Source of the DNA: Arcticibacter eurypsychrophilus
GTDB taxonomy: Bacteria; Bacteroidota; Bacteroidia; Sphingobacteriales; Sphingobacteriaceae
Assembly (NCBI RefSeq): GCF_001730525.1
Contig: NZ_MDFN01000004.1
Span: 1-64,000, forward strand
Length of the DNA: 64,000 bases
Direction: 5' to 3'
Shown here: one piece after another, positions 1-64,000 of the stretch
How positions within the stretch are numbered: the first letter of the stretch is position 1
How the letters are laid out: each line of letters opens with the position of its first letter
Translations under genes and position numbers: made by a program
Notes under the pieces: model-generated
The model's input: only the letters and a program-made list of their open reading frames with translations
Told to the model about the DNA's origin: nothing
Databases searched by the model: none

Positions 1-101
1 CTTTTTTCTTTTACCGGACAACAGTAATAAATAAAGAATACTTATGAGATAGAGTATCAAAACAACATATATTAGCCTTCTTCATTCGTAAATCTAAATG
101 T

Positions 102-1316
102 ATGAGTTTTCCAGAGCTAACCGGATTTAATATTCTGGCCAATCCTACCGGTCCGATTTGTAATCTTAATTGTACCTATTGTTATTACCTGGAGAAAGAA
201 AAAATATATCCAGGTATTTCAAGTTTTAAAATGACGGAACAGACACTTGAAGTTTTCACCCGTAAATATATACATGAACAACCAGGACCTGAAGTTACGT
301 TTGTGTGGCAAGGAGGGGAGCCCTCATTACTTGGCTTGGATTATTACAAAAAAGCCTTACAATTTCAACAAAAGTACGGGAGTGGCAAACGTATTCATAA
401 TTCATTTCAAACCAATGGCGCCCTTTTAAATGATGAATGGTGCCTGTTTTTTAAAGAACATAATTTTCTGATTGGGATATCGATTGATGGTCCAAAGGTA
501 TTACACGATAAGTATCGACTTGACAAAGGAGGGCACGGGACCTTTTCAAAGGTAATGGAAGCTATAGCATTGTTAAAAAAACATCAGGTTGAGTTCAATA
601 CGCTCACGGTCATTAATAATATAAATTCGGAGTATCCACTGGAAGTGTATCGGTTTTTAAAGCAGATTGGAAGTCAATATATGCAGTTTATTCCTATTGT
701 GGAGCAGGTAGCTGAAGGCGTTTTACCAGAAGGAGTAGTGCTGCTCTCCCCGGATTATGCTGGCAATACAACCTTGGCTCCATGGTCTGTTTCTCCATTA
801 AAGTTTGGAAAGTTTCTTGTCGCTATTTTTAATGAATGGGTAAAAAGGGATGTAGGTCAATATTTTGTACAGATCTTTGATGCTACCTTAGCAAATGAAG
901 CAGGGGTTGCTCCAGGAATATGTGTTTTTAGTGAACGCTGCGGGAATGCACTTGCGATAGAGCATAATGGAGATCTATACGCTTGTGATCATTATGTATA
1001 TCCGGAATATAAGTTGGGAAATATTCACAGTACTTCGTTGAAGAGGGTGCTTCTCTCTGATGAACAGCAGCTATTTGGCTTGAATAAGTATGATTCCTTA
1101 CCAAGACAATGTAAGGAATGTGATGTTTACAACTATTGTAAAGGGGAATGTCCCAAAAATCGTTTTCTTGTAAGCACTACAAACGAAGATGGGTTGAACT
1201 ATTTATGTGAAGGATATAAATTATTTTTCCGCCATGTTAAACCATACATGAAGTATATGAACAATGAACTGCTGCATCAGCGTCCTCCCGCTCAGGTGAT
1301 GAATTGGAAAAGATAG
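102..1316 (+). CDS. Anaerobic sulfatase-maturating enzyme-like radical SAM/SPASM protein
   Basis: This is a 404-residue radical SAM protein of the anSME family, which in known members oxidises a Cys or Ser in sulfatases to formylglycine. The radical SAM cluster motif CNLNCTYC supplies Cys20, Cys24 and Cys27. A C-terminal SPASM region carries the auxiliary-cluster cysteines (ICVFSERCG, YACDHYVYPEY, CKECDVYNYCKGEC and a last YLCEGY). Length fits the family (about 390-415). The start ATG begins a sequence (MSFPELTGFNIL) that runs directly into the conserved core. No sulfatase gene lies in the window, so its substrate is unknown; another SPASM-modified peptide cannot be excluded. Family assignment is strong, substrate is inference. 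Confidence 0.85.
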   Translation: MSFPELTGFNILANPTGPICNLNCTYCYYLEKEKIYPGISSFKMTEQTLEVFTRKYIHEQPGPEVTFVWQGGEPSLLGLDYYKKALQFQQKYGSGKRIHNSFQTNGALLNDEWCLFFKEHNFLIGISIDGPKVLHDKYRLDKGGHGTFSKVMEAIALLKKHQVEFNTLTVINNINSEYPLEVYRFLKQIGSQYMQFIPIVEQVAEGVLPEGVVLLSPDYAGNTTLAPWSVSPLKFGKFLVAIFNEWVKRDVGQYFVQIFDATLANEAGVAPGICVFSERCGNALAIEHNGDLYACDHYVYPEYKLGNIHSTSLKRVLLSDEQQLFGLNKYDSLPRQCKECDVYNYCKGECPKNRFLVSTTNEDGLNYLCEGYKLFFRHVKPYMKYMNNELLHQRPPAQVMNWKR

Positions 1317-1499
1317 GTCTGTTTATTATTTCACGTTTTTAGATAAATAGCAATAAAGGTTGCTTAAATTTATGTTTGAATTAGCAGGATCAATACTGAC
1401 CGTTGATATGCTGCTGAATTTTAGAATAATAATTTTTTGTAAACCAAATTAATCAGTTTATCACCTATAAGCATCTCCTCTACATCTATACGCGGGTTT

Positions 1500-1868
1500 G
1501 TGTATACAGGAATCAGCTTTAAAAGATTAAAATCATACCATGATTACGAACGCAGTTTTACCAGTAACCCAACGCTAGCCACTGTAACCGGTACCCAATT
1601 ACAAGGAAATACAGTTTATAACTATGGATTGAAGAACCATTTTACTAAAACCACAGAGAGCGTGACCGATATTCTTTATGGTCGTTTTCTGGATGAACTA
1701 GGCTGGGAATTTGCTGCTGAAGCACACCGAAGACAGGATATGATTCGATTTGGCGTGTTTACAAAAAAATCATGGTTATCTCATTCTCCAAATGGTGATA
1801 ACAGGAGCATATTTCCTATACCTTTACAGGAACTTAATAAAAATCCTAATTTAAAACAGAATCCGTAA
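1500..1868 (+). pseudogene. SusD/RagB family C-terminal remnant
   Basis: About 120 codons are open from a GTG. The second half is typical of a SusD/RagB C-terminus: GWEFAAEAHRRQDMIRFGVF, then IFPIPLQELNKNPNLKQNP just before the stop. Whole SusD proteins are about 500-600 residues and start with a lipoprotein signal, neither of which is present. No SusC-like receptor adjoins it. SusD proteins bind glycans at the outer membrane together with a SusC TonB receptor, so this is most likely the leftover of a lost polysaccharide-utilisation locus. The adjacent pectin-related genes fit that history. It is unlikely to be expressed as a working protein. Confidence 0.75.
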
Positions 1869-1948
1869 CGAAGTAGGTTACAATGTCAATATAACCAAGT
1901 CACTAATAGTATACTATTCATGACTTAATTATAATAGAATGATTAATT

Positions 1949-2929
1949 ATGATCAGATACATATTCGTATTCTTTATAGCGGGATCAGTTTTCAATACCT
2001 CCGCACAATCTAAAACCGGCCTTACAGGAAAGCTCGATACCTCATATACCACTTATTCCGCTTTTAAAAATACAGCTAAGCAATTTCCTAATATACGTAT
2101 AGTCACAGAAAAATCTTTTCCATCCGTAAAGGAATCAAGGAATCTGGTATATTGTAAAACAGGTAATCGTCAGCTTAAAATTGATGCTTTCATTCCTTCC
2201 TCAAAGTTCAAGGTAAAAACTCCGGCTATTTTAATTATTCATGGAGGAGGATGGCGCTCCGGTAACCGTACACAACATATTCCGCTAGCACAACATCTGG
2301 CCGCTGCAGGTTACGCCAGTTTCACGGTAGAATACCGTTTGTCTACAGACGCTCTTTTTCCAGCAGCTATTTATGATCTTAAAGCTGCATTGCGCTGGAT
2401 GCGTGCCAACGCAAAGAAGTTTAACCTGGATCCATCCAAAATTGCCATACTTGGCTTCTCTGCCGGGGGAGAGCTTGCTGCTTTTGTTGGGACCACCAGC
2501 AATCTGCCTAAATTTGAAAAAAAGGATTGTCATGCAAAGTACTCCAGTGCGGTACAAGCTATCGTAGATATCGATGGGACGCTTTCTTTTGTTCACCCCG
2601 AATCAGGTGAAGGTGATGACAGCCGTTCTACTTCTGCAGCGACCTATTGGTTTGGTTACCCTAAAAAAGACAACCCAACCTTATGGACTGAGGGTTCTCC
2701 TTTAACTCACGTCGCAAACAACAAAGCTCCTATTCTTTTTTTAAACAGCTCTGTAGATAGAATGCATGCCGGTAGGGATGACTTCCGGAAGGTCCTAGAT
2801 GAAAAGAGAATCTATTCAGAAGTGCATAAATTTGAGGGTGCTCCGCATTCTTTCTGTCTTTTTGATCCCTGGTTTGATCCAACTGTAAACTACATCACCG
2901 GTTTCCTAGACAAAGTGTTTAAAAAATAA
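1949..2929 (+). CDS. Secreted alpha/beta-hydrolase, esterase/lipase type
   Basis: The 326-residue product starts with a signal peptide (MIRYIFVFFIAGSVFNTSAQ). It has the alpha/beta-hydrolase features of carbohydrate-active or BD-FAE-like esterases: the oxyanion-hole motif HGGGW at about 98-102, the nucleophile elbow GFSAGG with Ser171, an acid in SSVDRMH and a catalytic His in GAPHSF near the C-terminus. It lies 7 bp before a pectinesterase gene and probably shares its transcript. An acetylesterase acting on pectin or xylan fragments in the periplasm is a reasonable guess from context, but the substrate cannot be read from the sequence. Confidence 0.85.
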   Translation: MIRYIFVFFIAGSVFNTSAQSKTGLTGKLDTSYTTYSAFKNTAKQFPNIRIVTEKSFPSVKESRNLVYCKTGNRQLKIDAFIPSSKFKVKTPAILIIHGGGWRSGNRTQHIPLAQHLAAAGYASFTVEYRLSTDALFPAAIYDLKAALRWMRANAKKFNLDPSKIAILGFSAGGELAAFVGTTSNLPKFEKKDCHAKYSSAVQAIVDIDGTLSFVHPESGEGDDSRSTSAATYWFGYPKKDNPTLWTEGSPLTHVANNKAPILFLNSSVDRMHAGRDDFRKVLDEKRIYSEVHKFEGAPHSFCLFDPWFDPTVNYITGFLDKVFKK

Positions 2930-2936
2930 AACAATA

Positions 2937-3926
2937 ATGAAAAAAATCGCCCTATTTACATGTATCATGATACTCAGTGTTCTCAATTCTTGGGCACAAC
3001 AGGAAAAGCAACAGCAGCAATACAAATATAAGTTTGTGGTTGCTAAAGACGGATCAGGGGAATATACCACTATCCAGGATGCTATTAATGCCATGCGGGT
3101 GTTTCCGCTTAAGCTGATTACTTTGTATATAAAAAATGGCATTTACAATGAGAAAATAGAACTCCCTACTTCAAATACGGATGTAACCTTCATCGGTGAA
3201 TCAGTAGATAAAACGATTATCACCTTTGATGATTATTCCGGACACGGCAATACCAATACCTTTACGTCTTATACTGCCCGAATTAGAGGAAATGACTTCA
3301 AGGCGGAGAATATTACCTTCATCAATTCAGCAGGACCTGTAGGACAGGGGGTAGCATTACATCTTGAATCTGATCGCGCTGTATTTAAAAACTGTCGCTT
3401 CCTGGGAAACCAGGATACTTTATACCTGGGAGGAGAAAATAGTCGCCAGTACTTTGTGGATTGCTATATTGAAGGAACAACTGACTTTATATTCGGTCCC
3501 GCAACTGTATTGCTTAAAAACTGCACCATCCATAGCAAAAAAAATTCTTATATCACGGCCGCTAACACACCCGAAGGAATTTCTTACGGATTTGTATTCA
3601 TAAACTGCAAGCTTACTGCAGATACGTCAGCTACAAAGGTATATTTGGGAAGACCTTGGCGAGATTATGCGAAAACTGTTTTTATTAAATGCGATCTGGG
3701 CAAACACATCGTCCCAGAGGGCTGGCATAACTGGTCTAAACCAGAGGCGGAAAAGAGTAGTTTTTATGCGGAATACCAAAACAAAGGTCCAGGTAGTTCC
3801 ACGGTCAACAGAGCACTTTGGTCTCATCAGTTAACCGATAAAGAAGCAAAGGAATACACGCCTCAAAAGATATTTTCGAGAAATAGATCTAGCGTGTTAA
3901 AGGAGTCAAATTGGTTTAATAAATAG
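2937..3926 (+). CDS. Pectinesterase (carbohydrate esterase family 8)
   Basis: This 329-residue secreted protein (signal peptide ending near NSWAQ) is a pectin methylesterase, which removes methyl esters from homogalacturonan. The right-handed beta-helix family motifs are present in order: Gln137 in GPVGQGVAL, Asp160 in GNQDTLY, Asp183 in TTDFIFG and Arg239 in YLGRPW. These are the oxyanion and catalytic residues of CE8 enzymes. It follows the esterase gene by 7 bp and precedes a GH3 gene, so the three form a small plant-polysaccharide group. No polygalacturonase or pectate lyase is in view. The start ATG directly begins a classic signal peptide. Confidence 0.92.
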   Translation: MKKIALFTCIMILSVLNSWAQQEKQQQQYKYKFVVAKDGSGEYTTIQDAINAMRVFPLKLITLYIKNGIYNEKIELPTSNTDVTFIGESVDKTIITFDDYSGHGNTNTFTSYTARIRGNDFKAENITFINSAGPVGQGVALHLESDRAVFKNCRFLGNQDTLYLGGENSRQYFVDCYIEGTTDFIFGPATVLLKNCTIHSKKNSYITAANTPEGISYGFVFINCKLTADTSATKVYLGRPWRDYAKTVFIKCDLGKHIVPEGWHNWSKPEAEKSSFYAEYQNKGPGSSTVNRALWSHQLTDKEAKEYTPQKIFSRNRSSVLKESNWFNK

Positions 3927-4051
3927 CCCCGTTCATACTTTTCCAATTATTTCATTACATTTATTCATACCCGTTTCATTGAAGAGTATCAGCAAGCGGT
4001 TCGTAAAAATCAAATTACCTTTTTAACCAATATAAAAGGATTAATTTCACC

Positions 4052-6463
4052 ATGAATAGATCAACGATCCTAATCGCTTTTTTACTGTGTGTCTCCCCAC
4101 AAGTGTTTTCCCAAAAAGCAGGAATATATAAAAAGGGATGGATAGACTTTAATAAGAATCAGAAGAAGGATATTTTTGAAGATCCCTCTCAACCCATTGA
4201 AACAAGGGTTGTAGATTTATTATCACAAATGAACCTCAATGAGAAGACCTGTCAAACCGCTACACTGTATGGTTTTGGTCGTGTCCTCAAAGACGAAATG
4301 CCTCTTACAAGCTGGAAGAATGAAATCTGGAAAGATGGAATTGCGAATATTGATGAAGAGTTAAATGGACTTTCAAATACGCCAAAAGCCAATACGAAGT
4401 ATTCTTATCCATTTAGTAATCATGCTATTGGTATTAATAAGGTGCAGCGATGGTTTATAGAACAAACCCGTTTAGGAATTCCTGTAGATTTTACCAATGA
4501 AGCCATACATGGCTTATGTCATGATCGCGCTACGCCTTTTCCATCACCCATAAATATTGGCAGTACCTGGAATACAAGGTTAGTTCATCGGGCCGGAGCA
4601 ATAGTGGGAAGAGAAGCCAAGGCTTTGGGATATACCAATGTGTATGCGCCTATTCTGGATGTAGCCAGGGATCAGCGATGGGGACGTATAGTCGAATGTT
4701 ATGGTGAAGATCCATTTCATATCGCCGAAATGGGGAAACAAATGGTACTGGGGATTCAAGACCAAGGAGTAGCTTCTACCTTAAAGCATTACGCGGTTTA
4801 TAGTGTTCCAAAAGGAGGAAGAGATGGAGATGCCCGTACGGATCCTCATGTCGCACCCCGGGAAATGTACCAGATTTATTTATATCCTTTCCGTCGTGTG
4901 GTGCAAGAAGCCGCTCCGCTGGGTGTAATGAGCAGCTATAATGATTGGGATGGTGTTCCCATTACAGCCAGCTATTATTTCTTAACTGAACTCTTGCGCC
5001 ATCAATTTGGATTCAAGGGATACATCGTATCAGATAGTGAAGCTGTAGAATTTGTATTTACCAAACATCATGTGGCTCCTGATTATAAAGATGCGGTCAG
5101 GCAAGTAGTAGAAGCTGGTTTAAATGTCCGTACAAACTTTACACCACCCGAAAATTACATTTTGCCCTTAAGGGAGCTCGTTAATGAAGGTAAGGTTTCT
5201 ATGAAAACATTGGATCAACGGGTTGCTGACGTTTTAAGGGTGAAATTTATGCTCGGTTTGTTTGATGAACCTTATGTAAAAGATCCCATAGCGGCTGATA
5301 AAATTGTACATACCAAAGAGAGTGAAGCAATTTCCCGTCAGTTGAATCTGGAATCCATGGTATTGCTTAAAAATGAAGGAAACCTGTTACCTCTCGATAA
5401 AACAAAATTTAAAAAAATCCTGGTTACAGGTCCCTTGGCTGCTGAAAATAATTATGCTATCAGTCGTTACGGTCCATCAAACCACCCCGTAACAACTGTG
5501 CTGGATGGAATTAAAGCCTATGTTGGAAGTGCTACCCAGGTAAACTACACCAAAGGTTGCGAAATTGTAGATGCCACCTGGCCTGAAAGTGAAATCATTG
5601 CCACTCCGCTTACCAGCGAGGAGCAGGCTGCTATTGATGAAGCAGTGAAACAAGCTAAAAACGTCGATCTGGTTATCGCTGTAGTGGGTGAAGATGAAAA
5701 AAGGGTTGGGGAAAGCAAGTCTAGAACAGGATTGAACCTACCCGGAAGGCAGTTAATGCTGCTTCAGGCTTTACATGCGACAGGAAAACCAGTCGTGATG
5801 GTCATGATTAACGGACAGCCTTTAACCATTAATTGGGAAAACAGATATCTCCCTGCTATACTTGAAGCTTGGTTTCCTGGACCTCAATCCGGACATATTA
5901 TTGCTGAAACTCTCTTTGGTGATTATAATCCTGGAGGAAAGTTAACCATGACTTTCCCAAAGACAACCGGACAGATCGAATTGAACTTCCCCTTTAAACC
6001 CGGATCTCATGCGAATCAATCTTCTGTTGGGCCAAATGGTTATGGCAATACAAGTGTAAATGGGGCGCTTTTTCCCTTTGGTTACGGATTAAGCTATACG
6101 ACGTTTGAATATACCAATCTGATCGTATCTCCATTAAGCTTGAACAAGCAAGGTGATATTCATATAGCTGTTGATGTTCAAAATACAGGAAGCCGTCAAG
6201 GTGACGAAGTGGTCCAGCTTTATCTGAAAGACGAAGTCAGTAGTGTAACGACTTATGAATACGTTCTTCGGGGATTTGAACGCGTACCATTAGCTGCGGG
6301 GGAGAAAAAGACCATTCATTTTGTCCTTCATCCTGATGATTTAGCGCTTCTCGACAAAAATATGAACTGGACTGTTGAACCTGGCAAGTTCATGGTGATG
6401 ATAGGAAGTTCATCTGAAAAAATTCACTTGAAAGCTGAGTTTGAAATTAAAGATATGATGTAA
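4052..6463 (+). CDS. Glycoside hydrolase family 3 protein (beta-glucosidase/xylosidase type)
   Basis: The 803-residue secreted enzyme begins with a signal peptide (to about VFSQ). The N-terminal GH3 TIM barrel shows WGR (210-212), KHYA (245-248) and the nucleophile motif IVSDSEAV with Asp328. The second alpha/beta domain contains LLKNEGNLLPL and the GEDEKRVGES loop. A fibronectin-III-like domain closes the protein (PFGYGLSYTTFEY onward). Length fits three-domain GH3 enzymes. It should release terminal beta-linked sugars in the periplasm. Its position after esterase and pectinesterase genes suggests plant cell-wall oligosaccharides. Specificity between glucose, xylose and arabinose cannot be decided by eye. 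Confidence 0.9.
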   Translation: MNRSTILIAFLLCVSPQVFSQKAGIYKKGWIDFNKNQKKDIFEDPSQPIETRVVDLLSQMNLNEKTCQTATLYGFGRVLKDEMPLTSWKNEIWKDGIANIDEELNGLSNTPKANTKYSYPFSNHAIGINKVQRWFIEQTRLGIPVDFTNEAIHGLCHDRATPFPSPINIGSTWNTRLVHRAGAIVGREAKALGYTNVYAPILDVARDQRWGRIVECYGEDPFHIAEMGKQMVLGIQDQGVASTLKHYAVYSVPKGGRDGDARTDPHVAPREMYQIYLYPFRRVVQEAAPLGVMSSYNDWDGVPITASYYFLTELLRHQFGFKGYIVSDSEAVEFVFTKHHVAPDYKDAVRQVVEAGLNVRTNFTPPENYILPLRELVNEGKVSMKTLDQRVADVLRVKFMLGLFDEPYVKDPIAADKIVHTKESEAISRQLNLESMVLLKNEGNLLPLDKTKFKKILVTGPLAAENNYAISRYGPSNHPVTTVLDGIKAYVGSATQVNYTKGCEIVDATWPESEIIATPLTSEEQAAIDEAVKQAKNVDLVIAVVGEDEKRVGESKSRTGLNLPGRQLMLLQALHATGKPVVMVMINGQPLTINWENRYLPAILEAWFPGPQSGHIIAETLFGDYNPGGKLTMTFPKTTGQIELNFPFKPGSHANQSSVGPNGYGNTSVNGALFPFGYGLSYTTFEYTNLIVSPLSLNKQGDIHIAVDVQNTGSRQGDEVVQLYLKDEVSSVTTYEYVLRGFERVPLAAGEKKTIHFVLHPDDLALLDKNMNWTVEPGKFMVMIGSSSEKIHLKAEFEIKDMM

Positions 6464-6634
6464 GAAATTAGCGTATTAACTGCGTTTTTGATTATACATT
6501 ATGAATAAATGGTTCAAGAACATAAGAAAGCAAATCTTTCTGCCATTAAAATTTTAACGAATCTCTGATCAAACATTTAATCTATTATTTCTTTATCATA
6601 AAATAGTATTCCTGGATAAAAAACAGATTGTACG

Positions 6635-9262
6635 ATGAGCCTGGAGAAATATGTAAAAAAGCGGAATTTTACTAAAACAGCAGAACCCAAGTCTGGAAAA
6701 AGTAAAGACAAAGACCAGCTAATCTTTGTAATTCAAAAGCATGATGCTTCACGTTTGCATTATGATTTTCGACTGGAGATGGAAGGTGTTTTAAAAAGTT
6801 GGGCTGTACCTAAGGGACCTTCAACAGATCCCAAAACTAAACGTCTAGCCATGATGGTAGAAGATCATCCTTATGATTACCGATCTTTTGAAGGCATTAT
6901 ACCTAAGGGAGAATATGGAGGAGGTACAGTGATTGTATGGGATCAGGGAACTTACGAGCCCATCGAAGAGATTAAAGGTAAGAAAGCTCAGGAAAAACAT
7001 CTGCTTAAGCAGTTACAGTCCGGATCCCTGAAAATTAAACTGCATGGCGAAAAGCTAAAGGGTGAATATGCATTGGTCAAAACCCACGGGATGGGTGAAA
7101 ATGGCTGGCTGCTTATCAAACACAAGGATGATTTTGCCTCCTCTCAGGATATCACTAAACAGGATAAATCAGTCATTTCTGGAAAAACAATCGAAAATGT
7201 AGAAAAAACCAGTGATAAGATATGGCATAGTGGTAAGGAGACAGCAGCACCAAAATCAAAGATTCCTGAAGGTGTCAAACCCATGCTAGCCACTTTGGTG
7301 GATGAACCCTTTGATGATGAGGATTGGCAATTTGAAGTCAAGTGGGATGGTTACCGTGCCTTAGCATCCGTCAATAATGGCGAAGTTGAACTCTATTCCC
7401 GCAACAACAAATCCTTCAATGACAAGTTCTACTCGATATATCACCTCCTAAAAAAGTTAAAAATCAATGCCCTGTTGGACGGGGAAATCCTAGTATTGGA
7501 TGAAAAAGGTATTTCCAATTTCAGTGACTTACAAAACTGGCGGAGTGAGGCGGATGGTGAACTGGTCTATTATGTATTTGACCTCCTGTGGTACGATGGG
7601 AAAAACCTGATGGATCTACCTCTTCATCAGAGGCAAACACTACTAAAAGAAGTTCTTACATTAGATGATGCCCACCTTCGAATCAGTAAAGTATTCAAAT
7701 CAAGTGGAATAGATTTTTTTAAAGCCGCAGAAAGAATTGGACTGGAAGGAATCATAGCTAAAAAAAGCAGTAGCACCTACTCGCCCGATCTTCGTTCAAA
7801 AGAATGGTTGAAAGTCAAGGTTCATAAAAGACAAGAAGTGATTATTGCTGGTTACACCAGGAACAAAGACACTTCCAAGCAATTCAGTTCTTTGTTGTTA
7901 GGCGTCTATGACAACGGCGAATTACACTACGTGGGAAAGGTGGGTACCGGATTTTCGGATAAATTGCAAAAAGAAATGATTGCGCAGTTTAAACCTTTGA
8001 TTATTGATGAAAGCCCTTTCAATGCCATTCCTGATGTAAACAAACCCTCTCGCTTTCGTCCCAATCCCCCTAAAGCTCTGGCCACCTGGCTCAAACCGAA
8101 ACTCGTTTGCGAAGTTGCTTTTACGGAAGTAACCGAAGATGGGGTATTCCGACACCCTTCCTTTCAGGGTATGCGTATCGATAAAAAGGCCAAAGAGATG
8201 ATTCGTGAAACGGTATTGCCTGCTGTGGAAGTTCTTAAGGCATTAGAAGAACCGGAAGAAAATCAACAGAAACCCAAAGAAACTGAACATTCCGATGTGG
8301 TTAGTCCCCCCAAAGAAAAGGAACGGAAAACATTATTAAATCCCAAAGATGAAACCCAGGTACGCAAGATTTGTGGTCACGATCTCAAATTTACCAACCT
8401 AAGTAAAATCTACTGGCCCGAAGATGGAATCACCAAAAGGGATATGTTCAACTACTATTACCAGGTTGCCGACTATATTCTGCCTTATCTGAAGGACAGG
8501 CCCATGTCACTCAACCGCTTTCCCGGTGGGATCCATGGTTCCAGCTTTTACCAGAAAGACGTGACAGATAAGGCACCCGAATGGGCTAAAACCTTTCCAT
8601 ATACTACCAGTGAGGAGGAAAAAAAACAGTATCTGGTCGGTACGGATGAAGCAAGCTTGCTTTGGATGGCATCCTTAGGCTGTATTGAGATGAACCCCTG
8701 GTTCAGCAGAATCCAATCACCTGACAACCCTGATTATTGCGTAATTGATCTGGATCCCGATAAAAATACGTTTGATCAGGTGATTGAAGCGGCTCAACAT
8801 GTAAAAGAAATATTAAATGCTGTAGATGTCCCCTCCTTTTGCAAAACATCAGGATCTACGGGAATGCATATTTATATTCCGCTGGGCGGAAAATACACCT
8901 ATGACCAGTCTCAGATGTTTGCCCGCATTATCGTTGGCATTGTACATGATCAAATACCGTACTATACCAGTTTGGAACGGATGATCGCTAATAGAAAGGG
9001 AAAGATGTATCTCGACTTTCTTCAAAACCGTCCAGGTGCAACTATTGCCGGACCTTATTCCCTCAGGCCCAAGGTAGGGGCAACCGTATCCATGCCGCTA
9101 CATTGGGAAGAAGTAAAACCGGGACTAGCCATAAAAGATTTCACTATTCATAATGCAATAGAGCGTTTAAAGGTAGAAGGCGATCTTTTCGAAGGCGTAC
9201 TTGGAAAAGGAGTAGATCTGGAAAAAACAATCAAAAAAACTAAGAGCATATTTGGTTCTTAG
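6635..9262 (+). CDS. ligD: Multifunctional non-homologous end-joining protein LigD
   Basis: The 875-residue protein contains three enzymatic domains in the order phosphoesterase - ligase - polymerase. The N-terminal 3'-phosphoesterase shows QKHDASRLHYDFRLE and PKGEYGGGTV (about 34-98). The ATP-dependent ligase has the adenylated lysine motif EVKWDGYRA with Lys236. The C-terminal primase-like polymerase has the metal-binding VIDLDPD near residue 705 and SGSTGMHIYIPL. LigD repairs double-strand breaks with Ku, but no Ku gene is in the window. The domain order is that common in Pseudomonas and Bacteroidota, not the mycobacterial order. An in-frame open stretch continues 57 codons past the stop. 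Confidence 0.95.
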   Translation: MSLEKYVKKRNFTKTAEPKSGKSKDKDQLIFVIQKHDASRLHYDFRLEMEGVLKSWAVPKGPSTDPKTKRLAMMVEDHPYDYRSFEGIIPKGEYGGGTVIVWDQGTYEPIEEIKGKKAQEKHLLKQLQSGSLKIKLHGEKLKGEYALVKTHGMGENGWLLIKHKDDFASSQDITKQDKSVISGKTIENVEKTSDKIWHSGKETAAPKSKIPEGVKPMLATLVDEPFDDEDWQFEVKWDGYRALASVNNGEVELYSRNNKSFNDKFYSIYHLLKKLKINALLDGEILVLDEKGISNFSDLQNWRSEADGELVYYVFDLLWYDGKNLMDLPLHQRQTLLKEVLTLDDAHLRISKVFKSSGIDFFKAAERIGLEGIIAKKSSSTYSPDLRSKEWLKVKVHKRQEVIIAGYTRNKDTSKQFSSLLLGVYDNGELHYVGKVGTGFSDKLQKEMIAQFKPLIIDESPFNAIPDVNKPSRFRPNPPKALATWLKPKLVCEVAFTEVTEDGVFRHPSFQGMRIDKKAKEMIRETVLPAVEVLKALEEPEENQQKPKETEHSDVVSPPKEKERKTLLNPKDETQVRKICGHDLKFTNLSKIYWPEDGITKRDMFNYYYQVADYILPYLKDRPMSLNRFPGGIHGSSFYQKDVTDKAPEWAKTFPYTTSEEEKKQYLVGTDEASLLWMASLGCIEMNPWFSRIQSPDNPDYCVIDLDPDKNTFDQVIEAAQHVKEILNAVDVPSFCKTSGSTGMHIYIPLGGKYTYDQSQMFARIIVGIVHDQIPYYTSLERMIANRKGKMYLDFLQNRPGATIAGPYSLRPKVGATVSMPLHWEEVKPGLAIKDFTIHNAIERLKVEGDLFEGVLGKGVDLEKTIKKTKSIFGS

Positions 9263-9436
9263 CACCTATGGAATCGTCCAAATACCAGTAATTATTATGA
9301 TCAAAATGCCATTTCCGGAGATGTATACACCAAGGAAACAAATATTGAAGAAGAACGAAATGGGCTGATTGATTTTGACTTTGGAGAGTTAAGAGTGTCC
9401 GAAGGTCTTCTGAATTCCAATTATATTGAGACTTGA
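9263..9436 (+). other. 57-codon open stretch in frame after the ligD stop
   Basis: Directly after the ligD TAG the same frame stays open for 57 sense codons to a TGA and reads, near its end, ERNGLIDFDFGELRVSEG. It has no start codon of its own near the 5' end. It could be a chance open frame or a fragment of a lost gene. I do not recognise the peptide. The rest of the 267-bp gap to tkt shows nothing else clear. Confidence 0.2.
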
Positions 9437-9529
9437 GAACATTTGTAATACAAAATAGGTCATATTATGCCCCTTTTCAAACTTTAACATAGCTAACTTG
9501 TACTTTAAATATTAGAAGAATTAATTGTC

Positions 9530-11539
9530 ATGACTGAAAAACCGTTCACTGCACTTGACGAACTAAGTGTGAATACCATTCGATTTCTATCCATTGATAT
9601 GGTACAAAAAGCCAACTCCGGTCACCCGGGCTTACCTTTAGGAGCAGCACCAATGGCTTACGTACTTTGGAATCGTTTTCTGAAATTTAATCCTGAAGAC
9701 ACACATTGGCCAAACCATGACCGTTTCATATTATCAGCTGGACACGGTTCAGCATTATTGTACAGCCTGATCCATCTTTGCGGATATGATTTGCCAATGG
9801 AAGAACTTAAACGCTTCAGGCAATTGGGCTCCAAAACCCCTGGACATCCGGAATCTATGTTAACTCCCGGTATCGAAGTTACCACAGGGCCCTTAGGGCA
9901 AGGGTTCGGTAATGGAGTAGGAGTAGCTATTGCCGAAGAATACCTTGCAGCAACCTATAATCGTGAAGGTCACGAAATTATAAATCATTATACCTATGGA
10001 ATTGTGAGCGATGGTGACCTAATGGAAGGAGTGGCTTCTGAAGCTGCTTCACTTGCCGGACATCTGCAATTGGGCAAGCTCATTTATCTTTATGATGACA
10101 ACCTGATCTCATTAGATGGTCCAACCAGCTTATCTTTTACCGAAGATGTAGTAGCCCGTTTCAATGCTTACGGATGGCAAACGCTTACAGTAGAAGATGG
10201 TAATGATTTAGAAGCCATAGAAAAGGCCATATTAGAAGCACAAGCCGAAACAAACAAGCCATCACTTATAGCAGTTAAAACTATTATAGGCTATGGAAGT
10301 CCCCAGGAAGGCACCAATAAAGTACATGGAAATGCCTTAGGGGAAGAGAATGTTAAAAAAACAAAAGAGTTCTTTGGATGGGATCCTGAGAAAACCTTTT
10401 ATGTACCTGAAGAAGTAAAAGGACCTCTTTTAGAGGCTGGTAAAAAAGGCGCTGCACTTGAAATCTTATGGGAAGCTAAATTTGAAGCCTACAGTCAGGC
10501 TTATCCCGAAGAAGCAAAATTATTCAATTTAAGCTTCAGCGGAAAGTTGCCCGAAAATTGGGATGCCAACTTACCAACCTTCAAAGCAGGAGAGTCACTA
10601 GCCACCCGGCAGGCATCAGGCAAAGCGCTTCAAGCCTTGAAAAATGCAATTCCATGGATTATAGGTGGATCTTCCGATCTAGCCAGTTCAAATGAAACCC
10701 CCACACAAAGTGATATCAGCTTTCAACCCGGTCATTACGGAAACAGTAATATCTGGTTTGGTGTAAGGGAACATGCTATGGGATCTATCCTAAATGGAAT
10801 GGCCTCTCACAGTGGTGTACGTGTATACGGAGGTACTTTCTTAACCTTTAGCGACTACATGCGGGGAGCTATTCGTCTGGCTGCCTTAACTCAAGCACCC
10901 GTTACCTATATCTTCACACACGATAGCGTAGGCCTCGGAGAAGATGGACCAACACATCAGCCCGTGGAACAAGTTACGGCCTTACGTGCCATTCCAGGAT
11001 TAACAGTAATCCGTCCGGCCGATGCCAATGAAACCGTTGAAGCATGGCGCATTGCGATCCAAAGAACTAAAGAACCTGTTGCGCTCATCCTTTCCCGACA
11101 GAAACTCCCTAACTTGGATCAGGGTAAATATGCTCCAGCCAGTAACGTAGCTAAAGGTGCATATATTCTGAATGACGCAACCGGTACTCCCGATGTCATC
11201 CTAATTGCTACCGGATCCGAAGTACAGCTCATTTTAGCTGCACAGGAAAAACTGAAACAAGACGGTATTGAAGCCCGGGTGGTAAGTATGCCTTCGTTTG
11301 AGTTATTCGAAAAGCAGGATCAAGCCTATAAGGAAAGTGTTTTTCCACCAAGCATCCATGCCCGTTTAGCTGTTGAAGCAGGAATCACACAAGCCTGGTG
11401 GAAATATGTAACCGCAGAAGGCGATGTAATCGGTATTGATCGTTTTGGCGAATCAGGAGTAGGAGAAGAGGTACTTATCTACTTCGGCTTTACCGTAGAA
11501 AACGTATACAATAAGGCAAAGGCACTTGTAAAATCCTAA
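9530..11539 (+). CDS. tkt: Transketolase
   Basis: The 669-residue enzyme moves two-carbon ketol units between sugar phosphates in the non-oxidative pentose phosphate pathway, using thiamine diphosphate. Typical motifs are present: [18 protein letters not shown] at the N-terminus, [14 protein letters not shown], the cofactor-binding GDGDLMEGV-like stretch (SDGDLMEG), and [13 protein letters not shown] followed by [16 protein letters not shown] in the pyrimidine-binding domain. It is full length and is the first gene of a six-gene same-strand cluster; rpiB starts 7 bp after its stop. Cytoplasmic. Function is as sure as homology by eye allows. Confidence 0.97.
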
Positions 11540-11546
11540 TCCTATT

Positions 11547-12005
11547 ATGAAAATTGGTATAGCAGCCGACCATGCCGGCTTTGAACAAAAACAACAATTA
11601 ATCGATCTCCTTACTGATGCTGGTTACGATGTTACTGATTATGGAGCTCATGCTTACGATGCCGCAGACGATTATCCGGATATTATCGTTCCTTTAGGAC
11701 GCGCAATAGCAAAAAAGGAAGTAGACCGTGGTATTGCAGTATGTGGTAGTGGCGTGGGTGTTTCCGTGGCCGCCAATAAAATCGCTGGCGTACGGGCAGC
11801 CCTAATCACGGAAAGCTATTCTGCTCATCAGGGAGTGGAGCATGATGATATGAACCTGATCTGTCTTGGCGGAAGGGTAATTGGCCTGGCTTTAATATGG
11901 GAACTTGTTCAAACCTTTGTTCAGGCTAATTATGATGGCGGAGAACGATTTGAACGTCGTTTAAATAAAGTAATTGCATTAGAAAAAAATCAAACAATAT
12001 TATGA
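11547..12005 (+). CDS. rpiB: Ribose-5-phosphate isomerase B
   Basis: This 152-residue protein of the RpiB/LacAB family interconverts ribose 5-phosphate and ribulose 5-phosphate. It shows the N-terminal IAADHAGFEQKQ substrate-binding segment, the active-site Cys in VCGSGVGVS (the RpiB base) and the ANKIAGVRAAL segment. Length matches the family (about 145-155). It begins 7 bp after tkt, and its TGA overlaps the tal ATG by four bases, which implies coupled translation inside the pentose-phosphate operon. Confidence 0.95.
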   Translation: MKIGIAADHAGFEQKQQLIDLLTDAGYDVTDYGAHAYDAADDYPDIIVPLGRAIAKKEVDRGIAVCGSGVGVSVAANKIAGVRAALITESYSAHQGVEHDDMNLICLGGRVIGLALIWELVQTFVQANYDGGERFERRLNKVIALEKNQTIL

Positions 12006-13132
12006 AAAATCCATTAGCAAAAATTCCAACATTTGGCCAAAGTATCTGGCTGGATTACATACGCAGAAAATTTATAGCTTCCGGTGAGCTTAAAAAACTG
12101 ATTGATGAAGATGAATTAAGGGGACTTACTTCAAACCCTGCTATTTTTGAAGAAGCCATATCAAATAGTGACGACTATGCTGACACCATTAAAAAATTAG
12201 CTAAAGCAGGTAAGTCTGCAGAAGAGATTTTTTTAAATTTAGCCATTGAAGATGTTCAAAGCGCTGCGGATTTATTTAAAGGCGTGTATGAAAAAACAAA
12301 TGCGCTGGATGGTTATGTGAGTTTGGAAGTATCTCCCGGACTAGCGCTAGTGACCGAAGGCACGATCACAGAAGCCCGTTCTTCATGGGTGACCCTCGAT
12401 CGTAAAAATGTGATGATTAAAGTTCCTGGAACAAATGAAGGCTTACCTGCTATCGAGCAGTTAATCAGTGATGGGATTAACATCAACGTCACTTTATTGT
12501 TCGGATTGGATCGTTATAGTAAAGTAGCCGATGCCTATATCACAGGATTAGAAAAACGTGTTGAAAAAGGTGAATCAATAGAAAACGTAGCTTCTGTCGC
12601 CAGCTTTTTCTTAAGCCGGATCGATACACTGATCGATCCTATGTTGCAAGAAATCGTAGATCAAAAGAGTGACCATTCCACTTTAGCAAAGGGATTGTTA
12701 GGCAAAATTGCCATCACCAGTGCACGGTTAGCTTACAAGATCTTCAAGGAAAAATTCTCCTCCGATCGTTTCATAGCGCTGAAAGAAAAAGGTGCAAAAC
12801 CGCAACGCTTACTTTGGGCCAGTACCAGTACTAAAAACCCGACATACAATGAATTGATGTACATTGAAGCATTGATTGGTCCCGAAACGGTCAATACGGT
12901 TCCCAAGGAAACTTTAAATTCATATCGCAAACACGGTAACCCTGCAAACCGCTTGGAAGAAGGAATAGAAGAAGCAGAGATTTCACATCAACAATTAAAA
13001 GAAGTAGGTATAGATCTGGATGCTGTAACTAAACAGTTAGAAGAAGAGGGGATTCAAAAATTCATCAAGCCATTTGATAGTTTAATGAGCGCGTTAAATG
13101 AAAAACGGGAAGAAAAGTTAGAATCTAAATAA
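12002..13132 (+). CDS. tal: Transaldolase
   Basis: The 376-residue protein belongs to the longer transaldolase subfamily known from actinobacteria and Bacteroidota (E. coli TalB is 317). It transfers the dihydroxyacetone unit in the non-oxidative pentose phosphate pathway. GLTSNPAIFEEAI at the N-terminus and the Schiff-base lysine in VMIKVPGTNEG (Lys140) are clear, as is NVTLLFGLDRY. Its ATG overlaps the rpiB stop, and gnd follows after 19 bp. The C-terminal end carries a charged tail (NEKREEKLESK) without known role. Confidence 0.95.
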   Translation: MKNPLAKIPTFGQSIWLDYIRRKFIASGELKKLIDEDELRGLTSNPAIFEEAISNSDDYADTIKKLAKAGKSAEEIFLNLAIEDVQSAADLFKGVYEKTNALDGYVSLEVSPGLALVTEGTITEARSSWVTLDRKNVMIKVPGTNEGLPAIEQLISDGININVTLLFGLDRYSKVADAYITGLEKRVEKGESIENVASVASFFLSRIDTLIDPMLQEIVDQKSDHSTLAKGLLGKIAITSARLAYKIFKEKFSSDRFIALKEKGAKPQRLLWASTSTKNPTYNELMYIEALIGPETVNTVPKETLNSYRKHGNPANRLEEGIEEAEISHQQLKEVGIDLDAVTKQLEEEGIQKFIKPFDSLMSALNEKREEKLESK

Positions 13133-13151
13133 AGACGATTGTACATACGAC

Positions 13152-14570
13152 ATGGAAATATATGATTTTGGAATGGTAGGTCTCGGTGTGATGGGCCGGA
13201 ACCTGCTATTAAATATGGCAGACAATAATTTTGCTGTTTCAGGACTTGATATTGATCAGGAAAAAGTAGATTTTCTTGAAAAAGACGCCAAAAGCGGGCA
13301 GCAGGTTAAAGGAACTACCTCGGCTAAGGAATTTATAGAGTCTTTAAAAAAGCCACGTGCTTTGATGCTTTTGGTTCCGGCAGGAAAACCCGTTGATACA
13401 GTGATACAGAACTTGCTTCCATTTCTGGAAAAAGATGATATTGTTATTGATGGAGGAAACTCTCATTTTATGGATACCAACCGTCGTGTTACGGAACTCA
13501 ATGAAGAGGGAATCCACTTCTTTGGGATGGGCATATCCGGTGGAGAAAAAGGAGCCCGCATGGGTCCAAGTATGATGCCCGGAGGCGATAAAGAAGCGTA
13601 CGAACGTCTCCGTCCAATCTTTGAAGCCATCTCTGCCAAGGTAAATAATGAACCCTGTGTGACCTACATGGGGATGGGTTCCGCTGGTCACTATGTCAAA
13701 ATGGTACATAATGGAATTGAGTATGGCATTATGCAGCTTATTTCTGAAGCGTACGATCTGTTGAAAAGAGGATTGGGTTACAGTGATGTGGATCTTCAAA
13801 AAACGTTTGAAGAGTGGAATCAGGGAGAACTCCAGTCCTATCTTTTGGAAATTACAGGAGAGGTACTGAATAAATTTGATGACATTACGGGAATCAGGTT
13901 AGTAAACCTCATTTCCGACCGTGCCATGGCTAAAGGAACCGGTAAATGGACCTCTCAAAATGCTATGGATCTCCAGTCACCTATTCCGGTGATTGATGCA
14001 GCAGTTACCATGCGCGATTTGTCCACTTACAAAGATGAGCGGGTTAAAGCATCTACTGTACTACACTGGAACAATCCAAAAGATGGAATCTCTGATACGA
14101 AACTGGAACTGATTAGTCAGATCAAAGATGCCTATCATTTTGCTATGATCACCATATATGCACAGGGGATGGCTCAATTGCATAAAGCATCGAATGAATA
14201 TCATTATGGGCTGAATCCGGAAAACATTGCCCGAATCTGGAGAGGTGGATGTATCATCCGTGCATTGTGCTTAGAAGATTTCAGAAAAGCCTTTAACAAA
14301 AACAGGGAACTCCTCAATCTGATGCTGGATGAGCAGATTGCCGGTACCCTCATGTCCAAACAGCAGGCTATACGTTCGACCATTAAGCTGGCCGTAGATA
14401 AAGGTGTTCCTGTTGCCGCTTTTATGTCCTCTCTTGCCTATTTTGATGCTTATAGGAGTGCAACTTTGCCAACAAACCTGGTACAAGCACAGCGCGACTA
14501 TTTTGGGGCGCATCTTTATGAGCGGATTGATCAGGAAGGTACATTTCATACGCATTGGGATCAACAGTAA
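13152..14570 (+). CDS. gnd: 6-phosphogluconate dehydrogenase (decarboxylating)
   Basis: The 472-residue enzyme oxidises 6-phosphogluconate to ribulose 5-phosphate and CO2 with NADP. The Rossmann motif GLGVMGRNLLLNMAD opens the protein. The substrate-binding stretch GISGGEKGARMGPSMMPGG and the HYVKMVHNGIEYG segment with the catalytic lysine follow, and a helical C-terminal domain ends with RTDYFGAHLYERID-like sequence (RDYFGAHLYERID). Full length. Third pathway step of the oxidative branch, encoded here just before zwf, so the gene order runs against the pathway order. Confidence 0.97.
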   Translation: MEIYDFGMVGLGVMGRNLLLNMADNNFAVSGLDIDQEKVDFLEKDAKSGQQVKGTTSAKEFIESLKKPRALMLLVPAGKPVDTVIQNLLPFLEKDDIVIDGGNSHFMDTNRRVTELNEEGIHFFGMGISGGEKGARMGPSMMPGGDKEAYERLRPIFEAISAKVNNEPCVTYMGMGSAGHYVKMVHNGIEYGIMQLISEAYDLLKRGLGYSDVDLQKTFEEWNQGELQSYLLEITGEVLNKFDDITGIRLVNLISDRAMAKGTGKWTSQNAMDLQSPIPVIDAAVTMRDLSTYKDERVKASTVLHWNNPKDGISDTKLELISQIKDAYHFAMITIYAQGMAQLHKASNEYHYGLNPENIARIWRGGCIIRALCLEDFRKAFNKNRELLNLMLDEQIAGTLMSKQQAIRSTIKLAVDKGVPVAAFMSSLAYFDAYRSATLPTNLVQAQRDYFGAHLYERIDQEGTFHTHWDQQ

Positions 14571-14591
14571 CCTTCATCAAATACATTTACC

Positions 14592-16094
14592 ATGAAATCG
14601 AATAAAAAGGCAGATGCCACGATCATTATAATTTTCGGAGGCACAGGTGACCTGGCGAAAAGAAAGTTAATACCCGCATTCTATAATTTGTTCCTTGAAG
14701 ATTGGATGCCTGATAAATTCGCCATTATTGGTTTAGGTAGAACACCATTAGATGATGAGCAATATAGGGAACGCTTGCATGAGGGGCTCGTTGAGTTTTC
14801 CAGAACCAAACCGGAGAGCTCAAAATGGGACTCTTTTAAACCAGCTGTTTCCTATTTTATATCTGAAATAAGTAAAGCAGAATCTTATAAGGATCTTGCA
14901 AAAAAGCTGGATGATCAGGATATAACCTGGGGAACACGAGCGAACCGCATATTTTATCTTTCTGTATCTCCCCAGTTTATTGAGGCGGTAACGATTAATA
15001 TCAGTAAGGCTAATTTAGCTCCCAATCCGGAAACAGACCGCATTGTTGTTGAAAAACCATTCGGGCACAATAAAGAAACCGCCATAGAACTAAATAACCT
15101 GCTTACCCTAACTTTCCAGGAAAAGCAAATCTATCGCATTGACCATTATTTGGGTAAAGAAACGGTGCAAAACATCCTTGCTTTTCGCTTTGCCAATGCG
15201 CTTTTTGAACCTATCTGGAATCGTAATTATATTGATTATGTGCAGCTTACTGTAGCTGAACAGGTAGGTGTAGAGGAGCGGGGCGACTATTATGAAGGTT
15301 CGGGCGCACTGCGTGATATGATTCAGAATCACCTCCTTCAGGTGCTTTGCATGATTGCGATGGAACCACCTATATCTTTTGAGGCCGAAGAAATACGAAA
15401 CCGAAAAGTTGACGTATTGCGTGCTATCCGCCGTATAAAACCGGAAGAAGTTCATCAATATGCGGTAAGGGGACAATATGCAGATGGATGGTTAGAAGGA
15501 AAGAAAGTACCCGCCTACCGGAATGAACCTGAAGTTAATCCCCGCTCCAATACGGAAACCTATGTAGCGATTAAATTCTTTCTAGATAACTGGAGATGGC
15601 AAAGCGTACCGTTCTATCTCCGTACTGGTAAGCGGATGCAGGAGAAAACTTCCTCCATTACTATTCATTTTCGTCCGGTGCCACATTCTACGTTTTCAAA
15701 CAATCAATCGGACAGTTTCATGAACAACAGGCTGACAATTGACATCCAACCACATATGGATATCCGCCTGCGGTTCATGGCAAAAAAAGCAGGTCTGGAA
15801 ATGAGCCTGAATCCTGCAGAAATGGTCTTTGATTATGATAAATGCTCCACACAAACTCCCGAAGCATATGAAACCCTGCTCCTGGATGCCATGTTGGGCG
15901 ATGCCACCTTATTTATGCGTTCCGATCAAGTAGAGGAAGCATGGGATGTAATCAAGCCTATTCAGGAAGTATGGGAAAACAGGGAATCGCTTGATTTTGC
16001 TAACTATGCCGCAGGAACCTGGGGACCCGAAAGCGCCGAAGCCCTGATTGCCAAAGAAGGGCACGTTTGGGCGGTTAATTTACATTCAAAGTAA
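14592..16094 (+). CDS. zwf: Glucose-6-phosphate 1-dehydrogenase
   Basis: The 500-residue enzyme makes 6-phosphogluconolactone and NADPH from glucose 6-phosphate. The nucleotide-binding IFGGTGDLAKRKLIPA lies at the N-terminus, and the substrate and catalytic motif RIDHYLGKETVQN is intact, as is VEKPFGHN. It starts 21 bp after gnd and is followed by pgl 5 bp later, so the three oxidative-branch enzymes are co-encoded. Length is usual for the family. Cytoplasmic. No regulatory site is visible between the genes. Confidence 0.97.
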   Translation: MKSNKKADATIIIIFGGTGDLAKRKLIPAFYNLFLEDWMPDKFAIIGLGRTPLDDEQYRERLHEGLVEFSRTKPESSKWDSFKPAVSYFISEISKAESYKDLAKKLDDQDITWGTRANRIFYLSVSPQFIEAVTINISKANLAPNPETDRIVVEKPFGHNKETAIELNNLLTLTFQEKQIYRIDHYLGKETVQNILAFRFANALFEPIWNRNYIDYVQLTVAEQVGVEERGDYYEGSGALRDMIQNHLLQVLCMIAMEPPISFEAEEIRNRKVDVLRAIRRIKPEEVHQYAVRGQYADGWLEGKKVPAYRNEPEVNPRSNTETYVAIKFFLDNWRWQSVPFYLRTGKRMQEKTSSITIHFRPVPHSTFSNNQSDSFMNNRLTIDIQPHMDIRLRFMAKKAGLEMSLNPAEMVFDYDKCSTQTPEAYETLLLDAMLGDATLFMRSDQVEEAWDVIKPIQEVWENRESLDFANYAAGTWGPESAEALIAKEGHVWAVNLHSK

Positions 16095-16099
16095 AATAA

Positions 16100-16825
16100 A
16101 TGATTGGGATTTATAAAAACCAACAAGATTTAAGTAAAGCGGCTGCGGATCTGTTTACCGCTTGCGCAAAAGATGCAATTACAAAAAGAGGATCTTTTAC
16201 TGTTGCTTTAACCGGCGGTAATTCCCCTGCATTATTATATACCCTGCTAGGCGACAGTCCATACCAGGAAGAAGTTGAATGGGATAAAGTATTTATATAT
16301 TGGGGAGATGAACGCTGGGTTCCTTTGGATGATGAAAAAAGCAATGCCCGTATGGCATTCGACACCCTACTCAATCATGTTCCTATTCCACATGATCATA
16401 TTTACCCGATGTGGGAAGCGGGAGAGTCACCTCAGCTGTACGCCATTAAATATGAAGAACTCCTGGATCTTCATGTTACGTCAGGCCAATTTGATCTGAT
16501 CCTTTTAGGCATGGGAGAAGATGGTCATACAGCCTCTTTATTTCCAGGGACAGCTGTACTGCAGGAGAAGAAAAAAGGAGTTGCTGCTTATTATCTGGCT
16601 GAACAGGAAATGTATCGGATCACACTTACTGCCCCTCTGATTAACAAGGCACGCACTATTGTCTTTATGCTTTACGGATCAAATAAGGCAAATGCACTGC
16701 ATGAAGTGCTGGAAGGGGATCGCAATATCGAGAAATATCCGGCTCAGCTGATTCAACCCCTCGATGGAGAAGTGCATTGGCTGGTGGATGAAGCGGCAGC
16801 TAAAAAATTAGCCTCAAGAAAATAA
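16100..16825 (+). CDS. pgl: 6-phosphogluconolactonase (DevB/SOL type)
   Basis: The 241-residue protein hydrolyses 6-phosphogluconolactone between the Zwf and Gnd reactions. Family motifs are TGGNSPALLYTLL, the YWGDERWVP segment and GMGEDGHTASLFPG. It is last in the six-gene pentose-phosphate cluster. Only ribulose-phosphate 3-epimerase is missing to complete the pathway, and that gene is often encoded elsewhere. No convincing hairpin terminator is seen in the 100 bp after its stop. Confidence 0.95.
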   Translation: MIGIYKNQQDLSKAAADLFTACAKDAITKRGSFTVALTGGNSPALLYTLLGDSPYQEEVEWDKVFIYWGDERWVPLDDEKSNARMAFDTLLNHVPIPHDHIYPMWEAGESPQLYAIKYEELLDLHVTSGQFDLILLGMGEDGHTASLFPGTAVLQEKKKGVAAYYLAEQEMYRITLTAPLINKARTIVFMLYGSNKANALHEVLEGDRNIEKYPAQLIQPLDGEVHWLVDEAAAKKLASRK

Positions 16826-16928
16826 TTTAAGCGAACTGCACAATTTTATACATATAAAGTACAAACTATATATTCTGTTAAACTATTATACGCAAAGATC
16901 GTAATTATATAAACACATGACCTTTCAT

Positions 16929-17912
16929 ATGAAACGCTTTCTTTTTACTTTATTAACTACGTCTATTATTTGTGGAGCCTGTAAAAAGGATGAAAAAATT
17001 ATTGCTGACCCAATAATAACGTCCTCTGCACTACATGATGATCTGCTTTTTGTAAATAAGCACGACTTTCAGATCACAGCAAGTGAAGCAGCCACTTACT
17101 CTTCCTCCGATCCCAGTATTACTATTTCCAAATCAGGTTTAATTAGCCGGGTTACCTCCGGCGAAATTGTTATTGTAAATGTAAGCTGGACCAGGACAGG
17201 CAAAACGGAAAAATTACACGTTTTAGGCTCTACTGATAATGAACATGTAAATCCCTTCGAAAAGTTTCGTGGTGCTACATCAGATAACCCAGACGGGCAA
17301 TATATTAAAGGTTGGGCAACACTTCGCAAACTGGCCGAATCAGGTCAAACTTATTTCATTGTTCTTCGGCATGCAGATGCTAGTCTAGGAATGGATTACA
17401 GCTTAGGTCATCAGGACCCAGTAATACCAGCAAACTGGTGGAAATCATGTGATACTGCTTTGGCCAGACAGCTCAATCCGCAGGGAAAAGTCAGAGCCAC
17501 TGAGCTTGGAGTTGTGTTTAAAGATTTAAAAATGCCTATCACCCGCGTGATCAGCAGTGAATTCTGCCGGGCGTTGACTACTGCCCAATTAATCAATTCG
17601 GGCCCATCTATCAGTATAGATAAACGGATCAATCATCCTGAATATCTCAAGACTGGTGAAACATTGTTCCAGGGACTTCAGCATATTATCAGTGAAACTC
17701 CAGTAGACAATAAGATCACGTTGATTTCTACCCATCATCCGATTAATGAATTCAATGATAGTGGCATTGCTAGCTTTCCAAAGGTTTCTGTATATAATTG
17801 GACAGCTGCCTATTTTGTAAAAGTAAACGCCGATAAAACCTTCACCTATGAAGGAGCGGCCTCATTTGGGATGTTTAAATATTGGAGGGATTTGAAGCTA
17901 AATAAAATTTAA
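16929..17912 (+). CDS. Putative lipoprotein with Ig-like region and histidine-phosphatase-like domain
   Basis: I chose the ATG giving MKRFLFTLLTTSI because it starts a lipoprotein signal; an ATG 12 bases upstream is also in frame. The acylated Cys is probably in CGACKKD. Residues of about 30-100 resemble a bacterial Ig-like (BIG2) fold (SSDPSITISKSGLISRVTSGE). The rest resembles histidine phosphatases: FIVLRHADAS holds the RH pair, SSEFCRALTTAQLI the conserved Ser/Arg part and STHHPINEF the second His. Such a pairing would be an outer-membrane or periplasmic phosphatase. Substrate unknown. It follows pgl by about 100 bp and is probably transcribed separately. Confidence 0.6.
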   Translation: MKRFLFTLLTTSIICGACKKDEKIIADPIITSSALHDDLLFVNKHDFQITASEAATYSSSDPSITISKSGLISRVTSGEIVIVNVSWTRTGKTEKLHVLGSTDNEHVNPFEKFRGATSDNPDGQYIKGWATLRKLAESGQTYFIVLRHADASLGMDYSLGHQDPVIPANWWKSCDTALARQLNPQGKVRATELGVVFKDLKMPITRVISSEFCRALTTAQLINSGPSISIDKRINHPEYLKTGETLFQGLQHIISETPVDNKITLISTHHPINEFNDSGIASFPKVSVYNWTAAYFVKVNADKTFTYEGAASFGMFKYWRDLKLNKI

Positions 17913-17917
17913 TTGGC

Positions 17918-17925
17918 TACATTTG
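17918..17925 (+). promoter_or_regulatory. Candidate Bacteroidota -7 promoter element
   Basis: TACATTTG fits the TAnnTTTG consensus of the Bacteroidota housekeeping sigma factor. A TTTG at 17891-17894 lies 23 bases upstream as a possible -33 element, slightly long. The first gene of the copper-type cluster starts about 20 bases downstream. Match by eye only. Confidence 0.35.
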
Positions 17926-17945
17926 TCCTGAAATAGGGTAAAACA

Positions 17946-18320
17946 TTGTTTAAAATAGGTTTAATAATGGTTTTAGTCATGTCCATCATGGCACATACGG
18001 TCAGCAGAAGTCTGCTGCTTGCAACCTATTATACCAATACTGCTGCTTACGAAAAACTTTGTATCAACAAGAAATTGCCGATATTACATTGTAACGGTAA
18101 GTGTGCGTTAGCAAAAAAGATTAAACAGGAAGAGAGTAAAAAAGATAAAAGTAATACCAAAACAGCTTCCGATACAGAAATACTCCTGATGAATCAAAAG
18201 GCCTTTAGCCCGATTCATCAGGTAGTTCAATCCTACAGCCTTCTACAACTTCTATATCCCCAGTCCATAGGGGAACCTACTGCTTTTAACGAAATTGTAT
18301 ATCATCCACCATCCTGTTAA
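17946..18320 (+). CDS. Small exported or membrane protein with CNGKC motif
   Basis: The 124-residue product starts at a TTG (an in-frame ATG is at 17967). It has one N-terminal hydrophobic segment and the motif LHCNGKCALAKKIKQEE, followed by a Lys-rich stretch. I recall small Bacteroidota proteins with a CNGKC motif encoded next to copper or heavy-metal TonB receptors, and this one also lies upstream of a YtkA/FixH-like lipoprotein and a TonB receptor. The two cysteines could bind metal, but this is inference. It is not part of a family I can name. Confidence 0.6.
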   Translation: MFKIGLIMVLVMSIMAHTVSRSLLLATYYTNTAAYEKLCINKKLPILHCNGKCALAKKIKQEESKKDKSNTKTASDTEILLMNQKAFSPIHQVVQSYSLLQLLYPQSIGEPTAFNEIVYHPPSC

Positions 18321-18484
18321 GAAAACTCCAATTCTTATTCAAGACAAATCAACTGATTGACATTCTTTATTTTGAATGTTGCTATTGGCATTAATACCCA
18401 TTAGAAATCAGTGTATCAATTTCTTTATTTGATGTCAATTCCTTCAAAATGGAATGAAGCATCTGTTGCTAAGCATTTTAAAAA

Positions 18485-19273
18485 ATGAAAAAAATTATAA
18501 ATATATTCCTCTTAATAGTAGGAATCACCTTTTTTGCTGCTTGTTCTAAAGACACAGAAACTACACCTGATCCCGAAAAAACAAAGATTGCCGAAAGTAC
18601 CACAACAAGTGGCCTTACCGTTTCACTATGGTCCGATCAAACCAGTTATTTGGTAGCCTACAACAAAGTATACGTCCAGGTTAAAAAGGCGGATGGATCA
18701 TCCGTAACCAATGCAACGGTTACCTACAGCCCGTTAATGGACATGACGACCATGAAACATTCCAGTCCGGTCGAACAACCCGTTTATAACACTTCCGATC
18801 AACTTTACGAAGGAGCAGTCGTTTTTTCTATGCCATCAGGCATGATGGGCAGCTGGGGCCTGACCGTCAAGGTCAATAATGAAAGCCTTGTATTTAATGT
18901 ATCCGTTAACGCTACGGTTACGAACACGAAACATACCGGAACATTTTTAGGAACCGACGGCAAAAGTTATAGCGTATCACTGGTACAGCCATCAACCCCT
19001 AAAATAGGGATGAACGATCTGGAAATCCTGGTAAATGTAAAACAAGACATGCTAACCTTCCCTCCGGATGCAGGTCTGACTATAGAAGTGACCCCTGAAA
19101 TGCCATCAATGGGACATGGCTCACCCAACAATGTAAACCCGGTAAGCAGTAGCAATGGGCATTACAAAGGGAAAGTTAATTTCACCATGTCAGGTGACTG
19201 GCGTTTACATTTGAAATTGCTTCGAAACAACACTGTTATCGTTGAAGATGCTGCATTGGATCTTTTGTTCTAG
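18485..19273 (+). CDS. YtkA/FixH-like lipoprotein, His/Met-rich
   Basis: The 262-residue protein has a lipoprotein signal ending FFAACSKD. The body reads as two similar beta-sandwich halves of the YtkA/FixH type, with GLTVSLWSDQTSYLVAYNKVYVQVKK near the start split by the mature sequence. Metal-ligand-rich stretches are MDMTTMKHSSP in the first half and PEMPSMGHGSP in the second, at equivalent positions. GSWGLTVKVN and DWRLHLKLLR are the paired strand ends. It is followed after 11 bp by a TonB receptor gene. A periplasmic copper-binding role is likely from the Met/His loops and neighbours, but not proven. Confidence 0.7.
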   Translation: MKKIINIFLLIVGITFFAACSKDTETTPDPEKTKIAESTTTSGLTVSLWSDQTSYLVAYNKVYVQVKKADGSSVTNATVTYSPLMDMTTMKHSSPVEQPVYNTSDQLYEGAVVFSMPSGMMGSWGLTVKVNNESLVFNVSVNATVTNTKHTGTFLGTDGKSYSVSLVQPSTPKIGMNDLEILVNVKQDMLTFPPDAGLTIEVTPEMPSMGHGSPNNVNPVSSSNGHYKGKVNFTMSGDWRLHLKLLRNNTVIVEDAALDLLF

Positions 19274-19284
19274 AGAGTATCCTC

Positions 19285-21315
19285 ATGTACAAAAAGCAAA
19301 TTTTAAGTTATTGTTGTGCCCTTGCTATTTATACAGCATCGGCGCAACAAACTGATAGCTTACCTGGTTTAAAGATAGACCGCACTTTATTGTTAAAGGA
19401 AGTGACTATTCAGCCGGAAAAGGGGATCAGCCAATCCTATCAAGACCAACAACGGAGCAATTTGCAGGTATTAACAGACAAAATACTCGAGTCCACCCCC
19501 GGAATAAACATGATTCGGCGGGGAAACTTTGCCATGGAGCCTACTATCCGAAGTTTGAACAATGGGCAAATTACGATGACCATTGATGGGATGCGAATTT
19601 TTGGTGCCTGTACCGATCGGATGGATCCGATCAGTTCCTATGTAGAGCCAAATAATCTGGAAAGTCTGTCTTTTAGCGTCAATCCAGGAGGTGCTTCATA
19701 TGGTTCCTCAATAGGAGGAGGGATAAACTTCAAACTGAAAAGCCCGTCCTTTACTTCAGAAAAGAAAGTTTCAGGAAGTGCCGGTTTAGGTTTCGAAAGT
19801 AATGGGCAGGCCTATCAAAGTTTGGCTGGAATTGAATACAGTGCCCCGAATTTCGCTATTCAGGCTAATGGAATCTTTCGTCGCAGTGGTAATTACACGG
19901 CAGGCAATGTCGAAGAGATCTCCTTTTCGCAATACAGGAAGTGGAATGGAAATGTTTCCGCCCTATTTAAAACCTCCGAGCATACTTATTTAAAAACTGA
20001 TTACATTCAGGATGAGGGGTTTGATATCGGTTATCCCGCTTTGACAATGGATGTTTCGTTCGCAAAAGCAAAAATAGGAGCGCTATCCTACGTTTATTTT
20101 CATCCCGAAAAAAACATCTACTGGGAAACTAAGGCCTATTACAATTACATCAACCATGCCATGGATGATACCAAGCGGCCAAAGGAGACGGTGCCTATGC
20201 ACATGGATATGCCAGGAACATCAAGGACAATGGGTGCTTATTCCGCTTTGACGTACCAGCCAACTTTAAAGCATCATATCAAAGCAAGACTAGATGGGTT
20301 CAATAATCAGTTGAGTGCAGAGATGACCATGTATCCCGATGATGGAGCAGCGATGTTTATGTATACGTTGCCGGACTTGGCGCGGACCGATATTGGGCTG
20401 AATCTTTCGGACGACATCAGTTTAAATGACCAGTTTAATCTGCAGATTGGCGGTAGATTTGACTATGCGCACGATTATATTTTCAGCGAGGTAGGTAAGG
20501 AACAACTATCGGGAATGTTTGTCGGTGATCTAAGTCGCAATCGTTTTATCACTAATCTGAATCTTGAATTGGGCTATACTTTGAGTCACGCCTGGAAATT
20601 CTCTGCAGAAGTAGCCCGTGCAGCACGATCATCCACGCTTCAGGAAGGGTACAGCTTTTATATCTATAATCGGTTGGATGGATACGATTATATCGGGAAT
20701 CCTGATTTAAAGCAAGAAACTTCTACAAACGTCAATTTAAGTACCCGTTTTCATAGCGCTCGATTTGTTGCAGAGGTTAGTGGGTTCGGTTATTTCTTTA
20801 AAAACTACATCACAGGCAGTTTATTGCAAGGGTATAGTGTAATGACCATCGGAGCAAACGGAGTAAAACATTATGTCAGTCTTCCATCAGCTAAATTAGT
20901 TGGCGCAGAGTTAGCGCTGAAATGGTCGCCTTTAGACAATCTAATTCTAACCAGTTTGAATACGTATGCCAGGGGCTCCGATAACCAAGGGAACGGCTTA
21001 CCAATGATTGCACCACTAAAGACGGTAAATGCTATTCTTTATAACTTTAAACAGGTTTCTTTGCAGGCAGAATCGATCAGCTATGCCGCACAAAACAATG
21101 TCAACACAGCTATTTATGGGGAAACATCTACACCTTCATCCACGATTTTGAATTTAAGTGTAAGTAAGGAGTTTAAGTTCAAAGGTTCTCCAGTTTTGAG
21201 AGCAAATGCTGGGGTGGATAATTTATTAGACCGTGAATATGTGCAGCATCTGGATATAATGAAGATTGCAAGACCGGGGCGTAATTTCTTATTCCGGATG
21301 ACGGCTCTATTTTAA
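19285..21315 (+). CDS. TonB-dependent receptor, OprC/NosA-like (copper)
   Basis: The 676-residue outer-membrane protein has a signal peptide (to about YTASAQ), a plug domain (about 35-150) with IRSLNNGQITMTIDGMRIFG, and a beta-barrel ending in RMTALF with a terminal Phe. Within the plug is CTDRM, giving Cys109 and Met113 in a Cys-x3-Met arrangement. In the barrel there is a Met/His cluster MHMDM at 305-309. As I recall, OprC of Pseudomonas binds copper with a CxxxM motif and an HxM motif, so these residues point to copper. Length suits the smaller receptors without an N-terminal extension. The flanking Met/His lipoprotein and YHS protein agree. Confidence 0.85.
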   Translation: MYKKQILSYCCALAIYTASAQQTDSLPGLKIDRTLLLKEVTIQPEKGISQSYQDQQRSNLQVLTDKILESTPGINMIRRGNFAMEPTIRSLNNGQITMTIDGMRIFGACTDRMDPISSYVEPNNLESLSFSVNPGGASYGSSIGGGINFKLKSPSFTSEKKVSGSAGLGFESNGQAYQSLAGIEYSAPNFAIQANGIFRRSGNYTAGNVEEISFSQYRKWNGNVSALFKTSEHTYLKTDYIQDEGFDIGYPALTMDVSFAKAKIGALSYVYFHPEKNIYWETKAYYNYINHAMDDTKRPKETVPMHMDMPGTSRTMGAYSALTYQPTLKHHIKARLDGFNNQLSAEMTMYPDDGAAMFMYTLPDLARTDIGLNLSDDISLNDQFNLQIGGRFDYAHDYIFSEVGKEQLSGMFVGDLSRNRFITNLNLELGYTLSHAWKFSAEVARAARSSTLQEGYSFYIYNRLDGYDYIGNPDLKQETSTNVNLSTRFHSARFVAEVSGFGYFFKNYITGSLLQGYSVMTIGANGVKHYVSLPSAKLVGAELALKWSPLDNLILTSLNTYARGSDNQGNGLPMIAPLKTVNAILYNFKQVSLQAESISYAAQNNVNTAIYGETSTPSSTILNLSVSKEFKFKGSPVLRANAGVDNLLDREYVQHLDIMKIARPGRNFLFRMTALF

Positions 21316-21348
21316 CAGGATTATTTTTAACCTATTTAAATATATAAC

Positions 21349-21645
21349 ATGAAAAATTATAGTTTACTATTTCTGATGATTTGTGGGTTGGCTGGTACTT
21401 CTCTTCAGGTGAAGGCTTCTCATGGAAATCATCCCTTTTTAAAAGGCAGGGTTGTTGTGAATACTTCTTTATTGGATACGCTTAAAGCGGATTCAAAAGA
21501 TCCGATTTGTGGAATGCCTGTTAAAAAGGGGAGTACGTTGACGGTTTCGTATCAAGATAAGGTTTATGGCTTTTGTGGAAAATCGTGTAAGGCCTCTTTC
21601 TCAAAGCAGCCAGAAAAGTATGTAAAGAGTAAAGCCAAGAAGTGA
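21349..21645 (+). CDS. Exported YHS-domain protein
   Basis: The 98-residue product has a signal peptide (MKNYSLLFLMICGLAGTSLQ) and a C-terminal YHS domain: DPICGMPVKKGS, then YGFCGKSCKASFSKQPEKY. YHS domains occur in copper ATPases and as small proteins near metal genes, where the three cysteines can bind metal. It lies 34 bp after the TonB receptor stop, on the same strand. A periplasmic copper-binding or transfer role is the simplest reading, from context. Confidence 0.8.
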   Translation: MKNYSLLFLMICGLAGTSLQVKASHGNHPFLKGRVVVNTSLLDTLKADSKDPICGMPVKKGSTLTVSYQDKVYGFCGKSCKASFSKQPEKYVKSKAKK

Positions 21646-21689
21646 TTTGGCTACTATTGATTGCAAAATAAATGCAGTATGCATCTAGT

Positions 21690-21725
21690 ATAAGTCCGAC
21701 TTAAAGTACCTAAAGTCGGACTTAT
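21690..21725. terminator. 13-bp stem hairpin
   Basis: A perfect inverted repeat (ATAAGTCCGACTT at 21690-21702 and its complement at 21713-21725) encloses a 10-base loop. It follows the copper-type cluster by 45 bp. There is no strong T-run after it, so it may be a weak terminator or an mRNA end-protecting hairpin. Confidence 0.55.
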
Positions 21726-21881
21726 CTCGGAATCTTATCCCTATCATTCTGGAATTTTTATATTTGAATATATACGGATTGTACTTTACACAAAGAAAGA
21801 GTATAACGGAATTACCTTTACACCATTATAAGGCATTGACTTTTTGTTGGGGAAATAATTGCTACAAATACAAAACACGAT

Positions 21882-22301
21882 ATGAACGATTACAAAAAAA
21901 CAAGTATAGTACAAACGATCGCACGAGTAGTACTTGGCGCATTTTTAGCTTTTGCAGGTACCGGTCACCTTACCTGGTCGAGGGTAGAATTTTTAGCACA
22001 GGTTCCAAAGTGGTTGCCACTGTCCGGTGATTTGGTGGTTGTATTGTCAGGAATTGTAGAAGTTTTGTTGGGTTTAAGTTTGATCTTTTTATCGAAGCAG
22101 CGAGTGCTGGTTGGTTGGGTCGTTGCCTTATTTTTTGTACTTGTTTTTCCGGGAAATATCTCTCAGTTTATTACGCATACAGATGCGTTTGGGTTAGATA
22201 CTGATTTGTCGCGTGGGATCAGGTTGTTGTTTCAGCCGGTGTTAGTGGTTTGGGCATTGTGGTGTACGAATGCCTGGAAAGCTTGGAGGAGAAATAAATA
22301 A
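21882..22301 (+). CDS. DoxX-like small membrane protein
   Basis: The 139-residue product is mostly hydrophobic with four predicted membrane helices (AFLAFAGTGHLTW, LPLSGDLVVVLSGIVEVLLG, LVGWVVALFFVLVFPGN, and LLFQPVLVVWALW). It resembles the DoxX/MauE group of small quinone-associated membrane proteins. A role with quinones or thiol/oxidative stress has been suggested for relatives, but nothing here fixes its function. It starts after a hairpin and so is probably separate from the copper-type group. Confidence 0.65.
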   Translation: MNDYKKTSIVQTIARVVLGAFLAFAGTGHLTWSRVEFLAQVPKWLPLSGDLVVVLSGIVEVLLGLSLIFLSKQRVLVGWVVALFFVLVFPGNISQFITHTDAFGLDTDLSRGIRLLFQPVLVVWALWCTNAWKAWRRNK

Positions 22302-22377
22302 AATAACATTTAATAAAATTGAATCTAAAGAAATTAATCTATTTTAGATAAATATTCTGTTAGATGAAATCCAGGCT

Positions 22378-22412
22378 GCCCAGTAAAGACTTTATCATAT
22401 ATTCCATTAAAT
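22378..22412 (+). repeat. 35-bp copy of the cas6 5' coding segment
   Basis: These 35 bases match positions 23087-23121 inside cas6 with 33 identities. In the equivalent frame they read SPVKTLSYIPLN-like sequence, against SPVRTLSYIPFN in Cas6. The frame runs open for about 16 more codons and has no start. It looks like a vestige of a second cas6 or of a duplication that left a lipoprotein gene between the two copies. Confidence 0.7.
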
Positions 22413-22473
22413 GTAGACACCAAAATTAAACCAATACTGATCATCACTTATCAACATTAACTTAAATAAAACT

Positions 22474-22950
22474 ATGAAAAATTCCTTATTATCAGGGTTG
22501 CTGCTTTCGTTTGTAATTATTTTTACGACAAATTGTAATGTTCATTCTCAGTCATCTAAAGAAATTACCTTCATTGCATTATTGAAAAATTTAAGCATAG
22601 TAGATGCGCTCAAAGATTATAAGGACAGGAGTGCTCTTACTAATGATTTTAGAAATAAATTAATCATTTCTGATTTGAAAGAAACCCCGATTTTAAATAA
22701 ATTGGTTGAAGAGAATGATTTTATTGTGGCCTCTTATGCTAAAATCGTTAAAAGCAATCCAGACTTTTATGTATTACCCCAAAAATTAGTCATAACCAGT
22801 AAGTTAGCATATGTTGAGTTTGATATAATTAATAAGTATAAACTAAAATTGAGTGGTAAATATACCTTGTTCAATGATGATCCAAACAATACAAATGGTG
22901 CTATTACATCGGGGGCACGTTCTGAGTTTACTATATCTAAACAAGACTGA
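22474..22950 (+). CDS. Hypothetical lipoprotein
   Basis: The 158-residue protein begins with a signal (MKNSLLSGLLLSFVIIF) followed by a possible acylated Cys in TTNCNVHS. The rest is polar and AT-rich, with no domain I recognise (LLKNLSIVDALKDYKDRSAL, PQKLVITSKLAYVEFDI). It sits between the 35-bp cas6-like copy and cas6 itself, so it interrupts what may once have been a continuous cas region. It is not a known cas gene. It is probably not part of the CRISPR machinery, but its place invites a check. Confidence 0.5.
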   Translation: MKNSLLSGLLLSFVIIFTTNCNVHSQSSKEITFIALLKNLSIVDALKDYKDRSALTNDFRNKLIISDLKETPILNKLVEENDFIVASYAKIVKSNPDFYVLPQKLVITSKLAYVEFDIINKYKLKLSGKYTLFNDDPNNTNGAITSGARSEFTISKQD

Positions 22951-23015
22951 TAATTAGAACTTCATTCTTGGATAGATCTATATAATTAGATGGTAAATTA
23001 ATTTATACGATTTTA

Positions 23016-23036
23016 TACATTTATATACAAAATGTA
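23016..23036. promoter_or_regulatory. Inverted repeat upstream of cas6
   Basis: TACATTT at 23016-23022 and AAATGTA at 23030-23036 are complementary, 7 bases apart. They end 28 bp before the cas6 ATG. This is a candidate operator for the WYL regulator encoded in the cas operon. The region is very AT-rich, so chance is a real alternative. Confidence 0.25.
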
Positions 23037-23064
23037 AACGTACATTAGAGGCCACTTCTCAATT

Positions 23065-23859
23065 ATGCGCTTTTATTTAAATTTAAGCCCAGTAAGGACT
23101 TTATCATATATTCCATTTAATTATCAGTATGCGATATCCGCACTGATTTATAAGAAATTAGCACAGGCTAATGAAGGATACGCTGAGTTTCTTCATGAAA
23201 AAGGCTATGCACAGAATCAACACTCCAGACATTTTAAACTGTTTACTTTTTCCAACTTACAAGGAAAGTTTTCTGTTTCTAAAAAAGCGTTAAAGTTAGA
23301 GAGTAATGAAATGGGTTTAATTCTGACATGTCATATGCCTGAATTTGCAGAGAACCTGATAAAGGGAGTGTTTACAGACCAGCATATCTCAATAGGTGAC
23401 CATACAGCCCAGTCAGATTTTACTATTACTCAAATTGAAGTATTACCTAAATTTCTATTTGATGATGCCTCCGAAGTAATCCCTACGGTAAGGTTGAAAT
23501 TACTTTCACCGATAGTAATGTGCAGAAAGAACAGCAGGGGTAACGACGATTACCTTTCTCCGGAGGACGAAGATTTTATTCCATTGCTTATATATAATCT
23601 GAAAGAGAAGATAGCAGTTGCCTATGGTACGGAAGCTGCTGAAGAAGAGGTTTTTGAAGTATTTATTGGTGGTTTGGATAACATTAAATCAAGGCTGGTC
23701 ACCATTAAGGCAGGTAAGTATGCTGAAACTAAAGTAAGAGGGTTTTTAGGATTTGAGATGGAGATGAAGGGATCAAAAAGAGTAATTCAGTTAGCGATGG
23801 ATTGTGGATGCGGAGGAATGAGTTCACTCGGTTTTGGATGTGTGGAGGTTTCTTTATAA
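23065..23859 (+). CDS. cas6: CRISPR-associated endoribonuclease Cas6
   Basis: The 264-residue RAMP protein processes pre-crRNA within the repeats. It begins MRFYLNLSPVRTLSYIPFNYQY, typical of the Cas6 N-terminal ferredoxin fold, and ends with the glycine-rich loop motif GGMSSLGFGCVEV. A His in the first helix (FLHEKGYAQ, near residue 52) is a candidate for the catalytic base. Length fits. It is the first gene of the cas operon, 22 bp before the WYL regulator gene. The strand-wise order and repeat end (ATTGAAAT) fit a type I-B-like system. Confidence 0.9.
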   Translation: MRFYLNLSPVRTLSYIPFNYQYAISALIYKKLAQANEGYAEFLHEKGYAQNQHSRHFKLFTFSNLQGKFSVSKKALKLESNEMGLILTCHMPEFAENLIKGVFTDQHISIGDHTAQSDFTITQIEVLPKFLFDDASEVIPTVRLKLLSPIVMCRKNSRGNDDYLSPEDEDFIPLLIYNLKEKIAVAYGTEAAEEEVFEVFIGGLDNIKSRLVTIKAGKYAETKVRGFLGFEMEMKGSKRVIQLAMDCGCGGMSSLGFGCVEVSL

Positions 23860-23881
23860 ATGAACCAATATCACTTAATAC

Positions 23882-24805
23882 ATGGATCAAGGGAAAATGG
23901 AGCGACTTCTTCGCTTACTGATGTTGCTAATAGGCAAACGACTTTATACCAGAATTGAACTAGCAGAACGGTCTGGAATTTCTGAAAGAACAATATACCG
24001 ATACTTAGATACTATTGAATCTGCTGGATTTATACTTGAGCGTAAAGAAGATAGCTATTGTTTAAAAACAGATACACCTGCAGTGAAAACGTTGCAGCAG
24101 TTACTCCACTTCTCAAATGAAGAGGCTTTTTTGCTTTTTAAGACTATGGCGCAGTTGCAAGGTGCTTCGCCTCTTAAAGATTGTTTAGCTCGTAAACTGA
24201 ATACTCTTTATGATTTTAGGGCACTAACCAAATTAAAAGACGTTAACATTCATGAACAGGTACATATACTGTTTGAAGCAATTACTAGTAAAAAAAAAGT
24301 TTGCCTTCATAACTACCGCTCCTCAAACAGTGAAAATATTTCTGACCGTCAAGTAGAGCCATTCGGGTTCTTAGCGGATTATACAGCTGTTTGGTGTTTT
24401 GATTTGGAGAGTAACACTTGCAAGCAATTTAGGATTTCAAGGATCCAAGAAGTTCATATATTGGAAAATATCTGGCAATTTGCTGAAATGCACAAAATTC
24501 CTTTTACTGATGTTTTTAGAATGTCTGATAGTCAACCGTTGGTAAATGTGGAAGTTTTGCTTACCCTAAAAGCCTATAATCTTCTGAAAGAAGAATTTCC
24601 ACTCGCTGAACAATTCATAAAACAAGAAGATAAGGGGTATCGGCTATTCGTTCCGATAGCAAATTTTCACGGTATTGGAAGATTTGTATTGGGTTTATCT
24701 GGTCAGGTGCAAGTAATTGGACCGGAAATATTTAAGAAATTTTTAAGCGAAGAAATAAAAAAACAAGTACTGACATTAGTTGGCAGTGAATACAGGTATG
24801 TTTGA
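23882..24805 (+). CDS. WYL-domain transcriptional regulator of the cas locus
   Basis: The 307-residue protein has an N-terminal helix-turn-helix (residues about 5-60: YTRIELAERSGISERTIYRYLDTIE) and a WYL-type ligand domain at about 140-210 (EPFGFLADYTAVWCFDLES, then FRISRIQEV). WYL regulators often sit in CRISPR loci and other defence islands, and some respond to nucleic-acid ligands. It lies between cas6 and the effector genes on the same strand. Autoregulation of the operon is likely but inferred. The usual W-Y-L triplet reads W-C-F here. Confidence 0.85.
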   Translation: MDQGKMERLLRLLMLLIGKRLYTRIELAERSGISERTIYRYLDTIESAGFILERKEDSYCLKTDTPAVKTLQQLLHFSNEEAFLLFKTMAQLQGASPLKDCLARKLNTLYDFRALTKLKDVNIHEQVHILFEAITSKKKVCLHNYRSSNSENISDRQVEPFGFLADYTAVWCFDLESNTCKQFRISRIQEVHILENIWQFAEMHKIPFTDVFRMSDSQPLVNVEVLLTLKAYNLLKEEFPLAEQFIKQEDKGYRLFVPIANFHGIGRFVLGLSGQVQVIGPEIFKKFLSEEIKKQVLTLVGSEYRYV

Positions 24806-24865
24806 AAAGAAGTATTACTAGATATAAATATAACGGTAAAAATTTAAATATCAGAAGATCAATAT

Positions 24866-25570
24866 ATGGATATATCATCAATTTTTGAAGCGCCTAATCT
24901 ATCAGAAAAAGTTAAACTTATTATAACGCCATTGGCTCCTCTTTCAATGGTAAGTGAAATACCTGGGTCCTATTATATATCCGAGAAAAAGCCCTCGAAA
25001 TTCCATCTGTCCGGATTATTGGAGAATATTTTAGGATGGCATATTAGTAATGAAGATCGGTTGTCTATACAGAAAGAAATTAAGAAAGTATATTTAAAAC
25101 AGTATAAAATAAAGGATTACAAAAATGCTGTTTCTAATTCAGGATATATTCCCTTATTGTACCATTTATTCGACATAAAGCTTGTAATGGCTCCAACACC
25201 AATGCACTACGATGATATTTGGAAAAAAGCCTTCCGAAGAGCAGATGCTATAGTACATCCAAACGGAACCCCAAATATTGATTTCGACTTAATCAAAGTG
25301 AAACGCTCATTAAAACGAAAAGAAGATAAACCTCTTCAAATAGACGAAAAAGAAATGGAGATTTTATTTAAAAGCAATTTGGGCAAATTTCCATATTACT
25401 ACACCACTGTATCCAAAAGGGAGTATTTGAAATTTGAAGGAGTAATACAAATCTCACTAGAGATGCAAAAGGGTATTTACAATCTATTAGTAGAATCAAT
25501 TGAAGAAAATAATCTTGTATATCTAGGTACAAATGATGGTTGGACAGATGTAAAAATTGAAATGCTATGA
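24866..25570 (+). CDS. cas5: Probable Cas5 effector subunit
   Basis: The 234-residue protein fits a Cas5 RAMP subunit, which caps the 5' handle of the crRNA in the Cascade complex. The stretch PLAPLSMVSEIPGSYY followed by KPSKFHLSGLLENILGWH is like the Cas5 N-terminal fold and helix, and the C-terminus reads YLGTNDGWTDVKIEML. It resembles what I recall of the Porphyromonas-type Cas5p. It starts 60 bp after the regulator, and its stop overlaps the cas8 start by 4 bp. Confidence is moderate because the family is divergent. Confidence 0.65.
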   Translation: MDISSIFEAPNLSEKVKLIITPLAPLSMVSEIPGSYYISEKKPSKFHLSGLLENILGWHISNEDRLSIQKEIKKVYLKQYKIKDYKNAVSNSGYIPLLYHLFDIKLVMAPTPMHYDDIWKKAFRRADAIVHPNGTPNIDFDLIKVKRSLKRKEDKPLQIDEKEMEILFKSNLGKFPYYYTTVSKREYLKFEGVIQISLEMQKGIYNLLVESIEENNLVYLGTNDGWTDVKIEML

Positions 25571-27132
25571 ATCTAAATCATCCATATATCAAATATGCAT
25601 ATGCTTTATTATTGTCCCAAAAAGAGGATAATGTTGATTTCAAGAAAGAAACTTTACTTGAAGCATTAAGTTTACAAATCCAAAATGGAATCAACAATTT
25701 TAGAGTAAAACCAACGGGAGCGTTTATAGGTAAGGAAAGTGTTGATTTTACTGGGTGTGATGAACAAAAGGGCGATCCTTCAAATGGTGTCTTCTTGTCA
25801 CCAAGTATATTATCATCAGATAAGGCGGCAGGATATATATATAAAGCTGCTAAATCTTTGCTAGCTGAGCTGCCAATTAATATGGATAAGAATACTTGTG
25901 CTTCAATGTCTATTGCACCCATTTCAGGAGAGTATTTAACTTTTAGTAAAAGTGGAGCAGGTCGAGGTAAATCCAAAATTAGTTATATTGAAGCAGCTCT
26001 TTGCGCGATAACAACTATGACACCTGATAAACCTTGCCTTGCTTATAAAGAGAAATCAGGTGGAAAAATAAAGCGAATGAATATAGCTATTATTCCTGAT
26101 CTTGAGAAAGAAGAAGAATTAATAAAATTTATTCTTCTTTTTAATGAGATGAAAAGGAATAATACTTCATCTCTTTTTAAAGGCTCTGTATATAAAGAGA
26201 AAAATAAAAAAGGAGAAGTAGTAAAAGAAAAGCCTTCAAGACCTAAAATTTACAATGGAAATTTCCCTAATGCTCCATCATCTTCAGCTCTTGGAGCTGT
26301 TGGGTTACTTGGAGCAATCGGTGAATTTTCTAAAAGGGCTGAAATGAAATTAGAAGCTGAAGCTGTTTTGGAATCATTAAAAGAGACAACAATGTATATT
26401 ATTAGTTATGGTGATGCTAAGTCATTTACCTATAACCACTACATTATTGACTTAGCAAAAGAAGGTAAATTAAGAAGCATTGTTGATAGTATTTATTATA
26501 TCCAATTATATAAGGGCAAACGCAGAGATGAACCCAATGAATATGAAAAGTTAGATTTGTTTTCTGGCCGCTTTTTGCAAATATTTAATTTACCAGCTTT
26601 CAAAGATTTTATGTCTTTCAGAGGTGAGTATCCTGAACCATTGATTACCTTATTATTTACATATTTTATAAAAATTGAAATGATATCAATAGAAATTGTG
26701 CAATCGGCGAGAGCTTTGGGTAAGTGGCTTAATTTAGTTGCTTACTTAGTGGCCAAAGAGGAAATAAAACAAGGATCTCCTAATTACTGGGATGAGATAA
26801 GAAAGGTTAAGGCGAAAGTGCTAATTGAATTAGAAAGCTCTGCATTTTCAGCGAAAACAGGAGACGCTTTAATTGCTCAAACTGTTGCTCGTGCAGGGAG
26901 ATTAAGCAAAATGGACGTACCTGAAAGTGCTGCCTTATTCATGGAAAAAGCAAATGAAAATGATCCAAATATTTTGAATTTGGATCAAGCCAAAAATTTA
27001 TTAATCGCTTTTTCAAGATTACAAAATAGGTTCCAAAAGAAAGAAGAGCCGAAGGTTGAAAAAGTAGATGACGTCGATGATATTTTATCAGAAGACATCG
27101 AAAGTGAAGATTTGGAAGATGCTCAAGTTTGA
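25567..27132 (+). CDS. cas8: Probable Cas8 large subunit
   Basis: The 521-residue product holds the place of the large Cascade subunit Cas8, which finds the PAM and recruits Cas3. It does not show a motif I can tie to a named Cas8 class. The N-terminus is MNLNHPYIKYAYALLLSQK. The middle has a Gly-rich SKSGAGRGKSKISY, and the C-terminus is acidic (DDVDDILSEDIESEDLEDAQ). Its size, overlap with cas5 and position before cas7 support the call. It may belong to the Csp2/PGING-type set in Bacteroidota. The assignment is mainly from position. Confidence 0.55.
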   Translation: MNLNHPYIKYAYALLLSQKEDNVDFKKETLLEALSLQIQNGINNFRVKPTGAFIGKESVDFTGCDEQKGDPSNGVFLSPSILSSDKAAGYIYKAAKSLLAELPINMDKNTCASMSIAPISGEYLTFSKSGAGRGKSKISYIEAALCAITTMTPDKPCLAYKEKSGGKIKRMNIAIIPDLEKEEELIKFILLFNEMKRNNTSSLFKGSVYKEKNKKGEVVKEKPSRPKIYNGNFPNAPSSSALGAVGLLGAIGEFSKRAEMKLEAEAVLESLKETTMYIISYGDAKSFTYNHYIIDLAKEGKLRSIVDSIYYIQLYKGKRRDEPNEYEKLDLFSGRFLQIFNLPAFKDFMSFRGEYPEPLITLLFTYFIKIEMISIEIVQSARALGKWLNLVAYLVAKEEIKQGSPNYWDEIRKVKAKVLIELESSAFSAKTGDALIAQTVARAGRLSKMDVPESAALFMEKANENDPNILNLDQAKNLLIAFSRLQNRFQKKEEPKVEKVDDVDDILSEDIESEDLEDAQV

Positions 27133-27163
27133 AATAAGTCTAATCAATATTTATAAAAAAAAA

Positions 27164-28090
27164 ATGCAAATCAAAGGAATATTAGTATCCATAGTTGCAC
27201 CAATGGATAATCACATGGCAAATGGAGGAGAGAAACTACTAGGCAATGCCTCTTCAATAAAAAGGACACCTGATGGAAAAGTATATATATCAGGACAAAT
27301 GCAGCGACATGTTCTGTTTTCAGCAATGGAACATTTGAATAACTCGGACGAAAATAAGGGAGAAACATTCATATCTAACGGCGACGGTGTTACTAATCTA
27401 ATCGAGAATGATCTTCGTGCTGACATGGGCGGCTTTATGCACCCATCCAAGGGTGATTATTCGGGCAGAAGAACTGCCCCATTAAGCGCTACCATTGCTA
27501 TTGCATTAGACAAAAGCGAAGTTGGCCGAGATCTATTGATACGATTAAAGCAAGATTCTGGGACTGATAGTAACAATCAAGCACTAGCTACCAAGGAATT
27601 CAGTGAACATGACTTGATGAACATGAACTTTCATTTAGATATTACCAGTCTTAGTATTTCTAAAACCTTTAAGTATGAAGGAGGATATCATATAGCTACC
27701 AATTATATAAAACACGTAAATGATGCTGAACGAAAACGACGTTCCTGTCTTTTTTTAGAATCAACACGATCAATGAATGATTATGCTAATCAAGCTAGGA
27801 ATGCAGTAAGTGGTGAGCCACAAAAAGTACTTATTGTTTTTGATAATAAACTAAGTCGTAAAGCGTGCCGGTACTTCGCTACAAGTAACGAAATCGAAAA
27901 AGTCAATATTTTAGATGAACTAAAAGAAAGAGGTGCTAAATACTTTATTGGCGATGATACGATTGGTGAAAAATCTGTTGCTGTTGCGTATAAAGAAGCA
28001 TTTGGATTTTTGAACTCAGAACATTTATTTGATCCGACCGACGGTCAGCAAGACATTAAAACATTCAAAGAAGCTTTTGGAAAAGACTAA
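27164..28090 (+). CDS. cas7: Cas7 (DevR/Cst2-like) backbone subunit
   Basis: Cas7 forms the filament that covers crRNA in Cascade. I chose the ATG giving MQIKGILVSIVAPMDNHMANGG because conserved sequence starts there; an upstream ATG at 27068 would overlap cas8 with unrelated sequence. The resulting 308-residue protein has the family hallmarks KVYISGQMQRHVLFSAMEHLN and DLRADMGGFMHP. Length is typical. The 32-bp gap after cas8 and overlap with cas3 keep the genes co-translated. Function follows from family and position. Confidence 0.85.
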   Translation: MQIKGILVSIVAPMDNHMANGGEKLLGNASSIKRTPDGKVYISGQMQRHVLFSAMEHLNNSDENKGETFISNGDGVTNLIENDLRADMGGFMHPSKGDYSGRRTAPLSATIAIALDKSEVGRDLLIRLKQDSGTDSNNQALATKEFSEHDLMNMNFHLDITSLSISKTFKYEGGYHIATNYIKHVNDAERKRRSCLFLESTRSMNDYANQARNAVSGEPQKVLIVFDNKLSRKACRYFATSNEIEKVNILDELKERGAKYFIGDDTIGEKSVAVAYKEAFGFLNSEHLFDPTDGQQDIKTFKEAFGKD

Positions 28091-30389
28091 CCATTCAGGT
28101 AATATAATTTTAGGCAAGCCATCAGGGATTTCTCTAAAAGATCATACGCAAAATGTAATTGATGAAGGAAAGTATTTGATGTCTTGTCTTATAAACACAA
28201 ACAAAAAATATCTTAATCGTACTGGTAAAGAATTAAGTAGGCGAATAAAAGGTGCTTGCCAATTTCATGATGAGGGTAAAAAAGAATCTAAATGGCAAGA
28301 AGCCTGCCAAAAAGATCATGATAACTTTGTAAAATGGCAACTAGGAAATTTAGGAAAATCATTTGAAGATTACACTATTGTAAAACGAGATGAGGCTGGT
28401 CAATACCTTCGGAACTCAGGTATTAGGCATGAAATATTTTCTCTTATTTTACATGGAAAAAGCAAATTTTCTAATCCAGTACAGGTAGCTATAGCTGCAC
28501 ATCATGCGAAATTAAATCATAAGCATGAGGAAAGATGGATTAAGAAGAATGGAATAAGTGGGAAAGAGAACTGGAAAGAAGGAATAGTTCTTTGGAAATA
28601 TTTTACATCTTTAGAAGGTTTAGTAAGTTTATCTGACTTTAAAGATACTATAGCTAAGTTCTATGAGTACAGTGGAGTTCGTAGCTATCTTCAAATTGCA
28701 GACCATCGGGCTAGTGCCAAAGAGTCAAATAATCCTTATCCATCCATTGATGCTTTTCACTATTCTTTTAATAAAAATTGGACCAAACGACCTGTGCAGG
28801 AAATAGTAGACAAGCACTGGGAGGATATGTTAATGCTATTGAGGGCACCTACTGGTGCTGGGAAAACAGATGCCGCATTGCTATGGGCCTCTAAACAAAT
28901 CGAAAATGGCAGAGCAGAACGTTTGGTTATAGCTATGCCAACTCGATTTGCCTCCAATGCTTTAGCAATAAATACAGCTTCAAGTCTTTCTAATACTGGT
29001 CTTTACCATTCAAGTGCTTGGTTTAACCGTTTCCATAAAAAGGTACAAAATAGAGAAATTAAACAAAAAGACGCAAAAAAAGAGCATGAGTTGGCAAGAT
29101 TAATATTAACGCCTGTTACTGTATGTACAATAGACCATTTAATGATGGCGATGACATTGTCCAGGGAAGATCAGCACACTATATTATTCAATCTTGCAAA
29201 TAGCTGTGTTGTTATTGATGAAGCAGACTTTTATGATGAATTTACTCAGGCTAACATATTGGTATTACTGGAATTTTTAAACCTATTAGATGTGCCGGTA
29301 ATGATAATGAGTGCATCCCTTCCAGAGTCAAGCCTTGAAATGTATCGTAAAAGTGGTTATAAAATTGATGCTATAAGGGAAGATATCTTTGAGATAGAAA
29401 AACCGAGATGTGCTATTAAAAGTAAAAGAGAATATTCCAAAGTAAATGAGTTAAGCGATTTGTTAGAACGTTGTATTTTAGAAGGGAAAGCCATCATTTA
29501 TGTTAATACAGTAGCAAGAGCAATAGAATTTTACGAATGGTTTAAGAAAAAAAAAATTGATGTTATTCTTTATCATAGCCGTTTTACAGAACCAGATAAA
29601 TTAGCTAAAGAAGAATATTTAATTGAGCATTTGGGCAAAGAAGCTTGGCAAAATGGAACAGCAAAAGGAATTGCAATCCTCACTCAGATTGGTGAAATGA
29701 GTGTAAATATTAGTGCTGATATTATGATTTCAGAGATATGTCCGATTGATAGATTGGTGCAAAGAGCAGGGAGACTTTGCCGCTTTAATTCAAATAGGAT
29801 AGGAGAACTTTACGTAATTATACCTCAAAAGGATGATATTCTTTATCCTGCACCTTATGGAACATTTATACAAAAAAAAGGATGGGAACCAATTGAGTCA
29901 TTTACCCAAACGCTTAACTTATTAGAGATTAAAAGTTATTCTCCGAAGAATTTCATTGATTTGGTTAATAATGTTTATCCCACTTTTAAGCATTTTTCAA
30001 CAAAGAGCGAACTTAATGCTAAAAACCTGAAATGGTTATTTTTATACAATTGGGTTATTGGTAGCAAAGAAATTCCTCATGAAGATGAAAACGATACTTC
30101 GTTTTGGAAAAGCCGAGATATTGTTAATAGCAGCACTGTTTATGTAACGAAGCCAGAAAGCAACTATTCCTATTGGAGTGATCTTCAGGCTTTCAAGTGT
30201 GAGTTTTCAATAGAACTCCCGAAATATTTAATAGAAAAGGGTATTAAAAATTTTTCAATTGGGATTGAAACTGTTTACATAGGTAATTTTGATACACATG
30301 AAACTGTGTATTATGCTAGAGAGGGAGTGTATAGCTCTGATTTTGGGTTATTAATCAAAGAACCAGTAATTGATGATAGATTCCTTTAG
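28077..30389 (+). CDS. cas3: CRISPR-associated nuclease/helicase Cas3
   Basis: Cas3 unwinds and degrades DNA bound by Cascade. The frame has no ATG before the conserved region. The TTG at 28077, within the cas7 end, is the likeliest start, and another TTG at 28029 is also in frame. Numbering from 28077: HD nuclease motif CQFHDEGKK with His64-Asp65, AAHHAKLNH at about 140, Walker A APTGAGKT at 257-264, DEAD motif VVIDEADFYDEF at 381-384, and DRLVQRAGRLCRF for motif VI. It is full length with both HD and helicase domains fused, about 770 residues. It is followed by cas4. Confidence 0.9.
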   Translation: MEKTNHSGNIILGKPSGISLKDHTQNVIDEGKYLMSCLINTNKKYLNRTGKELSRRIKGACQFHDEGKKESKWQEACQKDHDNFVKWQLGNLGKSFEDYTIVKRDEAGQYLRNSGIRHEIFSLILHGKSKFSNPVQVAIAAHHAKLNHKHEERWIKKNGISGKENWKEGIVLWKYFTSLEGLVSLSDFKDTIAKFYEYSGVRSYLQIADHRASAKESNNPYPSIDAFHYSFNKNWTKRPVQEIVDKHWEDMLMLLRAPTGAGKTDAALLWASKQIENGRAERLVIAMPTRFASNALAINTASSLSNTGLYHSSAWFNRFHKKVQNREIKQKDAKKEHELARLILTPVTVCTIDHLMMAMTLSREDQHTILFNLANSCVVIDEADFYDEFTQANILVLLEFLNLLDVPVMIMSASLPESSLEMYRKSGYKIDAIREDIFEIEKPRCAIKSKREYSKVNELSDLLERCILEGKAIIYVNTVARAIEFYEWFKKKKIDVILYHSRFTEPDKLAKEEYLIEHLGKEAWQNGTAKGIAILTQIGEMSVNISADIMISEICPIDRLVQRAGRLCRFNSNRIGELYVIIPQKDDILYPAPYGTFIQKKGWEPIESFTQTLNLLEIKSYSPKNFIDLVNNVYPTFKHFSTKSELNAKNLKWLFLYNWVIGSKEIPHEDENDTSFWKSRDIVNSSTVYVTKPESNYSYWSDLQAFKCEFSIELPKYLIEKGIKNFSIGIETVYIGNFDTHETVYYAREGVYSSDFGLLIKEPVIDDRFL

Positions 30390-30413
30390 TTTTAAAAAAA
30401 GTAAATAGATTCT

Positions 30414-30926
30414 ATGCTTATCACCGCAACCTTTATTAATTATTACTTTATCTGTCACAGGAAATTATGGTTGTTCGCCAACGGTATCCGCATGGAACAC
30501 TCTTCAGAAATAGTTGCTGAAGGTAAATTAATTGGTGAAACCACCTATATCGATCGCTCACAACAATATACTGAAGTTGAGGTAGATGGTATTAAAATTG
30601 ATTTTTATGATGCTAAAAACAAGGTGGTACATGAAGTTAAAAAAAGCAATAAAATAGAGAAGGCTCACATTGCTCAGGTAAAATATTATATATACAAATT
30701 AGAGCAAAAGGGGATAGAGGGTGTAACCGGGGTGATTGAATATCCTAAAATGCGGCAAAAAGAGACCGTATTATTAGAATCAGGAGATAAGGAGATGATA
30801 CAAAGCTGGGAAAAGAATATTGAGGAATTGGTTGAGAGTGAAATCTGTCCACCGTTACTTCGTAAGCCCATCTGCAAGCAATGTAGTTATTTCGATTTTT
30901 GTTATGTTGAAGAACCAAAAGATTGA
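30414..30926 (+). CDS. cas4: CRISPR-associated exonuclease Cas4
   Basis: The 170-residue protein is a short Cas4, a RecB-like nuclease that trims and orients prespacers with Cas1-Cas2. Cys14 in YFICHRKLW and Cys154, Cys157, Cys163 in ICKQCSYFDFC are the expected 4Fe-4S ligands. The nuclease core shows IDFYDA and the E-x-K element HEVKKSNK. It precedes cas1 by 15 bp, as is usual in type I-B loci. Confidence 0.92.
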   Translation: MLITATFINYYFICHRKLWLFANGIRMEHSSEIVAEGKLIGETTYIDRSQQYTEVEVDGIKIDFYDAKNKVVHEVKKSNKIEKAHIAQVKYYIYKLEQKGIEGVTGVIEYPKMRQKETVLLESGDKEMIQSWEKNIEELVESEICPPLLRKPICKQCSYFDFCYVEEPKD

Positions 30927-30941
30927 AATATACGTTAGCTC

Positions 30942-31946
30942 ATGAAAAAAACTTATTACTTATTTAATGCAGGACGCCTAAGTCGCAAAGACTATACTTT
31001 GAAGTTTTTACCTGTAGATGAGGATGGGCTCGAAGGCGTACCTAAATATATTCCAGTAGAGGGTGTTTCTGACCTATTTTGTTTTGGGAGTCTAGATGCC
31101 AATAGTGCTTTGTATAATTTCTTGGGTAAAGCCGGAATTGCCGTTCACTTTTTCGATTATTATGAAAATTATACTGGTAGTTTTTGTCCGAAAGAGTACT
31201 TGCTAGCGGGTAAGATGCAGATTTCACAGACTCGTCATTACATTGATTCTAAAAAGCGGATGATTATTGCCCGCAAATTTGTAAGCGGTGGTGCTTTTAA
31301 TATGACTAAGACTTTACGTTATTATCTTAACAGGGACAAAGATGTGAGTGTCTCACTTAATAGTATTGAACTTTTGATGTTACAGATAGAGCAAACGAAA
31401 GAAGTAAATGAATTGATGGGTATAGAGGGTAACATAAGGCAGCGATATTATCAGGCATTTGATATCATTGTAAATAATTATCAGATGGAGGGCAGAAGCA
31501 AGCAGCCTCCTGGTAATGAGTTAAATGCAATGATTTCATTTGGTAATATGATGTGTTATTCTGCTTGTCTTAATCAGTTATATCATACGCAACTAAACCC
31601 TACAATCAGTTTCTTGCATGAACCAGGCTTTAGACGATTTTCGTTAGCACTTGATCTGGCAGAAATTTTTAAACCTGTACTTGTTGATCGTACAATTTTT
31701 AGATTGTTAAATAAAAAGGAGATTTCATCAAAAGATTTTGATATGAACATGAATGGCTGCATGTTAAAAGACTCTGGAAGAAAGGTGTTTGTGAAAGCTT
31801 GGGATGAACGCTTAAATGAAACGTTCAAACATCCTGTATTGAATCGGAATGTAAGTTATAAGCATCTTATTAAATTGGAATGTTATAAGTTGGGTAAACA
31901 TTTATTGGGACTTGATGAATACAAACCGTATAAGGTTAGATGGTAA
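30942..31946 (+). CDS. cas1: CRISPR integrase Cas1
   Basis: The 334-residue integrase inserts new spacers at the leader end. Metal ligands are visible: Glu162 in GIEGNIRQRYY, His226 in SFLHEPG and Asp238/Glu241 in LALDLAEIFKP. Length and sequence are of the type I-B Cas1 group. The protein is complete, so adaptation can be assumed possible. cas2 starts 27 bp downstream. Confidence 0.96.
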   Translation: MKKTYYLFNAGRLSRKDYTLKFLPVDEDGLEGVPKYIPVEGVSDLFCFGSLDANSALYNFLGKAGIAVHFFDYYENYTGSFCPKEYLLAGKMQISQTRHYIDSKKRMIIARKFVSGGAFNMTKTLRYYLNRDKDVSVSLNSIELLMLQIEQTKEVNELMGIEGNIRQRYYQAFDIIVNNYQMEGRSKQPPGNELNAMISFGNMMCYSACLNQLYHTQLNPTISFLHEPGFRRFSLALDLAEIFKPVLVDRTIFRLLNKKEISSKDFDMNMNGCMLKDSGRKVFVKAWDERLNETFKHPVLNRNVSYKHLIKLECYKLGKHLLGLDEYKPYKVRW

Positions 31947-31973
31947 ACAAGCTACTTTTTTAAATATTTAATT

Positions 31974-32237
31974 ATGTATGTTATCTTAGTTTATGACATT
32001 GGAGAAAAGAGAGTTGTAAAAATGCTAAAACTGTGCAGACAGTACTTAAATTGGATACAAAATTCAGTATTTGAAGGAGAAATTAGTCTCGTAAAATTAA
32101 AAGAGTTACTAGCAAAAGCAAAAATGATTATTAATCCGGAGACAGATAGTATCCTTGTTTTTAAAAGCAGAGAAGAGAGGTGGTTAGAAAAAGAAGTGGT
32201 AGGTCTTGAAAAGAACAAGCTAGATAATATCCTTTAA
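31974..32237 (+). CDS. cas2: CRISPR-associated Cas2
   Basis: The 87-residue protein (MYVILVYDIGEKRVVKMLK) is a typical Cas2, the dimeric partner of Cas1 in spacer integration. The N-terminal beta strand holds Asp8, the conserved aspartate of the fold. It is the last cas gene, about 200 bp before the first repeat. Length is within the family range (80-100). Confidence 0.95.
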   Translation: MYVILVYDIGEKRVVKMLKLCRQYLNWIQNSVFEGEISLVKLKELLAKAKMIINPETDSILVFKSREERWLEKEVVGLEKNKLDNIL

Positions 32238-32434
32238 GTTGTCGATGATGATAACACTGTATGTTCTTTGACATTTGAAAATAATGATTAAGGTATAAAA
32301 TAGTCTTTAAAGGGTATAGGATCCGGTTGTCTGTCAATGCATAAGGATCGGTTATTATACACCGACTAATTTTTATAAAAATAAAAGTAATAAAAACGAT
32401 GTTTAAGTATATATTAGACCCGTTTTGTTAACGA
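32238..32434 (+). promoter_or_regulatory. CRISPR leader region
   Basis: This 197-bp AT-rich stretch lies between cas2 and the first repeat. The leader is placed here because the first repeats are perfect while the far end carries mutated repeats. It contains TTTGACATTTG near 32268-32278 and later ATAAAATAG and TCTTTAAAGG, which may be promoter parts. An exact promoter cannot be chosen by eye. Confidence 0.7.
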
Positions 32435-35400
32435 CCCTTAATCGCACCGTACTGGAATTGAAATAACTAAAACGTTAGAGGTTTTAATTGAGGAAAAGCA
32501 CCCTTAATCGCACCGTACTGGAATTGAAATAACTAAAACGTTAGAGGTTTTAATTGAGGAAAAGCACCCTTAATCGCACCGTACTTTTAAAACAAATGAT
32601 GCAGAAATTTTAATACGCCCTTAATCGCACCGTACTGGAATTGAAATCATTTTAAAACAAATGATGCAGAAATTTTAATACGCCCTTAATCGCACCGTAC
32701 TGGAATTGAAATTCAAACTGTACTTGATCTCTACCTATCTGCCGTTGCACCCTTAATCGCACCGTACTGGAATTGAAATACAACCAGAAACTCTATTGTT
32801 CTGAAATTATTAACACCCTTAATCGCACCGTACTGGAATTGAAATACAACTGGAGGAGGAACAACAATAGCAGGAAGCGTAACCCTTAATCGCACCGTAC
32901 TGGTACTGGAATTGAAATTTGATAATCTCTGATAATTTGATACTCTGACATTGAACCCTTAATCGCACCGTACTGGAATTGAAATAATTTTAAAACAAAT
33001 GATGCAGAAATTTTAATACGCCCTTAATCGCACCGTACTGGAATTGAAATCATAACCGAGGTAAAGGAGGATGACGTAAGCATAAACCCTTAATCGCACC
33101 GTACTGGAATTGAAATACAACCAGAAACTCTATTGTTCTGAAATTATTAACACCCTTAATCGCACCGTACTGGAATTGAAATATTATACTGCTGATACAT
33201 ATAATTTCATCGATATACCCTTAATCGCACCGTACTGGAATTGAAATCAGGATGATCAAAGCACATTTTCAGTTGACGCTAAACAAGTCGCTGGTATTGG
33301 TCAACTTCCCTTAATCGCACCGTACTGGAATTGAAATAGTGAACCAGTACAGGACACAGACGGTAGCTGGTTGTCCCTTAATCGCACCGTACTGGAATTG
33401 AAATAACTAAAACGTTAGAGGTTTTAATTGAGGAAAAGCACCCTTAATCGCACCGTACTGGAATTGAAATAGGATTGACTTTGATCCAGTAACACATGAG
33501 TGCAGCCCTTAATCGCACCGTACTGGAATTGAAATAGGATTGACTTTGATCCAGTAACACATGAGTGCAGCCCTTAATCGCACCGTACTGGAATTGAAAT
33601 AGGATTGACTTTGATCCAGTAACACATGAGTGCAGCCCTTAATCGCACCGTACTGGAATTGAAATAGGATTGACTTTGATCCAGTAACACATGAGTGCAG
33701 CCCTTAATCGCACCGTACTGGAATTGAAATCAGGATGATCAAAGCACATTTTCAGTTGAAGAAAATCCCTTAATCGCACCGGACTGGAATTGAAATCTAG
33801 TAGACCCAGATGATGATGAAGAAGCGCCGCTACCCCTTAATCGCACCGTACTGGAATTGAAATCACACAGTAATAATGAACTTCATTAAGTATTCAGAGC
33901 CCTTAATCGCACCGTACTGGAATTGAAATATAGGCAAATCACGCAAAGGAATAAAATATGTTTTCCCCTTAATCGCACCGTACTGGAATTGAAATCATTC
34001 AAGAATGCGACCAACTTTGATGCCGACCAGTCCCTTAATCGCACCGTACTGGAATTGAAATTCTTTCAGCCCTTCATGCTTCATTTTCGCTTTTTCCCCT
34101 TAATCGCACCGTACTGGAATTGAAATATTATTGAAATTCTCTGAACTCTTATTATTATTCACCCTTAATCGCACCGTACTGGAATTGAAATCTTTTCTTT
34201 GCAGGTGCATAGATTTAGCGTAATACTCCCTTAATCGCACCGTACTGGAATTGAAATTGCTTTACCCTATTAGGAATGATCTCATGTAATTTTCCCTTAA
34301 TCGCACCGTACTGGAATTGAAATCACGCCTTTTGTTCCTTTAAATTCAGGAGCAACATTCCCTTAATCGCACCGTACTGGAATTGAAATTTTGCAAAGTT
34401 AGGAGATGCCTTTACTTCTATTTTTCCCTTAATCGCACCGTACTGGAATTGAAATTCGCCTATCTTAATACCTCCACATTCATCAAATAACCCTTAATCG
34501 CACCGTACTGGAATTGAAATATCTAAATCAAACCGACAAACTGCACTACCTAATGACCCTTAATCGCACCGTACTGGAATTGAAATCGCTTAAACGTCTG
34601 GTTGATGTTAATATTGGTAACTCCCTTAATCGCACCGTACTGGAATTGAAATATGTAAGTCATATTCTTATCCTATTAAATTTCCTTGTCCCTTAATCGC
34701 ACCGTACTGGAATTGAAATCGGAACAACCCTAATCGCAACAGTAACCCCAACACCCCCTTAATCGCACCGTACTGGAATTGAAATCGGAACAACCCTAAT
34801 CGCAACAGTAACCCCAACACCCCCTTAATCGCACCGTACTGGAATTGAAATAAATATAATAGCGGAGATGTCGTAGGCGTTAAACAGACCCTTAATCGCA
34901 CCGTACTGGAATTGAAATATGTAAGTCATATTCTTATCCTATTAAATTTCCTTGTCCCTTAATCGCACCGTACTGGAATTGAAATATGTAAGTCATATTC
35001 TTATCCTATTAAATTTCCTTGTCCCTTAATCGCACCGTACTGGAATTGAAATATGTAAGTCATATTCTTATCCTATTAAATTTCCTTGTCCCTTAATCGC
35101 ACCGTACTGGAATTGAAATATGTAAGTCATATTCTTATCCTATTAAATTTCCTTGTCCCTTAATCGCACCGTACTGGAATTGAAATATGTAAGTCATATT
35201 CTTATCCTATTAAATTTCCTTGTCCCTTAATCGCACCGTACTGGAATTGAAATATGTAAGTCATATTCTTATCCTATTAAATTTCACATGTTAGGATTTA
35301 TAATATCCAAAAATTCAATCCCTTAATCGCACCGTACTGGAATTGAAATCAAGACGTATAATAGCGGAGATGTCGTAGGCGTTAAACAGACCCTTAATCG

Positions 35401-38015
35401 CACCGTACTGGAATTGAAATCAATGTATGAACTCACCACAACAATCAGAACCGGTCCCTTAATCGCACCGTACTGGAATTGAAATCACATTTCACTAAGC
35501 GTTGCGGCTATGAAAATAAGTCCCTTAATCGCACCGTACTGGAATTGAAATAGCTTAGTTAGGCTGTAGATAACCGTTGCAACCCCTCCCTTAATCGCAC
35601 CGTACTGGAATTGAAATCTTGCTGAAAATAACCACAATGAGTCAGGGCATCTCCCTTAATCGCACCGTACTGGAATTGAAATTCGTTATAAAAAGTACAA
35701 CCGTAACCGATTGTAGCTCCCTTAATCGCACCGTACTGGAATTGAAATCAAGACTTGGGTAAAATAATCAACGTCAGCCTGAGAAGACCCTTAATCGCAC
35801 CGTACTGGAATTGAAATTTTACAGTAACGAGTTTAAGTTAAATGATTTTTGTTCCCTTAATCGCACCGTACTGGAATTGAAATTTAGACGTGCTAAACGC
35901 AGGTCACATTCTTATTAACCCTTAATCGCACCGTACTGGAATTGAAATCAAGCTGGAGGAGGAACAACAATAGCAGGAAGCGTAACCCTTAATCGCACCG
36001 TACTGGTACTGGAATTGAAATTTGATAATCTCTGATAATTTGATACTCTGACATTGAACCCTTAATCGCACCGTACTGGAATTGAAATTAGGTACAAATA
36101 TACTAATACGTTCGTTCGTTTGCCCCTTAATCGCACCGTACTGGAATTGAAATCAAAGATTCTGGTTCAAACAAATGTTCTTTTACTTCCCTTAATCGCA
36201 CCGTACTGGAATTGAAATCACATTTCACTAAGCGTTGCGGCTATGAAAATAAGTCCCTTAATCGCACCGTACTGGAATTGAAATCTAGTCGGCTCAGCTA
36301 TAACATTAATAGGTGGTCCACCCTTAATCGTACTGGAATTGAAATCGTGAGTACGATAACATAATGTCACAAAATATTGGTACCCTTAATCGCACCGTAC
36401 TGGAATTGAAATCTAGTCGGCTCAGCTATAACATTAATAGGTGGTCCACCCTTAATCGTACTGGAATTGAAATCGTGAGTACGATAACATAATGTCACAA
36501 AATATTGGTACCCTTAATCGCACCGTACTGGAATTGAAATAAATATAATAGCGGAGATGTCGTAGGCGTTAAACAGACCCTTAATCGCACCGTACTGGAA
36601 TTGAAATATGACTCTTAGCCCCTCGAACAGCGCCCCCATATAACCCTTAATCGCACCGTACTGGAATTGAAATATGACTCTTAGCCCCTCGAACAGCGCC
36701 CCCATATAACCCTTAATCGCACCGTACTGGAATTGAAATATGACTCTTAGCCCCTCGAACAGCGCCCCCATATAACCCTTAATCGCACCTAAAATATCAG
36801 GATCTATAATCTGATTTACATCCTTAATCACACCGTACTGGAATTGAAATCTAAATGGAAGTTCATCATTATGCAAACGTTTAAATCCCTTAATCGCACC
36901 GTACTGGAATTGAAATCAGGATGATCAAAGCACATTTTCAGTTGAAGAAAATCCCTTAATCGCACCGGACTGGAATTGAAATCTAGTAGACCCAGATGAT
37001 GATGAAGAAGCGCCGCTACCCCTTAATCGCACCGTACTGGAATTGAAATATGACTCTTAGCTGCAAATAAAAGCAACATTAGCCCGTATTGCCCCCTTAA
37101 TCGCACCGTACTGGAATTGAAATAAAAACAGGGAGCAGTTTTCAGGAAAAAGATGCTTTCCCTTAATCGCACCGTACTGGAATTGAAATATGCACCGCAA
37201 AGCCTAATTATGAAGGATGGTGGAGACCCTTAATCGCACCGTACTGGAATTGAGATTCGACACCGAATCCTATAAAATTGGCTATCCTAGACCCTTAATC
37301 GCACCGTACTGGAATTGAAATTCCAGCGATACAGACCGCACATGATCCGTATATAAACCCTTAATTGCACCGTACTGGAATTGAAATTCATACGCAGCAG
37401 GGCTAATGATCGCTTCAGGCGGCCCCTTAATCGCACCGTACTGGAATTGAAATCACGTATAATATGAACGGATTAATAAAGGTTCATATCCCTTAATCGC
37501 ACCGTACTGGAATTGAAATAGTATTGACGCTTACATGCCACTTGGAGATATTGCTCCCTTAATCGCACCGTACTGGAATTGAAATATATTAGAAGGTACA
37601 AGAATTTTGTTCACTGGACTTCCGTTAAATAGCTCCTTCATCGCGGCAAGATGATCCCCTTAATCGCACCGTACTGGAATTGAAATAGTACTGGCAATGC
37701 TGATGCTGTTGCTCCTGTTGACCCTTAATCGCACCGTACTGGAATTGAAATATACGAGCTGATTCCTCAACGTAAAGGTAATCTATCCCTTAATCGCACC
37801 GTACTGGAATTGAAATAGTTACACCGAGTGCGTGGTCAGGTACCATTTCGATACCCTTAATCGCACCTTACTGGAATTGAAATCACTCTGGACATTTAGT
37901 TATGATCATATGAATAAATGCCTTTAATCGCACCGTACTGGAATTGAAATTTATGAAAGCTCACTTACTATTAGTATTCTTAACCTCCCTTAATCGCACC
38001 GTACTGAATTGAAAT
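32435..38015 (+). CRISPR. CRISPR array, about 84 repeat units of 30 bp
   Basis: The repeat is 30 bp, beginning CCCTTAATCGCACCG and ending TACTGGAATTGAAAT. I counted 84 units and 83 spacers, mostly 35-37 bp. At least 15 spacer families occur more than once and cover about half of the array: for example one at 32465, 32531 and 33405; one four times in a row at 33471-33700; one six times at 34653 and 34919-35223. Odd units: truncated repeats at 32567-32584 and 36776-36789, 36-bp repeats at 32883 and 35986, 25-bp repeats at 36321 and 36449. Long or chimeric spacers are at 33248-33307, 35254-35319, 37050-37093 and 37586-37656. The distal repeats at 37854, 37921 and 37987 carry mutations, marking the old end. 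Confidence 0.98.
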
Positions 38016-38049
38016 AGCTTGCACCTGACGATAAGTAAGACCCCTTGTA

Positions 38050-38076
38050 ATCGGTAAGTAATAATTATTTACCGAT
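38050..38076 (+). terminator. Hairpin with T-run after the array
   Basis: ATCGGTAA at 38050-38057 pairs perfectly with TTACCGAT at 38069-38076 and is followed by TTTG. It sits 35 bp after the last repeat and could end the pre-crRNA transcript. It also forms part of the site in which the insertion sequence landed. Confidence 0.4.
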
Positions 38077-38084
38077 TTTGTTGC

Positions 38085-38092
38085 ACTATTAC
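38085..38092 (+). repeat. Target site duplication, left copy
   Basis: ACTATTAC directly precedes the left inverted repeat of the ISL3 element and is repeated exactly at the right end. Eight bases is the usual duplication length of ISL3 elements. Confidence 0.9.
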
Positions 38093-38116
38093 GGTTCTTC
38101 GCCAATTTTGATGCAC
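38093..38116 (+). repeat. ISL3 terminal inverted repeat, left
   Basis: The 24-bp end matches the reverse complement of the right end at 23 positions. It includes the last base of the transposase stop codon. Confidence 0.9.
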
Positions 38117-39666
38117 TATCCAGTTTGTGAGAGACAGACTTTTCTCCTAAGCAGCTCAAAACCACATCTGCCATACATTTCCCGTTTTTTATTTTTTAAC
38201 CTATTTACATTTCCCTCTACCAGTCCGTTGGTCCAGTTATATATTATTGCATTCTTAATGGCCATAATATCCTTTTTTAAACCCTCACAAAAACTATCCA
38301 TTCTTTTTCGGCCAATTGATTGGACATTTTCAATCCAGATATCTAACTGATTGGGGCACCCACCCTTTAAAATATTTCTAAAGTCTATGTGAAACTTGCG
38401 CAAACTGAATAAAAGCGGAACCTCTTTTATGAGATTATCAACAACTTCTTTTTCCTTTGAGCATTCTCCTGTATCTTTTGCAACTCCATATTCAGGATTG
38501 GTTACAAAAATTGATAGCTTTTTAGGCGAAGGAATAAAATTATTCATAATATCAGCTTTGCTGACTTTTAATGGTTCTGGATACGTCCTATTCCATTTAT
38601 GTTTATAATCCCGGAAATTCAAGTTAAACCATCTGGTAAAGGATCGCTCACAACATTTTAACCCTATGTCTCTTAAGGATCTATACATGGCGGATTGATT
38701 GATTTCCAAACTGCACATGTGTTTGATTTCTGCCATATATCTATTATAATTGACTTGCGTACTCCTGCTTGTCGACGGTATTCCGTGTGCTAGGTATCTT
38801 TTTACCGTGATCCAGGTCGCTTGTGTTTTTCTAGCGATTTCAGAGATGCTGTGTCCATTTTTTTTCATTTTGGTAATCTGAACAAGTTTTTCCCTTTTCA
38901 CCATCATGGTTGAAGAGATCTCCTGCTCAACGCTACGGCTAGCATCATATTGGGCATCCAAAATTACTTCACCGGGTTTTATTTTTGACTTCTTTGATTC
39001 ATTGCCCGCATAAATGTTTTTAGAAACCTGTCTTAAATAGCTATACTCTTGTCTGATTTCCTCTTGAACAGCATCACTTAGATTTTTTACCAAATGGAAT
39101 CTATCTGCTATCTGCTTTGCCTCCGGGATAGCTTTCTTGATGGCACTGGCATAAGCCGTGGATCTGTCTCTGGTTACGTATTTTATTTCTTTATGATTGG
39201 ACAGCCATTCCACAACATCATTAGAATCTCTGCTATCCAAAAGATCTATGGGGCGTCCTGTATCTGCATTAACGATAATTGTACCATAATTTATTCCCTT
39301 TCTCTTTGCCCAATCGTCTATACCGATGCAGTTCAGTTTGTCATTTGTTGGCATTCTCATGGATTTGACCATCCTAAGGCAGGTATTATTACTGACAGGT
39401 ATATTCATTATTTTGGAAAAATAAGCGCCTTTATTGGATGATATCTCAATAAGGAACTTCTTTAAATATTCTGAAGCCCTGATCGTTCGTCTGGAATAGG
39501 GCTCGGTCAAATTATTGCACCTTTCTGAAAATATCCGCTTTTCACAAGCTGGATTATTGCAAGCAAAGCGGCGTACCTCAAGCATGACAAGAACCTCATT
39601 TGCCGCCAAGGGCAGGTCCGCGAGTGCTCTTACATAGGAGGAACGCACACTGCCACTGCTTTTCAT
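38116..39666 (-). CDS. ISL3-family transposase
   Basis: The 516-residue reading contains the ISL3 DDE core: CIGIDDWAKRKG, RPIDLLDSRDS, VTRDRSTAYASAI, DRFHLVKNL and, near the C-terminus, NGLVEGNVNRLKNKKR. The given ATG lies inside a zinc-finger-like region. Sequence in the same frame upstream continues to about 39790 (reading KCPSC before the Met) and clearly belongs to the protein, but I find no ATG, GTG or TTG before the next stop. The true start is therefore unclear, or the N-terminus is damaged. A helix-turn-helix (HSISEIARKTQATWITVKRYL) lies in the middle. Confidence 0.9.
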   Translation of the reverse strand: MKSSGSVRSSYVRALADLPLAANEVLVMLEVRRFACNNPACEKRIFSERCNNLTEPYSRRTIRASEYLKKFLIEISSNKGAYFSKIMNIPVSNNTCLRMVKSMRMPTNDKLNCIGIDDWAKRKGINYGTIIVNADTGRPIDLLDSRDSNDVVEWLSNHKEIKYVTRDRSTAYASAIKKAIPEAKQIADRFHLVKNLSDAVQEEIRQEYSYLRQVSKNIYAGNESKKSKIKPGEVILDAQYDASRSVEQEISSTMMVKREKLVQITKMKKNGHSISEIARKTQATWITVKRYLAHGIPSTSRSTQVNYNRYMAEIKHMCSLEINQSAMYRSLRDIGLKCCERSFTRWFNLNFRDYKHKWNRTYPEPLKVSKADIMNNFIPSPKKLSIFVTNPEYGVAKDTGECSKEKEVVDNLIKEVPLLFSLRKFHIDFRNILKGGCPNQLDIWIENVQSIGRKRMDSFCEGLKKDIMAIKNAIIYNWTNGLVEGNVNRLKNKKREMYGRCGFELLRRKVCLSQTG

Positions 39667-39934
39667 ACAACTCGGGCACTTAGAGCGGGTTCCTGCTTTT
39701 TTTGCAAATAAACGTATTGTTGTATCCTGTATTTCGGAACGGTATATCTTAATTTTCCGGTCACCATAAAATAAACATACTATTTTTAAGTTAAAAATTT
39801 TGGATGGATTTACCCTTAAAACATTTGACTATCAATGCCTTAGGGTACGAAAAAAGAACTGATAAAGCAACCTTTTATTGGTGTTATTTTACTGAATATC
39901 AAATATTTAGGTGGATTTTTGAAAGAATTGTTAA

Positions 39935-39958
39935 GTGCATCAAAATTGGTGAAGAACC
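39935..39958 (-). repeat. ISL3 terminal inverted repeat, right
   Basis: The 24-bp end differs from the left one by a single base (GAAGAACC at the border, TGGT against TGGC inside). Confidence 0.9.
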
Positions 39959-39966
39959 ACTATTAC
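39959..39966 (+). repeat. Target site duplication, right copy
   Basis: ACTATTAC follows the right inverted repeat directly and equals the left copy. The bases after it (TTACCGACTAC) are complementary to a stretch at 38047-38063, so the target was a palindromic site. Confidence 0.9.
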
Positions 39967-40186
39967 TTACCGACTACACCCTCAAGGTGCCTGTAAAAGA
40001 GTAACCTATATTCAAAAGTTGAATGGCCATTTGGATACCAAGAAAACCGGAGATACCTGTTAGTAATAGTTTCTTTACATTAAGAAAAGTTATGTGGCAT
40101 ATTCGGTTAATTAGAGCCAAATAAAAGGAGTAAAATATTTGTGGTTTATTAATTGTTGATATTATAACATATTTTACTTACCTTTA

Positions 40187-40199
40187 ACGTTAGTAACGT
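40187..40199. promoter_or_regulatory. Palindrome upstream of higB
   Basis: ACGTT-AGT-AACGT is a perfect 5-bp inverted repeat ending 11 bp before the higB start. Antitoxins of the HigA type repress their own operon at such palindromes, so this is a candidate operator. Confidence 0.35.
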
Positions 40200-40210
40200 A
40201 TAGCAAAAGT

Positions 40211-40492
40211 ATGATACTTTCTTTTGGATCTAAGGAAACAGAAAAAATATGGAACGGAATTAGGGTAGCAAAGCTGCCAATGGAGATTCAAACCATAGGT
40301 AGGAGAAAATTACGTATGATTAGTAACTCACAAAATATTCAAGATCTAACAATTCCTCCTTCTAACAAACTAGAAAAGAAAAAAGGTGACTTAAAAGATT
40401 ATTATAGCATTCGAATAAATGACCAATGGAGAATAATTTTTAAATGGTTTGACGGAAATGCAAGCGATGTAGAAATAATTGATTACCACTAA
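40211..40492 (+). CDS. higB: HigB-type toxin (RelE/ParE superfamily mRNA interferase)
   Basis: The 93-residue protein is a HigB-like toxin of the plasmid-maintenance killer family. Typical features are MILSFGSKETEKIW at the start, RRKLRMISNSQNIQDL in the middle and the C-terminal core YYSIRINDQWRIIFKW with DVEIIDYH at the end. HigB cleaves mRNA on the ribosome when its antitoxin is lost. The toxin gene comes first, as in higBA operons, and the antitoxin starts 13 bp later. It lies beside an insertion sequence, which suggests a mobile region. Confidence 0.92.
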   Translation: MILSFGSKETEKIWNGIRVAKLPMEIQTIGRRKLRMISNSQNIQDLTIPPSNKLEKKKGDLKDYYSIRINDQWRIIFKWFDGNASDVEIIDYH

Positions 40493-40505
40493 TAAGTATA
40501 TTATC

Positions 40506-40799
40506 ATGGAAAAGCTACCTAACATTCATCCTGGTGAAATATTGAATGAAGAATTTTTGATACCTCTAAATATTACAGCTTACCGCTTAGCTAAAGAAAC
40601 AAATATTCCTCAAACACGTGTTTCAGAAATTATTAAGGGGAATAGAAGAATCACAGCAGATACTGCACTACGATTAAGTGTTTTCTTTAGTAATTCTGCT
40701 AAATTCTGGCTAGGGTTACAAGATGATTATGACCTTGAAAACGAGTTGAACGAAAAGTCAAAAGAGCTGGAGAACATAAAAGCATTTTCGATTGCTTAG
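40506..40799 (+). CDS. higA: HigA-type antitoxin (XRE family)
   Basis: The ATG at 40506 gives MEKLPNIHPGEILNEEFL, the classic HigA/VapI start; an ATG 27 bases upstream overlaps the toxin gene and adds unlike sequence. The 97-residue protein has an XRE helix-turn-helix (YRLAKETNIPQTRVSEIIKGN) followed by TADTALRLSVFFSNSAKFWLGLQ. It should bind and neutralise the toxin encoded just upstream and repress the operon. Confidence 0.92.
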   Translation: MEKLPNIHPGEILNEEFLIPLNITAYRLAKETNIPQTRVSEIIKGNRRITADTALRLSVFFSNSAKFWLGLQDDYDLENELNEKSKELENIKAFSIA

Positions 40800-40805
40800 A
40801 CCATA

Positions 40806-41077
40806 TCATCTAACAGCCTCTTTACGGATTCGGCTAAATGATTGTGGCGTAATGCGGAGATAGGAGGCAATACATTGCAATGGGACACTAAGCGCCAGAT
40901 CAGGGTAGCGCTTAACGAATTGGTCGTAACGTTCTTTGGCTGTACCAAAATGCAGGAAATCATTGTCCTTGCTCGCCTGACTTGAATACTTTCGCATTAA
41001 AATTGCTGGAAATAAGTGCAATTTCATCAGTGTTCAGTATTCCGCCGAAAGTTAGTGCCCTTTCCAAGTTATCCATA
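40806..41077 (-). pseudogene. Crp/Fnr-family regulator with internal deletion
   Basis: Read on the minus strand, the ATG at 41077 gives MDNLERALTFGGIL followed by NTDEIALISSNFNAKVFKSG, the start of a cyclic-nucleotide-domain regulator. A stop follows soon. In another frame the sequence resumes with the family's C-terminal helix-turn-helix (FVKRYPDLALSVP, then IASYLRITPQSFSRIRKE). Only about 270 bp remain, while such genes are near 570 bp, so most of the cNMP domain is lost and the frame is shifted. It is surely non-functional. Confidence 0.75.
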
Positions 41078-41460
41078 ATGCAGGCTATGTATTATTTTGC
41101 TAGTCCCAAGCCAATCAGGCTCTCTGCGCGGAAATTACTGCTTCTTTGTCACCATGTATTTTCTACCTTGAAGCATTCCTCCCGTACCATAATTGATATC
41201 GGTAAACTGAATGATAAGGGTTTAATCCATCAGTGGCTGCTCAAGCAAACAGGTTATGGCACCACGGCAGATATGGAACATTTGCAAAAGTTCTGGCATC
41301 TGAATTTTGGGAAACGTCCTGATGTTTGATTTCTCCAATCATTAGATTTTCATCCTCGCTATATTCTTCATGGCCCACAGATATAATGTTAATTTATTGC
41401 AGACATGCTAAAACAAATGACTTCGTAATTGATTTATCAAGCAGAAATAATAGATTAATC
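41078..41460 (+). other. Gap with no gene I can name
   Basis: A reading frame open from the divergent Crp remnant to 41329 ends LIHQWLLKQTGYGTTADMEH and GKRPDV. It may be the C-terminus of another broken gene, but I do not recognise it. The last 130 bp before the ankyrin gene show nothing clear. Confidence 0.3.
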
Positions 41461-41931
41461 ATGATCCCAATAAACGACCTGGTTATTCCAGCAGCACGCA
41501 AAGGAGAAGTTCCTGTTTTACAAGAATTAATTAAGCAAGGTGCTGATTTAAACACCAAAGATGAAAAGGGATTTACGCCTTTAATTATCGCATGCTACAA
41601 CCATCAATATGAAGCCGCAAAGTTATTGCTTGAGGCTGGCGTTGATGTGGATGCAACTGACTTGGGGGGTAATACTGCACTAATGGGTGTTGCCTTTAAA
41701 GGGTATAAAGATATTGCCGAACTGTTAATCAGTCATAGCGCTAATTTAAATTTGCAACATGGTAATGGCGGCACAGCGTTGATGTTTGCTGCTATGTTTG
41801 GTCGTAATGACCTGGTTAAGCTTTTGCTTGCATCAGGCGCGGATAAACACATTCGCGATGTAAGGGGTTTAACAGTGGTTGACCTGGCTGTTCAACAAAA
41901 TAACGTAGAAGCTATTCAGATTTTGCAATAA
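41461..41931 (+). CDS. Ankyrin-repeat protein
   Basis: The start at MIPINDLVIPAARKGE gives 156 residues. Four ankyrin-like repeats follow each other (KGFTPLIIACYNHQYEAAKL, GGNTALMGVAFKGYKDIAEL, GGTALMFAAMFGRNDLVKL, RGLTVVDLAVQQNNVEA). There is no signal peptide. It is convergent with katE. Small ankyrin proteins next to catalase genes are known (AnkB beside KatB in Pseudomonas, where it supports catalase activity), so a helper role for the catalase is plausible, by inference. Confidence 0.85.
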   Translation: MIPINDLVIPAARKGEVPVLQELIKQGADLNTKDEKGFTPLIIACYNHQYEAAKLLLEAGVDVDATDLGGNTALMGVAFKGYKDIAELLISHSANLNLQHGNGGTALMFAAMFGRNDLVKLLLASGADKHIRDVRGLTVVDLAVQQNNVEAIQILQ

Positions 41932-41945
41932 TTATTGAGATTATT

Positions 41946-41994
41946 ACAACAAAAAGGGTCCTGCGATATTTATTTGCAGGACCCTTTTTGTTGT
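41946..41994. terminator. Bidirectional terminator between ankyrin gene and katE
   Basis: A perfect 19-bp inverted repeat (41946-41964 with 41976-41994) around an 11-base loop includes AAAAAGGGTCCTGC and its complement GCAGGACCCTTTTT. The A- and T-runs on both sides suit termination of both convergent genes. Confidence 0.9.
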
Positions 41995-42009
41995 AATTGT
42001 TCAAGAATG

Positions 42010-44211
42010 TTAAGCCGGAATTTTTCTTGGTTTTTCTCTTTCCCAGAAGCGATGCTGTTTGATGGCGTTTATAAATTCTGTTGCCAGTTTTTCAGCGTCA
42101 GCACTTATGATTACACCTTCATCGTTGTCCATTTTCTTGCTAAAATAAGTGGCATCTATAACCTGTAATGCTTGCTCATCAGCAGCTATAGCTTTGCAGT
42201 GTTTAAATGCTTCATTAAGAAAATGCGCGGCATCCGCATCAGCTTCCAATGTAGCTACACTGTTTAGTCCGCCCGGTACATACACTGCATCAAATAATAC
42301 TGATGCTGCACCAAGCAGGCTCTGATCTACATGAATCTTTTCATCATTCGCCGATGTTAGAAAGCCTAAACGAGGTGCAATAATTTCAGTTACACCTCCA
42401 GCAGCTTCAATTGCAGCTTTGACGGCACTCAAAGATTTTTCATCTACACCATCTGCAACAAGTATAGCCACTTTTCGGGTTTGGATGCTGTCTTTAATCG
42501 TATTAACCATGCTTAAAGCATCGGATTTAGCTAAAGAGCCTTCTACCTGGAGTGAGGCGTAATCGGCTGGATCAGCATCTGCAGGAATATTTTGATTCAA
42601 TTCGTTATCCAGCTTTTCTGGAATATGCAAACCGAGAGCATAAGCTACTTCGGCAGCGAGGCCTTTATCTATCTGCGCTAAAAATACCAGCATGCGCTGA
42701 CGTATAGCTACAGTTTTTACTTTACCCAACTCAAAGCATAAAGCATCGGTAAGGTGATTTTTTTCGGGCTCAGACTGGCTGTTTAGGAACAATCGTGCCT
42801 GACTGAAATGGTCCAAAAAGCTTTTACTTCTCGCCCTAACCTTGCTGGCAGAGATTCTTTCTGGGTAAGTCACAAACCCGCCTTCGGCTGCTGTAGCCTG
42901 ACGTGGGTCATTATTACCGATCGCATTTGGGCTATAGCTAGTTTTTCCTTTGTTAATAGTTTGTCGCATAAAGCCGTCGCGCTGGTTATTATGAACCGGC
43001 ACAACGGGCCTGTTAATAGGAATCTCCTGAAAGTTTGGACCTCCTAAGCGTGTCAGTTGCGTATCTGTATAAGAAAACAATCGCCCTTGTAATAGCGGAT
43101 CATTACTGAAATCAATACCGGGTACGATATGACCTAAGTGAAAAGCTATTTGCTCTGTTTCGGCAAAGAAATTATCAGGGTTACGGTTAAGTGTCATTTT
43201 ACCTACCCGTTGTACCGGTACCAGCTCTTCAGGAATAATTTTGGTTGGATCAAGCAGGTCAAATTCAAATTTAAATTCGTCCTCTTCTGGCACAATCTGT
43301 ACGCCTAGTTCCCATTCAGGAAATGAACCGCTGTCAATTGCATCCCATAAGTCCCTGCGGTGAAAATCAGAATCTTTACCTGAAATATTCTGAGCTTCAT
43401 CCCAAGCCACAGCATGCACGCCAAGTAAGGGTTTCCAATGAAATTTAACAAAACAGCTTACACCATCGGCATTCACCAATCGAAAGGTGTGAACACCAAA
43501 GCCTTCCATCATACGGTAACTGCGTGGTATAGCCCGATCACTCATCACCCACATAATCATGTGGGCAGATTCTGGGGTTAGTGATATAAAATCCCAAAAG
43601 GTATCATGTGCTGATGCTGCCTGTGGTATTTCATTATCAGGTTCTGGCTTTACAGCATGTACCAGATCAGGAAACTTTATAGCATCCTGTATAAAGAAAA
43701 CCGGAATGTTATTACCTACAAGGTCAAAATTACCTTCCTGAGTATAAAACCTTACTGCAAAACCACGTACATCGCGGGCTAGATCGGTAGAGCCTCTTGA
43801 GCCTGCAACAGTAGAAAAACGCACAAATACTGGTGTTTCTGTTTCGGTATCGTTTAGGAAAAGCGCTTTGGTTATAGGCGCCAAAGATTCGTAAACTTTA
43901 AAAATACCGTGTGCACCTGATCCGCGTGCATGTACAACACGTTCCGGGATGCGCTCGTGGTCAAAATGCGTTATCTTTTCGCGTAGGATGAAATCCTCTA
44001 GTAATGTTGGGCCACGATCACCTGCTTTTAAAGAATTTTGATCGTCATTAATTTTCAAACCAGTGTTGGTGGTCATCAATTCGCCTGTAGCATCTGCAGT
44101 ATGTGGAGCCAGGTTTTCTGTTTTAAGATTAACGGGTTGTACGCCTTTATCCAAATTCTTGGTATCGCCCGTAGCGTCAACACCTTTATCAGTAACTTTT
44201 TTATTTGCCAT
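42010..44211 (-). CDS. katE: Large-subunit catalase KatE (HPII type)
   Basis: The 733-residue protein is a clade II catalase with a C-terminal DJ-1/PfpI-like domain (about 570-725: KVAILVADGVDEKSLSAVK, AVYVPGGLNSVATL). Catalytic His94 is in RVVHARGSGAHG, and Asn167 in VGNNIPVFF. The heme-ligand Tyr region is RLFSYTDTQLTRLGGPNF. It detoxifies hydrogen peroxide in the cytoplasm. The gene is preceded after 12 bp by a DUF892 gene on the same strand, so both probably form a stress operon. Length is usual for HPII. Confidence 0.96.
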   Translation of the reverse strand: MANKKVTDKGVDATGDTKNLDKGVQPVNLKTENLAPHTADATGELMTTNTGLKINDDQNSLKAGDRGPTLLEDFILREKITHFDHERIPERVVHARGSGAHGIFKVYESLAPITKALFLNDTETETPVFVRFSTVAGSRGSTDLARDVRGFAVRFYTQEGNFDLVGNNIPVFFIQDAIKFPDLVHAVKPEPDNEIPQAASAHDTFWDFISLTPESAHMIMWVMSDRAIPRSYRMMEGFGVHTFRLVNADGVSCFVKFHWKPLLGVHAVAWDEAQNISGKDSDFHRRDLWDAIDSGSFPEWELGVQIVPEEDEFKFEFDLLDPTKIIPEELVPVQRVGKMTLNRNPDNFFAETEQIAFHLGHIVPGIDFSNDPLLQGRLFSYTDTQLTRLGGPNFQEIPINRPVVPVHNNQRDGFMRQTINKGKTSYSPNAIGNNDPRQATAAEGGFVTYPERISASKVRARSKSFLDHFSQARLFLNSQSEPEKNHLTDALCFELGKVKTVAIRQRMLVFLAQIDKGLAAEVAYALGLHIPEKLDNELNQNIPADADPADYASLQVEGSLAKSDALSMVNTIKDSIQTRKVAILVADGVDEKSLSAVKAAIEAAGGVTEIIAPRLGFLTSANDEKIHVDQSLLGAASVLFDAVYVPGGLNSVATLEADADAAHFLNEAFKHCKAIAADEQALQVIDATYFSKKMDNDEGVIISADAEKLATEFINAIKQHRFWEREKPRKIPA

Positions 44212-44223
44212 TATGATTAAATT

Positions 44224-44775
44224 TTACGCTTCTTCTGAAGCTTTGAAATTAATGTCACTTTCAGCAACATCGGTTAATAACTGGTCTGCCGCTTTTTCTT
44301 CAGTAAGCGTTTGATACAGCACTTCAGCTACATCATCATGACCTAATGTTTTCGCAAGTTGAGTTAAACCGCCATAAGTAGCAATTTCATAATGTTCTAT
44401 TTTCTGCGAGGCAAGTATTATACCTACGTCACGGGTTGCTGTTCCGGATTCTGTACTTTCAACAATGCCTTCGCCTTCTTTCGCGAGACCTTCCATCGCA
44501 TCACACTTTTTAGCCAGGACTTTTTCACCTAACAACTCGAATACTTGTTCCAGACGGCTTACATGCGTTTTGGTTTGTGCTAAATGATCGGTTATGGCTG
44601 TTTTAAGTTTATTTGATGTTGCAGCATCGATCATTTTGGGTAAGTTCTTTACCAGGTGATTTTCTGCCCAGTAAATATCCATAATGCTGTCCAGGAACAA
44701 TTCTTGTAATGCCGGTTCAGCTTTTGGTGATGTTTTGGTAGTGAACTTTGGTTCGGTACCAGTTTCGTTTTTCAT
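44224..44775 (-). CDS. DUF892 ferritin-like protein (YciE/YciF family)
   Basis: The 183-residue protein matches the YciF/DUF892 helical-bundle family: LQELFLDSIMDIYWAENHLVKNLPKM near the N-terminus, HLAQTKTHVSRLEQVFELLG and IEHYEIATYGGLTQLAKTLG, with Glu and His positions typical of a di-iron site. Such proteins are stress-induced and often lie beside manganese or HPII catalases. It stands upstream of katE with 12 bp between, so the two are likely co-transcribed. Confidence 0.9.
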   Translation of the reverse strand: MKNETGTEPKFTTKTSPKAEPALQELFLDSIMDIYWAENHLVKNLPKMIDAATSNKLKTAITDHLAQTKTHVSRLEQVFELLGEKVLAKKCDAMEGLAKEGEGIVESTESGTATRDVGIILASQKIEHYEIATYGGLTQLAKTLGHDDVAEVLYQTLTEEKAADQLLTDVAESDINFKASEEA

Positions 44776-44937
44776 AACTATATTCGTTTTTCATTTAGAA
44801 GATGATCTATATAACCATCTGGCAAAATGGTTGTTTTAAATACAAATATTTTTAATGGAACTGCTAACTAACATTCATGATATGTGTGCTCTAAATAAAG
44901 GCAGGTATTCGTTGGGAAAATTCAACAGCTGGGTATA

Positions 44938-45852
44938 CTAGTTGTAGCTGTTTCTGTATTCCATTGGTGTGAAAGTGGTTTTAGTTTTAAATAGTTTACT
45001 GAAAGATTGAGTGTACTCAAAACCCAACTGGTAAGCAATTTCACTTACTGTTAGGTTGGTGGTCGTTAAAATTTCTTTCGCTCTTTCAATCAATTTTTCG
45101 TGTATATGTTGTTGCGTATTTTGCCCTGTAAAACTTCGGAGCATATCGCCTAAATAGGAAGAAGAAACATTTAGTTCAGTTGCTAATTTTTGAACAGATG
45201 GTAGCCCCAAGTTTGAATTGTCATGAAAATAGCTGTTTAAGGCTCTTTCAAAGTTGGTTAGCAAGTCGTTAGTCGCCATTTTCCTGGTAATAAACTGCCT
45301 GCTATAATAACGGTTGCAATAACTTAAAAGCAGTTCCAGGTTCGATACGATAACGTCCTGACTGAAATTATCTAATCTTGAATTAATCTCTTTTTTAATG
45401 CTTTGTACGATTACTTCAATTGTTTTTTCTTCTTCGTCTGAAAGATGCAGTGCTTCGTTTACTGCGTAAGAGAAATATCCGTAATTTTTAATTGCCTTAC
45501 CTAGTGGATATTGCCTGATTAGATCAGGATGAAATAATAGTGACCAACCATCTTTATTTCTTTCTTCTTCACTATCTATGCTGATTATTTGGTTTGGTGC
45601 TATAAAAGACATTGTTCCATCGTCAAAATCATAGAGCTTTTTGCCATATTTTAATTTCCCTTTGAAACTTCTCTTGATGGAGATATTGTAGAAATCTAAC
45701 ATTAAATTTTGATTTGTAGATTGACTTTGAGGTGTTGTTTCTGAATGGTCAATCAGGGTTATCAAAGGATTTAATGGACTTGGCAAACCCATGAAAGAAT
45801 GTAATTCTTTCATGGAGCTTATCTTCTTTATATTTTGCGCTGTGTTTTTCAT
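44938..45852 (-). CDS. AraC-family transcriptional regulator
   Basis: The 304-residue regulator has an N-terminal cupin-like sensor part and a C-terminal double helix-turn-helix (about 205-300) with SVQKLATELNVSSSYLGDML and LTVSEIAYQLGFEYTQSFSKLFKTKT. It lies 13 bp after an aldo/keto reductase gene on the same strand, so it may be co-transcribed with it and control it. Its inducer is unknown. Length fits. Confidence 0.88.
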   Translation of the reverse strand: MKNTAQNIKKISSMKELHSFMGLPSPLNPLITLIDHSETTPQSQSTNQNLMLDFYNISIKRSFKGKLKYGKKLYDFDDGTMSFIAPNQIISIDSEEERNKDGWSLLFHPDLIRQYPLGKAIKNYGYFSYAVNEALHLSDEEEKTIEVIVQSIKKEINSRLDNFSQDVIVSNLELLLSYCNRYYSRQFITRKMATNDLLTNFERALNSYFHDNSNLGLPSVQKLATELNVSSSYLGDMLRSFTGQNTQQHIHEKLIERAKEILTTTNLTVSEIAYQLGFEYTQSFSKLFKTKTTFTPMEYRNSYN

Positions 45853-45865
45853 TTAAAATAATTAT

Positions 45866-46903
45866 CTAAGCATTCAAGAAATCTACTCCTGAACTTCTAT
45901 CTGATGTCATTGCTTCAATTACATTGGTAGGATATTCAACGGGTAATTTACTTACTTCGTTCAGCTGATTCAATTCCTCTTGCGTAAATATAACATCAAC
46001 GGATTTTAAATTGTCTTGAAGCTGCTGAATTTTAGTTGCACCAATAATTACACTACTCACAACAGGCTGATGTAATAACCATGCTAATGCCAACTGAGAA
46101 ATGGAAACTTGTTTATGCTCTGCCATGGGTGCAAGTACATCTAGAACATCATAGGCTCTTTCTTCGTGAAAAGGTGGAAATGGAAAATTATTAAGCCTGC
46201 CTTCTTCTTTATTCCCGTCTCTTTTGTACTTACCAGTAAGTAAACCTCCACTTAAAGGGCTCCAAATCATCATACCCACTTTTTGGTCTTGTAATAAGGG
46301 TACAATTTCGCGTTCGGCATCTCTTACGTCTAATGAGTAGTTGGCTTGAAGGGATGCAAACTTGTCTAAATGATTGTATTGTGAATATGCTAAACCTTTC
46401 ATCAGCTGCCAGGCTGAAATATTGCTTGCACCAAAATATCTGATTTTTCCGCTTCGCACTAAATCATTTAGGGTTTTTATTGTTTCTTCAATAGGGGTTA
46501 AAGGGTCTGCTGTGTGGATTTGATAAAGGTCGATGTAATCAGTATCAAGTCTTTTTAAACTGGCTTCAACTTGTTGAATGATATGCTTTTTGGATAGTCC
46601 TCGATCATTTTCACTTTTCCCCATTGAACCCCTGACTTTGGTTGCTAATACCAAATCGTCTCTATTAATAGATAGGTTTTTGATCGCCTTACCTATCATA
46701 ATTTCGGACTGTCCTTCGGAATAAATGTTTGCAGTGTCAATAAAGTTAACGCCTGCTGCTATAACGGTTTTAATTTGTTCGTCAACGGCATTTTGATCCA
46801 GATTACCCATATAACCAAAAAAACCTTTTCCTCCATAGTTCATCGTTCCCAGGCAAAGCGTTGAAACTTTTAAACCTGTTTCTCCTAAAATTTTATACTT
46901 CAT
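45866..46903 (-). CDS. Aldo/keto reductase
   Basis: The 345-residue (beta/alpha)8 oxidoreductase has the catalytic tetrad pieces: Asp and Tyr in FIDTANIYSEGQSE, Lys in LVLATKVRG and His in YQIHTADP. The GASNISAWQL and SPLSGGLLTGKY segments are of the YghZ/Tas-like class. It uses NADPH to reduce carbonyl compounds; the substrate is unknown. The AraC regulator gene follows 13 bp downstream on the same strand. Confidence 0.93.
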   Translation of the reverse strand: MKYKILGETGLKVSTLCLGTMNYGGKGFFGYMGNLDQNAVDEQIKTVIAAGVNFIDTANIYSEGQSEIMIGKAIKNLSINRDDLVLATKVRGSMGKSENDRGLSKKHIIQQVEASLKRLDTDYIDLYQIHTADPLTPIEETIKTLNDLVRSGKIRYFGASNISAWQLMKGLAYSQYNHLDKFASLQANYSLDVRDAEREIVPLLQDQKVGMMIWSPLSGGLLTGKYKRDGNKEEGRLNNFPFPPFHEERAYDVLDVLAPMAEHKQVSISQLALAWLLHQPVVSSVIIGATKIQQLQDNLKSVDVIFTQEELNQLNEVSKLPVEYPTNVIEAMTSDRSSGVDFLNA

Positions 46904-47014
46904 CTTCTATTTGATTGTGAAGTTCAAATGTCTGAAGTTTTGAAAGTACGGTTGTGTCCAAAATGCAGTTGTTTGTGTTCAAAATGAGCTCGGGTAGATT
47001 TGTTGCTTATTTTT

Positions 47015-48118
47015 CTATTCCATATTCCATGCTTCCGTTCCATTTTCAAGATAATAAATATTTCCGAATCCATGCGCCTTATTGAGTTCTACTGCAACTT
47101 TCTTAGCGCTTACGCCATCTTCGGATAATAAAATCACAGGTATATCCTGGTGGACTAGGTGCAATTGGTTAAATATCTGTCTGTTCGGTAAACTCAAGAT
47201 AGTCTTATCATCTTTATTTCCATGATTAGGAATATTCCTGATATCAATTAATTGTAAAGCTTCCTTGTATTTGATTTTGAGAGTCAACATTTTAGAGTTT
47301 ATAGAAAGTATGGGATCTGCTTCAGTTTCTGTTGATAATTCAGGCTCATTAAACTGATAAAGGGACTTTATTTCCAGATTTTCTGGTATTGCAGCAATGT
47401 TGACGGATTTAAGCTGGTTACTCATATAATTAAAGATGAGTAACTTATTACTGGCTACATCACCAATTTCGCCTACAATCTTAATGGTTTCATTGGCCAT
47501 CCAGCAACCGGTAATACCAGCAAATGTAGAAAGGCCTTGTTTCTTTTCCTCTTTTAAAAGCTGCCATATGTCCTTTAACTGAACCAAACACCTGTAAGTT
47601 GCGTTCTTTTTATAATTAAATACGCTGATATATCCGGATGAGGCAAATAGTGCTCCAAACACCATTGGCTTTCCTGTGATTACACAAGCGTCGTTTATCA
47701 ATAAACTTTGTTTATTTTGATTACCTGTATCGACCACTACGTCGTAGTTTGAAATCACGGAGATGATATTACCACTGCTTAATGCCTTTTCATGCACGAT
47801 TACATTTACTTCAGGATTGATTTCTTTTATTTGACGGGATGCGGATTCTGCTTTAAGCTTTCCCACCTGATTACTGAAATAAAGAGGGGTTGCTGGCAGA
47901 TCTTCCAATGCAATTATTTCCGTTGAAGCAATACCAATTGTGCCGATTCCCATGGAACTGAGGTAGGATATTACCGGAGAGGCTAATTCTCCAGCCCCAA
48001 CTACCAGTATTTTGGAATGGGCAAGAGCTGTTTGTCCCGGAACTCCAAATCCTGTTGTTTGAATATGCTTATTATAACGGTTAAGAAAATGATCAGTATT
48101 TTTCATTGCTTTATACAA
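47015..48118 (-). CDS. ThiF/MoeB-like protein with rhodanese-like tail, altered active sites
   Basis: The 367-residue protein (possible second start at 48106, MKNTDHF) has a ThiF/MoeB Rossmann domain (ILVVGAGELASPVISYLSSMGIG) and a C-terminal rhodanese-like part. Several expected residues are missing: GAGGLG reads GAGELA, the NLxRQ motif after strand 2 reads EDLPATP, no zinc CxxC pairs are seen, and the rhodanese loop reads LLSEDGVSA with no Cys. Typical MoeB activates MoaD for molybdopterin synthesis. Given the divergent molybdoenzyme cluster a link with molybdopterin is likely, but enzyme activity is doubtful. Confidence 0.7.
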   Translation of the reverse strand: MYKAMKNTDHFLNRYNKHIQTTGFGVPGQTALAHSKILVVGAGELASPVISYLSSMGIGTIGIASTEIIALEDLPATPLYFSNQVGKLKAESASRQIKEINPEVNVIVHEKALSSGNIISVISNYDVVVDTGNQNKQSLLINDACVITGKPMVFGALFASSGYISVFNYKKNATYRCLVQLKDIWQLLKEEKKQGLSTFAGITGCWMANETIKIVGEIGDVASNKLLIFNYMSNQLKSVNIAAIPENLEIKSLYQFNEPELSTETEADPILSINSKMLTLKIKYKEALQLIDIRNIPNHGNKDDKTILSLPNRQIFNQLHLVHQDIPVILLSEDGVSAKKVAVELNKAHGFGNIYYLENGTEAWNME

Positions 48119-48299
48119 TTTTCGTTTTATTTAAATATTTATATCCCTTAAGTTCAAAGCTATTTAGTTTAAAATACAAAAATCAAAATCGTTACAACCA
48201 TTTGAAATTTAGAACAATATAATTACTTAATATCAAATTTATATTATAATTTTAAAGTATATATATGTATTTTTATCTGCGCTTAATACTTTACTACCT

Positions 48300-49367
48300 A
48301 TGGTATTTTCACTAAATAAAAAAGCACTTACTAATGCTATTGTAGTATCACTTATTACAATTGCATTGGTTTTTTATGGCTCCAGGAAACTTCAAAATTT
48401 TGATCCTGCACTTATTGCCTATCTTTTTGGTACTGTTTTCGCTTTTTTTGGGGTGGTGTACCGATATTCCGTATGGTTGCAGCGTCCTCCGACTAGAATG
48501 TATTTCCGGCGATCTTTAGAACTTATATATAACCGCAAATTCTTTTCGCACCTGGTTTTTTTTATTAAAGACTTTATTCTGAACATCGGATTTCAAAAAT
48601 TCATTTACCCTCGTGGCCGAAGCAGATGGATAGGCCACTTTCTAATGGCCTTTGGTTGCACGCTTGCCTTTGCAATTACTTTCCCTTTAACGTTCGGCTG
48701 GATTCACTTTACCATGAACCCTGCTACCAGTATTGATCCTGAATCGATCCGCTTATATGAAGCTCACTTCTTTGGCTTCAAGATATTTGAATTCGAACTC
48801 GGTTCATTTATCGCCTTTACGGTTTTTCATGCGCTGAACTGGTCATCATGGATGGTCATCATTGGCGTGTTGATTTTTATGCGGAGGCGGCTTACTCAAC
48901 CGGGTCTTATCGCTACACAGTCTTTTGAAGGTGACCTTCTTCCCCTGGTACTTCTGCTGGCAATATCCATTACTGGTTTGGGATTGACCTACAGTTATGA
49001 ATTCATGAAAGGTTTTGCTTACGATTTCATGGCAGTTACGCATGCTATCACTGTGATCATGTTCCTGATCTGGATTCCATTTGGTAAGTTCTTTCATATC
49101 ATACAACGTCCGGCACAGCTGGGTGCACATATTTACAAAAGGGAGGGAATTAAACGGGGTATGGCTGTATGTCCGCATACAGGTAAAGAATTTGCCACTC
49201 AGATGCATATTGATGATCTGAAAGTGGTGACTAAAGAACTAGGGTTCGACTTTACGTTAGAGGATGGAACATCTCATTTAGATCTGAGTCCCGAAGGAAA
49301 GCGCTCCCGACTGGCAATGGCACATCTGAAAGCGCGTCTGGAAAACGGAGGTAAGCTTTTCGGCTAA
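48300..49367 (+). CDS. NarI/cytochrome b-like membrane protein of the nitrate cluster
   Basis: The 355-residue protein has about six membrane helices (AIVVSLITIALVFYG, LIAYLFGTVFAFFGVVYR, HFLMAFGCTLAFAITFPL, FTVFHALNWSSWMVIIGVL, LPLVLLLAISITGLGLTY, AITVIMFLIWIPFG). His residues near membrane edges (GHFLMAFG, FHALNW, VTHAIT, KFFHI) could carry heme b, as in NarI/DsrM proteins. The soluble C-terminus has CPHTGKEF. It is the first gene of a six-gene same-strand set, 30 bp before the molybdopterin subunit, and could deliver quinol electrons to it. No exact family is assigned. Confidence 0.6.
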   Translation: MVFSLNKKALTNAIVVSLITIALVFYGSRKLQNFDPALIAYLFGTVFAFFGVVYRYSVWLQRPPTRMYFRRSLELIYNRKFFSHLVFFIKDFILNIGFQKFIYPRGRSRWIGHFLMAFGCTLAFAITFPLTFGWIHFTMNPATSIDPESIRLYEAHFFGFKIFEFELGSFIAFTVFHALNWSSWMVIIGVLIFMRRRLTQPGLIATQSFEGDLLPLVLLLAISITGLGLTYSYEFMKGFAYDFMAVTHAITVIMFLIWIPFGKFFHIIQRPAQLGAHIYKREGIKRGMAVCPHTGKEFATQMHIDDLKVVTKELGFDFTLEDGTSHLDLSPEGKRSRLAMAHLKARLENGGKLFG

Positions 49368-49397
49368 AGTACTTTAACTTAAGATTATATCGCTTTT

Positions 49398-51614
49398 ATG
49401 GCTAAACTTCCTGTTTCAGAAGAGAAACTAATAGAACAATTTGGACCACATTTAAATTATCCTCCCCGTGAGGGGTATGCCGGAAGAGATGAACCGGATA
49501 GAGAGGTGAAAACGCATTGCTGCTTCTGTGGCATGCAGTGTGGAATGAAATTATTAGTTAAGGATAATAGAGTGGTGGGATTTGAGCCATGGATGGAGTT
49601 TCCTTACAACCAGGGCAGACTTTGCCCGAAGGGGGTGGAACGTTATTTGCAAAACAATCATCCTGATCGCCTGATGCATCCTTTGCAAAGGGAAGAAGGT
49701 GTTGGATTTAAGCAGGTTTCCTGGGATGCATCTATGGAGAAGACGGTTTCGGAGATTAAGCGCATACAGGAAAAGTATGGTAATGATGCATTTGCTATGT
49801 TATCTGGTGTTTCGTTGAGCAATGAAAAAAGTTATTTGATAGGGAAATTTGCCCGTGTTGCGTTGAAAACCGCTAACCTGGATTATAACGGAAGGCTTTG
49901 TATGGTAAGTGCAGGGGCAGGGAATAAGAAAGCTTTTGGACTGGATCGCATATCCAATACCTTCGAAGATTTGGAACGGGCAGAGGTGATTTTGATCAGT
50001 GGTGCCAATGTGAGTGAAACGTTTCCAACGCTTACGCACTGGATTTGGAGGGCACGGGATTATGGGGCCAAATTAATTGTAGTGGATCCCAGGATGATTC
50101 CTTTGGCTCGTACGGCTGACCTTCATTTGCCTATTCGTCCGGGAACTGATTCTGCCTTATATGGTGCCATGTTAAAATATCTGGCCGATCATGATATGCT
50201 GGATCATGATTTTATTGATAATCATACGAGCGGCTTTCAGGAAACTCTTGATGCGGTTAAAGATTATACATTGGAATGGGCGGAAGAGGTTACAGGGATT
50301 GAGAAGGCGAAGATTGAGCTGGCATCCCAGTGGTGGGGGAAGGCGAGTACGAGTTTCCTGTTGCATGCGAGGGGAATTGAACATCATTCTAAGGGGGTTG
50401 ATAATGTGGTGGGTTGCATCAACCTGGTGCTGGCTACTGGAAGAATTGGAAAACCGTATTGTGGTTATGGAACTATTACGGGTCAGGGAAATGGACAGGG
50501 GGGACGAGAGCATGGTCATAAATGTGATCAGCTGCCAGGAAACCGGGATATTACGAATCCGGAACATCGTAAGTATATATCGGGCGTTTGGGGAATTGAT
50601 GAAAAGGATATGCCGGGAAAGGGTCTTACCGCATGGGAATTGATTGAAGCAATTCACAGAGGTGAGGTGAAGGGTTTGATATCGATATGTTTTAATCCGT
50701 TGGTATCGCTTCCAAACAATAATTATGTGCGCGAGGCTTTTGAAAAGCTCGAGTTCTATGCATGTATTGATTTCTTTATGTGTGAAACGGCTCATCATGC
50801 TGATATCGTTTTCCCTGGCTCGCTTCATGAAGAGGAAGAGGGTACGGTGACTTCAGCTGAAGGTCGTGTAATCAGGATCAGGAAGGCTGTGGATTGTCCT
50901 GGAGAAGCGCGTCCGGATACTTCCATTATTCTTGAGCTGGCAAGGCGTCTTGGTCAGGGTGATAAATTTAACTACGAAACAAGCGAAGATATTTTCAATG
51001 AACTGCGGGTTGCTTCTAAAGGGGGAACGGCAGATTATTTCGGGATCACATACAAAAAGATTGATGACAATATGGGGATTTTCTGGCCTTGTCCTACTCT
51101 CGATCATCCAGGTACTAAAAGACTTTGGGAAGATAAGAAATATTGTACTCCGGATGGAAAGGCTCATTTTAACGCCGCACCATACCGTGAGCCAGGAGAG
51201 GTTACGGATAAAGAGTATCCGGTTGTGATGACCACAGGAAGGGTGGTTTCGCAATATTTGAGCGGCACCCAGACACGTAGAATTGGTAAGCTGGTCGATT
51301 CGTTTCCCGAACCAAAGATTGAGATTCACCCTCAGCTTGCACAACAGTTTGGTATTAGGCAAGATGAGATGGTAAGGGTCAGCACGCGTAGAGGCTCTGC
51401 AGATTTTCCTGCTAATATTGTCGAGACGATCCGTACGGATACTATTTTTCTTCCCTATCACTGGCCTGGTAAAAAGTCGGCTAACCAATTTACTCCAGGC
51501 ACACTGGATCCGGTTTCTAAAATCCCTGAATTTAAAGTCTGCGCTTGTAAGCTGGAAGCATTAGGAGTGTTCGCTACGCCTTCTATAGCTCCAAAAAACG
51601 TTGCAAGAAATTAA
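49398..51614 (+). CDS. Molybdopterin nitrate reductase, assimilatory/Nap type
   Basis: The 738-residue molybdoenzyme has an N-terminal 4Fe-4S motif ([12 protein letters not shown], later [11 protein letters not shown]) and the conserved [10 protein letters not shown] segment whose Cys would be the Mo ligand in Nas/Nap enzymes. The bis-MGD domains follow ([41 protein letters not shown]), with a C-terminal [20 protein letters not shown]. It lacks a Tat signal, so it is probably cytoplasmic. Neighbour genes code for ferredoxin, Rieske and NarK-type proteins, which supports nitrate as the substrate. The exact subtype cannot be set by eye. Confidence 0.85.
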
Positions 51615-51647
51615 TTAATGGTACATACACGATTTTATAAATAAATT

Positions 51648-52217
51648 ATGCCTGTTACTAACTATAAAACCAACCAGGAATTTTTTGTCGATATGCAGCG
51701 ATGCATAGGATGTAAAGCATGCGAAATGGCCTGTGCTGAATGTGAAACAAATGGACATGAATCTATGATCCATGTGAACTACATTGATCGCGCAGTAACT
51801 ATTCAGACTACTGTTCAGGTTTGTATGCACTGTGATGATCCTGCATGTGCCAATGTATGTCCTGCCGATGCTATTTCTAAAGACGAATTTGGGGTGGTTC
51901 ATACCGCAAATACTGCCCGATGCATTGGTTGTTCTAACTGTGTCATGGCTTGTCCATTTGGGGTGCCTAAGAAAAATGAAGCGTATGATCTGATGATGAA
52001 ATGTAATATGTGTTATGACCGTACCAGTGCAGGAAAAAAACCAATGTGCGCTACTGTATGTCCTACTCAGGCCCTTTATTATGGAACAAGGGAAGAAATG
52101 GCGATGATGCGCCCTAATAGTAGTCCGGTTAATAATTTCATATTCGGCAACGAAAAAGTAAGTACAAAGGTGAACATCATGATGCCAAAGGGGGCAACTG
52201 AATTGAGAGTTGATTAA
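51648..52217 (+). CDS. Four-cluster 4Fe-4S ferredoxin subunit
   Basis: The 189-residue protein has four ferredoxin-like cysteine sets: CIGCKACEMACAEC, CMHCDDPACANVC, CIGCSNCVMACPFG and CNMCYDR with CATVCPTQAL. This is the layout of the HybA/NrfC/DmsB electron-transfer subunits, which pass electrons between quinol-oxidising membrane proteins and a molybdoenzyme. There is no signal peptide, so it should work with the catalytic subunit in the cytoplasm. It starts 33 bp after that gene and 18 bp before the Rieske gene. Confidence 0.93.
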   Translation: MPVTNYKTNQEFFVDMQRCIGCKACEMACAECETNGHESMIHVNYIDRAVTIQTTVQVCMHCDDPACANVCPADAISKDEFGVVHTANTARCIGCSNCVMACPFGVPKKNEAYDLMMKCNMCYDRTSAGKKPMCATVCPTQALYYGTREEMAMMRPNSSPVNNFIFGNEKVSTKVNIMMPKGATELRVD

Positions 52218-52234
52218 TACTTGATTAATGAGAT

Positions 52235-52750
52235 ATGGCAAGAGATACTAAAGACAATCACTGGAAAGAAGATTTTCCTATACCTGAGCTTGAGTCAACA
52301 CAGGTAAGTCGCAGAGATTTTGCTAAATTCCTCTGTCTGGTTTCTGGAGGATTGGCTACAGGAACAGGTTATGTAGCGATAAAAGCAAATTTCTTTCCTC
52401 CTGAAAAGATAGTGAATGAGCATTTCGTGTGTAAAAAGGACGAACTTCCGATAGGAGGTACCAAGGCTTTCGTGATTAGCGGAAGTGATATCCCTTATAT
52501 TTTGATTCATCTGGAAGATGGTCAATTCAGATCTTATGAACAAAAATGCACACACCTTTCCTGTGCAGTTTTTTATTTACCGGGGAGTGGCAGGATAGAA
52601 TGCCCTTGTCATAACGGATGGTTTGACGCTTTGACAGGAGAAGCTCTGGAAGGGCCTCCTCCGCGTCCTCTTCCCCGACTTGATGTGGTGATTAAAGGAA
52701 TGGATGTTTATGTAAAAGCGTATGAACCAAGTAATAAAGCCGTAGTTTAA
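52235..52750 (+). CDS. Rieske 2Fe-2S protein with twin-arginine motif
   Basis: The 171-residue protein has the Rieske cluster motifs CTHLSC (Cys-x-His) and CPCHNGWFD. A twin-arginine motif SRRDFAKFL precedes a hydrophobic helix (CLVSGGLATGTGYVAI), suggesting Tat-dependent membrane anchoring, as in the Rieske proteins of bc1 complexes. It lies in the nitrate cluster, 17 bp after the ferredoxin gene and 10 bp before a small membrane-protein gene. It is probably a link between quinol or cytochrome and the nitrate reductase. Confidence 0.9.
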   Translation: MARDTKDNHWKEDFPIPELESTQVSRRDFAKFLCLVSGGLATGTGYVAIKANFFPPEKIVNEHFVCKKDELPIGGTKAFVISGSDIPYILIHLEDGQFRSYEQKCTHLSCAVFYLPGSGRIECPCHNGWFDALTGEALEGPPPRPLPRLDVVIKGMDVYVKAYEPSNKAVV

Positions 52751-52760
52751 ACTTAAAACC

Positions 52761-53045
52761 ATGAGTACTTTCAGAGAAGGACAAGATCAGGCACATCCAA
52801 ATAAAACGAGCACGCTAATATTAGCTCTCATCCTGGTATTAATATTAAATGTAAGTATACAGATCTGGCTCTTATATACCACTTTAAACAATGCGCTGGC
52901 TCAACATGCAGACATTGCACTTCCGGCATTTTTAGCTTCGCTGGCTTTATTTCTGGTTGGTTTCTTTTGGTTGTACTACCTGCCGGGAGGAGGAAAACAA
53001 AGAAAGATCGTAAAGAATGTAAATTTTTCAGACACCTATCATTGA
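52761..53045 (+). CDS. Small two-helix membrane protein
   Basis: The 94-residue protein has two clear membrane helices (LILALILVLILNVSIQIWLLY and LPAFLASLALFLVGFFWLYYL when cut at their ends) and polar termini. I do not recognise a family. It lies 10 bp after the Rieske gene and 9 bp before the NarK-type gene. It may hold the Rieske protein or the cytochrome b-like subunit in the complex, which is inference from position only. Confidence 0.65.
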   Translation: MSTFREGQDQAHPNKTSTLILALILVLILNVSIQIWLLYTTLNNALAQHADIALPAFLASLALFLVGFFWLYYLPGGGKQRKIVKNVNFSDTYH

Positions 53046-53054
53046 TTTTTAGTT

Positions 53055-54392
53055 ATGAAGGACACATGGTTAAGCACCTGGACTCCGGAAGATGAGTCCT
53101 TCTGGGAAAATTCAGGTAAAAAAATTGCCTGGAGGACATTAACTATTACCACCATATCGCTGGTGATTTCTTTCTGTACCTGGTATATTATGAGTGTAAT
53201 TGTGGTGCGCCTGCCCCAGATTGGTTTCACTTACACCAAAATGCAATTATTTTGGCTCGCTGCAATGCCTGGTCTGGCTGGTGGAACTCTACGGATAATT
53301 CATACCTTCCTAGTGCCGGTTTTTGGAACCCGCAAAGTGATCATTGTGGCCACACTCCTTAAACTGATTCCTTGTATCGGAATCGGAATAGTGGTGCGGG
53401 ATGTGAATACTTCTTTTGCCGTATTTATGGTTCTTGCATTCATGCTTGGATTTGGAGGAGGAGATTTTTCTTCTTATATGCCCAGTACCAGTATCTTTTT
53501 CCCTAAGCGTTTGCAGGGAACTGCCTTAGGGATACAGGCTGGCATCGGAAATTTTGGTGTAAGCTTAGCCCAATTTTTAACTCCCTGGATTATTGGGTTC
53601 TCTGTTTTTGGAGGCTTAGGGGGAGGACCGCAAACACTCACAAAGGCGGGCGAAACGTCATCTGTATGGCTCCAGAATGCATCTTATATTTACATCATCC
53701 CATTGATCATTATGACGGCGGTCAGCTGGTGGAAGTTAAAAAGTGTTCCTATCAAAGCCTCCTTCAGGGAACAATTTGATATCTTTCACATCAAACATAC
53801 CTGGTTTTGTACGGTGACCTATTTGATGACTTTCGGGATCTTTGCAGGACTTTCAGCTGTATTTCCACTCCTTACCAATATATTATATGGTGGATTTGAT
53901 GGAGCACCCGACCCATTGAAATATGCCTTTTATGGGCCGCTTGTAGGCTCCTTAACGCGAATACTATTTGGACCTGTGACTGATAAATTTGGTGGAGCGA
54001 TCCTTACCCATATTACAGGCATTGCCTTGATTATATGCCTGTTTGCACTTATCTTTATGGGGCTTTTAACGCCTGTCTCCGTTGATCAGTTTCCCGCTTT
54101 TTTGACGGTGATTTTATTTATATTCTTTTTTACCGGGATTGGCAATGCCGCGACTTTCAGACAATTTCCGGTTATATTTTCTTCTTCCCCCAGGCAAGCT
54201 GCCGGAGTAATAGGATGGACAGCGGCAATTGCGGCTTATGGTCCTTTTTTGTTCAGCATATTAATCGGGTATACCATTGAAGCGGCAGGAAATACTATTC
54301 CATTCTTTTATGGGCTGATTGTATTATGTGTGATTGCAACCAGTATCAATTGGTGGTACTATACCAGGAAAGGATGTGAAAAACCGAGTTAA
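53055..54392 (+). CDS. narK: NarK-type nitrate/nitrite transporter (MFS)
   Basis: The 445-residue membrane protein has 12 predicted helices and major facilitator features: ALNWARYDF-like sequence is absent, but ARLPQIGF-like VRLPQIGFTYTKMQLFWLAAMPGLAGGTLR, GFGGGDFSSYMPSTSIFFPK and GIGNAATFRQFPVIF are the NarK-family nitrate-signature zones with conserved Gly and Asn. It brings nitrate into the cell (or exports nitrite) for the reductase encoded before it. It is the last intact gene of the cluster. Confidence 0.88.
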   Translation: MKDTWLSTWTPEDESFWENSGKKIAWRTLTITTISLVISFCTWYIMSVIVVRLPQIGFTYTKMQLFWLAAMPGLAGGTLRIIHTFLVPVFGTRKVIIVATLLKLIPCIGIGIVVRDVNTSFAVFMVLAFMLGFGGGDFSSYMPSTSIFFPKRLQGTALGIQAGIGNFGVSLAQFLTPWIIGFSVFGGLGGGPQTLTKAGETSSVWLQNASYIYIIPLIIMTAVSWWKLKSVPIKASFREQFDIFHIKHTWFCTVTYLMTFGIFAGLSAVFPLLTNILYGGFDGAPDPLKYAFYGPLVGSLTRILFGPVTDKFGGAILTHITGIALIICLFALIFMGLLTPVSVDQFPAFLTVILFIFFFTGIGNAATFRQFPVIFSSSPRQAAGVIGWTAAIAAYGPFLFSILIGYTIEAAGNTIPFFYGLIVLCVIATSINWWYYTRKGCEKPS

Positions 54393-54490
54393 ACACTTAT
54401 TCTATTTTTTGATAAGAAGATTGGTGATGATATGTTGAATAATAAAGATAGACCAAAACAAGCATTAGAAAATAAAGTTTTTTTGAAACA

Positions 54491-54949
54491 TTGGCTCTTG
54501 GAACAGTCTTTTCTACTTTCGTGGGAAACAAAAGAACTGGTTTTAGTACAATGGAAACAGATCGACATGGTTCTGCTCAGAGTAAAAATGGAGCGCTACG
54601 TAATCTTGCTGCTGATCTTCAATCTAAAGATTTATTATGGCGAACGATGCAGAATATAAATGAAGGCCCTGAAACAAGGCATGCCTGCTTTAATACCCTC
54701 ACATTCTCACGTTGTTCTTTTTCTTTTGACATGGATTATAACTCATTGCCTTTTGGTTCAACTATCAAGAACGTAGTTTTAGAAGATCAGAATAAAGAAA
54801 GGTTTCGTTTTAATGAATTTTTTAAGGGAACGCCTTCCATTGTAGCTTTTTTCTATACACGATGTAATAACCCGAATAAATGTTCGGCTACGATTACAAG
54901 ATTAGTTCAATTACGTAAAGCGGGAATAAACCTTTTACCCTTTTTATAA
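54491..54949 (+). pseudogene. SCO1/SenC-like fragment after narK
   Basis: An open stretch of about 150 codons has in its second half the thioredoxin-like start of an SCO1/SenC protein (FKGTPSIVAFFYTRCNNPNKC, with one Cys in CNNPNKC where SCO proteins usually have CxxxC). It ends early with KAGINLLPFL before the rest of the fold. SCO proteins deliver copper to oxidases. The upstream half (AADLQSKDLLWRTMQN) does not match SCO. It looks like a truncated or frame-shifted gene that once followed narK. Confidence 0.5.
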
Positions 54950-55507
54950 ATGCTAACCGTCGAAATGGTCTCTTACCATTTTATATTAGTGTAGTCGGAG
55001 CGCTGTTTATTTTATTTTAGGACTTATTTTAGAATTAAGCCAGCCTTCCTGGTGGTATCTCTTGTTTTATTGGAGCTCTTTTGAAAAGCCTTTCATTTAG
55101 ATTATAGTCAGTTATTACAGGAAGGCTTAAATTAGGTTCCATATTTAAACGTTTCTCTATCAAGTAGAAAGGGGAATCTATATGAATGAAGACATTCAAT
55201 CTTCCTTTAAAGAATGTGTATTTAATATCACTGCTTAAATCTCTATTATTTATACATGTGAATAACTGTTTAAGAATTAACCTATTCGGTACAGATATTG
55301 TTTATATATTTATATATTATGAGTAATATATAAATATATATGTGATCTTTGTCATCATGTACGATGTGATGAGATAATAATTGAGCAAATAATTACACAT
55401 ATGAAGAAATAATTACCCAAAACGTTTAATAAAGTATAAAATAAAAAGTAAAAATAGAAATAAATAAAATTGGTCTTTAAATAGTTAAATTAATCACGCT
55501 CTCAAAC
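54950..55507 (+). other. 558-bp AT-rich stretch with gene remnants
   Basis: No intact gene is seen. A short reading near 55000-55100 (LELSQPSWWYLLFYW) looks like a membrane-protein end and may belong to the broken SCO-like gene. Imperfect complementary arms TTAAGC..CTTCCTG near 55035 and CAGGAAGGCTTAA at 55118-55130 could form a long hairpin. The last 200 bp are AT-rich, without clear motifs. Confidence 0.3.
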
Positions 55508-55870
55508 ATGTTAATTCATCACGGACAAATTATCGAAAAAGTAATAAGAAGAAACGGACACTCTATAAGCGATGTAGCTCGTTTAACCAACGTAAACAGG
55601 CGATCAGTCTATAACTGGTTTAACCAGCAACAGCTTAAACCAGAGATTATTTACAGGATTGGTTGTGTCATTAATCATGATTTCTCAGAAGAACTACCTC
55701 AGCTCTTTACTTCAGAGGATTTTCAAAAGGGATTCAGAAAGTCGTCCTTTTTGAATACTTCAGCTGAAGAGCCAGATTCCCCTCTTAATAAAAATCTGTG
55801 GAAAGATAAGTATGTGGATTTACTTGAACGCTACAATAGCTTACTTTTACTTAGAATATCTGTCGCATAA
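55508..55870 (+). CDS. Small helix-turn-helix DNA-binding protein
   Basis: The 120-residue protein has an HTH in the first 50 residues (VIRRNGHSISDVARLTNVNRRSVYNWFNQQ), followed by CVINHDFSEELPQLFT. The tail has a coiled-coil-like KNLWKDKYVDLLERYNSLL. Such short regulators are common in Bacteroidota and often encoded alone, as here. Its target is unknown. A hairpin lies 36 bp after the stop. Confidence 0.8.
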   Translation: MLIHHGQIIEKVIRRNGHSISDVARLTNVNRRSVYNWFNQQQLKPEIIYRIGCVINHDFSEELPQLFTSEDFQKGFRKSSFLNTSAEEPDSPLNKNLWKDKYVDLLERYNSLLLLRISVA

Positions 55871-55905
55871 AAGAATCGGCTCCATTTAATTGAAATATTC
55901 TGATG

Positions 55906-55945
55906 TGCTGTTATAACTAATACAACCCTGTTTGTTATAACAGCA
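55906..55945. terminator. 12-bp stem hairpin after the HTH gene
   Basis: TGCTGTTATAAC at 55906-55917 pairs perfectly with GTTATAACAGCA at 55934-55945 around a 16-base loop, with TTTATATT behind it. It is the likely end of the HTH transcript. Confidence 0.65.
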
Positions 55946-56234
55946 TTTATATTCTCATAGCTAAATACTATATTGATCGGTCTTTCAGTACTCATTGTCT
56001 GCGTCCTATGATCTGTGAAAGTACGTAGAATTGTTACAGCTTAATTTTGATTTCTTACGTAAACTTCAGTATTCTCCGCAAGAAGCTTAAAAAAGGAAAG
56101 TAAAACTTTATAATAAAATTGATGCCACGCTATGATTGAACTTGTATTTTAAATCTGGCAAAGGCTGAAATGATGTACTTCCCTGTATTCTATGGTCGTG
56201 ATGAAATGAAAAAGGTACGTATTAAGTGAGGGTA
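55946..56234. other. Gap after the HTH gene
   Basis: About 290 AT-rich bases separate the hairpin from the end of the convergent hydrolase gene. I see no gene or clear structure. Confidence 0.4.
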
Positions 56235-56978
56235 TTAGTTTGGATACCAGTTCCTTAACCGTACTTCTATTTTAGGATTTTTATCATTAACTAGCTTTTT
56301 AAACGCCTTGATATCTTGTCCCTTGTGATGGTATGGGTAAATAATAGCGGGTTTAAAGGCCAGAACACCACTTGCAGCGTGATTAATATCCATGGTATAA
56401 GGAAGATTCATACATACAAAGGCAACGTCGATATTCTTAAGTGCACGCATTTCCTTTGTATCTCCGGTATCTCCGGAAATGTAGATGTTTTTGCCACCTA
56501 TGTTTAAGATATAACCGTTACCACGACCTTTAGGATGCCTGGAATCGGGGGTTTCCGGAATATTATACATGGGAATTGCTGTTATTTTAATGTCAAGCTT
56601 GGTTGCTTCATTGCCATTATTTAAAACGGTAATTTTTTCGGCCTCTACTCCGGGAAGTAGATCTGCTACTGCTTGAGGTACTATAAAAAGTGCTTTGGAA
56701 GTATTTAGTGTGTCTATGATTTTAGGATCCAGATGATCGGGGTGAATATCAGTAATCAGGATTAGGTCGGGAGCTTTAAAGTTTTTATATGTTGCTGCCG
56801 TACCTGTGGGATCAACATAAATGGTCTTATTATTCCAGGTGATTACCAAGGATGCATGTTGCACTGGCGAAATTGTAAGAGGACCTGTGTTTGTCTTGAT
56901 TTTGTCAGAGGGTTGCTGTGCGGAAGCTAAAAATGTGATACTACACAATACGAGGCTGCTTAATAGGTTTAATTTCAT
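56235..56978 (-). CDS. Secreted MBL-fold metallohydrolase
   Basis: The ATG at 56978 gives MKLNLLSSLVLCSITFLASAQ, a proper signal peptide; an ATG 48 bases upstream is also in frame. The 247-residue mature-type protein is a UPF0173/UlaG-like metallo-beta-lactamase-fold hydrolase. Metal ligands are seen in LITDIHPDHLDP (His-x-Asp-His), ISGDTGDTKEM and YPYHHKGQD. It is periplasmic. The substrate is unknown. It stands alone between convergent neighbours. Confidence 0.85.
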   Translation of the reverse strand: MKLNLLSSLVLCSITFLASAQQPSDKIKTNTGPLTISPVQHASLVITWNNKTIYVDPTGTAATYKNFKAPDLILITDIHPDHLDPKIIDTLNTSKALFIVPQAVADLLPGVEAEKITVLNNGNEATKLDIKITAIPMYNIPETPDSRHPKGRGNGYILNIGGKNIYISGDTGDTKEMRALKNIDVAFVCMNLPYTMDINHAASGVLAFKPAIIYPYHHKGQDIKAFKKLVNDKNPKIEVRLRNWYPN

Positions 56979-57097
56979 GTTCTTCAAGGTATTCAATGAA
57001 GATAGAGCATTATTATGAAATATCAAATAGGAGTGAGTATTTAATACGTCATAATAATGCTAGGAAATTTATTCTAGAAAAGCTTGTTATTCTTCAT

Positions 57098-58552
57098 TTA
57101 TTTTACAGGAATTTCCCGAAGGATATGTTGTAGGTATTCGTAAAATTTCCCAACTGAAGAAACTTGAACTTTTTCATTGGGAGAATGTGCTCCGCGAATG
57201 GTAGGACCAAATGAGATCATATCCATACCGGGGAAATGACTTCCTAAAATACCACATTCCAATCCGGCATGACAAGCACCTACCTGCGGTTCGTGGTCGA
57301 AATGATCGGGATAAAGCTTCAACATTAATTTCAATAGGGGAGAATCAGCATTAGGCTTCCATCCGGGATAATCACCATTTTGGGTGACTTCACATCCTAT
57401 GCTTTCAAAAGTGCTGCGAACAGAAAAGGCGACGTCTTCTTTGCTGCTTTCCACACTGCTTCGCTGCAGGGATTGAGTGATGAAAGTTCCATCCTTAACC
57501 AGTACTCTAGCCAGGTTAGTGGAAGTTTCTACCAAACCTTCGATATCAGGACTCATGCGAAAAACTCCATTTGGAACTGCATAAATAGCCTGTGTAAGTT
57601 TTTTGAAATAGTCAGGATCCATGACTAAGCCAGGTTTTTCTGCTTCTTTGCAACTTATTGTAAGGTTCTTTTCAATGGTTTTAAATTCATTTTTCAGGAG
57701 ATCGGTAAATTGAGAAACGAAAGTTAAGAAAAGCTCATTATCTGATTTCGGAATTAAAACTAATGCTTTTGATTCTCTTGGAATCGCATTGCGGAGGCTT
57801 CCTCCATCCAAACTTGCTAACCTAAAATCAAAGGACTGCAACGCTTTATAGAGTATGCGATTCATAAGTTTGTTTGCGTTCGCTCTGCCTAGATGTATCT
57901 CTGTTCCGGAGTGTCCACCAAGTAAACCCTGGATTACAATTTCGAACGCGACATAGCCTTCTTGAACCGGAAATTCTTTGTAGGAACCTTTGGTATTGGT
58001 ATCTATTCCTCCAGCACAGCCAATAGTCAGTTCATCTTCCTCTTCAGTATCCAGGTTCAATAAAATGCGACCGCTAAAGTTTGCCGGATCCATTTGCATG
58101 GCACCAGTCATTCCTGTTTCCTCATCAACTGTAAACATAGCTTCTAATTCTGGATGTGGAATATCTGTAGAAGCAAGCAAGGACATTATTGCAGCTACAC
58201 CAATCCCGTTATCGGATCCAAGTGTAGTACCTTTTGCTTTAACCCAATCGCCTTCTACATACATGTCGATACCCTGGTTTTCAAAATCAAAGGTGATATC
58301 ACTATTTTTCTGATGCACCATATCCAGGTGTGACTGGAGGACAACAGTTTGACGGTTTTCCATTCCTGGCGTGGCCGGCTTTTTAATCAACACATTACCA
58401 ATAGCATCTCTCCGGGTTTCAAGCCCTAAACTTTCACCATAACTCATTGCAAAAGCAATAACACGTTCTTCCTTTTTAGAAGCCCTTGGTATTGCATTCA
58501 GATCTGCAAAGTTTTCCCAAAGAGCAGTAGGAAGTAAATCTTTTAATTCCAT
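57098..58552 (-). CDS. pepD: Aminoacyl-histidine dipeptidase (PepD/Xaa-His dipeptidase, M20)
   Basis: The 484-residue cytoplasmic metallopeptidase of family M20 has the metal-binding motifs LQSHLDMVHQK, TLGSDNGIGVAA and EETGMTGAMQM, and a later ACHAGLECGILG. It cleaves dipeptides such as carnosine or Xaa-His. Length (E. coli PepD 485) fits exactly. It is a single-gene unit on the minus strand, with 119 bp to the hydrolase gene downstream. Confidence 0.95.
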   Translation of the reverse strand: MELKDLLPTALWENFADLNAIPRASKKEERVIAFAMSYGESLGLETRRDAIGNVLIKKPATPGMENRQTVVLQSHLDMVHQKNSDITFDFENQGIDMYVEGDWVKAKGTTLGSDNGIGVAAIMSLLASTDIPHPELEAMFTVDEETGMTGAMQMDPANFSGRILLNLDTEEEDELTIGCAGGIDTNTKGSYKEFPVQEGYVAFEIVIQGLLGGHSGTEIHLGRANANKLMNRILYKALQSFDFRLASLDGGSLRNAIPRESKALVLIPKSDNELFLTFVSQFTDLLKNEFKTIEKNLTISCKEAEKPGLVMDPDYFKKLTQAIYAVPNGVFRMSPDIEGLVETSTNLARVLVKDGTFITQSLQRSSVESSKEDVAFSVRSTFESIGCEVTQNGDYPGWKPNADSPLLKLMLKLYPDHFDHEPQVGACHAGLECGILGSHFPGMDMISFGPTIRGAHSPNEKVQVSSVGKFYEYLQHILREIPVK

Positions 58553-58945
58553 TTCTTGATTAATTTATAAGAAGCTGAAAATATGCTTACTGCATATCAT
58601 TTATATATGCATTTATGGTGCTCAAGTTAGGGTTTTTATTTTTCAATCTAACTCTTTACTCAAGTCATAAATCTTTAGATTGCTGACCTGCGGGTTTGTA
58701 ACTTCTGAAAACAAGGAGAAACCTATGGCTTTCTGATCAGGATAACCCATTGTGGGTTTTGTTAAGGGAAAAATTAATACAGAACAACTTATGCTAAATA
58801 AGCTATAAATGAATAATTAATGTTCATCTTTACTGAAAGCCACAGTAGATAAATAGTCCTTCATCAGCTAGTATGAACTTAACAACGATGAGTGGTATGG
58901 TTTTTCCGTCTTTATTAAAAAAAATTATTCTTAAAATTCATATTT
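58553..58945. other. Divergent gap before the phytochrome gene
   Basis: This 393-bp AT-rich gap lies between pepD (minus) and the kinase gene (plus), so it should hold both promoters. I find no motif with confidence. Confidence 0.4.
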
Positions 58946-61177
58946 ATGAATGCGTACAATGTTGATCTGACTAATTGTGATATAGAGCCCATCCACATAC
59001 TAGGCCAAATTCAGTCACATGGGTTTTTAATTGCTGTTAACGCGGAATCACACATCATTACCTATATAAGCGAAAATATTAATAATTATATTCGGGACGA
59101 GGGGGGGAATTACCTTGGAAAGTCTCTTTCTGAATTGGAAGACAGGCTTAAACTGGATACATCAGGATCGGAATTAACAATCAGTCAGCTTATCACTGTT
59201 GGGAACTACGCAAATGGTTTGGAAGTGGTCAACCCTTTCCTTCTTCAGCTAAATTCGGAGCCATATTTCATGATTGTAACTTCTTCCGATGAAAACAAAA
59301 TACTGGAATTTGAGCCTGCATCTACGGATGCCAGTGTTGATGTACAACAAACCATAGGGCGTTCCATATCCGAAATTCTTTCTGTGAAAAAGTTGGATGC
59401 CATGTTACAAAATGCTGCTACTGAAATTAAAAGGATTATCAGTTATGATAGAGTAATGGTCTATAAGTTTGGTGATGACGGGCATGGAGAAGTAGTTGCG
59501 GAGGCTAAAGAACATTCTTTAGAGCCTTTCATGGGTCTTCATTATCCGGCTTCGGATATTCCAAAGCAGGCAAGGGAGCTTTACAAAATTAATTTAACTC
59601 GTATTATAGCGGATGTAGATTCTATTAGTTCTTCTATCATAACCGATAAGGCAAAGAACGTACCACTCGATCTTACTCATTCTTGTTTAAGGGCAGTATC
59701 TCCAATTCATATTCAATATTTAAAAAATATGGGGGTTCAATCAAGCTTTAGTATTTCATTGCTTGCCCATGGTAAATTATGGGGCCTTATTGCGTGCCAC
59801 AATTATTCTCCAAAGTTTATTAATTATAAAGCTCGTGATGCGGCAAAATTATTAGGACAGATACTCTCGTCAGCACTAGAGTACAGGCAAGGAGAAGAAG
59901 ATAGTGAAAAGTTTACTTTTTTAAACCAAGGAGTAAATCAGCTTATTGAACATCTTGAAAAAGAAACTAACATCAATGATGCTTTATTTCGGGATAATAT
60001 ATCTATCAAGGACATCAATTCAGCAACAGGGGCAGTATTAGTATTCGAAAATAAGATAACACATATCGGCGACACTCCTAATGACGAACAAATAGAAGAA
60101 ATTGTTGATTGGCTTAAGATAAACATGTCTGACTCTGTTTATTATACGCACCGATTTCCTCAAATATTTTCACCTTCAAAAAGCTATAGCCAGATTGGCA
60201 GTGGTATTTTAGCTTGCATGCTCTCCAGAGAACTTGGTGAATTTATAATGTGGTTTAAACCGGAGCAGATTCAAACTTTAACCTGGGCAGGCAACCCTGA
60301 AAAGCCAGAAATGCAAAGTGAAAACGGATTGTTAACACTTTCTCCCAGAAAATCATTTGATAGTTGGACCGATATAGTTAAGAATACTTCAGAAAGATGG
60401 AACAGAGCAGAAATTGCTGCCGTTGTAAATTTGCGCGAACATGTCATTTATGTGATAACTCGAAAGGCAAACGAGATTCGCCTGTTAAACGAAAAGCTTA
60501 AACAAGCTTATGATGAACTAGACACTTTCAGCTTTACTGTTTCTCATGACTTGCGTACACCTTTATCTTCAATAAAGACCTATTCTGAGCTTTTATTAAC
60601 AAATAACAAAAGCCTTGATGATAATGCAAGAAAAGTGTTGGATAGGATAAAAGTATGTGCCGATAAAATGGATTTGCTAATCAAGGAAATATTAAAATAT
60701 TCCATGATAGGCAAGGCAGAAGTACAAACTTCCCCTATTGATATGACTCATTTGATCAATGAAATTAAAGAAGATGTTATAGAGGGTTTACAACCGAAAG
60801 ATTTGGAATTTGAAATTGGAGACACACCAGATATTCTCGGAGATGCTGTTATGATCAATCAGGTATTTACTAATCTGATTAATAATGCTGTTAAATATTC
60901 ATCAAGATCTACACCATCAGTGGTGAGTGTTAAGGGTATTAAACTAGATAAAGAAACTATTTATACGATCTCTGATAATGGAATTGGAATTGATGATCGA
61001 TATTATAAACTTGTATTTGAGCTGTTTAAGCGTATGGATAATGTAAAGGATTTTGAGGGAACAGGAGTGGGGCTGGCAATTGTAAAGCGTATTATAGAAA
61101 AACACCATGCAAGAGTTTGGTTTGAAAGCAAATTAGGTATTGGGACTACATTTTATTTGTCATTTGTAAACTCTTAA
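58946..61177 (+). CDS. Bacteriophytochrome histidine kinase
   Basis: The 743-residue red-light sensor has PAS-GAF-PHY input and a histidine kinase. Cys11 in VDLTNCDIEPIHILG is the biliverdin attachment site of bacterial phytochromes. GAF carries the PASDIP motif, and the PHY tongue has LSPRKSFDSW. The kinase has the H-box TVSHDLRTPLSS, the N-box NQVFTNLINNAVKYSS and the ATP lid DNGIGIDDRY. No heme oxygenase gene lies nearby, so biliverdin must come from elsewhere. Its TAA overlaps the next gene's ATG by one base, which couples it to a receiver protein. Confidence 0.95.
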   Translation: MNAYNVDLTNCDIEPIHILGQIQSHGFLIAVNAESHIITYISENINNYIRDEGGNYLGKSLSELEDRLKLDTSGSELTISQLITVGNYANGLEVVNPFLLQLNSEPYFMIVTSSDENKILEFEPASTDASVDVQQTIGRSISEILSVKKLDAMLQNAATEIKRIISYDRVMVYKFGDDGHGEVVAEAKEHSLEPFMGLHYPASDIPKQARELYKINLTRIIADVDSISSSIITDKAKNVPLDLTHSCLRAVSPIHIQYLKNMGVQSSFSISLLAHGKLWGLIACHNYSPKFINYKARDAAKLLGQILSSALEYRQGEEDSEKFTFLNQGVNQLIEHLEKETNINDALFRDNISIKDINSATGAVLVFENKITHIGDTPNDEQIEEIVDWLKINMSDSVYYTHRFPQIFSPSKSYSQIGSGILACMLSRELGEFIMWFKPEQIQTLTWAGNPEKPEMQSENGLLTLSPRKSFDSWTDIVKNTSERWNRAEIAAVVNLREHVIYVITRKANEIRLLNEKLKQAYDELDTFSFTVSHDLRTPLSSIKTYSELLLTNNKSLDDNARKVLDRIKVCADKMDLLIKEILKYSMIGKAEVQTSPIDMTHLINEIKEDVIEGLQPKDLEFEIGDTPDILGDAVMINQVFTNLINNAVKYSSRSTPSVVSVKGIKLDKETIYTISDNGIGIDDRYYKLVFELFKRMDNVKDFEGTGVGLAIVKRIIEKHHARVWFESKLGIGTTFYLSFVNS

Positions 61178-61599
61178 TGGAAAATAATACAGACTTGTTT
61201 TTTGTGGAAGATGACACGGATTTTTCGTTTATAATGGAAAATGCGGTGCAAGAGTTAAAAAATGAAGTATCCATAAGGATAGTTGATAATGGGCGAGCGG
61301 CTTTGGACATATTAACTTATATGGCTTTTAAAAATTTAAAACCTAAGCTTATTTTATTAGATCTAAATCTTCCAGGTATATCGGGTATAAATCTGCTTAA
61401 AGAAATTAGAGATATTCCTTACTTCAGGTATGTACCTATTGTGCTTTTTTCTACATCGGAGAACCCAAAGGATATTAAAACAGCTCTTGACTTTGGTGCT
61501 AATGCTTATGTAGCTAAACCATCAGGGTATTTGAACCTGGTAATTTGCTTACAGTCTTTTTATGATTTTTGGTTTGTGCAGAATTCAACTCTTGATTAA
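61177..61599 (+). CDS. Stand-alone receiver-domain response regulator 1
   Basis: The 140-residue protein is a single receiver domain without output domain. The acidic pair EDDTDF is near the start, the phospho-acceptor Asp is in LILLDLNLPGISG, and the Ser/Lys pair is in LFSTSENPKD and YVAKPSG. It resembles the Rcp1-type regulators that accompany phytochrome kinases. It overlaps the kinase stop by one base. It most likely receives the phosphate from the phytochrome and passes it to a partner. Confidence 0.93.
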   Translation: MENNTDLFFVEDDTDFSFIMENAVQELKNEVSIRIVDNGRAALDILTYMAFKNLKPKLILLDLNLPGISGINLLKEIRDIPYFRYVPIVLFSTSENPKDIKTALDFGANAYVAKPSGYLNLVICLQSFYDFWFVQNSTLD

Positions 61600-61603
61600 T
61601 CAT

Positions 61604-61966
61604 ATGAAAAAGATTTTAGTTGTCGAAGATGATTTTGATATTGGCTTAACTGTTGAGATGGCACTTGCAGATCAGTATGTAGTGAAGATCTTGAATGAAG
61701 CTTCTCATATTATTCGTGCCTTGCATGACTTTTTACCTGACCTTATTTTGATGGATAATTCTATTGGTCAAAGAGAGGCTCCTGAAATTGTAAGGGAAAT
61801 AAAAAGTTTTGATACTTATCGGAACATTCCATTCGTTTTATTTTCTGCACATCCCGATATAGAAAAAATTGCAGATGACATTTTAGCAAGTGCATATTTG
61901 GCAAAGCCTTTTAGTTTAGAAGATCTTTATTCTTGTATTGAAGGAGTATTAGGGTTAAAAAATTAG
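61604..61966 (+). CDS. Stand-alone receiver-domain response regulator 2
   Basis: The ATG at 61604 gives MKKILVVEDDFDIGLTVEMAL; the longer upstream frame overlaps the first regulator with unrelated sequence. The 120-residue receiver has its phospho-acceptor Asp in LILMDNSIGQREAPEI and Lys in YLAKPFSLEDL. It has no output domain. The segment after the Asp (NSIGQREAP) lacks the usual PxxxG, so its activation loop is unusual. It lies 4 bp after the first regulator. Confidence 0.9.
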   Translation: MKKILVVEDDFDIGLTVEMALADQYVVKILNEASHIIRALHDFLPDLILMDNSIGQREAPEIVREIKSFDTYRNIPFVLFSAHPDIEKIADDILASAYLAKPFSLEDLYSCIEGVLGLKN

Positions 61967-62124
61967 TATAAATTAACTATTGAAAGAAATTTATTAAATA
62001 GTGTAAATAAGAATTTTATCTAACTATTTAAGGAGAGAATCTAGCAGGTTAATTAATTACTCATCAACTTTAAATTTGCTGCTAAATTCAATTGTAACTT
62101 TCCATTGTAATAGGCATTGATTTA

Positions 62125-63651
62125 CTAATCAAAATCATCTTCACTGATTGTATTGCTGATAAATGCGATGCGTTTACTATCCGGAGACCACGATGGTGTA
62201 TTGATAGAACCCTGACCTCCGTACAGGTAGGCGAGCACTTTTGGTTTGCCCCCTATGATTGGTAGTAAACGAATATATACTTGTTTATAAGGAGGATGAA
62301 TTCCGGGTTCTACATCTTCTTTTAGAAAAGACAAATAAACCATCCATTTGCCATCTGGAGATATATGAGCAAACCAATTATTGAAATCATCGGTAGTTAC
62401 CTGTTCCTGATCCTTACCGTCCGGTTTCATTCTCCATATTTGCATTAATCCTGAGCGTACTGAATTAAAGTAGATATATTTTCCATCAGGGGAATATTCA
62501 GGACCATCGTCAAGACCTTTGGTGTTCGTTAACTTTTCTTCTTTGCCACCTTTAACAGCTATCTTATATACATCAAACTCGCCATTTCGTTCAGCACAAT
62601 ATACCAGGTTTTTTCCATCAGGAGACCATCCATGCAGATAGGATGGACCCACAGGAGTAATTTGCTTGGGTATGCCACCCACAATTGGTACAGTATATAT
62701 AATTGATCCTCCTAATTGATTTACGTTACTGCTTAATCCTATCATTTTCCCGTCAAAGGATAATACATGATCATTATTGTTGTTTTTAATAGTTCCGGTG
62801 TTAAGAACAACAGATTTTCTGCTCTTTAAATCAAAAGTGTAAAGCAAACCTTTACTATCATTGAAAATGAGACTTCTATTATCTGGTGTCCAGTTGGGCG
62901 CTTGTATAGAATAAGGTACCGAATAAATAATTTCACGATTTCCGGTTGCAATTTCCATTAATTCCAAATTACTTCCTAAAGTCATTTGCGTGCTTTGGTC
63001 TGCAACTCCAGCAAACGGTATTGTAATGCGTACATCTTTGAATACACCGGTTTCCACAACGTTGGGATTATGTGAGCCTACAAATAGTCCTACATAAACT
63101 TCATTGCCCAGATCGAGGTCTGTCACTTGTTCTGTAACAAATGGTTCGCCATATTTAGCAACTCGCATGGTATATGTATTCCCTTTTCTTTCTAGTTGAA
63201 TAACATTTGCATGAGTGATTTTTGAACGGATTTCTTGTGTGCTGTCACCTGTTTTTTTTCGAAATTGCAAGGAGGTGAGCCCATCGCCATGCTCAACAGC
63301 ATTTATTTGGGGGGAATTGCCATCTAACGACTTTCGTACCATCCATCCGATTTTACGATGTTCTTCTACTCCGTTCCATCCAACAAAATCAGCACGGGTA
63401 TACAGTATGAAGTCACCTTCTATTTTTTTATAAACATAATGAAACTCATCATGATCAAACCAAATATTATAACCTGCACCGGAAATAACATATTGCTGAC
63501 TTTGTGGCAAGTAATTTCCTGAACCTGGTTTGGTGTTTGCACCAATATCAAGTTGTCCATCAAAAATGCCAATTCTTTTTTGCTGAGCGAAAGTGGAAAT
63601 ACCAAATAAAAATAGTGAGGTTATGGTTGTGATCAATTTTTTAGAGAACAT
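62125..63651 (-). CDS. Secreted TolB-like beta-propeller protein
   Basis: The 508-residue protein has a signal peptide (MFSKKLITTITSLFLFGISTFAQ) and an N-terminal part of about 180 residues that resembles a concanavalin-like/DUF1349 domain (FDHDEFHYVYKKIEGDFILY). It is followed by WD40-like PD40 repeats of the TolB/DPP4 type (SPDGKNLVYCAERNGE, SPDGKYIYFNSVRSG, SPDGKWMVYLSFLK, SPDSKRIAFISN). It is probably periplasmic and binds another protein or sugar. It is not the Tol-Pal TolB itself. No partner is evident. Confidence 0.8.
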   Translation of the reverse strand: MFSKKLITTITSLFLFGISTFAQQKRIGIFDGQLDIGANTKPGSGNYLPQSQQYVISGAGYNIWFDHDEFHYVYKKIEGDFILYTRADFVGWNGVEEHRKIGWMVRKSLDGNSPQINAVEHGDGLTSLQFRKKTGDSTQEIRSKITHANVIQLERKGNTYTMRVAKYGEPFVTEQVTDLDLGNEVYVGLFVGSHNPNVVETGVFKDVRITIPFAGVADQSTQMTLGSNLELMEIATGNREIIYSVPYSIQAPNWTPDNRSLIFNDSKGLLYTFDLKSRKSVVLNTGTIKNNNNDHVLSFDGKMIGLSSNVNQLGGSIIYTVPIVGGIPKQITPVGPSYLHGWSPDGKNLVYCAERNGEFDVYKIAVKGGKEEKLTNTKGLDDGPEYSPDGKYIYFNSVRSGLMQIWRMKPDGKDQEQVTTDDFNNWFAHISPDGKWMVYLSFLKEDVEPGIHPPYKQVYIRLLPIIGGKPKVLAYLYGGQGSINTPSWSPDSKRIAFISNTISEDDFD

Positions 63652-63780
63652 TTAGGTTATTGTTTTAGGTAAAGAATAGATATTAATATAGGAATAAAAT
63701 TGGAATTACCAATACTATCGTTTAAAAATACGATAATTTAACAATATCGACATATTAACCGATATTTTGTAGAATAACTT

Positions 63781-64000
63781 TTAAGCTGTTTTTCTTATGA
63801 AGGAATTATATTTCTGCTTGTACGAAACTTTGTGTTCTAAATTTGGGAAATGGCTGGCTATTTTTAGAAGGTATGGTAAATAAAGAGGGATTGATGAATT
63901 GGGAATGTTCAATAGGTTTGCGATCTTGTCTCCTAATAAATAACGCATCAACTGATGCGTATCTTTAAGTGAAATATTCGATGGAGTGACGCTGTCGAAA
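63781..64000 (-). CDS. C-terminal end of a gene that continues past the window, possibly MpaB/DUF2236-like
   Basis: On the minus strand 72 codons run from the window edge to a TAA at 63781-63783 and read LKDTHQLMRYLLGDKIANLL, then PLYLPYLLKIASHFPNLEH. This resembles the C-terminus of oxygenase MpaB/DUF2236 proteins, but the family cannot be secured from so little sequence. The gene is on the same strand as the propeller gene, 129 bp upstream of it. Confidence 0.45.
   Translation of the reverse strand, partial: FDSVTPSNISLKDTHQLMRYLLGDKIANLLNIPNSSIPLYLPYLLKIASHFPNLEHKVSYKQKYNSFIRKTA

Follow-up and report, generated by a model that had tools for sequence, protein, structure and literature searches.

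A CRISPR array of Arcticibacter eurypsychrophilus with duplicated and chimeric spacers, probably rearranged from within

In this work, we have analysed the CRISPR array present in a stretch of 64,000 nucleotides of Arcticibacter eurypsychrophilus DNA (contig NZ_MDFN01000004.1, positions 1 to 64,000 of the forward strand; hereafter the window), a candidate type I-B array which carries duplicated spacers, mutated repeats common to several copies, chimeric spacers and truncated repeats, and in which spacer order is lost across canonical repeats. We propose, with a probability of about 0.6, that it was rearranged from within by repeat-guided template switching combined with tandem slippage, and that it is a case of a known process in which rearrangement has gone unusually far. 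The evidence comes from one array in one draft genome, its repeat being present in 0/5 congeners.

RESULTS

The CRISPR-Cas locus

The genes and the array of the locus are as follows, in window positions:
23065..23859, + strand: cas6 (PADLOC Cas6b 2.5e-66; Pfam Cas6)
23882..24805, + strand: WYL/HTH regulator inside the cas operon (PADLOC WYL 4.6e-22; Pfam HTH_11, WYL)
24866..25570, + strand: cas5 (PADLOC Cas5 3.1e-66; Pfam none)
25567..27132, + strand: cas8 (PADLOC Cas8c/Csp2 3.8e-166, Cas8b 6.6e-166; Pfam none)
27068..28090, + strand: cas7 (PADLOC Cas7 4.4e-150)
28029..30389, + strand: cas3 (PADLOC Cas3 5.1e-96)
30414..30926, + strand: cas4 (PADLOC Cas4b 5.6e-71)
30942..31946, + strand: cas1 (PADLOC Cas1b 1.5e-159)
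31950..32237, + strand: cas2 (Pfam CRISPR_Cas2 1.8e-22)
32238..32434, + strand: presumed leader, from its position between cas2 and the first repeat
32435..38015, + strand: CRISPR array of 84 repeats and 83 spacers, repeat CCCTTAATCGCACCGTACTGGAATTGAAAT (curated parse)

With cas3, cas5, cas7, a cas8b-type large subunit and cas6, together with the adaptation genes cas1, cas2 and cas4, the locus is predicted by its gene content to be a type I-B CRISPR-Cas system of the Bacteroidota type. We use the label I-B because the PADLOC I-B models assign it; Cas5, Cas7 and Cas8 also match the older 'PGING' profiles, with scores similar to those for I-B or slightly in favour of PGING.

The canonical repeat is 30 nt long and is matched exactly by 70 of the 84 repeats, and those with substitutions sit toward the end opposite the presumed leader (37227-38015). 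The 83 spacers comprise 62 distinct sequences. We used a curated parse (83 spacers, 34 duplicated, 11 adjacent identical pairs) instead of the automated one (82, 33 and 10, respectively), whose counts are lower because truncated repeats fused two units into one.

Duplicated spacers

Exact duplicates account for 34 of the 83 spacers (41%), in 13 families. When near-copies (#3/#4/#9 and #7/#53) are included, the count rises to 39 spacers in 15 families, and with the part-copies #13, #43, #44 and #70 to 43 spacers, so that the curated parse reproduces the 39-43 spacers in 15 families of the original prediction. The coordinates given there for a six-fold family (34653 and 34919-35223), a four-fold tandem (33471-33700) and a three-fold family (32465, 32531 and 33405) also agree with this parse. 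The copies are mostly dispersed one by one through the array. Tandem runs of 2, 3, 4 and 5 copies are present, including identical ones of 290 and 365 bp:
33471..33700, + strand: spacer #16, four copies in tandem (#16-#19; curated parse)
34919..35223, + strand: spacer #34, five copies in tandem (#38-#42), with a sixth at 34653-34689 (curated parse)
36608..36775, + strand: spacer #63, three copies in tandem (#63-#65; curated parse)

The last 14 spacers (#70-#83) include no multi-copy spacer and have five mutated repeats among them. Spacers #22-#33 are likewise single-copy, yet all the repeats between them are canonical; mutated repeats therefore need not explain the quiet far end.

For comparison, we took the best 80 of 334 relatives and obtained 64 arrays, beside related cas1 genes, from 63 of these 80 loci, after dropping 16 loci without an array, one locus with a short consensus (L047) and five spacers containing N; the sequences are mostly contigs from unfinished genomes. 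Exact duplicates represent 121 of 3571 comparator spacers (3.4%); any duplicate at all was seen in 17/64 arrays, with a maximum of 27%. The extent of duplication and splicing described here exceeds that of every one of the 64 comparator arrays.

Mutated repeats and spacer order

In three cases a block of two units is found twice, each time with the mutated repeat that belongs to it (#7-8/#53-54, #20-21/#68-69 and #58-59/#60-61):
32846..32955, + strand: spacers #7-#8 and the mutated repeat between them (TACTGG doubled)
35949..36058, + strand: spacers #53-#54, a copy of #7-#8 with the identical mutated repeat and a different 4-nt head
33731..33833, + strand: spacers #20-#21 and the mutated repeat (CCGG) between them
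36917..37019, + strand: spacers #68-#69, an identical copy of #20-#21 including the mutated repeat
36285..36510, + strand: spacers #58-#61, a block of two units whose repeat has lost 5 nt, doubled in tandem

The duplicated units are thus bounded by repeats, and repeat mutations are copied with them, as repeat misalignment predicts. The retention of order within duplicated blocks, which the same process predicts, was not found: ordered pairs of multi-copy spacers recur at 3/4 mutated junctions and at 0/11 canonical ones (Fisher p 0.009), whereas in the comparators 23/29 canonical pairs recur (p 5e-6 for 0/11 against 23/29). This suggests that single mutated repeats may act as barriers to rearrangement, in a post hoc association of four junctions of which one, #2 to #3, fails. 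In the comparators most preserved blocks have canonical repeats inside, so mutated repeats are unnecessary for order when events are few.

Chimeric spacers and truncated repeats

Breakpoints fall inside spacers #13, #43, #44 and #70 and in the pair #7/#53, and units #3 and #66 are truncated:
33248..33307, + strand: spacer #13, a chimera of 60 nt (29 nt from #20/#68, then 31 nt of untraced origin)
35254..35319, + strand: spacer #43, a chimera of 66 nt (32 nt from #34, then 34 nt of untraced origin)
35350..35390, + strand: spacer #44, a chimera of 41 nt (a new head of 7 nt, then nt 4-37 of #37/#62)
37050..37093, + strand: spacer #70, a chimera of 44 nt (12 nt from #63, then 32 nt of untraced origin)
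32567..32617, + strand: unit 3, repeat shortened to 19 nt and running into spacer #4 at its nt 4
36776..36820, + strand: unit 66, repeat shortened to 14 nt, then a 31-nt spacer remnant
37586..37656, + strand: spacer #78, 71 nt (curated parse)

From its length, spacer #78 is probably two spacers fused through loss of a repeat. Seven non-identical spacer pairs have 29-34 nt in common, ending abruptly, and one further pair 12 nt; when the spacers were shuffled base by base, a mean of 0.19 pairs had a common 12-mer. Repeat misalignment would leave spacers intact, with breaks only in repeats, and this is not what the array displays. At all eight placeable junctions the right-hand part begins at spacer nt 2-7, the left-hand breaks being variable, in a pattern that is post hoc and in which four placements assume a lost spacer of the normal 35-37 nt. 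No head donor was assignable for #7, #9 or #44; 5-nt head matches (about 2 pairs expected, an estimate) and the 10 nt common to #44 and #76 (2.6 pairs expected) are at chance level. The original prediction mentions neither chimeric spacers nor the loss of order across unmutated repeats.

Targets and host factors

Selection for dose through the targets of the expanded spacers was considered and rejected, no convincing protospacer being found among phages, plasmids, viral contigs and 399 genomes of the family. The best phage matches had E values of 2 or worse. Against plasmids, a Runella record gave 2e-11 and was taken for another array's repeats, the remaining matches being at 0.1 or worse; the leader region gave no informative plasmid match. 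Against viral contigs, 20- or 21-mers from five expanded or chimeric spacers yielded 0 exact matches; a 20-mer of #7/#53 seen in two viral contigs was discarded as a target, 23-26 of 37 bases matching there in predicted genes that code for GGTTIAG stretches. In the family genomes, five besides its own gave weak matches, which are probably due to chance: three that cover the #43 junction and fall on one AT-rich stretch resembling, by eye, the start of a gene, one of 30/36 nt to #6 in a gene resembling a kinase by eye only, and one of 27/30 nt of #29. None of these recurs in the host genome outside the array, and the exact repeat had 0 matches in a set of genome contigs from which the host's own record is possibly absent.

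A mutator host and a replication stall at a repeat hairpin were also rejected. In the host and in 5/5 congeners mutS, mutL and recA score above curated cut-offs, without stops (one congener mutS is cut by a contig end), and no hairpin is predicted in the repeat, so that neither accounts for the instability of the array.

DISCUSSION

We propose that two processes acted on the array. Tandem slippage would stack one unit several times. In template switching, during replication or repair, the copying strand would leap to another repeat, copy approximately one unit and, on reaching the following identical repeat, leap once more. A mutated repeat would give no jump, so that the unit past it would be carried along. 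Some jumps would have their start or end point slightly past the repeat, by a few bases, giving chimeric spacers or shortened repeats. In simple simulations (each setting having a single mean block size, with correlated samples, no mutated repeats and unfitted rates), slippage combined with the scattered copying of roughly single units fitted all four of the summary statistics in 48% of duplication-matched samples (134 of 280) at its best setting. Mixed simulations with a mean block of 2.7 matched in 0.2-1.5%, no better than slippage alone, which reached 22/833 (2.6%) at its best and 38/3895 over all six settings.

Repeat misalignment that only duplicates and deletes tandem blocks, over many rounds and with the survivors dispersed by differential loss, is the default model in the publications consulted (PMC8047081, PMC11472070), and we consider it possible though unlikely here. 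In its favour are the tandem runs and the paired displacements (#4 to #9 and #6 to #11, five units each; blocks #7-8 and #20-21, 46 and 48 units), all of which fit block duplication followed by loss; its poor simulated match, the canonical adjacencies that never recur and the chimeric spacers, which it does not produce, argue against it. We regard as improbable that the assembly created the pattern, through false copy numbers or by joining variants of a mixed population into one path. The draft genome has 93 contigs, and the 290- and 365-bp identical runs are longer than common short reads, making copy numbers uncertain. Against this, words longer than ~32 bases span a repeat and both its flanks, so every spacer-spacer join should exist in at least some of the sampled DNA, and an error that changes copy number or order would not readily invent chimeras or copy repeat mutations. 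Moreover, the array is enclosed in a 178-kb contig, contamination is listed at 0.04%, and the comparators show low duplication although they too come mostly from unfinished genomes.

Another reading places the origin of the breaks in the CRISPR machinery itself: misdirected Cas1-Cas2 integration or Cascade-Cas3 attack would cut repeat-spacer borders, and short-homology joining would mend them. The start of all placeable right-hand parts just beyond the repeat and the presence of cas1, cas2 and cas3 as open frames agree with it. The weaknesses of that junction pattern, the odd spacers #50 and #78, which are not placeable, the pair #4/#9, explicable by one point mutation, and repeats that stay exact in most rearrangements make it highly improbable, and we find it very doubtful that the integrase or Cas3 breaks and rejoins the array at a fixed site that lies past the repeat's 3' edge by a few bases, reshuffling the spacers. 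If true, hybrid guides would be made and the system itself would contribute to array diversification, which would then be more than an accident of replication. Repeated acquisition, in which persistent attack leads to the same protospacers being taken up again, is the least credible of all, and is effectively excluded for the bulk of the copies. Re-acquisition probably happens in related arrays, where 16 spacer pairs have a common 5' end and a 3' end differing by 1-3 nt, but the present array has no such slipped pair; all 21 extra exact copies are equal in length (P ~1e-9 if independent), blocks return together with their mutated repeats, and there are runs of four to five identical neighbours. 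Of the causes named in the original prediction, recombination or slippage between repeats is therefore supported, by the co-duplicated repeat mutations and the tandem runs, and repeated acquisition is not.

Duplication and deletion of spacer-repeat units through replication misalignment are treated in a review (PMC8047081) and in the SpacerPlacer study (PMC11472070), and likewise use repeats as homology and give blocks and tandem runs. In the SpacerPlacer study duplications are termed rare, with candidates making up 3.3% of the spacers (805 of 24,090), in contrast to the 41% of exact duplicates, the order lost across canonical repeats and the several chimeric spacers found here. In the open-access literature searched for chimeric, hybrid or fused spacers, the only case was the fused spacer-repeat unit STM7A/7B of Salmonella CRISPR1, for which the authors suggest an accident during acquisition (PMC3356390). 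It is similarly unusual, but is a single unit, whereas the present array has several fusions and truncations, some with the parent spacer retained. The review also proposes that polymorphism of the terminal repeat slows recombination in arrays (PMC8047081); mutated repeats are likewise thought less recombinogenic there, while here it is internal mutated repeats that coincide with the only preserved spacer order.

According to the same review, direct data are needed on how arrays lose, gain and reorder spacers (PMC8047081). In the array described here many events are naturally marked, by mutated repeats and chimeric junctions, and these marks help to tell tandem slippage from template switching. 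If the rearrangements are real, the order of spacers in arrays of this kind does not serve as a clock, and the matching of spacers to targets would become weaker where spacers are hybrid. The comparators suggest a simple way to recognise genuine re-acquisition: the 5' end stays fixed and the 3' end slips.

Among the relatives with block-duplicated arrays are, for example, those of Tannerella forsythia (18/66 spacers duplicated) and Arthrospiribacter ruber (16/109), which also have a related cas1, a similar repeat and exact duplicated blocks. Unlike the present array, they keep the order within blocks, and none of their spacers joins a piece of another spacer to unrelated sequence. Separately, the A. 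ruber array contains one unexplained 83-nt spacer, present in two copies.

The array and its locus

Upstream of the array lie open frames for cas6, a WYL regulator, cas5, cas8, cas7, cas3, cas4, cas1 and cas2, that is, a type I-B operon, several of whose proteins fit 'PGING' profiles about equally well. The closest cas1 relatives in public genomes belong to a lichen-derived Sphingobacteriaceae genome (91%) and to a Mucilaginibacter metagenome-assembled genome (86%), which makes Sphingobacteriaceae the probable family of the host. Since repeats bearing substitutions are found mostly near the far end of the array, the leader was placed at the opposite side, from which spacers are numbered #1 to #83.

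32238-32434, probable leader
32435-38015, + strand, CRISPR array, 84 repeats and 83 spacers in the curated parsing
38093-39958, ISL3-type transposase inside 25-bp inverted repeats, 77 bp beyond the last repeat

The natural trailer of the array may have been lost. Seventy of the 84 repeats are identical and 14 are variant. The array holds 62 distinct spacers, and 34 spacers belong to 13 exact families; inclusion of the near-copies #3/#4/#9 and #7/#53 gives 15 families with 39 spacers, and inclusion of the part-copies #13, #43, #44 and #70 as well gives 43. The original prediction, which counted 83 spacers with 39-43 of them in 15 families, was thus correct. All copies found have the same orientation.

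Comparison with related arrays

The comparators were drawn from 334 public-genome loci that carry a relative of cas1, of which the best 80 were used; 16 were dropped for having no array and one for a short consensus, and one locus had two arrays, leaving 64 arrays and, after removal of five spacers with masked bases, 3571 spacers. Exact families account for 121 of these spacers (3.4%), the published level being 805/24,090 (3.3%; PMC11472070). Only 17/64 comparator arrays have any exact duplicate, and the highest level, 27% in Tannerella forsythia (18/66), compares with 41% exact duplicates in the window array. Similarly, all comparators together contain 10 adjacent identical pairs, versus 11 exact ones in the window array by the curated parse (12 counting the near-copy #3/#4, 10 by the automated parse). 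In the Perlabentimonas gracilis array (L078) duplicated spacers recur singly and in mirror order (41, 46, 57 then 57, 46, 41), which is not expected from direct duplication. The Runella rosea plasmid NZ_CP030854.1 matched the array query in ten short pieces that add up to 29% of the query, with 70% identity and at seven places of the record; it probably holds another array with a similar repeat.

Chimeric spacers

Several units join part of one spacer to other sequence or are otherwise altered.

Chimeric and altered units of the array
#13, 60 nt: 29 nt of #20 and 31 nt of unknown origin
#43, 66 nt: 32 nt of #34 and 34 nt more
#70, 44 nt: 12 nt of #63 and 32 nt more
#44, 41 nt: nt 4-37 of #37, preceded by a new head of 7 nt
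#78, 71 nt: looks like a fusion of two spacers
#7 versus #53: only the first 4 nt differ; with the mutated repeat and spacer that come next, they form one and the same block
#9 versus #4: nt 1 differs, for which a point mutation could also account
Units #3 and #66: repeats shortened to 19 nt and 14 nt

In all eight placeable junctions the right-hand part starts at nt 2-7 of a spacer, four being placed exactly and four on the assumption that the spacer lost measured 35-37 nt (#50 and #78 could not be placed); under a uniform within-spacer break such clustering has a probability of 6e-7, for a pattern recognized post hoc. At #43, two genomes of the family (L100, L101) have an AT-rich stretch that agrees in 26/27 nt with the sequence over the chimeric junction (35275-35301), and a congener (L102) matches more weakly; these matches are probably due to chance, yet they complicate that junction.

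Among the comparators, only six unmasked spacers exceed 41 nt (43, 81, 83 twice, 100 and 130 nt). The 100-nt one (spacer 10 of L022) has the same stretch twice without an intervening repeat, and the 83-nt one is a single spacer present in two copies (98 and 109 of L038) within a duplicated block of eight, with a possible stem-loop by eye. Comparator pairs that share at least 12 nt at the 5' end never continue into unrelated sequence, all of them being substitution variants or differing only in the last few bases, and the two pairs with an identical 3' end of at least 20 nt and a different head have heads similar enough to be substitution variants.

Spacer order and mutated repeats

Multi-copy spacers of the window array form 15 distinct ordered neighbour pairs, of which three recur: 3/4 across mutated junctions versus 0/11 across canonical ones (Fisher p 0.009). 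In the comparators 23/29 canonical pairs recur, as does the one mutated pair, so ordinary duplications preserve order; the difference from the window array in canonical pairs has p 5e-6, the comparator counts representing few events (L038 and L080 give 12/29). No multi-copy spacer occurs in the final stretch of 14 spacers, which contains five mutated repeats, and likewise #22-#33 include none, although every repeat there is canonical.

Origin of the duplications

The best reading of these results is that identical repeats guided both misalignment and template switching, and that these shaped the array. A switch at almost each identical repeat would leave single-unit tracts, while a mutated repeat would block the switch and leave two-unit tracts. 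A strand that overran the repeat by a few bases before switching may have produced the in-register head changes of #7 and #9. The instability is not explained by a repeat hairpin, none being predicted, or by loss of mutS, mutL or recA, for which no loss was found.

Repeated acquisition of the same spacers was rejected. In the comparators, 16 spacer pairs (from L019, L025, L029, L065, L069, L075, L078, L082, L090, L093 and L096) have a common 5' end and a 3' end differing by 1-3 nt, likely the signature of re-acquisition, and the window array has no such pair. Furthermore, none of the 21 extra exact copies has changed in length, whereas two independent acquisitions would agree 38% of the time given the observed length spread (P ~1e-9 for 21), and three blocks recur carrying an identical internal repeat mutation. 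Simulations compared two models, both run without mutated repeats: tandem slippage by itself, at six mean block sizes, and slippage plus block copying to random places, in 15 settings. Among samples with the right duplication level, we counted those in which no more than 3 pairs were preserved, 9 or more families were dispersed, tandem neighbours numbered 8-16 and pairs 11-20, the observed values being 3, 12, 12 and 15. Slippage alone matched in 38/3895 (best setting 22/833) and the mixed model in 758/8970 (best setting 134/280, at a mean block of 1.2 units); with a mean block of 2.7 the mixed model (3/1321, 19/1289, 16/1235) gained nothing over slippage alone. Samples from one run are correlated. 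An initial simulation on a smaller scale looked for samples that combined seven or more dispersed families with the absence of any preserved pair: slippage alone gave 0/649, and the scattered-copying settings gave 3/39, 3/4, 2/7 and 0/352.

Assembly error would not easily account for the joins, the copied repeat mutations and the chimeras, and the array is internal to a 178-kb contig. The genome is, however, a draft of 93 contigs, the tandem copy numbers, in runs of 290 and 365 bp, carry the least certainty, and stitched population variants could inflate the copies per single cell; copy number and strain mixture are the main open risk to our verdict. The array repeat was found in 0/5 congeners with up to two mismatches allowed, and no genome_contigs record has it exactly.

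Relation to known arrays

The array is probably genuine and represents a known process in an extreme and informative form. Duplications and block deletions in arrays are already known, and a protective role has been proposed for degenerate terminal repeats (PMC8047081). A fused spacer unit is described in Salmonella (PMC3356390), and reports on Riemerella mention spacers duplicated in tandem, a single spacer present in several copies, and a large spacer (PMC5006608). Among the titles listed in our searches of open-access papers, none was on mosaic spacers, and in the literature searched we did not find these described together with order kept only across mutated repeats.

Targets

No convincing protospacers were found, the scan of viral contigs covering exact parts of six spacers. 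Spacer #6 (32780-32815) has no copy outside the array in its own genome at E 0.01; 30/36 of its nt match a gene, kinase-like by eye, of another family member (L103).
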